38,255 nucleotides of DNA from Gemmatimonadota bacterium (GTDB lineage: Bacteria; Gemmatimonadota; Gemmatimonadetes; Gemmatimonadales; GWC2-71-9): positions 1-38,255 of the forward strand of contig JADFIT010000013.1 of assembly GCA_022566515.1 (NCBI GenBank). Direction: 5' to 3'. The notes below the pieces were generated by a model, which was not told the DNA's origin, did no database searches, and was given only the letters and a program-made list of their open reading frames with translations. The position numbers and the translations under genes were made by a program. Every line of letters starts with the position of its first letter. Position 1 is the first letter of the stretch. Below, piece after piece: positions 1 to 38,255 of the stretch.

Positions 1-189
1 CGTATATGTGTCGGATAAGACCAGCGGACTCTGGGTGCTACAGTTCCAGCGTTAGACCAACCGAAGCAGCGCTCGGCCCCGCAAACGTAAATAAGGCGGG
101 TCAAGGGTGAAGCGGTCATCGAGCGGTTGGGCGCATATTGGCTGTTGCGCTGCTGCTCCGGGTTCTGTGCGCTGCTGCGGTCGGCGCGA
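1..189. other. Left-edge non-coding stretch
   Basis: No convincing gene, RNA or terminator is visible here. The only structure is an 11-base direct repeat, TGCGCTGCTGC, at 146-156 and 168-178, just downstream of the YtoQ-family stop codon on the minus strand. An open plus-strand frame running from 127 into the YtoQ gene is an antisense shadow. Confidence 0.5.
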
Positions 190-636
190 CTATTGTTTGG
201 TCGTGACGTACCGCAGGATCTCCACCACCTGGTCGGGGGTCTCGGCCACGGCCATCGCCGCCGCATCGACCTCCTTCAGAGGGTGAATCAGGCTGCTATC
301 GTGCATCGTTATCAATGGTTTGCCCAGGGCTGTGGCATACCCGGCGTCGAAGGCCGCATTCCACTGCTTGTATTTGTCGCCGAAACGGACGACCACGACG
401 TCCGCCCTCTCGATCATCGTTCGCGTCCGAATGGCGTTGACCTTGCCGCCCTTGTGATCCCTCCAGAACTGGTTCTCTTCGGGGCCCAGGATGTCCGCAC
501 CGACGTCGTCGCTGGCCGGATGGTCCGTTACCGGCGCTAGGAGCGTCACGGGCAACCCGGCGTCGGCAACGCCTCGCGCGATCTGGTCACGCCAATCGGA
601 ATGGATCTCCCCTGCTAGATAAACGCTGATCTCCAC
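190..636 (-). CDS. YtoQ-family protein
   Basis: A protein of about 148 residues matching the YtoQ family (Bacillus subtilis YtoQ is of similar length). No biochemical role is established for the family. The family signature is plain: it opens with EISVYLAGEIHSDWR and later has VVVRFGDKYKQWNAAFDAGY and GKPLITMHDSSLIHPLKE, resembling nucleoside 2-deoxyribosyltransferase-like folds. The start is set at the GTG at 636-634 because GGAG lies six bases upstream and the conserved region begins there. A longer frame from the ATG at 753 would add 39 residues that do not look like the family. It is divergent from the amidohydrolase gene across a 162-base gap. The family call is firm; the function is unknown. 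Confidence 0.85.
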   Translation of the reverse strand: MEISVYLAGEIHSDWRDQIARGVADAGLPVTLLAPVTDHPASDDVGADILGPEENQFWRDHKGGKVNAIRTRTMIERADVVVVRFGDKYKQWNAAFDAGYATALGKPLITMHDSSLIHPLKEVDAAAMAVAETPDQVVEILRYVTTKQ

Positions 637-798
637 CTGGCACTCCGTGTTCGAGAAATGGACGACCGTCCAAACTTGTAGCCCCGGCTGCCGCTTGTCT
701 ATTCGGAACATGGGGGCGGTAGGGGTCTCCCATCGGCTCGTCCGACTGCACATCTTTCGACTCAGTTTCCAAGGCTTATAACCAACCAGGAGGTCAGC

Positions 799-2517
799 GT
801 GGCGCGTCCCGTCCGTACCCGTGGAATTCCGCAGCTCTTCGTTTTGTCAATCTTAGCCGCAGCGGCAGCCGGCTGCGCCGCATCTCCGGAGGTCGAGGCC
901 GATCTGGTCCTGCGAGGCGGCAAGGTCGTGACCGTCGACGAAGACGTTCCCGATGGCCAGGCCATCGCCGTGAAGGGCGACACCATCCTCGCCGTTGGAT
1001 CGAACCGGCAGATCCGGGCGTACATCGGGCCCAACACGGAGGTGATCGATCTCGACGGCGCCCTCGTCATTCCCGGGTTCATCGAGAGCCACGGCCACTT
1101 CTTAGGTGTCGGCGACGCCAACATGCAGCTCGACCTGATGAGCGTCGCCAACTGGAGCGAGATCGTCTCAATGGTGGGCGCCTTGGTGGGGGATGCCTCG
1201 ACCGGCGAGTTGATCCGGGGCCGGGGTTGGCACCAGGAGAAGTGGGACGAGGTGCCGGAGGGGGCCGTCCTGGGACTGCCCACCCATCACTCGCTTAGTG
1301 CTGTTTCGCCCGACAACCCTGTCGTTCTGCGGCACGCCAGCGGTCACGCGTCGTTCGCCAATGCCAAGGCCATGGAGATGTCCGGCATCACCCGGAGCAC
1401 CCCCGATCCCCCCGGCGGCGAGATCGTGCGGGATGCCAACGGCGATCCCATCGGCGCGTTCCGGGAAACGGCCCAGGGGCTGCTGAGTCCGGCGAGGGAA
1501 AATGCTACGCCGCCCAGTCCGAGACGGCAGGCGGAGCTTGCGATTGAGGAAATTCTGGCGAAGGGCATCACGAGCTTTCAGGATGCCGGGTCGAGCTTCC
1601 GAACCGTCGACATGTTCAAACAGATGGTTGACGATGGCGCGATGGGCATCAGGCTGTACGTAATGCTCCGAGTGTCCAACGAGGCCCTCGCTCGGGAGCT
1701 GCCCAACTACCGGATGATCGGCTACGGCGACAACCGGCTCACGGTGCGGGCGATCAAGCGCAGCATCGACGGCGCACTCGGTTCACACGGCGCTTGGCTG
1801 TTGGAGCCGTACGAGGACTTTCCCTCGAGTTCGGGCCTCAACACGAGTTCCGTCGAGAGCGTCGAGCAAACGGCGCGTCTCGCCATCGAGCACGGATTTC
1901 AATTCAACACCCACGCCATCGGCGACCGGGCGAATCGCGAGACGCTGGACATTTACCAGCGCACGTTCGACGCGAATCCGGACAAGACAGGTCTTCGCTG
2001 GCGCATAGAGCACGCACAGCACCTCCATCCAGATGACATCCCACGCTTCGGTGAGATGGCCGTGATCGCCTCCATGGAGGCGATTCATGCGACTTCGGAT
2101 GCCCCGTGGGTTCTGGAGCGACTCGGCGAGCGGAGGGCGAGAGAGGGTGCGTACGTCTGGCAGAGTCTCATGAAGTCGGGTGCCGTGGTGACGAACGGCA
2201 CGGACGCGCCCGTAGAAGACGTGGACCCCATCGCGAGCTACTACGCCGCGGTGTCGCGGCGAACCAAGGACGGGACGGTTTTCTTTCCGGAGCAGCGGAT
2301 GAGCCGCCTGGAAGCCTTGCGGTCGTACACGATCAACGGAGCCTACGCCGCGTTCGAGGAGGACATCAAGGGTTCGCTCACGCCCGGCAAGCTGGCCGAC
2401 ATCACCGTGCTGTCGAAAGACATCATGACGATTGCAGAGGAAGAGATTCCATCGACGGAGGTGGTGTACACGATCGTGGGTGGGAAGGTGATGTACAGCC
2501 GGGGCGGTGAGCAGTAA
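799..2517 (+). CDS. Exported amidohydrolase (YtcJ-like, amidohydrolase family 3)
   Basis: A 572-residue metal-dependent amidohydrolase, probably a lipoprotein. Residues 1-26 form a signal peptide ending in AAGC, so Cys26 would be lipidated after processing by signal peptidase II. The lipobox is weak because it has Ala rather than Leu at -3. Metal-site motifs are HGH (98-100), the THAIGDRAN block (His372), RIEHAQ (His405) and TNGTDAP (Asp469), in the order seen in YtcJ/AepA-like members of the superfamily. The C-terminal region returns to the small beta-sandwich (GSLTPGKLADITVLS), as is usual. Start is a GTG with AGGAGG five bases upstream. A TTATAA at 776-781 could be a -10 box. Members hydrolyse C-N bonds in varied compounds; nothing here fixes the substrate. 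folA follows 38 bases later. Confidence 0.88.
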   Translation: MARPVRTRGIPQLFVLSILAAAAAGCAASPEVEADLVLRGGKVVTVDEDVPDGQAIAVKGDTILAVGSNRQIRAYIGPNTEVIDLDGALVIPGFIESHGHFLGVGDANMQLDLMSVANWSEIVSMVGALVGDASTGELIRGRGWHQEKWDEVPEGAVLGLPTHHSLSAVSPDNPVVLRHASGHASFANAKAMEMSGITRSTPDPPGGEIVRDANGDPIGAFRETAQGLLSPARENATPPSPRRQAELAIEEILAKGITSFQDAGSSFRTVDMFKQMVDDGAMGIRLYVMLRVSNEALARELPNYRMIGYGDNRLTVRAIKRSIDGALGSHGAWLLEPYEDFPSSSGLNTSSVESVEQTARLAIEHGFQFNTHAIGDRANRETLDIYQRTFDANPDKTGLRWRIEHAQHLHPDDIPRFGEMAVIASMEAIHATSDAPWVLERLGERRAREGAYVWQSLMKSGAVVTNGTDAPVEDVDPIASYYAAVSRRTKDGTVFFPEQRMSRLEALRSYTINGAYAAFEEDIKGSLTPGKLADITVLSKDIMTIAEEEIPSTEVVYTIVGGKVMYSRGGEQ

Positions 2518-2555
2518 GCAGGGAACAGGAGGAGTGAGCGTGCGGCGGAGATGAG

Positions 2556-3023
2556 ATGATCATCATCTCCGCCATGTCCCGCGACCGCCTCATCGGCAAA
2601 GGTGACGGCCTCCCTTGGCACGTGCCGGAGGAGTACAACCAATTCCTGCGGTTCATCGAGGGCCAGACCGTCATCCTCGGCCGGAAGTCCTATCCTATTT
2701 TCGGCAAGAGCCTCACCAGCGACCACAACGTGGTGGTGAGCCGTTCCCTGAGCGAGCTTCCCGGCGCGGTTGTGGTTCCCAGCATTGAGCAAGCCGTGGA
2801 GGTCGCGGAGTCGTTCGGGAAGACCGTGTTCAGTGCGGGTGGCAGCACGATCTACCAGCAAACCATCCCGTTGGCGGACACGATGTACCTGTCGTTCATG
2901 AAAGGCGATTTTGCGGGAGACGCATACTTCCCCGAATTCGATGAATCCGAGTGGACGATCGATCGAACGGAAGACCATCCCGGGTTTGAGTTTGTGGTAT
3001 ACAACCGCGTGAGGGGTGAGTAG
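2556..3023 (+). CDS. folA: Dihydrofolate reductase
   Basis: Reduces dihydrofolate to tetrahydrofolate with NADPH in the cytoplasm. The 155-residue length is normal. Family motifs are visible in order: the N-terminal strand and Met20-type loop (IGKGDGLPWHVPEE, with the acidic residue after the PW pair), VILGRKSYPI, the VVVSRS strand, and FSAGGSTIYQQ, which carries the paired glycines of the NADPH site. The ATG has GGAG five bases upstream. No thymidylate synthase gene is adjacent, although the two often pair. It sits behind the amidohydrolase and may be co-transcribed. purN, purH and glyA elsewhere in the window also handle folate cofactors but are far away. Confidence 0.93.
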   Translation: MIIISAMSRDRLIGKGDGLPWHVPEEYNQFLRFIEGQTVILGRKSYPIFGKSLTSDHNVVVSRSLSELPGAVVVPSIEQAVEVAESFGKTVFSAGGSTIYQQTIPLADTMYLSFMKGDFAGDAYFPEFDESEWTIDRTEDHPGFEFVVYNRVRGE

Positions 3024-3207
3024 ACTACCGGCCAGAAAAAGGCGCCTGCTTCGTCTCTCTGCTGCACAAGGTGCATAGGTCAATTAGCAGCTCTTAGGCA
3101 AGAAAAAACAATTCGCATTTTCCGGCTAATGGGTGGCCAGTGAGGTTCGCAACCCATGCAGACGGTTCCCGCTGGCCATCTGAGACAGTTGGCTGCATCT
3201 TACCTCC
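3024..3207. other. Intergenic region between folA and the kinase gene
   Basis: This 184-base gap holds a small inverted repeat (TGCAC-AAG-GTGCA, in 3062-3074) and then an unusually AT-rich patch around 3100-3122, which suggests a promoter region. No T-tract terminator is evident. The kinase start codon at 3208 lacks a Shine-Dalgarno sequence and has CATCTT six bases before it. Confidence 0.35.
3196..3207 (+). promoter_or_regulatory. Possible leaderless start with -10-like box
   Basis: CATCTT (3196-3201) lies six bases before the kinase ATG and no Shine-Dalgarno sequence is present. The second kinase gene has the same hexamer seven bases before its ATG. A -10 element at this distance would place the transcription start at or next to the ATG. 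This is inferred from spacing alone. Confidence 0.3.
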
Positions 3208-6200
3208 ATGCCCGAGATCATCTCCCGACTCTCGACCGCCCTCGCTGACCGCTACAGAATCGAACGCCTCTTGGGCGAAGGCGGGATGGCGACGGTGTAT
3301 CTCGCCGAAGACCTCAAGCACCACCGCGAAGTAGCGGTCAAGGTGCTCCGGCCCGAACTGGCCGCTATCCTCGGTGGCGAGCGGTTTCTAAACGAGATCG
3401 AGATCGCGGCGCGTCTCACCCATCCTCACATCTTACCCGTACATGACTCCGGCGAAGCCGACGGGATGTTGTTCTACGTCATGCCCTATGTGGAAGGGGA
3501 GTCGCTGCGAGACCTGTTGAACCGCGAAACGCAACTCGGGCTCGAGGAGGCCGTTCATATTGGCCGTGAAATTGCGGACGCGCTCTCCTATGCCCACGGT
3601 CAGGGCGTCATCCACCGAGATATCAAACCGGAAAACGTTCTCCTCCAATCGGGTCACGCCGTGATCGCCGACTTCGGGATTGCCAGAGCGGTGACCGTGG
3701 CAGGTGGAGAGCGATTGACCGAGACGGGGCTCTCCCTCGGCACTCCACAGTACATGAGTCCAGAACAGGCCACAGCCAACCGGGAGCTCGACGCGCGTAG
3801 CGATATCTATGCGCTTGGATGCGTCGTCTATGAAATGCTCGCGGGCGAGCCACCGCACACCGGACCGACCACGCAGGCGATCATCGCGAAGCTGATGACC
3901 GAGCGGCCGGTGCGTTTGCGGATCGTGCGCGATACGGTCCCAGAGTCCATCGAGCGAGCGGTCATGAAGGCGTTGGAGAAGGTGCGGGCCGATCGGTTTG
4001 AGACGGCAGCGGATTTCCGGACTGCACTAAAGCTCGAACATGGTGCCGAGGCGCACGATGCTCCTTCGATTCCCACGACCCCCCGAGATGTGGAGCCGGA
4101 AGTCGAGCGGCACTCGACCGCCCAGGACCTAAAGACTCTCGGGAGACTGGTCCGAACACGGACCGTCGGGCTCCCGGCTCTGGTCATTCTCGTCGCACTG
4201 GTGGCGGTGGTGGCTGTCCCGTTCTGGCTTCGTACGCAACGCGAAAATGCCAGGGCATTGCTCCCGCGTATCGAGCAACTCGCTGCCGAGGGGCGCTTTG
4301 GTGAAGCGTATGTGTTGGCTGTTCGAGCCGAAGATCGCCTCGGAGCGGATTCGTCGTTGGCCCGACTGATGCCGGTCGTGTCCGACAGGCTTTCGGTGAC
4401 GACCGAGCCCGAAGGTGCCGAGGTTTATCTCCGACCGGTGACAACTGCCGAAGGGGGACCCGTCGAAGACGCGGAGCTGATCGGCGTCACTCCGATTCGG
4501 GGTCTCCGAATCGCTCGCAGCGACTACATGATGCGGGTGGAGAAGGAAGGTTACGCGCCGGTGGAGCGGATGGCATCCAGCGCGTTGCCGCGGGTGGAGG
4601 TCTTTGTAGGTGCGTCTGCCGATATCGATATCCAGGTCACGCTGCTGCCAGCGGGGGAGGTGCCGGAAGGTATGGTCTTCGTGCCAGAAGGTGCCTACGA
4701 GCTCGTCAGTGGAGACGCCCCGCCCGGGCTGGGTGTTGCACAGCTCGATGACTTCTTCATAGACGCGTACGAGGTCAGCAACGAGCGCTACAAAGCGTTC
4801 GTTCTGGCTGGGGGGTACACCAACCGGTCTTACTGGAAACACGTGTTCGTGAGGGACGGCAGGGAGCTGTCGTGGGAGGAGGCGATGCGTGACCTGACCG
4901 ATCGAACGGGACTGCCCGGCCCGCGCGGCTGGGTGGGTCATGATTATCCGGAAGGGCGCGGTAGCCATCCGGTGACCGACATCACCTGGTATGAGGCGGC
5001 GGCGTACGCCGAGTTCGTCGGAAAGAGCCTTCCCACAGTGTATCAGTGGGAGAAGGCCGCGCGTGACAGCGCCTTTACTCACTTCGCCGGCGTAGTGATG
5101 CCGTGGGGGTGGGTGAGGCCGGGCGAACTGGTTCGTACCAGGGCGAACTTCAGCGGCAGCGGCACGGCGCCGGTGGACGCGTACCCCTTCGGCCTCAGCC
5201 CATTCGGTGCGCACAGTATGGCTGGGAACGTCAAGGAGTGGACGCTCAACGAGATGGGTAGCGGGCATCTCGTAACGGGAGGCTCCTGGGAAGATCCCCT
5301 GTACATGTTCACTGCTCTGGGATCCTTCGCGAACTTCTTCTCGTCGCCAGCGGTCGGATTCCGCTGCGTGCGCAACACGCCGAATGCCCTCGGTGATCAG
5401 GGTGCAATGCGGGTCGACCTGGACGAGCGAACGCCGTCGTATACGGCAGTCGATGATGCGACCTTCCGCACGTTGCTGAGCTACTATCGCTATGACACAT
5501 GGCCCCTCGAGCCGGAGATTGTGGAGACCGTCGAAACGGAGGACTGGATCCGCGAGAAGGTTCGGCTGGCAGGCGCTGAGGGTGATGACATTCTCGCCTA
5601 CCTATACTTGCCGAAGAGTGCGGCAGCGCCCTTCCAGACTCTCGTGTTTGTACCGGGGATAAATGCGTTCTCCGAGAGTGTCTCTGATGCCACGGAGTGG
5701 TTGCTTGGACCGAACATCAAGTCGGGTAGGGCCGTGCTGGCCGTGGTGATGCAGGGAATGGTAGAACGGGAGCGGGAGCCGGGTTATGAGTCTCCCGAGG
5801 TCAGTTCCGTGCGGTTTCGGGATCTGGTGGTGCTGCAAGCGACGGAGCTGCGCCGGGGCGTCGATTATTTGGAGACGCGTGACGACATCGACATAGACAG
5901 GCTGACCTATGTCGGTTTCAGTTGGGGGGCCTCATCGAGACTTGGGTATGGTGCGGTCGACGATCGCTATAGATCGGTAATCCTCATAGGCGGAGGGGTT
6001 AGAGAGGGAATGCCTAGGAGGCTACCTGAGGTCAACCCCATCAACTTCGCTCCGCACCTGCCGCAGACGCTGCTCTTGCACGGCAAGAACGACGAGGTGC
6101 TCCCGTACTACACAGAGCTGCTCCCTCTGTGGAACCTCCTCCGCGAGCCAAAAAAGCTCGTCGTGATCGAGGGCGCCGGGCACGTACCTCCGTTGGAGGC

Positions 6201-6264
6201 TAGGGTTCCCGCCATCAATCAGTGGCTGGACGAGACTCTGGGGCCAGTCCGACCTCGGCGCTAA
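3208..6264 (+). CDS. Ser/Thr protein kinase - PEGA - FGE-like - alpha/beta-hydrolase fusion
   Basis: A 1018-residue multidomain membrane protein. Residues 12-275 are a complete Hanks-type kinase: glycine loop GEGGMA (23-28), Lys45 in AVKV, HRDIKPEN (136-143, catalytic Asp138), DFG (155-157) and the SPEQ activation segment. A single membrane span follows at about 319-341. Next comes a PEGA-type domain (about 395-457: TTEPEGAEVYL, then EKEGYAP), and then an FGE/SUMF1-type domain (about 486-722: GMVFVPEG, YEVSNERY, MAGNVKEW, VTGGSW, VGFRCVR). The C-terminal alpha/beta hydrolase (about 765-1012) has GFSWGAS with Ser905, and probable Asp962 and His992. The kinase would be cytoplasmic and the rest outside the membrane. 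The FGE-like part lacks the paired active-site cysteines of true formylglycine-generating enzymes, leaving only Cys720, so it is more likely a binding domain. No substrate can be named. Confidence 0.9.
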   Translation: MPEIISRLSTALADRYRIERLLGEGGMATVYLAEDLKHHREVAVKVLRPELAAILGGERFLNEIEIAARLTHPHILPVHDSGEADGMLFYVMPYVEGESLRDLLNRETQLGLEEAVHIGREIADALSYAHGQGVIHRDIKPENVLLQSGHAVIADFGIARAVTVAGGERLTETGLSLGTPQYMSPEQATANRELDARSDIYALGCVVYEMLAGEPPHTGPTTQAIIAKLMTERPVRLRIVRDTVPESIERAVMKALEKVRADRFETAADFRTALKLEHGAEAHDAPSIPTTPRDVEPEVERHSTAQDLKTLGRLVRTRTVGLPALVILVALVAVVAVPFWLRTQRENARALLPRIEQLAAEGRFGEAYVLAVRAEDRLGADSSLARLMPVVSDRLSVTTEPEGAEVYLRPVTTAEGGPVEDAELIGVTPIRGLRIARSDYMMRVEKEGYAPVERMASSALPRVEVFVGASADIDIQVTLLPAGEVPEGMVFVPEGAYELVSGDAPPGLGVAQLDDFFIDAYEVSNERYKAFVLAGGYTNRSYWKHVFVRDGRELSWEEAMRDLTDRTGLPGPRGWVGHDYPEGRGSHPVTDITWYEAAAYAEFVGKSLPTVYQWEKAARDSAFTHFAGVVMPWGWVRPGELVRTRANFSGSGTAPVDAYPFGLSPFGAHSMAGNVKEWTLNEMGSGHLVTGGSWEDPLYMFTALGSFANFFSSPAVGFRCVRNTPNALGDQGAMRVDLDERTPSYTAVDDATFRTLLSYYRYDTWPLEPEIVETVETEDWIREKVRLAGAEGDDILAYLYLPKSAAAPFQTLVFVPGINAFSESVSDATEWLLGPNIKSGRAVLAVVMQGMVEREREPGYESPEVSSVRFRDLVVLQATELRRGVDYLETRDDIDIDRLTYVGFSWGASSRLGYGAVDDRYRSVILIGGGVREGMPRRLPEVNPINFAPHLPQTLLLHGKNDEVLPYYTELLPLWNLLREPKKLVVIEGAGHVPPLEARVPAINQWLDETLGPVRPRR

Positions 6265-6287
6265 GGCGGTTTGGCGCTCTTGAGTCG

Positions 6288-6316
6288 GATTTCCGGCGTC
6301 CCACGCGCCCGGAATC
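6288..6316. terminator. Possible bidirectional hairpin between convergent genes
   Basis: GATT-T-CCGG pairs with CCGGAATC (8 base pairs with one bulged T) around a loop of about 12 bases. It sits in the 79-base gap between the convergent kinase-fusion and radical SAM genes. There is no clear T-tract, so support is weak. Confidence 0.25.
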
Positions 6317-6343
6317 ACAGAGGCCCGGCAAGAACACAGCACG

Positions 6344-7435
6344 TCAGCAATTCGCGGATAGCCGCACCGGCATCCGCTGCGCGCCCCATGTTCCGGGAGG
6401 CCCGTCGAACACGCCGGCGCATTGCGTATCGCAATCGAGACAGCGACCGTCATCCGACAAGTTCCATCCAGTCATTGCGTACCAATCGCGCGCTATGATC
6501 ACGGAGCCGCATCCGTGGCAGTACGTGCTGTCGCCCTCCTCGTCGTGCACGTTGCCGGTATACGCGTAGCGCACTCCGTTCTCGATGGCGATCTTCCGGG
6601 CTCTGGTGAGAGTGGACGGTGGGGTGTTTGGCTTGTCACGCATTTTCCAGTCCGGGTGGAACGCGCTGAAGTGCACCGGCACGTCGGGGCCGAGGTTCTC
6701 AACCACCCATGAGGTGAGTTCGTCGAACTCCCGGTCCGAGTCGTTTTCCCCCGGGATGACCAGGTTCGTGATCTCAAACCACACGTCGGTTTCGTGCTTC
6801 AGGTACACCAGCGTGTCCAACACCGGCTGCAGGTGGCTGTTGGTGATCTTCCAGTAGAACTTTTCGGTGAAGGCCTTGAGATCCACGTTGGCCGCATCCA
6901 TGTAACGGTAGAACTCCCGGCGCGGTTCGTCGCACACGTATCCGGCGGTAACGGCCACCGCCTTGATGCCTACCTCGTGACACGCCTGGGCCACGTCGAT
7001 GGCATACTCGTGGAAGATGACCGGATCGTTGTACGTAAAGGCGACGCTGGAGCATCCGAGGCGCTGCGCCGCCTGTGCCAGAGCCTCGGGAGATGCCGCG
7101 TCCGCCAGCGTGTCGATTTCCCTCGACTTACTGATGTCCCAGTTCTGGCAAAACTTGCACGCCAAGTTGCAGCCGGCGGTGCCGAAGGAGAGGACGGGTG
7201 TGCCGGGCAGGAAGTGGTTGAGGGGTTTCTTCTCGATCGGATCGACGCAGAAGCCGCTGGAGCGGCCATAAGAGGTGAGAACGATCTCTCCGCTCTCGCA
7301 CGCTCTCACAAAACACAGCCCACGCTGACCATCGCGCAGCCGGCACTCCCGGGGACACAGGTCGCACTGGATGCGACCGTCGTCCAGCTTGTGCCAGTAC
7401 CGGGTGGGTACGACGGAACTCACTGCATTCTGCAT
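6344..7435 (-). CDS. AmmeMemoRadiSam system radical SAM enzyme
   Basis: A 363-residue radical SAM protein of the AmmeMemoRadiSam type, related to pyruvate-formate-lyase-activating enzymes. The SAM-cluster motif is CNLACKFC (Cys89, Cys93, Cys96). An N-terminal cysteine set (C24, C27, C31, C41 in CDLCPREC and RGLC) and a C-terminal zinc-ribbon-like pair (YCHGCG, CLDCDTQC) match this subfamily. The family is named for its genomic association with Memo-like and AMMECR1-like proteins; its reaction is unknown. A Memo-family gene lies about 30 kb away at the right end of the window. The start is taken as the ATG at 7435, where the family's N-terminus begins; the longer open frame back to 7612 has no family character. 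A good -10-like TATATT lies upstream. No Shine-Dalgarno is close to the ATG. Confidence 0.9.
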   Translation of the reverse strand: MQNAVSSVVPTRYWHKLDDGRIQCDLCPRECRLRDGQRGLCFVRACESGEIVLTSYGRSSGFCVDPIEKKPLNHFLPGTPVLSFGTAGCNLACKFCQNWDISKSREIDTLADAASPEALAQAAQRLGCSSVAFTYNDPVIFHEYAIDVAQACHEVGIKAVAVTAGYVCDEPRREFYRYMDAANVDLKAFTEKFYWKITNSHLQPVLDTLVYLKHETDVWFEITNLVIPGENDSDREFDELTSWVVENLGPDVPVHFSAFHPDWKMRDKPNTPPSTLTRARKIAIENGVRYAYTGNVHDEEGDSTYCHGCGSVIIARDWYAMTGWNLSDDGRCLDCDTQCAGVFDGPPGTWGAQRMPVRLSANC

Positions 7436-7470
7436 GGCAACCGATTGGCGCGAGGATCCACTCCTACAAT

Positions 7471-7500
7471 AATATACCAAGGGCGCTGATTTTGAGCGAA
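7471..7500 (-). promoter_or_regulatory. Putative sigma70-type promoter for the radical SAM gene
   Basis: On the minus strand, TTCGCT (7500-7495) and TATATT (7476-7471) are 18 bases apart, about 36 bases before the predicted ATG at 7435. The AT-rich -10 stands out in this GC-rich sequence; the -35 match is partial. Confidence 0.4.
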
Positions 7501-7632
7501 GCCATTGGTTGGGTACCCGATTGGCGTGCGGTGACTCGGTGCGACATCTTTGCGGCGGGCTTTCCGAACAGTTTGATCCCGTCCACCTCAGCCGAGTGAC
7601 ACGATGCGCCACAATATCACAACCTACGACGA

Positions 7633-8784
7633 ATGATTGAAGATCCTTTCGCCGTATTCCTGGCCCTCGCAGCGGTCGTCTTCGTCGCTATTCAATTGGA
7701 GAGGCGTGTCGGCGTCTTCCGCTCGCTGGGTGCTGCGCTGGTGGGGATTCTGCTCGCCATGTTGCTGTCTAACATCGGCATTTTGCCAGGCACGTCTCCT
7801 ACGTACCAATTCCTGATGGGTACGGGCGTGAACCTCGCGATCGCCCTGATTCTGTTGAGTGTGGACTTGGGCTCCGTGCTAAAGGCCGGTTCCGGGATGT
7901 TGGCTGCGTTCGGGATAGGTGCTCTGGGAACGGCAGTGGGTGCGATAACCGGCGGTTTGCTCCTGTCTGGCGTCGTCGGTCCCGAGACGTGGAAGCTCGC
8001 GGGGCAGTTCACGGGCACGTACACCGGCGGCGGGGCGAACTTCGCCGCTCTGGGTCGGGCTTTCGAGACCAGCGCGGATTTGTTTTCTGCGGCGACCGCG
8101 GCAGACGTGATCGTGACCGCCGTTTGGATGGTTGCCTGTCTGGCGGTTCCGGTCCTGTTGGGACGGTCCAAGCAGGGGCAGGGGGAAGAGGCTCCCGTCG
8201 CCGGTGAGTCCTCGGCGGAGGGGCAGCTCACGCTGGAACGCACGCTTCAGAGCAGTGTGAAACCAGTGTCGTTGAGTGATACGGCTGCGTTGGTGGCGAT
8301 CGCGATGGGTGCGGTGTGGGGTGCGGATCAACTTGCCGGCCTCCTCCCGATCCACGAGGTGCTGTGGCTGACTACGATAGTGTTGATCTTGGCGCAGGTG
8401 CCGGCGGTGAAGGCGCTGTCGGGCAGCGCGTTGTTCGGCAACTATCTGCTGTTGCTCTTCTTGGCAAGCAACGGTGCCCGTTCGGTGATCGCCAACCTCG
8501 TTGCGATGGGACCACCGGTATTCTATTACGCGATCATCACAGTTGCGTTGCACGGTGTGGTGATCTTTGGGATAGGACGCCTCGCCCGTCTGGATTACGC
8601 TACGTTGGCGGTTGCGTCGCAGGCGAACGTAGGCGGGGCGGCGTCGGCTATCGCGTTGGCAGGCGCCCGCGGGTACACCGATCAGCTGGTCCCAGGTGTG
8701 GCCGTTGGGCTGCTGGGATACGCCGTGGGGAACTATCTGGGGTTTGTGGTGGCGGCGATGATGCGAGGCCTGCTGGGGACGTAG
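7633..8784 (+). CDS. DUF819-family (YjcL-like) integral membrane protein
   Basis: A 383-residue polytopic inner-membrane protein of the DUF819/YjcL family. About ten hydrophobic segments are split into two halves by a hydrophilic loop near residues 180-205. Family blocks include GVNLAIALILLSVDLG, the glycine-rich TGTYTGGGANFAALG segment, and near the C-terminus ASQANVGGAASAIALAGARG, which repeats the same kind of glycine-rich re-entrant motif. That two-fold pattern resembles secondary transporters, but no substrate is established for the family. The start ATG has no good Shine-Dalgarno. It is divergent from the radical SAM gene and convergent with the hydroxyacid dehydrogenase gene, 13 bases downstream. 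Confidence 0.87.
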   Translation: MIEDPFAVFLALAAVVFVAIQLERRVGVFRSLGAALVGILLAMLLSNIGILPGTSPTYQFLMGTGVNLAIALILLSVDLGSVLKAGSGMLAAFGIGALGTAVGAITGGLLLSGVVGPETWKLAGQFTGTYTGGGANFAALGRAFETSADLFSAATAADVIVTAVWMVACLAVPVLLGRSKQGQGEEAPVAGESSAEGQLTLERTLQSSVKPVSLSDTAALVAIAMGAVWGADQLAGLLPIHEVLWLTTIVLILAQVPAVKALSGSALFGNYLLLLFLASNGARSVIANLVAMGPPVFYYAIITVALHGVVIFGIGRLARLDYATLAVASQANVGGAASAIALAGARGYTDQLVPGVAVGLLGYAVGNYLGFVVAAMMRGLLGT

Positions 8785-8797
8785 CCGTGGTCGTGTA

Positions 8798-9841
8798 TCA
8801 GTAGAGCTTCTCGGTGTCGAGCACGTTGCGGAGCGGCTCGCCGTTCAAGTAGCGCCGCAGGTTCTCGCAGAACAGATCGGTTAGCCGCCCGTTTTCACGA
8901 TCGCTCGTGCTTCCCGAATGAGGACAGACCAGCACGTTCGGCATCTCCCACAACGGGCTATCCTCGGGCAACGGTTCTTCGGCGAACACGTCCAGTGCGG
9001 CGCCACCCAGGTGTCCCGACCGCAACGACTCGATGAGAGCCGCCTCGTCCAGGATAGCGCCGCGGGCAACATTGATTACAATGGCGCCCGGCGGCAGAGT
9101 GGCCAGCTCTCTTGCGCCGATCATCCTCTCCGTCTCAGGCGTGTGTGGCGCAATCAACACGAGATATTCGGCGCGTGGCAGCACGCCGAGCAACTCCGTG
9201 GGTGAGTGAAGCTCGTTCAAGTTCAACGACGCCGGATCTATTCCCTCCGGGTGACGCTTCACGCCCACGACCGTCATGCCGAACGCCTTGCCCATGCGGG
9301 CCACTTTGCGCCCGATAGTGCCCACCCCGATCACGACCAGGGTTCGACCGACCAGGTCGGTGCCTGCATACCGCTCCCAGTGCTTCCGTTCCTGGTCGCG
9401 CACCATGCGCAGCAGTCCCTTGTTGAACATGAGCATTGCCATAACACAGAACTCCGCCAGGGGCTCCGCGTGTACGCCGCTTGCCGTTGTGAATACGGTG
9501 TCGGGCATGCGCTTGTCGTAGCCCATGCGCTTCACGAACTGGCCGATGCCGGCGCTGGTGGCTTGGATCCACCGCACATTGGGGGCTAGGTCCGGCAGGT
9601 CTTCCCGGTGTGTCTGGTCGAAGTCGAAGAGGATCTCGGCCTGTTGCAACAACTGGTGCCACCGGGCCTCCTCCTCGGCCGTGCGTTCGATAGGCGAGCC
9701 GGTGTGATCGGCGGCGTATCTCGGCGGCCGCAGAAGGGTGGGCTCGTATACCACATTTAGCCCGTGATGGACCGACCGTATACGGTCCACGTGCTCCGGC
9801 TCGAGGTAGCTCGCGATGAGGAGGTTGGTGACTTGAGTCAT
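8798..9841 (-). CDS. D-2-hydroxyacid dehydrogenase (NAD-dependent)
   Basis: A 347-residue member of the D-isomer-specific 2-hydroxyacid dehydrogenase family, which interconverts 2-keto acids and D-2-hydroxy acids with NAD(P)H. The Rossmann fingerprint GVGTIG is at 172-177 and is followed by a positively charged strand end (VKRHPEG), which leaves NADP use possible. The catalytic trio is present: Arg260 (INVARG), Glu289 (FAEEPLP) and His308 (CPHSGS). The N-terminal substrate domain is not specific enough to name a substrate; glyoxylate/hydroxypyruvate reductase-type activity is one possibility. It is transcribed alone, away from the Zn-ribbon gene at 9998. Confidence 0.88.
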   Translation of the reverse strand: MTQVTNLLIASYLEPEHVDRIRSVHHGLNVVYEPTLLRPPRYAADHTGSPIERTAEEEARWHQLLQQAEILFDFDQTHREDLPDLAPNVRWIQATSAGIGQFVKRMGYDKRMPDTVFTTASGVHAEPLAEFCVMAMLMFNKGLLRMVRDQERKHWERYAGTDLVGRTLVVIGVGTIGRKVARMGKAFGMTVVGVKRHPEGIDPASLNLNELHSPTELLGVLPRAEYLVLIAPHTPETERMIGARELATLPPGAIVINVARGAILDEAALIESLRSGHLGGAALDVFAEEPLPEDSPLWEMPNVLVCPHSGSTSDRENGRLTDLFCENLRRYLNGEPLRNVLDTEKLY

Positions 9842-9929
9842 CGGCTGGGCCAGTTGGTGGGTGTGGTGGGGCTAAGGTAAGCTCGTGATCGGTAGAGGAG
9901 TACCCGAGTTGGCGCCTTGCATCTGGCGG

Positions 9930-9958
9930 AATCGACTTTCTGGACGTAGATCTGTCAA
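9930..9958 (-). promoter_or_regulatory. Possible promoter for the hydroxyacid dehydrogenase
   Basis: A perfect TTGACA -35 on the minus strand (9958-9953) is followed 17 bases later by the weak -10 TCGATT (9935-9930), about 90 bases ahead of the ATG at 9841. The -10 matches the consensus at only three of six positions. Confidence 0.28.
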
Positions 9959-9997
9959 TGTCAGTAGTATTGATGCTCAGCGACGGTGAAGAGTGTG

Positions 9998-10420
9998 ATG
10001 TTTGCTCCCAGGAACAGAGGTCCTAGCAACGCCGTACGGCGGTTCCTAGCCGACCTGCGTGCTTCGGCCGATCGGCGTGCCTGGCAGGAAAGACGAGTAG
10101 GAGAGCGGAGGAACAGTGCGGTGCGCGTGGTGGAGGACCAGCGCGGTGGCGAGCGACGGAGTGGTGCGGAGCGACGGATCGTGCTCACGGACAGAAGGCG
10201 GCAGCTGCACGACGTGTTCTCCCGTGGTGACGCCGAGCAAATCCGCGAAATGATGATGGATCCGGGTGTGGAGGCGGCCTGCCCGCATTGCGACGGAAAT
10301 CTCATGCTGGGATCGGTCATCCCCCACGAAGGCGGGACGGCTCGCAACGTCCACTGTACCAACTGCCGGCACAGCGTTCTTCTCGTGAGCGCGCCTGGAA
10401 AGCCTTTGGAGCTGGCGTAA
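9998..10420 (+). CDS. Unknown protein: Arg-rich ERR repeats plus C-terminal Zn ribbon
   Basis: A protein of about 140 residues that I do not recognise. The N-terminal half is strongly basic and repetitive, with successive DRRAWQERRVGERR, GGERRSGAERR and LTDRRRQL blocks. The C-terminal third has CPHCDG and CTNCRH pairs about 27 residues apart, a likely zinc ribbon. No membrane span or signal peptide is visible, so it is probably cytoplasmic; the basic segment could bind nucleic acid or act as a linker. The start is uncertain. The ATG at 9998 is preceded by GAAGAG four bases upstream; in-frame GTGs at 9986 and 9995 are alternatives. It is convergent with the symporter gene, 24 bases downstream. 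Confidence 0.6.
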   Translation: MFAPRNRGPSNAVRRFLADLRASADRRAWQERRVGERRNSAVRVVEDQRGGERRSGAERRIVLTDRRRQLHDVFSRGDAEQIREMMMDPGVEAACPHCDGNLMLGSVIPHEGGTARNVHCTNCRHSVLLVSAPGKPLELA

Positions 10421-10444
10421 ATCGAGGTCCCGGAGATTCCGCGG

Positions 10445-11917
10445 CTATCCATCCTGAGTGCCCCGATTCGCCGCCCTAACTGCGTCAGCCAAGCGGTCGT
10501 TGTGGGGTCCGGTGCTCGCCAACACGACATAGGCGGTCGTGGAAAGCCCCAAGGCCGGAAACACGGCGTGGATGTTTGATCCCCCCGGCACGTATTTCCA
10601 GCACACGAGGGTCACGATTCCCGCCGCGAACGACGCCAGCACGGCGGCTCCGTTCCCCCGATTCCAGTAGAGGCCCAATATCAACGCCGGAAAGAAGCAT
10701 GCGGCGTAGAGGCTTCCTGAGAACGCCGTCAGCATCACGATGCCGCCGGGCGGGTTGAGGGCGATGACGGCGGTGACAATCGCAAAGATCGCCACATAAA
10801 TACGGGTCGCCCGAATGGCACGCGTTTCCGGAATGGCGCCCTGCCACACGCCGACGATGTCCCGCTGGCACGTTGATGCCAGCACCAGGAGAACGCTGTC
10901 GAGGGAGGACATCGCGGCCGCTATCAGCGCGAGAACCAGAAAGGCGGCAACGGCGGGGTGAAAGACAATGCCGCCGCTCAGGATTTCCGGGATAATCTGA
11001 TCGGTGTCGGCGATGCCGGCCGGGAACAGGTTGCGCGCGTATATGCCTATGGGTAGCAGGAGGGAGTACACCAGCAAGAATGCAATGGTGGACACCCACA
11101 AGCCCTGGCGCGCCGCCTGCGGGCTTTCGAGGGCGTAGAACCTGGAGAGCTGGCGCGGTTCCACCACCAACTTGGATGTCCCCGCTACGATGATTCCCAA
11201 CAGCAGGGGAAACGGCATCGCGGCGTCCCAGGTAAACAGCGCGGCTCCTTCGGGCAGCGCCCTCACGGCAGCCAGTGATCCGATGCCACCGGCTGCGCGA
11301 ACGGTTCCCACGAAGAGCACGACCGCCGCCAGGATCATGATGATGCCCTGGATCACGTCTGTCCTGACCACCGAGATGAAGCCGCCCACGGCGGTGTAGA
11401 GCATCACGATGACGAGGACTAGAGCGATCGCTCCCCAATAAGGGATGCCGAGGAACGTTGCGAGCAGGGTGCCTGCGCCCTTGAACACCGCCGTCATGTA
11501 CAACAGGCTTGCCAAGACTACGATCAAGCCTGCTGAAAACCTGGCGGCGTCGCTGCCGAAGCGAAAGCCGATGAAGTCCGGGATCGTGACGGAATCCAAC
11601 GAGGCCGTGACCTGGCGAAGCCGCGGCGCAACCCAGCGCCACGAAACGATGCAAAAAATCGTGATGATCGGAACGAAGAGCAGCCACGGCAATCCGTAGG
11701 AGTAAGTCTGCCCGGCGAAGCCGATGAAGCTGTTGGTGCTGGAGTACGTGGCGAAGAACGAGATGCCGAGGGCGATGCCCCCCATCGAACGCCCGCCGAC
11801 GTAGTAGTCTGCCAGTCCCTTCGTTTGTCGTCTGCCGGCGAGGGCGTGTTGAGCCAGCACCGCCGTGTATGCGACGAGCAGGAAGAGGATCGGGTAGTGG
11901 TCGCCAATCCAGGACAT
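10445..11917 (-). CDS. Sodium:solute symporter (SSS family)
   Basis: A 490-residue integral membrane protein with about 13 hydrophobic spans, the usual size for sodium:solute symporters. Visible family features are the N-terminal DYYVGGRSMGG and SFFATYSSTNSFIGF blocks, the FISVVRTDVIQG segment, and AAMSSLDSVLLVLAST, which holds the serines of the conserved sodium site. PanF-, ActP- and PutP-type members carry pantothenate, small carboxylates and proline; the substrate here cannot be read from sequence. It follows the malonyl-CoA-synthetase-like gene by 49 bases on the same strand, which suggests co-transcription and hints at uptake of a small carboxylate. Confidence 0.88.
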   Translation of the reverse strand: MSWIGDHYPILFLLVAYTAVLAQHALAGRRQTKGLADYYVGGRSMGGIALGISFFATYSSTNSFIGFAGQTYSYGLPWLLFVPIITIFCIVSWRWVAPRLRQVTASLDSVTIPDFIGFRFGSDAARFSAGLIVVLASLLYMTAVFKGAGTLLATFLGIPYWGAIALVLVIVMLYTAVGGFISVVRTDVIQGIIMILAAVVLFVGTVRAAGGIGSLAAVRALPEGAALFTWDAAMPFPLLLGIIVAGTSKLVVEPRQLSRFYALESPQAARQGLWVSTIAFLLVYSLLLPIGIYARNLFPAGIADTDQIIPEILSGGIVFHPAVAAFLVLALIAAAMSSLDSVLLVLASTCQRDIVGVWQGAIPETRAIRATRIYVAIFAIVTAVIALNPPGGIVMLTAFSGSLYAACFFPALILGLYWNRGNGAAVLASFAAGIVTLVCWKYVPGGSNIHAVFPALGLSTTAYVVLASTGPHNDRLADAVRAANRGTQDG

Positions 11918-11966
11918 CAGTTACTCCCGGTACTTCCCGATGCCTCTTCTCGATCTACCCGTATGA

Positions 11967-13451
11967 TCATCCGAACATTCCAGTTACGTCCTGCTTCATC
12001 ACCTTCCCCATGGCGTTTCTCGGCAGCACCGTCACACACATCTCCCGCGGTACCTTATAGGGCGCCAATCTCTCCCTGGCCCATTGCCGCAGAATATCCA
12101 GCGTCAATGTACAACCTTCCCGCAACTCCACTGCCACACACACCGATTCGCCAAGGTCGCGATCTGTGACACCGACGACGGCGCATTCCTCGATGTCGGG
12201 ATGGGAGCGCAAAGTCTCCTCTATTTCCCATGCCGAAACCTTGTGACCACCGGTCTTGATGATGTCGATGCTCCTGCGGCCAAGGATGCGGTAGCTTCCG
12301 TTCTCTACGACCGCCACGTCGCCCGTGGCGAACCAGCCATCGTGAAACGCTTTCCGGGTCTCTTCGGGCTCGCGCCAGTATTCGCAGAATACGCCAGTGC
12401 CACGAACCTGGATCTCTCCCGTCGAGCCCGAATCCACTTGGTGTCCGTGCTCGTCTACCAGCCGCACCTCGATACCGGGAACGGGAGTGCCCACGTGTCC
12501 GGGAATGCGCTCTCCGCGGAGGGGATTGGACAACCCCATGCCGATTTCGGTCATCCCATACCGCTCCAACAGCGTGTGTCCACATATCTCCCGCCAGCGT
12601 TCCAGTAGCTGGACGGGGAGTGGTGCGGATCCGGACACCATGAGACGCATGCGGCGACACGCGTCTGACATGGTTTTGCGGCGCTCTGGAGCCGCTTTTT
12701 CCCAAGCTACGATCAACCTGTGATAGATGGTGGGCACCGCCATGAACAAGGTGATTGGGCTGGCGACGAAGCGCCTCCAGACCTCCTCTGCATCGAACCT
12801 AGGCAGCATCTCGCACCGCGCTCCAGCCCACAGCGCACACGTCAAGACATTGATGATGCCATGGACGTGGTGCAGTGGAAGCGTGAGGAGAATGTGATCG
12901 TCGCCATTCCATTCCCAAGCCGTGATGAGCGATGTCACCTGAGCGCGCACGTTGGTGTGGGTGGTGACCACGCCCTTGGGTTTTCCGGTAGTTCCGCTGG
13001 TGTGGACCATCAGGGCCCGCCGCCACTCGGCCACGTCGGGAAGAGCGGTTGCTGGTGCGTTGCGGAAGTGTCGCGTGGACACCAAGAGCCGCCGTGCTGG
13101 GCCGACTGCCCCTCGGACGGTTTCCTCGAGTTCGGGATCGGCGATGACAATCGACGCGTCGGCGTTCTCGATGACGTGGCGCAGTTCCGCCACCGGATGA
13201 GAGACGGCCAGCGGCACGGCGATCCCACCTGCGCGCCAGATCCCCCACTGCACGGCCACGTAGTCGAAACTCGGTGGGACGAGAAACGCCACGCGAGCCT
13301 CCTCGAGATCCGACCGGTCGGCCAGGATGTGCGAAGCGACCCGTCCCGATGCCTCGAGCAGCTCCCGGTAGGTGAAGCTGCCGTCCGTCGTGATCACGGC
13401 CGTTCGATCTGCGTGCGATCGGGCCCGCTGAACCAATGGTAGCTCTGCCAT
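11967..13451 (-). CDS. Malonyl-CoA synthetase-like acyl-CoA synthetase
   Basis: A 494-residue AMP-forming acyl-CoA synthetase that activates a carboxylic acid through an acyl-adenylate. The phosphate-binding loop TSGTTGKPKG lies near 151-160. LLERYGMTEIGM and the following SNPL, GHVGTPVPGIEVRLV resemble malonyl-CoA synthetases (MatB and mammalian ACSF3). The hinge (GRRSIDIIKTGGHKVS) and the C-terminal catalytic lysine (PRNAMGKVMK) are present. Malonate or methylmalonate is the likeliest substrate, but other small acids are possible. The start is set at the ATG at 13451; the 70 residues encoded ahead of it to 13661 overlap the divergent kinase gene and look non-coding. The symporter downstream may supply the acid. 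No malonyl-CoA decarboxylase gene is nearby. Confidence 0.85.
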   Translation of the reverse strand: MAELPLVQRARSHADRTAVITTDGSFTYRELLEASGRVASHILADRSDLEEARVAFLVPPSFDYVAVQWGIWRAGGIAVPLAVSHPVAELRHVIENADASIVIADPELEETVRGAVGPARRLLVSTRHFRNAPATALPDVAEWRRALMVHTSGTTGKPKGVVTTHTNVRAQVTSLITAWEWNGDDHILLTLPLHHVHGIINVLTCALWAGARCEMLPRFDAEEVWRRFVASPITLFMAVPTIYHRLIVAWEKAAPERRKTMSDACRRMRLMVSGSAPLPVQLLERWREICGHTLLERYGMTEIGMGLSNPLRGERIPGHVGTPVPGIEVRLVDEHGHQVDSGSTGEIQVRGTGVFCEYWREPEETRKAFHDGWFATGDVAVVENGSYRILGRRSIDIIKTGGHKVSAWEIEETLRSHPDIEECAVVGVTDRDLGESVCVAVELREGCTLTLDILRQWARERLAPYKVPREMCVTVLPRNAMGKVMKQDVTGMFG

Positions 13452-13534
13452 GTGGCGTACATATTCATCTCGTCGCGCTACCGCAAGGGTGTCACCCATT
13501 GCTGCGGGCCCTCGCGTCCCAGGCTGTCTCGGGT

Positions 13535-13547
13535 CATCTTTTGTCTC
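13535..13547 (+). promoter_or_regulatory. Possible leaderless start with -10-like box
   Basis: CATCTT (13535-13540) lies seven bases before the kinase ATG at 13548, with no Shine-Dalgarno between. This is the same hexamer at nearly the same distance as at the other kinase gene (3196-3201). Confidence 0.3.
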
Positions 13548-15944
13548 ATGCCAGACTTTCTTGACGACATCAAGGATGCCCTCGCAGATCGCTACGTCAT
13601 CGAACGGGAGATCGGTTACGGTGGGATGGCGACCGTGTATCTGGCTCTGGACTTGAAGCACAACCGGAAGGTGGCTGTAAAGGTCCTACTACCGGAACTC
13701 GCCAGGTCTGTAACCGCCACCCGGTTCCTCCGGGAGATCGAGATGGCGGCTGGGCTCACCCACCCCAACATCGTTGCGGTCTACGACTCGGGCGAAGCGA
13801 ATGGGCCCGACATCTCGAGTCCATACCTCTACTACGTGATGCCGTTTATCGACGGCGAGAGTTTGCACTACCGGCTGCATGACGAGAAAAGACTCTCCAT
13901 CGAGGACGCGATTCGCGTTGCACGAGAAGTTGCGGAGGCGCTGTCATACGCGCACAAGCAGAACATCGTGCACCGCGACATAAAGCCCGGGAACATCCTG
14001 TTCGTAGAGGGGCACGCGATGGTAACCGATTTCGGCATCGGGAAGGCCATGTGCGACGCATGTGGCGACGACATCACGTTGATTGGCGGCCTCGTAGGGA
14101 CCCCCAACTACATGAGTCCGGAACAGGCGGGTGGAGAGGAAGTCGATCCGCGCACCGATATCTATAGCCTGGGGTGCGTGTTGTTTGAGATGCTGGCAGG
14201 AGATCTGCCCTATCCCGCCGAAAATGCGCAGGCCGCGATGGCGCGCCATGCCATCGATCCGATCCCGTCGGTTCGAGCGGTTCGTCGGGACGTTCCGGCC
14301 CAGCTGGATGCGGTGGTCGTCAAAGCGTTGGCGAAGAAGGCCGACGATCGCTACGCGACTGCTGCTGAGTTTGCCGAAGCCCTGGGGCGCGGAGGCAAGC
14401 TGCAGGATACGGGCATGTGGCCGGCACGTACCTCGGATGCTGTACCGCAACCGCCACGTAGCAACGTCAAAGCAATGGTTGGCGCAGTGGTAGCGGCGGC
14501 GGCGGTCGCGATTGGCGTAGGCTGGTGGGCCTTGGGGTCGGGTGGAGGCGGGGGGCCTATCGAGAGAGTGGCGGTGCTGCCCTTCGTTAATCTCTCTGGC
14601 GACCCGGAACAGGAATACTTCGTCGATGGCATGCACGATCTGCTGATCTCCGAGTTGGCCCAGATCGGTGCGTTGGCGGTGATCTCGCGAACATCGGTGA
14701 TGCAATTCAAAGGTACGGACCGATCTGCGCCGGACATCGCCCGCGAGTTGAATGTCGACGCCGTGGTGGAAGGATCTGTCTTCCGTTTGGGCGACAGTGT
14801 CAGAATCAACGCACAGCTCATTGCGGTACGGCCCGAGCGCCACCTGTGGGCGGCGAGCTATGCGGGAGCCGTCGACGACATGTTTGCACTCCAGGCTGAG
14901 GTGGCCCGTGCCGTCGCCAGGGAAATCGAAGCCGAGCTGACACCACAGGATGAGGCTCGCCTCGCCGCTGTCCCGGCGGTCCGTCGCGACGTGCACGATG
15001 CGTATCTCCAGGCGCGATACCACCATTCGAAGGCTACCGTCGCGGGGTTCCAGGAGGCGATCCGCTACTACAACGAAGTGATCGAGAAAGCTCCCGACTT
15101 CGCGCCGGCGCATGCGGGCCTGGCACTGTCGCTACACCTGCTCGGTGTCTACGGCGGCTCGCCCGCCGTTGAAACCGAGCCCCAGGCGAAGATGCACGCG
15201 GAAGTGGCTTTGAACCTCGATCGCGAGCTGGCGGAAGCGCATGCCGTGCTCGCCGGCGTTAGATCGATGTTCGAATGGGATTGGGTTGGGGCGGACCGTG
15301 CCTATCGCCGAGCCATTGAGGTGGACCGCAGCTCGGCGAGCACGCGACAGTGGTACGCATATCACTTGTCCTCGGTGGGGAGACACGAAGAGGCTATCGC
15401 GCAAGCCAGCCGCGGCCTCGAGCTGGATCCGCTGAATCCCATGAGTCGCGTTATCCTCGCCGATCAGCTCATCAATGCCCGGCAGTACGACGACGCCATC
15501 TCGGCGTTGAATCGGGTACTGGAGATGCAACCTGATTTCGATCGCGCCCATGAACTTATGGAATGGATCTACACCCAGCTCGACCGCTATGACGACGCCG
15601 TACGCTTGCGGCTGGAACGGCTTGTGCGTCGTGGTGACGGCGGAGCGGTAGTGGCGGGTATGTTGGCCCAGACATACGCGTCCAATGGTGCAGAGGGGTA
15701 CTGGCAATGGCGGCTGCAACAGCTCCAGCGTGCAGCCGTCACGGGCTACGTCGGGCCGAGTGAATTTGCGAAAATCTATGCGGCCTTGGGCGACACGGAC
15801 GCCGCAGTAGAGTGGCTGGAGAAAGCTTACCAAGAACGCGACGGTGTGGAAATGCTCAACGTGTGGCCCGGGTACGATTCCCTCCGACCCGACCCGCGGT
15901 TTGCGGATCTCCTAGGACGCATGAAGTTTCCCGCCACGGATTAG
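13548..15944 (+). CDS. Ser/Thr protein kinase with TolB-like domain and TPR repeats
   Basis: A 798-residue membrane kinase. The kinase domain (about 15-280) has GYGGMA (23-28), Lys45 in AVKV, HRDIKPGN (142-149, catalytic Asp144), DFG (161-163) and SPEQ. The usual Glu after KP is replaced by Gly. A single span follows at about 308-330. Residues 338-465 form the TolB/FlgO-like module common in such proteins (VAVLPFVNLSGDPEQEYFVDGM and DAVVEGSVFRLGDSVRINAQL). The rest, about 485-770, consists of TPR-like helical repeats. The kinase is cytoplasmic; the TolB-like and TPR parts probably lie across the membrane and sense a partner. The ATG at 13548 is chosen because the conserved N-terminus begins there; the frame is open from a GTG at 13452. 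It is divergent from the acyl-CoA synthetase gene, with a terminator downstream. Confidence 0.9.
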   Translation: MPDFLDDIKDALADRYVIEREIGYGGMATVYLALDLKHNRKVAVKVLLPELARSVTATRFLREIEMAAGLTHPNIVAVYDSGEANGPDISSPYLYYVMPFIDGESLHYRLHDEKRLSIEDAIRVAREVAEALSYAHKQNIVHRDIKPGNILFVEGHAMVTDFGIGKAMCDACGDDITLIGGLVGTPNYMSPEQAGGEEVDPRTDIYSLGCVLFEMLAGDLPYPAENAQAAMARHAIDPIPSVRAVRRDVPAQLDAVVVKALAKKADDRYATAAEFAEALGRGGKLQDTGMWPARTSDAVPQPPRSNVKAMVGAVVAAAAVAIGVGWWALGSGGGGGPIERVAVLPFVNLSGDPEQEYFVDGMHDLLISELAQIGALAVISRTSVMQFKGTDRSAPDIARELNVDAVVEGSVFRLGDSVRINAQLIAVRPERHLWAASYAGAVDDMFALQAEVARAVAREIEAELTPQDEARLAAVPAVRRDVHDAYLQARYHHSKATVAGFQEAIRYYNEVIEKAPDFAPAHAGLALSLHLLGVYGGSPAVETEPQAKMHAEVALNLDRELAEAHAVLAGVRSMFEWDWVGADRAYRRAIEVDRSSASTRQWYAYHLSSVGRHEEAIAQASRGLELDPLNPMSRVILADQLINARQYDDAISALNRVLEMQPDFDRAHELMEWIYTQLDRYDDAVRLRLERLVRRGDGGAVVAGMLAQTYASNGAEGYWQWRLQQLQRAAVTGYVGPSEFAKIYAALGDTDAAVEWLEKAYQERDGVEMLNVWPGYDSLRPDPRFADLLGRMKFPATD

Positions 15945-15988
15945 TGCTGGAGTGAGCTGAGAGGAGGGCGCAGATCCGCCGCCGCCTA

Positions 15989-16022
15989 CCCGTTGTGTGC
16001 CTTAGGACACAGCGGGTTTTCC
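15989..16022 (+). terminator. Rho-independent terminator after the kinase gene
   Basis: A 10-base-pair stem, CCCGTTGTGT with ACACAGCGGG (one G-T wobble), encloses an 8-base loop and is followed by TTTT. It begins 45 bases after the kinase stop codon and ends before the small-gene pair. Confidence 0.75.
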
Positions 16023-16032
16023 CAGGCCCACG

Positions 16033-16043
16033 TATTCTAGCGA
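16033..16043 (+). promoter_or_regulatory. -10-like box next to a start codon
   Basis: TATTCT (16033-16038) ends five bases before the ATG at 16044, with no Shine-Dalgarno. The spacing suits a leaderless or near-leaderless transcript beginning right after the preceding terminator. Confidence 0.35.
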
Positions 16044-16232
16044 ATGGAATGCTTCATATGTGGCACGGCGGCGGTGGTACACATCGTCCGGGGACTGAAG
16101 ACTGCGAGCGGTCCGGATGGGTGGGGACGGATCTGCATACCCTGCGCCTGGGAATACGGTTTAGATGGACAGTTCTTGTCGTCTTTCCGCGATCCGCCAG
16201 AGGATTCCCAAGCGAATCAAAAAGACACCTGA
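16044..16232 (+). CDS. CxxC microprotein, copy 1 of a tandem pair
   Basis: A 62-residue cytoplasmic protein that I do not recognise. CFIC (3-6) and CIPC (31-34) lie either side of the segment HIVRGLKTASGPDGWGR, an arrangement expected of a small zinc-binding knuckle. The tail (from residue 44) is polar and probably unstructured. The neighbouring gene encodes a paralogue with the same framework (M-CFxC-HIxRxLK-GWGRxCxPCA). This copy's stop codon shares one base with the next start (TGATG), so the two are probably translated together. It has its own apparent promoter and follows a terminator, so the pair is likely an independent unit. Conservation of the motif between the copies argues that both are real genes. 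Confidence 0.7.
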   Translation: MECFICGTAAVVHIVRGLKTASGPDGWGRICIPCAWEYGLDGQFLSSFRDPPEDSQANQKDT

Positions 16233-16435
16233 TGAACTGCTTCGTGTGTCGCGAGCCGGTCACCGCCCATATCATCAGGGCACTGAAGAACAGAGACGGT
16301 GCGGTCGGCTGGGGGCGGGTTTGCCTGCCCTGTGCTCTGAAGCACAACCTCGGCGGCGTGTTGTACCTGCCTAGTAATATCGCAGACGAGTGGTTCACCC
16401 CGCAAAGACCCGAGCGCGACGAATCGAGCCGCTAA
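16232..16435 (+). CDS. CxxC microprotein, copy 2 of a tandem pair
   Basis: A 67-residue paralogue of the preceding protein. It has CFVC (3-6) and CLPC (31-34) at the same positions and the shared HIxRxLK and GWGR segments; about 22 of the first 47 positions are identical. The C-terminal tail differs, is longer and ends in a charged PERDESSR. The start codon overlaps the upstream stop by one base. A hairpin with a short T run spans its stop codon and probably ends the transcript. The pair looks like a local duplication that has diverged. Function is unknown; zinc binding is inferred from the four cysteines. Confidence 0.7.
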   Translation: MNCFVCREPVTAHIIRALKNRDGAVGWGRVCLPCALKHNLGGVLYLPSNIADEWFTPQRPERDESSR

Positions 16436-16453
16436 TTCGTCTCGGGTCGCTTT
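16407..16453 (+). terminator. Terminator-like hairpin at the end of the CxxC pair
   Basis: GACCCGAG (16407-16414) pairs with CTCGGGTC (16441-16448), and ACGAAT (16419-16424) pairs with ATTCGT (16435-16440). GCTTTG follows. The stem includes the last codons and stop of the gene. The T run is short. Confidence 0.5.
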
Positions 16454-16638
16454 GTGACCTAGGACACGCTCGATTTGAGTCACGGTGTTGCTGAAAGCCA
16501 GTAAGTGCTGTCAAAAGCGATACACAACAGTGCGGCCCAGGTCGTTCTTTTCCAATAACTGCTTGTGCTGAAACCACCTGAGTTTGTGGCACCGGTATTG
16601 CTCTAGAATAAGGACGGTAAAGAAAGTCGAGCAGTCAG

Positions 16639-17292
16639 ATGAAAAACTTGCCGCTCCTAATTGTGCTCACGATCACAGTCGCCACGCGCGCTGTAGCACA
16701 GGAGCAGCTTGTTGCCACAGTTAGTAACGATGTCTCAGTCGCGCCAAGCCATACCCTGCGACTAGAGATTGCCCCCCACATCTTCGACGAACTCGACGCG
16801 TTGGCGGATACACTTCACGTGGAGACAGTTCGCTGCCTCATCGGCACCGTGAACGGCAACCGCGCCGCGATCGATCTCGCGTGGCAACCGCCCATCCGAT
16901 TCAGCGAGTCCACCAGGGTCGGGTACCGGTCGTGCCCCAGAGCCACAATCGCCCTCTGGCACAATCACCCAGAGTTATCGGGCGTCGACGCCGAATACGC
17001 CTGTTACCTCTCGCACATCGACCTTCAGGAAGCGAGTAACCCCTTGGCGCCGATCGTCCAGATCGTTCAAGTCAACTCCCGAGTGGCTTGCTGGTGGAGC
17101 AAGCGCCAGGTGTTACGGGCCGTGGGCCAGCCTATCCTGTGGCCTCTCGAGACGCAGCGTCGGGGTGTACACGTAACCCTGACCGACGCCTGCAACCGGT
17201 GGGTGGCGCTGCCGCCTTGCATCCTGGATCGACGCCTCATTGCACACGGCATGATTGGCGCTGTCCGTGCTCAACAAAATCGATATCGATAG
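16639..17292 (+). CDS. Secreted JAMM/MPN-like putative metalloprotease
   Basis: A 217-residue protein with a clear signal peptide (MKNLPLLIVL, then a probable cut after AVA at 20), so it is exported. The mature part carries JAMM-type metal-site elements in order: Glu62 in ETVRCLIGTVNG, HNHP (His108, His110), and CYLSHID with Ser125 and Asp128. In JAMM/MPN+ proteases the two histidines and the Asp bind zinc and the Glu activates water. The gap between the second His and the Asp is 18 residues, seven more than the common H-x-H-x10-D spacing, which indicates an inserted loop. Several cysteines (66, 99, 122, 151, 185, 194) could form disulfides outside the cytoplasm. Substrate is unknown. The 203 bases upstream hold a TAGAAT that could be a -10 box. 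The gene is convergent with the 61-residue gene. Confidence 0.65.
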   Translation: MKNLPLLIVLTITVATRAVAQEQLVATVSNDVSVAPSHTLRLEIAPHIFDELDALADTLHVETVRCLIGTVNGNRAAIDLAWQPPIRFSESTRVGYRSCPRATIALWHNHPELSGVDAEYACYLSHIDLQEASNPLAPIVQIVQVNSRVACWWSKRQVLRAVGQPILWPLETQRRGVHVTLTDACNRWVALPPCILDRRLIAHGMIGAVRAQQNRYR

Positions 17293-17338
17293 CTAGTACT
17301 GAATGGCGTGACCGGGTAAGATCGCCCAGCGCCGGGCC

Positions 17339-17366
17339 TCCGTCCTTCCGTCCTTCCGTCCTTCCG
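17339..17366 (-). repeat. Tandem octamer repeat ACGGAAGG (about 3.5 copies)
   Basis: Read on the minus strand, CGGAAGG followed by further ACGGAAGG units begins directly after the TAG stop codon (17369-17367) of the 61-residue gene. A related array, ACGGAANG, directly follows the stop codon of the leucine-dehydrogenase-like gene at 34964. Confidence 0.8.
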
Positions 17367-17552
17367 CTACCCGCAGTGCCGGCACCGCACGTACTTGAAA
17401 ATCTGGTCCCGATCTCCCTCCTGCATGGCGTAGGTTACCAGGACGCGTAGCACCTTTTGCTCGTCCTGTAGCTTGTATGTTGCGGCCATTTCTTGGAGAA
17501 ATTTGCGGTGTTCGGCGTACAAAGCGGATTGTTCCGTGGTGCTGTCGCTCAT
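17367..17552 (-). CDS. Small protein with C-terminal CxxC tail (unknown)
   Basis: A 61-residue, mostly helical-looking cytoplasmic protein that I do not recognise. It starts MSDSTTEQS, has a charged amphipathic middle (EHRKFLQEM, LQDEQKVLRVLV), and ends IFKYVRCRHCG, which puts a CxxC pair at the very end. Two cysteines alone would need a partner or a dimer to hold a metal. The ATG has GGGGA about eight bases upstream. It is convergent with the JAMM-like gene, and an octamer repeat follows its stop codon. A longer frame from 17604 in another phase is less convincing. Confidence 0.6.
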   Translation of the reverse strand: MSDSTTEQSALYAEHRKFLQEMAATYKLQDEQKVLRVLVTYAMQEGDRDQIFKYVRCRHCG

Positions 17553-17781
17553 TTGGTCTTCCCCGGATGCTGATTGGGAGACATCCTATCTCCTCGGGCC
17601 CCACCGCGCAACGCTCGAACGACCGGAGACGTATCGTGCAGAGACGCCATAGGGCCGCAGATACGGCGGATTGTTGCGAATCATCACGGATCCGGCAAAT
17701 TAGCGCCGCGGATACCAGGAGGCAGAATTGCAGCGTGAGGTATCAGAAGGCAGTGACAAGCAGCGGGAGGCATGCCGAAGC

Positions 17782-19833
17782 ATGAGGTTTTCTCTCATTG
17801 TATTGGCGGTCCTCGCGATGCCGGGTGCCGCGGAGGGTCAGCGCAGCACGGCTGCCGATTCGACCCAGGATTCAACCGTCGTCCTCCGCCCGATCGAGAT
17901 CTCGGTTACGAGGCAGACGATCTCGTTGTACAAGATTCCGTTTGCGGTGAGCACATTGGATCGCGATGAGCTTCTGCGCGGCCGGGCTACCCTCGGTCTG
18001 GACGAAGCTTTGGCACAGGTGCCCGGTTTGTTCGTGGCAAATCGGTATAACCCGTCCCTCGGCCAGCGGATTTCGATTCGCGGGTTTGGTTCACGTTCCG
18101 CGTTTGGCGCGCGCGGCGTCAAGATCCTGCTCGATGGAATACCCCAGACTCTGCCCGACGGGCAGAGCCAGCTCACCAACGTGGAGATCGCCTCGTTGGG
18201 CTCCATCGAAGTGTTGCGCGGCTCTTCGTCCAGCTTGTACGGCAATGCCTCCGGCGGGGTGATCTCGCTGCGTACCGCCAGCCCTTCTCTCATCAAACGG
18301 GAAGCCTCAGCCAGGACGGTGGCTGGCGCCTACGGGTTGGTAAAGCTTCAGGGCCGCGTGTCCACGCCTGCCGGAAAAGGAACCATCGCCATCAACGGTG
18401 CCCGCACCACCTCAGACGGTTTTCGCGAGCACAGCGCTGCGGAGATCAACAACGTCAGTATTCGAGTGGAGCAGGAGTTGGCACCCGGCACGACACTCTT
18501 GATGACCGTCCACCTGGCGGACAACCCCATGCTCGACAACCCGGGGTCACTGAATCAAACCGAGGTCGATTCAGTTCCGTCTAATGCCAACCCGCGCAAC
18601 GTGGATGCCAACGCCGGCAAATCGGTCACCCAGGGGCAGCTAGGTGTCAATCTCAAGAAGCGGTTCGATGGTGGAGGCTCCGTTAGCATTACGGGGTTCG
18701 GTCTCTTCCGCGATCTCGACAATCCGCTGTCCTTTAGGTTCATACAGATCGATCGCCGTGCTTACGGTGTCCGGGCGTTGGCGGAGATCCCCTTGACAGT
18801 CGGATCGACACGCCCGCGATGGTTAGTGGGAGTGGACCTGCAAAGGCAGCGGGACGATCGGGTGGAGCGCAGCCCAGACCTTGCGACTGTGACCCGAGAT
18901 CAACTGGAGCGGGTCACGGAGATCGGGCCGTTTACCCAGCTGGGATTTGATCTCGGAGAGCGGGTTTCAGGGACGCTCGGGGTGCGCTACGATCGCGTGT
19001 CGTTTACGGCAGATGATCGTTTGCTGGTCGATGGAGACGATTCCGGTGACCGTGTGATGTCCTCGACGTCTGCATCGCTGGGTTTCGTGTGGCGGCTGCG
19101 CGACGCGTTCCAGCCTTATGCCAATGTCAGCTCGTCGTTCGAGACACCGACCACCACAGAACTCTCCAACCGGCCGTCGGGCGCCGGCGGGTTCAACGAA
19201 GATCTCGAGCCGCAGCGTGCGGTGAACTTCGAGGTAGGTGTCCGAGGTGGCGGGGGCCTGTTTACCTATTCCGCAAGCGCCTTCCACGTCAATGTGAAAG
19301 ACGCGTTGATACCGTTCGAAGTTCCTTCCGTGCCCTCCAGGCGGTTTTTCAGAAATGCCGGTAAGACAAGACATCGGGGGTTGGAACTCGCCGCCACCGT
19401 TCGGCCGATTGATCTGTTGACGGTTGTAACTGCCTACACGTTGGCGGATTACGAGTTCAAGGACTTTCGAACAGCTGACGGGAACTTCGACGGTAACGAT
19501 ATTCCCGGAGTCCCCGGCCACAGGTTTTACGGTTCTGTTCGAGTCACGATGCAGTCGGGGTTGTGGTTTGCTACTGACTACAACGTGGCGTCTTCATACT
19601 ATGTCGACGACGCGAACACGGCTGAAAACAAGGGCTGGTTCACGGCCGACCTGCGCGGCGGATGGGAGGGTGTGGTCGCCGGTTGGCGGCTGGCGCCGTT
19701 CGTCGGGGTGTTGAACGCTTTCAACAAACGGTATGTGGGTTCCATCACCGTGAACGCGGGCTTCGGCCGTTTCTTCGAGCCGGCGCCGCCTCGGAACGTC
19801 TATCTGGGGCTAGAGATATCGCCGAGCCTCTGA
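17782..19833 (+). CDS. TonB-dependent outer-membrane receptor
   Basis: A protein of about 683 residues that imports a ligand, often a metal chelate, across the outer membrane using TonB energy. A signal peptide (MRFSLIVLAVLAMPGAAEG) precedes a plug domain with IEISVTRQ (a possible TonB-box region), RISIRGFGSRSAFGARG, LLDGIPQTLPDGQSQ and IEVLRGSSSSLYGNASGGVI. The GARGVKILLDGIP pattern resembles FecA-like siderophore receptors, but the ligand is not determinable. The remainder is a typical 22-strand barrel with alternating aromatic strands. The last residue is Leu, not the usual aromatic. Two starts compete: this ATG, which begins a clean signal peptide, and an upstream TTG at 17728 with a perfect AGGAGG five bases before it. 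The latter would put 18 charged residues ahead of the signal peptide. It ends two bases from convergent purH. Confidence 0.9.
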   Translation: MRFSLIVLAVLAMPGAAEGQRSTAADSTQDSTVVLRPIEISVTRQTISLYKIPFAVSTLDRDELLRGRATLGLDEALAQVPGLFVANRYNPSLGQRISIRGFGSRSAFGARGVKILLDGIPQTLPDGQSQLTNVEIASLGSIEVLRGSSSSLYGNASGGVISLRTASPSLIKREASARTVAGAYGLVKLQGRVSTPAGKGTIAINGARTTSDGFREHSAAEINNVSIRVEQELAPGTTLLMTVHLADNPMLDNPGSLNQTEVDSVPSNANPRNVDANAGKSVTQGQLGVNLKKRFDGGGSVSITGFGLFRDLDNPLSFRFIQIDRRAYGVRALAEIPLTVGSTRPRWLVGVDLQRQRDDRVERSPDLATVTRDQLERVTEIGPFTQLGFDLGERVSGTLGVRYDRVSFTADDRLLVDGDDSGDRVMSSTSASLGFVWRLRDAFQPYANVSSSFETPTTTELSNRPSGAGGFNEDLEPQRAVNFEVGVRGGGGLFTYSASAFHVNVKDALIPFEVPSVPSRRFFRNAGKTRHRGLELAATVRPIDLLTVVTAYTLADYEFKDFRTADGNFDGNDIPGVPGHRFYGSVRVTMQSGLWFATDYNVASSYYVDDANTAENKGWFTADLRGGWEGVVAGWRLAPFVGVLNAFNKRYVGSITVNAGFGRFFEPAPPRNVYLGLEISPSL

Positions 19834-19835
19834 GG

Positions 19836-21383
19836 CTAATGCCTGAACTGCCTGTGCCCGGTCAACACCATCGCCAAATTGTGCTCGTCGGCGGCGGCGA
19901 TCACCTCTTCATCCCGCTTCGACCCGCCCGGCTGGGCGATCGCCGTCACACCCGCCTTGGCGGCTTCCTCGACTCCGTCGGCGAACGGGAAGAACGCATC
20001 CGATGCCAGCACCGAGCCCCTCGGGTCGTGTCCTTCCTTTCTCGCCTTGTGGACGGCGAGGAAAGATGCATCCACTCGGCTCATCTGACCCGCACCGATG
20101 CCTATTGCCGCTTCGTTCTTCGCCAGCAGGATCGCGTTTGATTTTACGCTGGCTACGGCTGTCCAGGCGAAATAGAGGTCGCGCCATTCGTCGCTCGTGG
20201 GTTCTCGTTTGGTCGCGACCTTCCAGCTGGATTGGTCGTGGTGGAAACTGAACCGTTGCTGGGCCAGAAAGCCGCCACGCACCCTCTTGAAATCCAGCAC
20301 TGCGGAGTCTCCCGCTGCCACGGGCTGCATCTCGACGACTCGCAGATTCTTCTTGCGCCGGAATACTTCGACCGCGTCGTCGCGGAACCGCGGCGCGACT
20401 ACTACTTCAACGAAGAGATCGGCCATCGCCTCTGCAGTCTTGCCGTCGACGACGGTGTTGAAGGCGACCACCGAGCCGAACGCCGAGGTAGGGTCGGTAG
20501 CGAGGGCGCGCCGGTACGCTTCTTCCGCTGTCGTGCCGAGTGCGAGCCCACAGGGAGTGGTGTGTTTGATGACGGCACACGCAACCCGGTCACTCCACCC
20601 CGAGACCGCGAGCATGGCTCCGTCGATATCGATCAGGTTGTTGAAGGACAGTTCCTTGCCGTGCTGCTGCCACATCTCGCCCACTCCCTCCGGCTCACCA
20701 GTGGTGTACAGCGCTGCCGCTTGGTGGGGGTTTTCTCCGTAACGCAATGTTTGAGTGCGGGTCAGGGTGAGATTGACGAATGGCGGCAGTGCCGATTCCG
20801 GTTTGGTCAAGTACGCGGCGATCGCCGCATCGTATGCCGACGTGTGCACGAATACTTTCGACGCGAGTTCGCGTCTCAGTGCATCGTCGACAGCATCTTC
20901 GCGAAGCGCGCGGAGTATTCGCTCGTAATCTGCAGGATCAACCAACGGTAGGACTGCAGAGTGGTTCTTTGCGGCCGAGCGCAGCATCGAGGGGCCGCCA
21001 ATATCGATCTGCTCGATCGCGTCCTCAAAGAGCACGTTGGGATCGTCGATGGTCTCACGGAACGGATAGAGATTGACGGCTACCAGGTCGATCGGGACGA
21101 TGCCGTGTTCCTGAAGCGCCTCCATGTGGGGGGGCAGGTCGCGCCGGGCGAGGAGTCCGCCGTGAATCGCCGGATGCAGCGTCTTTACCCGTCCGTCCAA
21201 CATCTCCGGAAAACCGGTGATTTCTTCGACCCTTGTTACCGTCAGGCCCGCCTCTTCGAGGGCTCGCGCCGTGCCGCCCGTAGACACGATCTCCCATCCG
21301 AGTTGGGACAACCCTTCGGCCAATTTTTGGATTCCCTGTTTGTTGGATACAGAAATCAATGCGCGCGCCACGTGTCCCCCCAC
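19836..21383 (-). CDS. purH: Bifunctional AICAR formyltransferase / IMP cyclohydrolase
   Basis: Catalyses the last two steps of IMP synthesis: 10-formyltetrahydrofolate-dependent formylation of AICAR, then ring closure. At 515 residues it is the normal size. The N-terminal IMP cyclohydrolase (MGS-like) domain shows [24 protein letters not shown] and [16 protein letters not shown]. The C-terminal transformylase shows [24 protein letters not shown] (the catalytic Lys-His pair) and [15 protein letters not shown]. It is the last gene of the packed minus-strand run and starts 13 bases after purN. It is convergent with the TonB-dependent receptor gene. Confidence 0.95.
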
Positions 21384-21396
21384 TTTGTCGTTAGGC

Positions 21397-22038
21397 TCAT
21401 GTCGAAACGGCCGTGTTGGTCACCGCCGGCGCATCGGCCGCTGAAAACGCGGCTCGAGGAAACGGCAGCCGGACCACTTTTCCGTTGCGGGCCGCGGCCA
21501 GGACCACGGCCGGCAGTAGTTGATGTTCGACTTCGAGCACCCTCGCCGCAAGCGTTTCCGGCGTATCGGCTGCCTTAACCGGCACCGGCCACTGGGCGAC
21601 GATCTTCCCCCGGTCGAACTCCTCATTGACGAGGTGTACTGTCACACCCGACACCGTTGCGCCCGATTCGATGACAGCCCGGTGAACGTGCGCCCCGTAC
21701 ATCCCCTTGCCGCCGAACGCCGGAAGCAGCGCTGGATGGATGTTGATTATCCGTCCCTCGAACGCCCGCACGACTCCCAACGGCACGAGCTTCAGGTACC
21801 CGGCAAGCACTACGAGATCGGTCTCTACGTCTCGCAGCACTTCGACGATAGCGTCGCCGTCGCCGGGATCGGGGATCACATGGGTGGCAACGCCTGCCGT
21901 GCGGGCCCGGTCGAGGGCACCTGCGGCAGGCTCGTCGCTGGCGACGAGCACGACGTGGGCTGCCTCGGGTGGCCGACAGCTGTCGAGCAGAGTCTGTAGG
22001 TTGGTCCCACCGCCCGAAGCGAAGACGGCTACTCGCAC
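21397..22038 (-). CDS. purN: Phosphoribosylglycinamide formyltransferase
   Basis: Transfers a formyl group from 10-formyltetrahydrofolate to GAR in purine synthesis. The 213-residue protein opens VAVFASGGGTNLQTLL. It has the conserved NIHPALLPAF block (catalytic Asn and His) and the VNEEFDRGKIVAQ block with the catalytic Asp. The KGMYG variant after the HPALLP block is found in some phyla in place of the commoner form. Its start overlaps the end of selA by 10 bases, and purH follows. Together with purH it forms the purine part of the valS-selA-purNH unit. Confidence 0.93.
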   Translation of the reverse strand: MRVAVFASGGGTNLQTLLDSCRPPEAAHVVLVASDEPAAGALDRARTAGVATHVIPDPGDGDAIVEVLRDVETDLVVLAGYLKLVPLGVVRAFEGRIINIHPALLPAFGGKGMYGAHVHRAVIESGATVSGVTVHLVNEEFDRGKIVAQWPVPVKAADTPETLAARVLEVEHQLLPAVVLAAARNGKVVRLPFPRAAFSAADAPAVTNTAVST

Positions 22039-23387
22039 GGGTGACGTCTCACTCTCCTCGCCGCAGCCACGGCGCTCACCACGTGCTCGTCCTCTCCATC
22101 CCGCACGGTTCTGGGGTCGAGCAACACCCGACCCTTGTCCGCCCGGGCGATCACCGGTGGGTCATGTTGACGCAGTGCGGCGAGGAATGCATCCGGATGC
22201 TCGGTGGGGAAGGCCACCAGTGTCGTGGGAAGATCGGCGTCTGGAAACGATCCTCCGCCCACCGACGATGAGCCTGGTTCGGTCGTGGCGCCGTCGATCC
22301 GCTGGGCGATTGCAGCGGCCTGGCGTGCCAAAGTGTCCTGCCGAGCCGTGAGCATGGCCAAGGTGGGAATCTGGGTGAGGGCGGACACTCGGTCCTGGTA
22401 CAACCGCAATGTTGCTTCCAGCGCGGCGATCACCGTCTTGCCGGGTCTCATGGCCCGGGTGAATGGGTTGATCGCGGCTTCCTGTATGACGTCCCGCGGG
22501 CCCACGATGATCCCGGCTTGCGGTCCCCCGAGCAATTTGTCACCCGAAAACACGGCCGTGGCTCCGGTGCTGACCACGTCCCTTACCAACGGCTCATCCG
22601 TCAGCCCGTATTCGGTGAGATCCAGCAACAACCCGCTTCCGACGTCATGAATGACGTGAATGCTCCGGGGTGTCATCGTCTCGACAAGCTCTCCCGTCTC
22701 CACGTCGGTGACGAAACCTGACAATCGGAAGTTGGATCGGTGCACCTTCAACGCGCACTTGGTTCGGGGGCTGATGGCGGCAACGTAGTCTCTGAGCTTG
22801 GTACGGTTGGTTGTCCCCACCTCAATGAGTATCGTTCCGCTCTTCTCGAGAATGGTCGGGATGCGAAACGAGCCGCCGATCTCCACGAGTTCTCCTCGAG
22901 AGACGATCGTTTCGCCTCCCGCCGCGACGGCATTCAGGACGAGTACCATGGCTGCTGCGGCGTTGGTCACGACGAGAGCGTCTTCTGCGCCGGTGATCTC
23001 GGTGAGTAGATCGCGGACGTGTGTCTGGCGAGAGCCGCGTTCGCCGGTGTTCACGTCGTACTCCAACGTGTTGTAGCCCGCTGTGCTCACGATCGCTTGG
23101 CAGGCAACCTCAGCCAGCGGGGCACGGCCCAGATTGGTGTGGAGAATTACGCCGGTGGCGTTGACCACGGGCACGAGAGAGGGTCGCTGCCTCGCCTCCA
23201 ACGCTCGCTTCACAGCCGGCACCCAGCCCTCCTTGGGCGGCTTGCCGTCTCGGCTCCGGGCGGCGTCCAGGGTTTTCCTGATGGCGTTGACCACGAGTTC
23301 CCGCGGAGCCTGGTCGGTCAGGCCCTCTCGTTCGGCGTCTGCCAGCAGCTTGTGAACGGCCGGTAGGCCGGTGCGTGCGTCTGTCAC
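22029..23387 (-). CDS. selA: L-seryl-tRNA(Sec) selenium transferase
   Basis: A PLP enzyme that converts Ser-tRNA(Sec) to Sec-tRNA(Sec) using selenophosphate. At 452 residues it is close to the usual length. Family motifs: RPSLVPVVNATGVILHTNLGRAP, ERGSRQTHV, NAAAAMVLVLNA, VGTTNRTKL, KVHRSNFRLSGF, HDVGSGLL and FSGDKLLGGPQAG, with Lys284 as the PLP lysine. The start is set at the GTG at 23387-23385, which overlaps the upstream stop codon (GTGA). A longer frame to 23480 would intrude into the lipoprotein gene. selB, selC and selD are not in the window. The gene implies that this organism makes selenoproteins, unless it is a remnant of a lost pathway. Confidence 0.93.
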   Translation of the reverse strand: MTDARTGLPAVHKLLADAEREGLTDQAPRELVVNAIRKTLDAARSRDGKPPKEGWVPAVKRALEARQRPSLVPVVNATGVILHTNLGRAPLAEVACQAIVSTAGYNTLEYDVNTGERGSRQTHVRDLLTEITGAEDALVVTNAAAAMVLVLNAVAAGGETIVSRGELVEIGGSFRIPTILEKSGTILIEVGTTNRTKLRDYVAAISPRTKCALKVHRSNFRLSGFVTDVETGELVETMTPRSIHVIHDVGSGLLLDLTEYGLTDEPLVRDVVSTGATAVFSGDKLLGGPQAGIIVGPRDVIQEAAINPFTRAMRPGKTVIAALEATLRLYQDRVSALTQIPTLAMLTARQDTLARQAAAIAQRIDGATTEPGSSSVGGGSFPDADLPTTLVAFPTEHPDAFLAALRQHDPPVIARADKGRVLLDPRTVRDGEDEHVVSAVAAARRVRRHPCE

Positions 23388-24697
23388 GTGGAATCCGGTT
23401 CTGCTACGGCTGGGACAGTGAGGAATCTGCCTGATTGGAGCGTGGCTCCCAGGAGATTGGAGACGGTGGCTTCCACCCAATAACGCATTCCCGGCTTGAG
23501 CGGCTCGACGGTGGCGATGACAATCTCCGAGAACAACGTCGGGCGTTGAGCCAGGAGGAGAGCTGTGCGCGCGCTGTCCGCTTCGGCCGCTGCGGCGAGG
23601 GAGTCGGCTGGTACGGCGCCTAGCGTCGTGTCGGCCACGACCGTGTCAGGCGGGGCTGGTGGTGCCGAGTCTATCGGGGCTCCCGCCGAGTCAGGGGCGA
23701 CGCCCAGCGAATCGGCTAGCGCGGCCCGCACCGAGTCCGCCGCCGCCGCGTCCACTGCCGCCGCGGAATCGGCTGCCGCTTGTCGCAGCGAGTCGAATTC
23801 CGCTCGCAGCAGAACCCGGTTCACCGGTACGCGGTTGGAGTCGGGAAGTTCCCACACGGCGAACGCGTCGGCGCCGGGAAGCGTTAGCCCCAACATTTGA
23901 CTGAACTCGATCGCCACGCTCTGGCTGTCGACGAGGATGAGATCGCTTACGCGTGGGCCAACGGTATCATGACGAAACGTCCAGAAATCTCGAGTCAAGA
24001 GAGAGTCCGAGAACACCACCGTAACCGAATCGTAGGGCTCGCGCCTGTCGAGCCGTTGGTTGTTGTTTCCGTCGATGCCGGCTCGTAGCAGGTACGTTCC
24101 CGACGGCAAGAAAAACAGCTCAAACATGCCGAGTGAATCTGTCAAACCGACATAGGTGAGCGAGTCCGGCAAACGGATGGCTTCCACCAGCGCGTTGCGC
24201 GCAATCCGTCCAGCTTCCCAGTCCACTACCGATCCTGTGATGCGGGTATTTGGAATGTCGCCGCCCGTGGAAAACACGATGGTCGTTCTTTCCTCGGTTC
24301 GGTTGTTTTGCAGGTCGGACACGCCCGGCAGCAGGGTGACCTGGTAGACGGCGTTGGAATGCCAACCATCTCGGGGTTTGACGGTGAATCGTCGCCGCTT
24401 CCACGACACGCGAAGCTCGTCATGACGCGGAGAGATGGTCACCAGGCGTTCCAGGCCTCGCTCCGCAATGACCTCGTCGAACTGAAACTCGACGACATCG
24501 TCGAACCCGGTAACGACGGTGCCGGAATCGGGGGTGGCTGAGAGAAGGATCGGTGGGTCGGGATCAAAGGGTGCGCCAGGCGGCGCCTGCATGCTTGCGC
24601 AGGCACCCGCAAGGCCGATGACAGCGCCGCCCAGGAACGGTCCTAGCAGCCGAGTGAGCGCCGCTTGACCGCCAGCGTATCGCGCTGATCCCGCCAC
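23384..24697 (-). CDS. Ig-like-domain lipoprotein (SbsA/Big_5-type)
   Basis: A 437-residue predicted lipoprotein. The N-terminus contains a hydrophobic stretch ending LAGAC (Cys33), a good lipobox. Residues about 45-145 fit an SbsA-type Ig-like domain (PPILLSATPDSGTVVTGFDDVVEFQFDE, later SDLQNNRTEERTTIVFSTGG), followed by a carboxypeptidase-regulatory-like beta segment (ITGSVVDWEAGRIARNALVEA, LPSGTYLLRAGIDGNNNQRLD). Residues about 305-385 are a low-complexity Ala/Asp/Ser/Pro stretch, probably a flexible linker. It is likely anchored at the cell surface or in the periplasm. The GTG start at 24697 lies 55 bases inside the end of valS; a nearer start is possible. Function unknown. Confidence 0.82.
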   Translation of the reverse strand: MAGSARYAGGQAALTRLLGPFLGGAVIGLAGACASMQAPPGAPFDPDPPILLSATPDSGTVVTGFDDVVEFQFDEVIAERGLERLVTISPRHDELRVSWKRRRFTVKPRDGWHSNAVYQVTLLPGVSDLQNNRTEERTTIVFSTGGDIPNTRITGSVVDWEAGRIARNALVEAIRLPDSLTYVGLTDSLGMFELFFLPSGTYLLRAGIDGNNNQRLDRREPYDSVTVVFSDSLLTRDFWTFRHDTVGPRVSDLILVDSQSVAIEFSQMLGLTLPGADAFAVWELPDSNRVPVNRVLLRAEFDSLRQAAADSAAAVDAAAADSVRAALADSLGVAPDSAGAPIDSAPPAPPDTVVADTTLGAVPADSLAAAAEADSARTALLLAQRPTLFSEIVIATVEPLKPGMRYWVEATVSNLLGATLQSGRFLTVPAVAEPDST

Positions 24698-27321
24698 GTT
24701 TGCTCCTTCCGGCGTTCACGCTCGACCACCTCGGCGGGCGCGCGTGTGGTGAAGTTTTCGTTTGCGAGCTTGGCCGTAACCGCATGGAGCTGCTTGCCGA
24801 GACGCTCCATCTCTCCAGCCAAGCGGCCGCACTCGGCGGCAACGTCGATGGCGTCCCCCAACGGGACGAAGACCGCCGTACCGTCGGGCAACACAGCATG
24901 GGCACCCACGGTCTCATCGAAGCCGTCCAACGTTAGCTCCTCCACTTTGGCCAGTCGCTCCACGGTTCCCAGCTGCGCCTCGATCGCCTCCCGAGCAAGG
25001 TTGGAAGCCGTCTCGACCGCCGCCCTAACCCCCTTGCCGGGCTTCACGCCGTATTCCGCGCGGATCGTACGGATAGCGCTCACCAGCGACTTCACCAGCT
25101 CGAACCGCTCCTCGGAATCGACATCGACGAGATCGGCCTGCGGTACGGGCCACGCCGCGCCGGCCAACAGCGGCTCGCGCTCGCCGGGCATACAGCTCCA
25201 CAATTCCTCAGTGATGAACGGCATGATCGGGTGCAACAGCCGCAGCGTCGTTTCAAAGGTGGCGATGAGTGTCGCGCGCGCCGCGTCGCCACCCGGTGCC
25301 TTACCTTGTAATCGCGGCTTCGCCTGCTCGACGTACCAGTCAGCCAACTCGTCCCACAGAAAATGGTACACCGCGCCGGCGGCCTCGTTCAATCGAAATG
25401 CGTCGAGGTGGTCTGTCACCTCCCGGGTAGCGTGTTGCAGCCGCGACAGAATCCAGCGGTCGGCCAGTTCCAGTTGGGAGGTATCGAGGTCGCTCAGCGA
25501 CGGCGGCGTACCGTCGAGATTGGACAGGATGAAACGCGCTACGTTCCAGAGCTTATTTCCGAGGTTTCGCCCCGCCGCGAACGTGGCGTCCATGTCGTCC
25601 CGGTCCATGACCACGTCGGCACCGGCCGCAGCACCCGCCACCGCAGTGTAGCGCAACGCGTCCGCGCCGTACCGTTCCACGACTTCCAGCGGATCGATGC
25701 CGTTTCCCAGGGACTTGGACATTTTGCGATGTAGCGAATCGCGCACGATGCCGTTCAAGTACACCGTCTCGAACGGACGCTCCCCCAGACAGTAGTAACC
25801 TCCCATGATCATGCGGGCGACCCAGAAGAAAATGATATCGGGTCCCGTAACGAGGGTGTGTCCCGGGTAGAAATGTTTCAGGTCCTCGGTTTCCTTTGGC
25901 CAACCCAGCGTTGCAAACGGCCACAGCCAAGAGGAGAACCAGGTGTCCAACACGTCTTCGTCCCTGCGCAGCGCAGCCCCGCAGTCACACGTTTCCGGTT
26001 CGTCCTCGGAAACGATGATCTTCCCACAACCCTCCGCCTCGCAGTACCAGGCGGGAATGCGATGTCCCCACCAGAGCTGGCGGGAGATGTTCCAGTCGCG
26101 GATCTCGGTGAGCCACTTTTCATACACCTTGCCCCAACGCTCGGGAATGAATCGTACTCTCCCTTCCCGGTGTGCCTTTAGCGCCGGCTCGGCTAGGCCC
26201 TTCATGTCGACGAACCATTGGTCGGAGAGGCGAGGCTCCACGACCGTTCCGCAACGATAGCATTGCCGGACCGCGTGTTGATACGGCTCCTCCTTCGCCA
26301 GCAGGCCGTCGGCCTTCAACAACTCGACCAGCTTCTTGCGTGCCTCGTCGCGATCGAGGCCGCGCAACACATCGGGCACTCGGTCAGTGTCGACCATGCG
26401 TGCGTGTTCATCGATGACCACCGGACGGTCCAGTTCCCGATCCATTCCGTTTGCGATGTCGAAGTCATTTGCGTCGTGGGCCGGCGTGACCTTGAGTATG
26501 CCCGTGCCAAATCCCCGCTCGACGGCTGAACTCACGTCGATGGGAATGCCGACGTCGGTCAAAGGGATGTGCACGGTCTTGCCGGTGACCGCTCGATGCT
26601 GTTCGTCGTCTGGGTGGTGCACCAGACATACATCGCCGAACATCGTCTCGGGCCGCGTGGTAGCCACCGTTACGTGTCCCTGACCGGAGCCGTCTGTGAG
26701 GGGGTAGCGGATGTACCACAGCCGGCCTTCCCGATCGTGAAACTCGGCTTCTTCGTCGGATAACGATGTCAAACACCGTGGGCACCAGTGGATCACTCGA
26801 TGACCGCGATACACGAGGCCGTCCTCGTAGAGTTGCACGAAAACCCGCTTGACGGCGGCAGAATAATCTTCGTCCAGCGTGAACCGCGTGCGAGACCAGT
26901 CGCACGACGCGCCGATCGCCTTGAGCTGATCTAGGATAGTGCCGCCGGCCCACTCGACGTGTTTCCACACCCGCTCCACGAACGCCTCTCGTCCCAACTC
27001 CTGTCGCGTCTTACCTTCCTTCGCCAGCGCGCGCTCCACCACGTTCTGGGTGGCGATGCCTGCGTGGTCGGTGCCGGGAAGCCACAGCACCTCCCGCCCG
27101 CGCATCCTTTCGAATCGGATGATTACGTCCTGGAGCGTATTGTTGAGTCCTTGCCCCATATGCAGCACCGCGGTGACATTCGGCGGCGGGATGACTATGA
27201 CGTATGGATCTTTACCCGACGTTCGGTCGGCCGTGAAGATGTCGGCGTCGATCCATCGTTGATAGATGGCCGATTCAATCGCCGCAGGATCGTATCGTGG
27301 AGCGAGCTCACGTTCTGGCAT
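24643..27321 (-). CDS. valS: Valyl-tRNA synthetase
   Basis: Attaches valine to tRNA(Val). The 892-residue class I synthetase has the HIGH-type motif as HMGQ (from His54, in PPPNVTAVLHMGQ) and KMSKS near residue 533 (HRKMSKSLGNG). The editing domain (VATTRPETMFGD, TPAHDANDF) lies between them. Cysteine pairs WCPRC and CYRCG suggest zinc sites. The anticodon-binding domain and the C-terminal coiled coil (ECGRLAGEMERLGKQLHAVTAKL) are complete. It is the first gene of the minus-strand run leading through the Ig-like lipoprotein and selA to purN and purH. No T-box or other leader structure is obvious upstream. Confidence 0.96.
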   Translation of the reverse strand: MPERELAPRYDPAAIESAIYQRWIDADIFTADRTSGKDPYVIVIPPPNVTAVLHMGQGLNNTLQDVIIRFERMRGREVLWLPGTDHAGIATQNVVERALAKEGKTRQELGREAFVERVWKHVEWAGGTILDQLKAIGASCDWSRTRFTLDEDYSAAVKRVFVQLYEDGLVYRGHRVIHWCPRCLTSLSDEEAEFHDREGRLWYIRYPLTDGSGQGHVTVATTRPETMFGDVCLVHHPDDEQHRAVTGKTVHIPLTDVGIPIDVSSAVERGFGTGILKVTPAHDANDFDIANGMDRELDRPVVIDEHARMVDTDRVPDVLRGLDRDEARKKLVELLKADGLLAKEEPYQHAVRQCYRCGTVVEPRLSDQWFVDMKGLAEPALKAHREGRVRFIPERWGKVYEKWLTEIRDWNISRQLWWGHRIPAWYCEAEGCGKIIVSEDEPETCDCGAALRRDEDVLDTWFSSWLWPFATLGWPKETEDLKHFYPGHTLVTGPDIIFFWVARMIMGGYYCLGERPFETVYLNGIVRDSLHRKMSKSLGNGIDPLEVVERYGADALRYTAVAGAAAGADVVMDRDDMDATFAAGRNLGNKLWNVARFILSNLDGTPPSLSDLDTSQLELADRWILSRLQHATREVTDHLDAFRLNEAAGAVYHFLWDELADWYVEQAKPRLQGKAPGGDAARATLIATFETTLRLLHPIMPFITEELWSCMPGEREPLLAGAAWPVPQADLVDVDSEERFELVKSLVSAIRTIRAEYGVKPGKGVRAAVETASNLAREAIEAQLGTVERLAKVEELTLDGFDETVGAHAVLPDGTAVFVPLGDAIDVAAECGRLAGEMERLGKQLHAVTAKLANENFTTRAPAEVVERERRKEQTWRDQRDTLAVKRRSLGC

Positions 27322-27372
27322 TGGTAGAGGCTATTCGGCCGCGGATAGCCGCGGATTGAGGGTCAGAGGCTC

Positions 27373-27831
27373 CTAGGAGACTACCGCAGACTGCTGGCTG
27401 GTGTCCGTACCCTCGACGAGGATGCGGTTGACGATCACATCCCCACCCAGCACGCCGCGCGCCAGGCGCGCAGCCAGCTCCCGTGTCGTCTCGTCAGGCA
27501 CGGTGCCGGTCAGCTCGACGAGGCCGCCGCCCAGCGCTAGGACAGTGAGGCTCAGGTGCCGGGTCGCCGGGTTGCGCTTGAGAACGTCGAGCAGCTCGTG
27601 CTCGACCCGCTCGGCATCCTCGCCCGCCGACTCTTCGTCGTCGCTGGGACCCAGTCGCCGCACCGCGCGCCCTAGGCGACCCGAACCCACGTCGCCCACC
27701 AGCCCTCCGGCGATGAGTCCGAACAGCAGCCCGGCACCAAAGCCGACCGCGCCTGTGAGTGCGATGCCAAGCCCGCTACCGGATTCTCGTCCGCTCCCTT
27801 GCAATGCCCCTCCCATGGCCCAGGGGTACAT
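27373..27831 (-). CDS. BON-domain membrane protein
   Basis: A protein of up to 152 residues. A glycine-rich membrane segment (ALTGAVGFGAGLLFGLIAGGLVG, about 23-46) is followed by a charged linker and a BON domain (about 72-142: VEHELLDVLKRNPATRHLSLTVLALGGGLVELTGTVPDETTRELAARLA, then GDVIVNRILV). BON domains are usually envelope proteins that bind phospholipid or other membrane partners. The start is ambiguous between ATGs at 27831 and 27816. It is divergent from the microprotein-thrS unit across 52 bases and lies 51 bases ahead of valS on the same strand. Confidence 0.8.
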   Translation of the reverse strand: MYPWAMGGALQGSGRESGSGLGIALTGAVGFGAGLLFGLIAGGLVGDVGSGRLGRAVRRLGPSDDEESAGEDAERVEHELLDVLKRNPATRHLSLTVLALGGGLVELTGTVPDETTRELAARLARGVLGGDVIVNRILVEGTDTSQQSAVVS

Positions 27832-27883
27832 GCTAAACTTAACTCTCCTAACAATAGTACGAACCCTGCAGCTTTATCAACGG

Positions 27884-28036
27884 ATGACTTCCGAGCAACC
27901 AGCTTTCTTGAGCCGAAAGGCCCTGACCCAATCAGTGATCGTGGCCGTACTGGTGCTTGCGGGGCTCGCACTCTTCTTCGTATTTGGGAGTACTCCGCAG
28001 CCGCTACTGGAGTCGTCCATCCCGGGCCTCGGATGA
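27884..28036 (+). CDS. 50-residue single-pass membrane microprotein coupled to thrS
   Basis: A short frame encoding MTSEQPAFLSRKALTQS, then a clear membrane span (about 17-35: VIVAVLVLAGLALFFVFG) and a short tail ending SIPGLG. With positive residues before the span, the N-terminus probably stays inside. Its TGA overlaps the thrS ATG as ATGA (28033-28036). thrS has no Shine-Dalgarno of its own, so thrS translation would depend on ribosomes finishing this frame. That coupling is the main reason to believe the gene is real. I do not recognise a family. Confidence 0.55.
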   Translation: MTSEQPAFLSRKALTQSVIVAVLVLAGLALFFVFGSTPQPLLESSIPGLG

Positions 28037-29982
28037 CGAACTCCATCTCGATCAACCTGCCAGATGGCTCGGTCCACGAGTTTCCGGCCGGTACGACAGC
28101 GCTGCAGGTGGCCGAGAACATAGGCGCCGGTCTCGCCCGCGCCGCTCTCGCTGCCAAGGTTGATGGTGAGGTATGGGACCTAGAACGGCCGATCTCCGAA
28201 ACCGTTTCGCTCGAAATCCTGACGGAACGCCAGCCGGAAGCTCTCGATGTGTTGCGGCACTCGGCCGCGCACATCCTGGCTACGGCGGTGCGACAGCTCT
28301 ATCCGGAGGCGAACATCGGCTTCGGACCCGCTATCGAAGATGGCTTCTACTACGACTTCGAGGTCGAGCGTCCCTTCACCCCTGAAGATCTCGCAACGAT
28401 CGAAGACCGGATGCGCGAAGTGGTGAAGGAGAACTTTCCCTTCGTGCGCGAAGAGGTCGATCGGGACGAAGCGGAAAGACGATTCAAGGACGACCCGCTC
28501 AAGCTGGAGCGGATCGAAGAGTTGGGCGACGATGAGGTCATCTCTGTGTATGCCGACGGCCCGTTTGTCGACCTCTGCCGCGGACCGCACCTGCCGGCGA
28601 CGGGTCGCCTCAAGCACTTCAAGTTGCTGCACGCCGCAGGGGCGTATTGGCGGGGCGACGAGCGCCGCCAGATGCTCCAGCGGATTTATGGGACAGCCTG
28701 GTTCAACAAGAAGGACCTCGACCAATACCTCACGCGCCTCGAAGAAGCCCGCAAGCGCGACCACCGTGTCATCGGTAAGCAACTCGATCTGTTCAGCATC
28801 CAGGAGGACGTGGGGCCCGGGCAGATCTTGTGGCACCCGCGGGGGGCTACCATCCAGTTCGAGTTGCGCCGCTTCATTGAAGATGAGGTCTTGCGCCGTG
28901 GCTACGACTTGGTGTACACGCCTCATATCACGAAGGAACAACTCTTTTTTCGATCCGGGCACCTGCCCATGTACGAAGACGACCAGTTTCCGGCAATGGC
29001 GGCGGCGGCGGGTGACGCGGAAGGCGTGCGCTATCGAGTGAAGCCGATGAATTGCCCGATGCATGCCTTGGTGTATGCATCGCGGCAGCGGTCGTACCGG
29101 GAGTTACCCATCAGGCTGGCGGAAGTGGCCAACGTGTACCGCAACGAGCGCTCGGGAACCCTGCACGGTATGCTGCGCGTTCGGGGCCTCACGATGGACG
29201 ACGCGCACATCTTTTGCACCGAGGACCAGATCGAAGAGGAAATATATGGCATCCTCGATCTGGCTGACTTTGTGCTCAACAAGACGTTCGGCCTGGAGTA
29301 TCGCCTGGACTTCTCCACCAGGCCGGAGAAAAAAATCGGGTCCGACGACGTGTGGGACATCGCCGAGAAGGCGTTGCTAGGGGCACTAGAGCGGAAGAAC
29401 ATCACGTATGGGGTCGACGAGGGGGGAGGCGCGTTCTACGGGCCCAAGATCGACATCAAGATACGCGATGCCATCGGCCGGGAGTGGCAGGGTGCGACGA
29501 TTCAGCTCGACTACCAGCTTCCCGAGAGATTCGGGTTGGAGTACGTCGGCCGCGACAACAAACCGCATCGCCCCGTGATGATCCACCGAGCTATCTACGG
29601 CACCATGGAGCGCTTCGTGGGGATGCTCATCGAGCATTTTGCCGGGGCATTCCCGGTGTGGATATCACCGGAGCAGGTCCGGGTCATTCCCATCACGGAC
29701 GATCTGGCGAGTGCAGCCTCCGATATCCACGGGCGTTTGCGTACGGTGGGGATTCGATCGAGTGTCGATGACCGGAGCGAGACGCTGAATTATCGCGTGC
29801 GTGACGGCGAGATCATGAAGGTTCCCTACATGGCGGTGGTAGGCAAGCGCGAGGTGGAAAACGGCACGGTAGCCGTTCGGGTACGGGGAACCGGTAAGAA
29901 ACAGGAGATCATGCCTGTGGACGCGTTCGTCGAGCGCGTCCTGAGGCAAATCCGGGAACGTTCACTCTCACCCACCGGTTGA
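28033..29982 (+). CDS. thrS: Threonyl-tRNA synthetase
   Basis: Attaches threonine to tRNA(Thr). The 649-residue class II synthetase has, in order: a TGS domain (1-62), the editing domain with HSAAH (His76, His80), the catalytic core with the zinc ligands Cys341 (MNCPMH), His392 (DDAHIFC) and a third His near 520 (VMIHRAIYG), and the anticodon domain (VRVIPITDD to the end). The start at the ATG at 28033 matches the conserved TGS beginning; the frame is open further upstream but the added residues are not family-like. It is coupled by ATGA overlap to the membrane microprotein. No T-box leader is seen. Confidence 0.96.
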   Translation: MTNSISINLPDGSVHEFPAGTTALQVAENIGAGLARAALAAKVDGEVWDLERPISETVSLEILTERQPEALDVLRHSAAHILATAVRQLYPEANIGFGPAIEDGFYYDFEVERPFTPEDLATIEDRMREVVKENFPFVREEVDRDEAERRFKDDPLKLERIEELGDDEVISVYADGPFVDLCRGPHLPATGRLKHFKLLHAAGAYWRGDERRQMLQRIYGTAWFNKKDLDQYLTRLEEARKRDHRVIGKQLDLFSIQEDVGPGQILWHPRGATIQFELRRFIEDEVLRRGYDLVYTPHITKEQLFFRSGHLPMYEDDQFPAMAAAAGDAEGVRYRVKPMNCPMHALVYASRQRSYRELPIRLAEVANVYRNERSGTLHGMLRVRGLTMDDAHIFCTEDQIEEEIYGILDLADFVLNKTFGLEYRLDFSTRPEKKIGSDDVWDIAEKALLGALERKNITYGVDEGGGAFYGPKIDIKIRDAIGREWQGATIQLDYQLPERFGLEYVGRDNKPHRPVMIHRAIYGTMERFVGMLIEHFAGAFPVWISPEQVRVIPITDDLASAASDIHGRLRTVGIRSSVDDRSETLNYRVRDGEIMKVPYMAVVGKREVENGTVAVRVRGTGKKQEIMPVDAFVERVLRQIRERSLSPTG

Positions 29983-29987
29983 GAGTG
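29963..29987 (+). terminator. Hairpin across the thrS stop codon
   Basis: CACTCTCA (29963-29970) pairs perfectly with TGAGAGTG (29980-29987) around a 9-base loop that includes the final codons. There is no T-tract, so termination is uncertain. Confidence 0.3.
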
Positions 29988-30095
29988 CAGGTACCGTCCG
30001 AGTAACTTTCGTCTCGGGCTCTACGCTTGTCCCTCCCAGACCACGCTGGTGCCGGACCCGGATTGGGGCTTTTCAGCGAAACGATCAGGTGAATT

Positions 30096-31286
30096 GTGTC
30101 GAATAGTGAGAGAACTGCGGTCCTTCTGAGTGCCACGCGGACACCCATTGGCCGCTATTTGGGCGGTTTGGCCAAACTCCAGGCCACCGATCTAGGGGCG
30201 ATCGTCATCCGCGAAGCGGTGGACCGTGCTGGTATTGAGCCTGCGGCGGTGGACGAAGTCATCATGGGAAACGCATTGCAGGGAGGGGAGGGGCAGGCGC
30301 CCGCTCGACAGGCGGCGGTGCGCGGGGGGATTCCGGGAACTGCGCCCTCGGTGACGATCAACAAGGTATGCGGCTCGGGGCTCAAGGCCGTGATGCTGGC
30401 GGCTCAGGCGATCAAGGCCGGCGATGCCCGGTGCGTCATCGCAGGCGGCATGGAATCGATGTCAAACACCCCTCACTACCTGTGGGGCATGCGTGATGGG
30501 GTCAAGTTCGGCAATCAGGAGTTGAAGGACGGGCTGATCCACGACGGACTCTGGTGCTCTTTCGGCGACTGCCACATGGGAGGACATGCAGAGTACACGG
30601 CCGAGAAGGCTCAGATCTCGCGGCGGGAACAGGACGAGTTTGCCCTCAGAAGTCACCGGAAGGCGACTGACGCCATAGAGAATTGCCGTTTTGCTTCCGA
30701 GATAGTGGCGGTGGAAATCCAGGGTCGTAAGGGGACGACAGTCGTCGATACCGACGAGTCTCCCAGGAAGGATACGACACTAGAGGCGCTCGGCAAGCTA
30801 AGGGCTGCCTTCCAGAAGGACGGCACGGTTACGGCAGGTAACGCTCCGGGGTTGAACGACGGCGCCAGCGCGCTGGTCGTGGCGTCCGAGGCGTTTGCCG
30901 TAGCGCACGGTTTGGAGATCTTGGCGCGTGTCACCAATTATGCGACGGGCGGTGGCGAGCCGCGAGACCTGTTCTTCGCGCCGATCGTTGCAGTGCAGAA
31001 TCTTATGGAGAAGGACGAAGCGGAAATCGGTGATTACGATCTCATCGAGGCGAACGAGGCCTTCGCCGTCCAGGCCCTGGCGAACGGGAAGGCCCTCGGT
31101 TGGGATTGGGACCGCGTGAACGTGAACGGTGGTGCGGTTGCGCTCGGGCATCCGATCGGGGCCAGCGGCGCCCGCGTGCTCACGACGCTGCTGTACGCTA
31201 TGCAGCAGCGCAATGTCGTGCGTGGCTTGGCTACCCTGTGCCTGGGTGGTGGGAACGCCGTCGCCCTCAGTGTGGAGCGAGTGTAA
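30096..31286 (+). CDS. Acetyl-CoA acetyltransferase (thiolase)
   Basis: A 396-residue thiolase that joins two acetyl-CoA or cleaves 3-ketoacyl-CoA. The nucleophile is Cys92 (NKVCGSG). [15 protein letters not shown] (catalytic His) and a final [10 protein letters not shown] are also present; in many thiolases the last block reads CxGGGxG, so Asn-Ala here is slightly unusual. [13 protein letters not shown] opens the protein. The length and motifs fit biosynthetic or degradative acetoacetyl-CoA thiolases. The GTG start is preceded by AGGTG four bases upstream. It is the first gene of the catabolic run with bioY, 3-hydroxyacyl-CoA dehydrogenase, acyl-CoA dehydrogenase and leucine-dehydrogenase-like genes. 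Confidence 0.92.
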
Positions 31287-31288
31287 CT

Positions 31289-31858
31289 ATGGCAACAGTA
31301 CATGTCCCGACGGTCACAGCGGCGCACTCGTTGCCGCTGTGGCGGGTGATTTCCCTTGTCCTGGGCGCTTTGTTGGTCGCGCTGGGAGCCCAGATGGCGA
31401 TCCCGCTGCCCGGTACTCCGGTGCCGGTCACGCTTCAGGTGCCCGCGGTGTTGCTGGTGGGTGGGTTGCTGGGTCCACGCGTGGGTGCGGCGAGCTTGGT
31501 ATTGTATCTGGCGTTGGGAGCGGCGGGCCTTCCGGTATTCGCTCCAATGGGCGCACCCGGTGTCGCCCGTTTGTTCGGTCCGACAGGAGGGTATCTGCTG
31601 GCATATCCCGTGGCGGCGGGTCTCACGGGACTCCTGGCCGCGGGCGGCCGGTCGTGGGGTCGCGTAGCGATTGCAGTCGTTGTCGGCTTGGTTGTGATAC
31701 ACGCCGGCGGGGTCGCACAGCTGGCCGCGTTGGGTGGCGACATGGCGACCGCGGTCCGCCTAGGGTCGTTGCCGTTCTTGGCCAACGACCTCATCAAGTT
31801 GTTCCTCGCAGCCCTGCTTATTCGCAGATTTGGCGACAAGACGAAGGCGCTCAGATGA
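31289..31858 (+). CDS. bioY: Biotin transporter substrate-binding subunit BioY
   Basis: The S-component of an ECF-type biotin transporter; it binds biotin in the membrane and may need the shared EcfA/EcfT module, which is not in this window. The 189-residue protein has six hydrophobic spans and the family blocks [47 protein letters not shown] and a late [15 protein letters not shown]. It starts two bases after the thiolase stop. A strong terminator hairpin overlaps its stop codon. Its place among acyl-CoA genes suggests biotin is needed for linked carboxylases, but none is encoded here. Confidence 0.9.
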
Positions 31859-31868
31859 GCGCCTTTTT
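31844..31868 (+). terminator. Rho-independent terminator overlapping the bioY stop
   Basis: AAGGCGCTC (31844-31852) and GAGCGCCTT (31857-31865) form a perfect 9-base-pair stem around a 4-base loop, followed by a T run. The bioY TGA lies inside the stem. It would attenuate or end transcription between bioY and the dehydrogenase gene. Confidence 0.8.
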
Positions 31869-31892
31869 AGTGAGAGGGCTTTGGAGGTGGAT

Positions 31893-32738
31893 TTGAACAG
31901 AGTGGCCGTAGTGGGTGCGGGAACCATGGGCAACGGCATCGCGCACGTCTTTGCGCAGTCGGGCTGCGACGTGCGACTGATCGATGTGTCGCAAGAAATC
32001 ATCGAGCGCGGGCTGGCGACGATTCGCAGGAATATGGACCGTCAGATCAAGAAGGAAAAGCTCACAACCGACGGGCGCGACGCTGCGCTGGACCGGATCG
32101 ATACGTCGACGGACGTCGGTGCCATAGACGGAGCGGAGTTGATCGTCGAAGCGATTGCGGAAAAGCCGGATTTGAAGTTCGATCTCTTTCGCGAGATGGA
32201 TGCAGTGGCAGGCCAAGGTGTGATTCTCGCCACCAACACGTCGTCGATTTCAATAACTGAAATCGCCGCGCAGACAAAGCGGCCCGAGTCGGTGATAGGC
32301 ATGCACTTCATGAATCCCGTGCCGGTCATGCCACTCGTCGAGATCGTTCGTGCTCTCCAGACGTCGGACGAAACCGTGGCTACCGTGGTGGCAGCCACTA
32401 AGTCGCTGGGGAAGACTCCGGTCGAAGTGAATGATTCTCCGGGATTTGTTTCCAACAGGGTGCTCATGCCGATGATCAACGAAGCGTGTTTCTGTGTGAT
32501 GGAGGGCGTAGCCGAGCCGGAAGCTGTCGATGACGTGATGAAGCTTGGCATGAACCATCCGATAGGTCCGCTTGCGCTAGCCGATCTCATCGGCCTGGAC
32601 GTGTGCCTCGACATTCTCGAGGTGCTGCATCGAGGGTTCGGCGACGACAAGTATCGTCCCTGCCCACTGCTTCGGAAGATGGTTGCTGCTGGACGGCTGG
32701 GGAACAAGAGCGGGCAAGGGTTCTATGCCTACTCCTGA
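31893..32738 (+). CDS. 3-hydroxyacyl-CoA (3-hydroxybutyryl-CoA) dehydrogenase
   Basis: A 281-residue NAD-dependent dehydrogenase oxidising 3-hydroxyacyl-CoA to 3-ketoacyl-CoA. The Rossmann motif GAGTMG is at 8-13. The family blocks SSISITEIA, VIGMHFMNPVPVMPLVEIV (catalytic His), NDSPGFVSNRVLMPMINEA, and HPIGPLALADLIGLD are all present. The size fits the short 3-hydroxybutyryl-CoA type. The TTG at 31893 is chosen because GGAGG lies five bases upstream and the conserved N-terminus (MNRVAVVGAG) begins there; longer frames back to 31830 run through the terminator. Its last 14 bases overlap the acyl-CoA dehydrogenase start. Confidence 0.92.
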   Translation: MNRVAVVGAGTMGNGIAHVFAQSGCDVRLIDVSQEIIERGLATIRRNMDRQIKKEKLTTDGRDAALDRIDTSTDVGAIDGAELIVEAIAEKPDLKFDLFREMDAVAGQGVILATNTSSISITEIAAQTKRPESVIGMHFMNPVPVMPLVEIVRALQTSDETVATVVAATKSLGKTPVEVNDSPGFVSNRVLMPMINEACFCVMEGVAEPEAVDDVMKLGMNHPIGPLALADLIGLDVCLDILEVLHRGFGDDKYRPCPLLRKMVAAGRLGNKSGQGFYAYS

Positions 32739-33918
32739 TGTCGCCGAGGGCTTCGTGGGCGAAGACCGTCGTAGGGAACTCGTTGAGGCGGCCCGCGATT
32801 TCGCGCAGCGCGAGATTGCCCCGTACGCACGAGAGTGGGACGAGAACAGGGAATACCCGGCGCACACCATCAAGCGATTGGGCGAGTTGGGGTTTCTGGG
32901 TCTTCTCGTTTCGGAGGACATGGACGGGTTGGGGCTCGACACGCTCACCTACTTGATGATGGTCGAGGAGATCGCCGCCGCAGACGCGAGTGTCTCCATT
33001 GCATTGAGCGTCCACAACTCGCTCCCCTGTTGCATCCTCGAGTTGCACGGCACGACCGAACAGCAGGAGCGGTGGCTCAAGCCGATGGCGCGAGGAGAGC
33101 TGCTGGCGGCGTTCTGCGTATCGGAGGCGGACGCCGGGTCCGATCTGGCGAATGTGAGGGCGCGTGGGGAGTGGAACGGTTCCAACTGGGTGCTCAACGG
33201 CACTAAGGCATGGGTGACCAACGGAGATGTGGCAGATGTCCTCTTGGTGATGGTGCGTACGTCGGACGACGCGAGTTCGCGGGCGCGAGGGCTGTCGTTC
33301 TTCATCGTGCCGTCGGACACGCCTGGTGTAGCAGCGGGAAAGGCCGAAGACAAGATGGGGTTGCGCGCGTCCCGAACGACACAGATCGCGCTGACCGACG
33401 TGCAACTCACCGCCGAGCATTTGATTGGAGAAGAGGGGAAGGGGTTCGGTTACGCGATGGAGGGATTGGACGCGGGCCGCCTGAGCGTAGCCGCGCAGGC
33501 GATCGGCATAGCGCGCTCGGCGCTCGAGCATGCTGTAAAGTACGCGGGCGAGCGTAAACAGTTCGAACAACCGATCAAAGATTTTCAAGGGGTGAGCTTC
33601 ATGTTGGCAGACATGGCGACACGGTTGTCCGCCGCACGTGCACTGCTACATGAGGCTGCCCGCGCCAAGCAGCGAGGCGAAGGCATCACGATGCGGGCGA
33701 GCATGGCCAAGCTGTTTGCGTCAGAGATGGCGATGTTCGTTACGACTCGCGCCGTTCAGGTTTTTGGTGGGTACGGATATATGCGTGACTATCCCGTTGA
33801 ACGACTGTTCCGCGATGCGAAGGTGACTGAGATTTACGAGGGCACGAGTGAAGTGCAACGTATCGTCATCGCGCGTGAGCTATACTCCAACCACGACTAC
33901 CGAAGGGACTGGACGTGA
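32725..33918 (+). CDS. Acyl-CoA dehydrogenase (short-chain type)
   Basis: A 397-residue FAD enzyme that introduces the first double bond into acyl-CoA. FAD and substrate motifs are present: FCVSEADAGSDLANV, VTNGDVADVLLVM, MGLRASRTTQIALTDV, GLDAGRLSVAAQAIGIA, RKQFEQPI, VQVFGGYGYMRDYPVERLFRDAK. The catalytic Glu372 sits in IYEGTSEVQR, the position used by short- and medium-chain enzymes. Isovaleryl-CoA dehydrogenases carry it elsewhere, so a butyryl-CoA-type substrate is favoured. The ATG at 32725 has AAGGG upstream and overlaps the previous gene. Its stop overlaps the next start (GTGA). Confidence 0.92.
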   Translation: MPTPDVAEGFVGEDRRRELVEAARDFAQREIAPYAREWDENREYPAHTIKRLGELGFLGLLVSEDMDGLGLDTLTYLMMVEEIAAADASVSIALSVHNSLPCCILELHGTTEQQERWLKPMARGELLAAFCVSEADAGSDLANVRARGEWNGSNWVLNGTKAWVTNGDVADVLLVMVRTSDDASSRARGLSFFIVPSDTPGVAAGKAEDKMGLRASRTTQIALTDVQLTAEHLIGEEGKGFGYAMEGLDAGRLSVAAQAIGIARSALEHAVKYAGERKQFEQPIKDFQGVSFMLADMATRLSAARALLHEAARAKQRGEGITMRASMAKLFASEMAMFVTTRAVQVFGGYGYMRDYPVERLFRDAKVTEIYEGTSEVQRIVIARELYSNHDYRRDWT

Positions 33919-34964
33919 TTTTTGAAGCGATCGGCCGATTCGCGCATGAGCAAGTGAGCTACATGTATGATCCGGATAGTGGGTACCGTGGCATCATAGC
34001 AATCCATAGCACCACCCTAGGCCCCGCTCTTGGCGGGACCCGTTTCTGGAATTACGAGAATGAACAAGAGGCACTCATCGACGTATTGCGTCTCTCGAAG
34101 GGCATGACGTTCAAGGCGGCGGTAGCGGGCCTCGATCTGGGCGGTGGAAAGAGCGTGATCCTGGGCGACAACAAGAAGGAGGAGAGGGAAAGCCTCTTTC
34201 GGGCCCACGGGCGGCACGTGGAGCTGATGGGTGGACGATACATCACGGCGGAAGACGTCGGCACGTCGCCGCAAGACATGGCATATGTTCGGCAGGAGAC
34301 TTCATACGTAGGTGGCCTGCAGGAACGCTCCGGCGATCCTTCCCCTGTGACAGCCTTCGGGGTGTATCGCGGAATGAAAGCTTGCGCCCTCTTCAAGTAT
34401 GATGACGAGTCACTTTGCGACAAGACGATCGCGGTTCAGGGCCTCGGCCATGTGGGATACTATCTCTGCAAGGCGCTCCACGAAGAGGGTGCCCACCTGA
34501 TCGTGACTGACATCGATCAGGAAAAAGTTGACCGGGTCGTTCGCGAGTTTGGGGCCAGGTCGGTTGGTGCGGACGAGATCTATGCGGTAGATGCCGACAT
34601 CTTTGCCCCGTGCGCCCTCGGGGCGGTGATCAACGATGAGACGATCGACGTTCTGAACGTGGATATCATCGCGGGCTGTGCCAACAATCAGTTGGCGGAA
34701 GACCGCCACGGCAACGCCTTGGACGCGCGCGGGATCATCTATGCACCCGACTACGTCGTGAATAGTGGTGGGTTGATCAACGTGAATGCGGAATTGGCTG
34801 GTTGGACAATGGAGCAAGCGCACGCCAAGGCGGGAGAAATCCACGGCACCATCCTGGGCATCCTTGAGATTGCGCGCGACGAGGGTATTCCTTCTTATAG
34901 AGCCGCCCGCCGGCTCGCCGAGCGCAGGATCGAAGAGGTCAAGCGGGCCGCGGTTGCGAAGTAA
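33915..34964 (+). CDS. Leucine dehydrogenase-like amino-acid dehydrogenase (Glu/Leu/Phe/Val family)
   Basis: A 349-residue enzyme that reversibly deaminates a branched-chain or related amino acid with NAD. The catalytic lysines are Lys67 (GMTFKAAVAG) and Lys79 (LDLGGGKSVI), matching the known leucine dehydrogenase pair in spacing. GGRYITAEDVGTS, the nucleotide-binding AVQGLGHVGYYL, FAPCALGAVIND, AGCANNQLA and PDYVVNSGGLINV follow. Leucine dehydrogenase is the nearest match; valine or phenylalanine specificity cannot be excluded. The GTG start overlaps the acyl-CoA dehydrogenase stop, so translation is coupled, which ties amino-acid deamination to acyl-CoA oxidation. An octamer repeat array begins at its stop codon. 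Confidence 0.9.
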   Translation: MIFEAIGRFAHEQVSYMYDPDSGYRGIIAIHSTTLGPALGGTRFWNYENEQEALIDVLRLSKGMTFKAAVAGLDLGGGKSVILGDNKKEERESLFRAHGRHVELMGGRYITAEDVGTSPQDMAYVRQETSYVGGLQERSGDPSPVTAFGVYRGMKACALFKYDDESLCDKTIAVQGLGHVGYYLCKALHEEGAHLIVTDIDQEKVDRVVREFGARSVGADEIYAVDADIFAPCALGAVINDETIDVLNVDIIAGCANNQLAEDRHGNALDARGIIYAPDYVVNSGGLINVNAELAGWTMEQAHAKAGEIHGTILGILEIARDEGIPSYRAARRLAERRIEEVKRAAVAK

Positions 34965-34995
34965 CGGAATGACGGAAAGACGGAATGACGGAAGG
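34964..34995 (+). repeat. Tandem octamer repeat ACGGAANG (4 copies)
   Basis: The four units ACGGAATG, ACGGAAAG, ACGGAATG and ACGGAAGG run in perfect phase, the first sharing its A with the TAA stop codon. A related array lies after another stop codon at 17339-17366 on the minus strand. It sits in the 80-base gap before rpiB. Confidence 0.8.
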
Positions 34996-35044
34996 CTTGA
35001 TCGCACCGCCCGCCGACGACTGATCGACATCAACCGGAGGCCCA

Positions 35045-35485
35045 TTGGCTGAGAAAATCCCCATTGGGGCCGACCATGCAGGGTTCGCGCTCAAAGAGCG
35101 ACTGAAGGCGGAACTCGAGGCATTGGGCTTCGAGCCCGTAGACGTGGGAACCCATAGCACAGAGTCGGTCGACTATCCCGACTACGCGAAGGCAGTGGCC
35201 TCGCAGGTAGGCGAAGGGGCCGTCACCCGTGGTGTGTTGACGTGCGGAACGGGGTTGGGTATGTCATATGCCGCGAATCGCTTTGCAGGTGTGCGGGCCG
35301 CTGTGGCGTGGACCCCGGAGATCGCCGAGCTGGCCCGGCGGCACAACGATGCCAACGTATTGATATTGCCGGCGCGTTTCGTCAAAGAAGAACAGGGCGT
35401 GGAGATCCTTCGTCGCTGGCTCGAATCACCGTTTGAGGGAGGGCGCCACGAACGGCGCGTCGCCAAGATCGAGGTTGACGAATGA
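35045..35485 (+). CDS. rpiB: Ribose-5-phosphate isomerase B
   Basis: Interconverts ribose 5-phosphate and ribulose 5-phosphate. The 146-residue protein begins [10 protein letters not shown] and carries [38 protein letters not shown] (catalytic Cys67) and [15 protein letters not shown], all typical of the RpiB/LacAB family. The TTG start at 35045 is supported by GGAGG a few bases upstream and by the conserved N-terminus. The stop overlaps the glyA start (ATGA). rpiB next to glyA is a common arrangement in bacteria. Confidence 0.93.
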
Positions 35486-36738
35486 CATTGACAGCTCGTC
35501 TCGAGGATCTCGACCCTATCGTTTTTCGATTGGTTCAACGAGAAACCCAGCGTCAAGAAGACGGGTTGGAGCTGATCGCGAGCGAGAATTTCACGTCCCA
35601 AGCAGTGATGGACGCCATGGGGTCGCCACTCACCAACAAATACGCGGAAGGCTATCCCCGGAAGCGGTATTACGGAGGGTGTGAGATTGTCGACGAAATC
35701 GAGCAGCTGGCAATCGACCGGGCCAAACAGCTGTTCGGTGCCGATCACGCCAACGTGCAGCCCCACGCAGGTTCGCAGGCGAACCTCACCGCCTACATGG
35801 CTGTACTGAAGCCCGGCGAGAAACTCATGGGCATGTCCCTGCCACACGGCGGACACCTCACCCACGGTCACAAGGTCAACCATAGTGGACAGATTTTCCA
35901 TTCGGTTCAGTATGGCGTCGATGAGTCGACGGGTTTGATCGACATGGACCCAGTGCGCGAGTTGGCATTGGGGGAACGCCCGAAGCTCATCATCGCGGGC
36001 TCCAGTGCCTATCCCCGTATCATCGACTTCGCGGCCTTCGCGGATGTCGCTCGGGAGGTCGACGCCGTATTCCTGGTCGATATGGCGCACTTCGCCGGTT
36101 TGGTGGCCGGCGGGCACTATCCGAACCCTGTGGAGCACGCCCAGATAGTCACGAGCACGACGCACAAGACGCTTCGCGGCCCGCGTGGGGGCTTCATTCT
36201 GTGTCGTAATGAGTTTGCGAAGGCGGTGGACAAGAGCGTCTTTCCGGGTGGGCAGGGAGGACCCCTGGAGCACGTAATAGCCGCTAAGGCGGTCGCGTTC
36301 GGTCAGGCACTCCAGCCGGCTTTCAAGGAATACGGGGCACAGGTAATCCGCAACGCCAAGAAACTCGGCGAAGTGTTGGCCCAGCGAGGATACGACCTTG
36401 TCTCCGGCGGGACGGACACACACCTGATTCTGGTGGACCTGCGTCACAAAGACTTCTCGGGCAAGGACGCCGAAGAAGCCCTGGGGCGTGCCGGAATCCA
36501 CGTCAACAAGAACACCGTCCCCGGCGATCCTCTCTCGCCATTCGTCACGAGCGGCCTGCGGATCGGGACGCCGGCCCTGACAACCCGAGGCATGTGTGAG
36601 GAGGAGATGGCGCTGATAGGCGACTTCATTGCGCGGGTCCTCGCCTCCCGCGACGAAGAAACGATCGATGCGGTGGCAACCGAGGTGCGGGAGCTGGCCG
36701 AGAGCTTTCCGCTGTATATATCGGCGGCGACGACGTGA
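35482..36738 (+). CDS. glyA: Serine hydroxymethyltransferase
   Basis: A PLP enzyme that interconverts serine and glycine with transfer of a one-carbon unit to tetrahydrofolate. The 418-residue length is normal. Motifs: [58 protein letters not shown] and [13 protein letters not shown] with Lys229 as the PLP lysine. Start is an ATG overlapping the rpiB stop. It supplies one-carbon units used by purN and purH elsewhere in the window. A 42-base gap then leads to the Minf_1886-family gene. Confidence 0.96.
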
Positions 36739-36780
36739 GCCCCTCTTGCTCCCCTCCGTCCACCATACCAACTTTGGGGT

Positions 36781-37173
36781 ATGACTGAGTTGCAGCTCGC
36801 CGACGAGATTCTGGACCGCATCCGCGAGGCGGATGGTCAATATCACGAGCGGGCCTATCTGTTCGTCCTGGCGGCCCTGGAATACGGCCAGCAGCAACGC
36901 CCGGTGCGAGGCCATGTAACAGGCCCTGAGTTGGCCTGGGCGTGCCGGGATTTTGCCGTAGAGCAGTTTGGCCTGACGGCTCGAACCGTGTTGAACCACT
37001 GGGGGCTCGAGAGCACCGAAGACATCGGCCGGATCGTGTTCACGCTGATCGAAGTCGGCCTGTTCATGAAGGAAGAATCAGACCAAGTCTCGGACTTCGA
37101 GAACGTCTATGGTTTCGCTGCGGAATTTGAGCGAGACTATCCCTGGACGGGTGTGCGGTGCGTAGAGTGTTAG
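36781..37173 (+). CDS. Minf_1886-family protein (unknown function)
   Basis: A 130-residue protein matching the family named after Methylacidiphilum Minf_1886. Recognisable blocks are the N-terminal DEILDRIREADGQYHERAYLFVLAALEYGQ, HVTGPELAWACRDFAVEQFGLTARTVLNHWGLESTEDIGRIVFTLIEVGLF and the tail DYPWTGVRCVEC, which ends in a CxxC pair. No function is established. It is predicted soluble and largely helical. It lies between glyA and a small Zn-ribbon gene, all on the same strand, so it may belong to the AmmeMemoRadiSam-side unit or to the end of the glyA operon. No Shine-Dalgarno is clear apart from GGGG before the ATG. Confidence 0.85.
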   Translation: MTELQLADEILDRIREADGQYHERAYLFVLAALEYGQQQRPVRGHVTGPELAWACRDFAVEQFGLTARTVLNHWGLESTEDIGRIVFTLIEVGLFMKEESDQVSDFENVYGFAAEFERDYPWTGVRCVEC

Positions 37174-37229
37174 CATGAGGCCGGCCGGCGAGGTGTTCCT
37201 CAGTCCTTAAGGGTGAAGGGGGTGGAAAG

Positions 37230-37424
37230 ATGGAAGGCAGGGATTGGCCGAAGTGCATGAAGTGTGGGAAAGGGCAGTTGATACCACTTTCCGATTACGG
37301 ACGGGATGGCGCGTCGATCATGTTCAAAGCATGGGTTTGCTCGGATCAAGAGTGCGGCTATAACCTCCGCATCGACAACGGCGAGATCTCTCTCGGGCGG
37401 ACCATCGGGCAGAGCTTCAAATAG
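37230..37424 (+). CDS. Small Zn-ribbon protein (unknown function)
   Basis: A 64-residue protein with CMKC (9-12) and CSDQEC (37-42), a probable zinc ribbon, between polar ends. It starts MEGRDWPK and ends GRTIGQSFK. The ATG is preceded by GGGGGTGGAAAG, which is a good ribosome-binding region. Its stop codon overlaps the open frame of the Memo-family gene, so the two are probably co-translated. Function unknown; the position suggests a partner of the Memo-family protein or of the Minf_1886-family protein. Confidence 0.7.
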   Translation: MEGRDWPKCMKCGKGQLIPLSDYGRDGASIMFKAWVCSDQECGYNLRIDNGEISLGRTIGQSFK

Positions 37425-37429
37425 GGGAA

Positions 37430-38242
37430 ATCCGACGTCCCGCAGTTGCGGGGTTGTTTTATCCCGGAGAGCCACAGGAACTCCGGAACCTCGTTGAGGA
37501 CCTGCTCGCCGAGGTCCACGCGACTGCGGCGCCCGCCGTGGCGGCAATCGTTCCCCATGCAGGTTTGATCTACTCCGGTTCCTGCGCCGCCGAGGTCTTC
37601 AAACGCCTGCAACTCTCCTCGACCGTCGTCATCCTGGCACCGAACCACACCGGGGTGCTCGGCGCCAGCAGTGGAGCCAGCACGTGGAGAAGCGGGACAT
37701 TCCAGACGCCCCTCGGCGACATCTCCATTGCGGATGAGTTCGTGTCCGCGTTGTGTGACGCGTGTCCGCTGGTGGTGCACGACCCCATGGCTCACGCACG
37801 AGAGCACGCCATTGAAGTCGAACTTCCATTTCTCTCCCTGTTGGCTCCCGACTCCGATCTGGTCCCGATCGTTCTTGCATGGGATGACTGGGACCGGTGC
37901 CGCCAGCTCGGTGAAGCGCTCGCCGGTGTCGTCCGCGAGTGGCACGAGCCGGTTAGTCTGGTCGCGTCGTCCGACATGACCCATTACGAAACCGCCGAGT
38001 CGGCCGCACGGAAAGATCGAATCGCTCTGGACCGTGTCGTCCAGCTCGATGGTGAGGGACTTCTGAAAGCGTGTCGCCAACACAACATCACGATGTGTGG
38101 GCGTGGGCCTGCGGCGGTAGTCCTCGAGGCCGCGCGGCTGCTCGGCGCAGAGCAGGCGGAGGTCGTGGATTACCGCAACAGTGGCTGGGTGACCGGAGAC
38201 GACAGCCAAGTGGTGGCGTATGCCGGGGTGGTGATTAGATGA
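37430..38242 (+). CDS. AmmeMemoRadiSam system protein B (Memo family)
   Basis: A protein of about 262-270 residues of the Memo family, related to human MEMO1. Metal-site and family blocks are visible: VPHAGLIYSGS (conserved His), LAPNHTG (second His), HAIEVELPFL, VASSDMTHYE, and MCGRGPAAV (conserved Cys). The role of the system is unknown. The family N-terminus, RRPAVAGLFYP, is encoded from about 37430, but no ATG, GTG or TTG precedes it in frame. The first such codon is the TTG at 37454, inside that block. An ATC at 37430, with GGGGA just upstream, is one possible start; a sequence error is another. The radical SAM partner lies at 6344-7435. Its TGA overlaps a new ATG. Confidence 0.88.
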   Translation: MRRPAVAGLFYPGEPQELRNLVEDLLAEVHATAAPAVAAIVPHAGLIYSGSCAAEVFKRLQLSSTVVILAPNHTGVLGASSGASTWRSGTFQTPLGDISIADEFVSALCDACPLVVHDPMAHAREHAIEVELPFLSLLAPDSDLVPIVLAWDDWDRCRQLGEALAGVVREWHEPVSLVASSDMTHYETAESAARKDRIALDRVVQLDGEGLLKACRQHNITMCGRGPAAVVLEAARLLGAEQAEVVDYRNSGWVTGDDSQVVAYAGVVIR

Positions 38243-38255
38243 TGAGTCGGGACTC
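38239..38255 (+). CDS. Start of a further gene, cut by the window edge (possibly AMMECR1-like)
   Basis: ATG codons at 38239 and 38242 overlap or abut the Memo-family stop codon (ATGATGA), the arrangement of a translationally coupled next gene. Only MMSRD is visible. In AmmeMemoRadiSam loci the Memo gene is often followed by the AMMECR1-family gene (protein A), so that is the expected identity, but the sequence ends too soon to confirm it. Confidence 0.3.

Follow-up and report, generated by a model that had tools for sequence, protein, structure and literature searches.

A family of predicted exported JAMM-fold proteins in Gemmatimonadota with a lengthened metal loop

Among the described JAMM proteins, those of the Prok-JAB family (PF14464) are stand-alone peptidases of ThiS/E1-type gene clusters, while CsRpn11, Rpn11, CSN5 and AMSH act intracellularly on ubiquitin-like proteins via the elements Ins-1 and H2 (PMC6043591). 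CsRpn11, an Rpn11 homologue from Caldiarchaeum, holds the ubiquitin tail in a groove between helix H3 on one side and Ins-1 with helix H2 on the other (PMC6043591), and the zinc ligands of human AMSH-LP are H347, H349, and D360 (PMC9313428). According to a survey published in 2012, the prokaryotic JAB domains known until then were all intracellular, whereas the Tox-JAB-1 and Tox-JAB-2 domains it described are exported and, together with RadC, may be nucleases (Zhang et al., 2012; PMC3482391). The Tox-JAB domains mostly occur at the C-terminus of large delivery proteins that have immunity partners. The JAMM fold is probably extracytoplasmic also in the JAB and NlpC/P60 peptidases of phage tails. 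Literature searches on exported JAMM proteins, or on JAMM proteins in Gemmatimonadota, returned nothing relevant.

The window analysed here comprises 38,255 nucleotides, positions 1 to 38,255 of contig JADFIT010000013.1 from a Gemmatimonadota bacterium (GCA_022566515.1). At positions 16639–17292 it contains an open reading frame with an ATG start encoding 217 aa, on the + strand like all window features given below, which, judged by its homologues and by the selection acting on it, is a real gene. The closest relative, the orthologue L022 from a Gemmatimonadetes record, is 61% identical to the window protein. Homologues were found in 21 of 298 Gemmatimonadota genomes in a single-sequence search and in 33 of 395 in a profile search, with a patchy distribution across several families and genera, and one genome of the same genus had no homologue. 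These counts cover the Gemmatimonadota; beyond the phylum, one contig scan with the divergent window protein was run, in which L022 was the sole homologue found. Searches of viral, phage, and plasmid sequences with the window protein or its relatives gave zero homologues. Codon comparison with L022 yielded a dN/dS of 0.18, and four other close pairs gave 0.08–0.20, values by which the gene is under purifying selection.

The Pfam, NCBIfam, PHROGs, and PDB sequence searches returned no significant family, and no Pfam or NCBIfam model attained its cut-off for these proteins. The family is thus unnamed, as none of the annotation libraries used gives it a name. In the profile search, the genomes G111, G160, and G232 each had two family matches, one strong and one weaker. 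A further candidate, L021, was dropped as a chance match, since its open frame reads as a KdsB-like protein.

The alignment used throughout comprises 24 proteins that are 18–61% identical to the window protein. Besides the start, its invariant columns were E62, C66, L67, G69, C99, H108, N109, H110, P111, S125, and D128, and the nearly invariant ones were P84, W107, C122, V143, and W153. Judged by these columns, the motif residues stay fixed against a drifting background in the remainder of the protein. The complete JAMM catalytic set of Glu, His-x-His, Ser, and Asp was present and invariant in all 24 members. It consists of Glu62 (16822–16824), the predicted general base; His108-Asn109-His110 (16960–16968), of which H108 and H110 are predicted zinc ligands; and Ser125-x-x-Asp128 (17011–17022), the predicted oxyanion helper and third zinc ligand.

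In the window protein, S125 follows H110 by 15 positions, with the 14 residues 111–124 between them forming an extended metal loop (16969–17010). This departs from the classical MPN+ spacing, His-x-His-x7-Ser-x-x-Asp, and from the step of 8 positions, with 7 residues between, that was measured from His to Ser in proteins from related genomes (9 Prok-JAB, 11 RadC). Since all Prok-JAB and RadC proteins compared have seven residues here, and the ligands of AMSH-LP have the numbering given above, the seven extra residues are real. Across the family, the His-to-Ser gap is 12–35 residues, of clade-specific length and always longer than the canonical 7, so that on the aligned sequences a long metal loop is a family trait. 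A first-pass annotation of this DNA had placed E62, H108-N109-H110, S125, and D128 at these residues, which the open reading frame and the 24 invariant sets bear out. Its count of seven extra residues was exact for the window protein (14 versus 7) but does not describe a fixed family trait. The search it proposed for exported homologues with the same spacing likewise succeeded in part, as exported-looking homologues exist and keep the motif residues, but with a spacing that varies from 12 to 35.

The same annotation had read the N-terminus as a signal peptide, and the features of this segment agree with that reading. Residues 1–20 (16639–16698) form a predicted Sec signal peptide, MKNLPLLIVLTITVATRAVA/Q, with a basic start, a hydrophobic core, an A-x-A end, and a putative cleavage site at A20/Q21. 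The core has a Kyte-Doolittle value of 2.36 over 13 residues, compared with a best value of 1.10 elsewhere in the protein. A comparable N-terminal hydrophobic segment was found in all 24 members, with signal peptides assessed by eye and hydropathy and the start codons of homologues picked by eye; some of these segments end in a signal-peptidase-like A-x-A, while others resemble an uncleaved anchor.

The cysteines of the mature protein point in the same direction. Cys66 (16834–16836) and Cys99 (16933–16935) are invariant, are separated by 33 residues in 22 of the 24 members, and are predicted to form a disulfide, with Cys99 located in a hairpin that takes the place of the helix usually found before H-x-H. 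A second predicted disulfide links Cys122 (17002–17004), which was present in 23 of the 24 proteins and lies three residues before S125 in each protein that has it, to the fourth core cysteine, Cys151 (17089–17091), in place of which other clades have a Cys a few residues away. The number of cysteines after the N-terminal segment was always even (n = 24), with four in 21 proteins, six in the window protein and L022, and two in L052, from which the third and fourth core cysteines are absent together. Their constantly even number and fixed positions imply two core disulfides, and the pairs C66–C99 and C122–C151 best explain the pattern. Even, positionally fixed cysteines behind a signal peptide or N-terminal anchor are what is seen in exported disulfide proteins, and the pattern agrees with an oxidizing compartment. 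Two genes for VKOR, a disulfide-forming membrane enzyme, are present in the genome.

Two features lie apart from this core. The C-terminal tail, residues 177–217 (17167–17289), had a pLDDT below 50 and contains a further cysteine pair, C185/C194 (window 17191–17220), which was modelled with low confidence and is common only to L022. The member L052 (G155:C18), with its two core cysteines, is divergent and carries an insertion before the Glu.

Two AlphaFold2 models were obtained. The first, built from 20 sequences, had a core pLDDT of about 90–96 with poorly predicted ends, and the second, covering residues 38–176 (16750–17166) and built from 24 sequences, reached a pLDDT of 92.4 and a pTM of 0.87. 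When either model was compared with the PDB using Foldseek, the best 50 matches were all JAMM/MPN structures, with E-values for the second model from 3.4e-05 and TM-scores of up to 0.61 by query length. The matched structures included CSN5, Rpn11, CsRpn11 with its ubiquitin, AMSH/Sst2, Cap3, BRCC36, PfJAMM1, and the Jab1 domain of Prp8. The TM-scores were modest (about 0.5–0.6), which points to a divergent version of the fold. The predicted order of elements, namely strand, helix, strand with E62, strand, short hairpin, strand with HxH, loop, helix with S-x-x-D, strand, strand, and helix, is the JAMM order, and the placement of E62, H108, H110, and D128 agrees with JAMM topology as judged on predicted secondary structure alone. 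The first-pass annotation would have been abandoned had the predicted fold not been MPN, and it passes this check with both models. By predicted fold and residues, the family belongs in the JAMM/MPN superfamily.

Sequence comparison pointed to the same relatives more faintly, and the weak matches that recurred were to JAB models. Prok-JAB matched 3 of the 24 members in Pfam (best E 0.03), and the JAB models of PADLOC gave E-values of 0.003–0.006. In hhalign, the family aligned with Prok-JAB at 8.5e-4, matching E62 and HxH. The Prok-JAB proteins have the predicted order helix-Glu-strands-HxH-Ser-x-x-Asp in common with the family, but the sequence signal is weak, and the window protein stays below the PF14464 gathering cut-off and thus has no Pfam family. 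Compared with Prok-JAB proteins, the members of this family are predicted to be exported, have a gap of 12–35 instead of 7 residues, lack the helix before HxH, appear to contain two disulfides, and have no ubiquitin-like or E1 neighbour in the loci read. The same genome encodes, on another contig (C170), an ordinary Prok-JAB protein that lacks a signal peptide. Taken by sequence and model, the window protein is a divergent JAMM that fits the superfamily by fold and residues while failing the classical spacing and the Prok-JAB cut-off.

A further difference from the intracellular enzymes lies between E62 and H108, where the AlphaFold2 model contains no helix. The distance from E to H is 46–48 residues in the family and 60–63 in Prok-JAB, and the hhalign alignment to Prok-JAB has a gap of about 12–14 residues in this stretch, next to C99. 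The distance by itself is no proof, since it is short in RadC as well (49); it is the absence of the helix in the model that counts as evidence. CsRpn11, Rpn11, CSN5, and AMSH were the best structural matches and have the same catalytic residue set, yet the wall with which they hold ubiquitin-like proteins is absent from the model of this family. If the model is right, the second wall of the groove is missing, and a hairpin pinned by C66–C99 stands in its place.

On this combined evidence, we consider it probable that the protein is a zinc hydrolase with a JAMM/MPN fold that is exported and acts as an envelope peptidase with a remodelled substrate site. The course of events that we infer, from export and disulfide pairing through zinc binding and catalysis to the type of bond and the substrate, would be as follows. 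The Sec system would export the protein, with the N-terminal helix serving as a tether instead in some relatives, and the two core disulfides would form in the oxidizing envelope. A zinc ion would be held by H108, H110, and D128, E62 would activate the zinc-bound water, and S125 would steady the intermediate, as in JAMM peptidases, to hydrolyse a peptide or isopeptide bond. The peptidase activity is assumed here from the modelled fold. With the helix that forms the wall of the ubiquitin-tail groove gone and the short hairpin pinned by C66–C99 in its place, the longer, variable metal loop, pinned beside the zinc by C122–C151, may act as a new lid that sets specificity. Since the site appears to be rebuilt in this way, the substrate is probably an envelope peptide or protein rather than an intracellular ubiquitin-like protein, and the protein probably cuts something other than ubiquitin-like proteins. 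The first-pass annotation had taken an exported JAMM protein lacking a ubiquitin-like, E1, or E2 neighbour to suggest a different substrate, perhaps in the envelope or outside the cell. This is still the best reading, strengthened by the groove helix missing from the model and by the cysteine pattern. Such genes were seen neither among the ORFs of the window nor around 20 homologues, all read from sequence, and the ordinary JAB gene lies elsewhere.

An alternative that we regard as unlikely is a secreted JAMM-fold nuclease or toxin-like hydrolase that acts on DNA or on other cells, comparable to the RadC and Tox-JAB clades, for which cutting of nucleic acid has been proposed. It draws on the HNHP motif at the metal site, which the family has in common with RadC (HNHPSG) and which hhalign detects, on the nuclease role proposed for the exported Tox-JAB-1 and Tox-JAB-2 domains and for RadC (PMC3482391), and on the missing wall of the ubiquitin-tail groove. 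The hhalign match to RadC (1.9e-3), however, covers only 15 columns around HNHP. RadC proteins resemble the family in their E-to-H distance (49 compared with 46–48) but have no signal peptide and an 8-position step from His to Ser, and the window protein has neither a RadC profile match over the JAB domain nor the HNHPSG-x-P-x-PS-x-x-D spacing. Tox-JAB proteins resemble the family in carrying JAMM-like residues in exported proteins (PMC3482391), but none of their profiles matched here: Pfam gave no match to either toxin family, and membership in Tox-JAB-2 (DUF4329, PF14220) was rejected, as none of the 24 members had a Pfam match and the hhalign value for a DUF4329 protein was only 0.055. No DUF4329 protein was found in the organism's own genome. 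Moreover, RHS and other delivery domains are absent, the loci have no immunity-like partner in common, and a small stand-alone protein under purifying selection at partly syntenic loci argues against a toxin. Phage JABs appeared in the viral fold search, but in contrast to the phage tail proteins, the family has no phage context and no NlpC/P60 partner, and no homologue was found in phages or viral contigs.

The gene neighbourhoods differ between clades. In the window and at the L022 locus, the gene is a solitary one, with a Ser/Thr kinase-TPR gene on one side and a gene for a TonB receptor on the other; purH then follows on the opposite strand. One clade has it flanked by pilT/pilC-type genes on one side and, on the other, by a PilS-like kinase together with a PilR-type sigma-54 activator. 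A second clade has it in convergent orientation to an ispE-like gene, identified from a GHMP-kinase match and sequence reading, and in a third, lgt- and tpiA-like genes are nearby (sequence reading). Neighbour clustering found no conserved operon partner, and none common to all loci. Neighbouring genes were called with a simple ORF finder on GC-rich DNA, and small partners could escape it. Two further observations concern the window locus: a small ORF at 16238–16435 (+), MNCFVCREPV...GRVCLPCALK..., with two C-x-x-C pairs and no Pfam match, lies between the kinase and JAMM genes, and a short run of repeated TCCTTCCG units at 17340–17370 (+) lies directly downstream of the gene.

Comparison of the DNA upstream of the window gene and of L022 revealed a candidate sigma-54 (RpoN) promoter, TGGCAC-CGGTA-TTGCT (TGGCACCGGTATTGCT), at 16587–16602, 36 nt before the ATG, which agrees with the consensus at 11 of 12 positions. 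The sequence TGTGGCACyGGTATTGCTC is kept in L022 at 18 of 19 positions, while the upstream DNA has otherwise diverged. A scan for sigma-70 promoters in the upstream region found nothing. The 3.59-Mb genome has rpoN and contains five exact TGGCAC-N5-TTGCW sites, whereas the reversed pattern occurs twice. Among the other four, just one (L113, G000:C221:16908–16923) is in non-coding DNA and clearly a short way ahead of a gene; it lies 75 nt before an Hsp20 gene and suggests a sigma-54 stress regulon in the organism. For the JAMM gene itself, the site suggests sigma-54 control in the window lineage. In the clade with pil genes (L003–L008, L011, L032; alignment A7), a conserved block, TTGGnAGCGGTnTnGCAAAGTGCAAGAG, which is -24/-12-like, lies about 45–63 nt before the homologues, although most single sigma-54 sites there were not significant.

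Read more narrowly, these data could tie the JAMM enzyme to type IV pili or a sigma-54 envelope response, with a pilus protein, a pseudopilin, or a stress-exposed envelope protein being trimmed or matured by it. This special case of the envelope peptidase reading is slightly less plausible than the nuclease. The pil neighbourhood of the one clade, the near-perfect, conserved promoter of the window lineage in a genome with rpoN, and the Hsp20 site speak for it. The neighbours in other families (ispE-, tpiA-, lgt-like, and others) are different, however, and no sigma-54 site stands out upstream there; even in the clade with pil genes, the gene faces pilC in convergent orientation and is not part of its operon. 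The neighbourhood may reflect simple inheritance.

It is more doubtful still that the protein is an MPN-like envelope protein without catalytic activity, serving to bind metal or in a structural role. Inactivity is common among MPN-fold proteins, and catalysis could suffer from the lengthened metal loop and the absence of the helix. Inactive MPN proteins, however, usually lose motif residues, whereas E, H, H, S, and D are invariant here in 24 of 24 members; their invariance in diverse homologues, together with purifying selection, argues for retained catalysis. That an unrelated fold carries the JAMM pattern by coincidence is barely credible: no curated family model scores above its cut-off, but the model is confident, the best 50 PDB matches are exclusively JAMM/MPN, weak JAB matches recur, and five residues invariant in 24 proteins, purifying selection, and the position of the motif on an MPN fold argue against chance.

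JAMM enzymes are almost always interpreted as components of ubiquitin-like systems. The export signal, the paired cysteines, and the lack of the ubiquitin-tail helix in this conserved stand-alone family suggest that their zinc site has here been relocated to the envelope, where it serves another function. We tentatively propose, with somewhat less than even confidence, an undescribed envelope branch of JAMM proteins that has lost the groove, gained two disulfides and a variable lid, and acts in the envelope by cleaving a peptide or isopeptide bond outside ubiquitin-like pathways, under sigma-54 control in some lineages. The family would offer a direct test of which parts of the JAMM fold are needed for catalysis and which only for ubiquitin recognition, and it points to an unknown peptidase activity in Gemmatimonadota.
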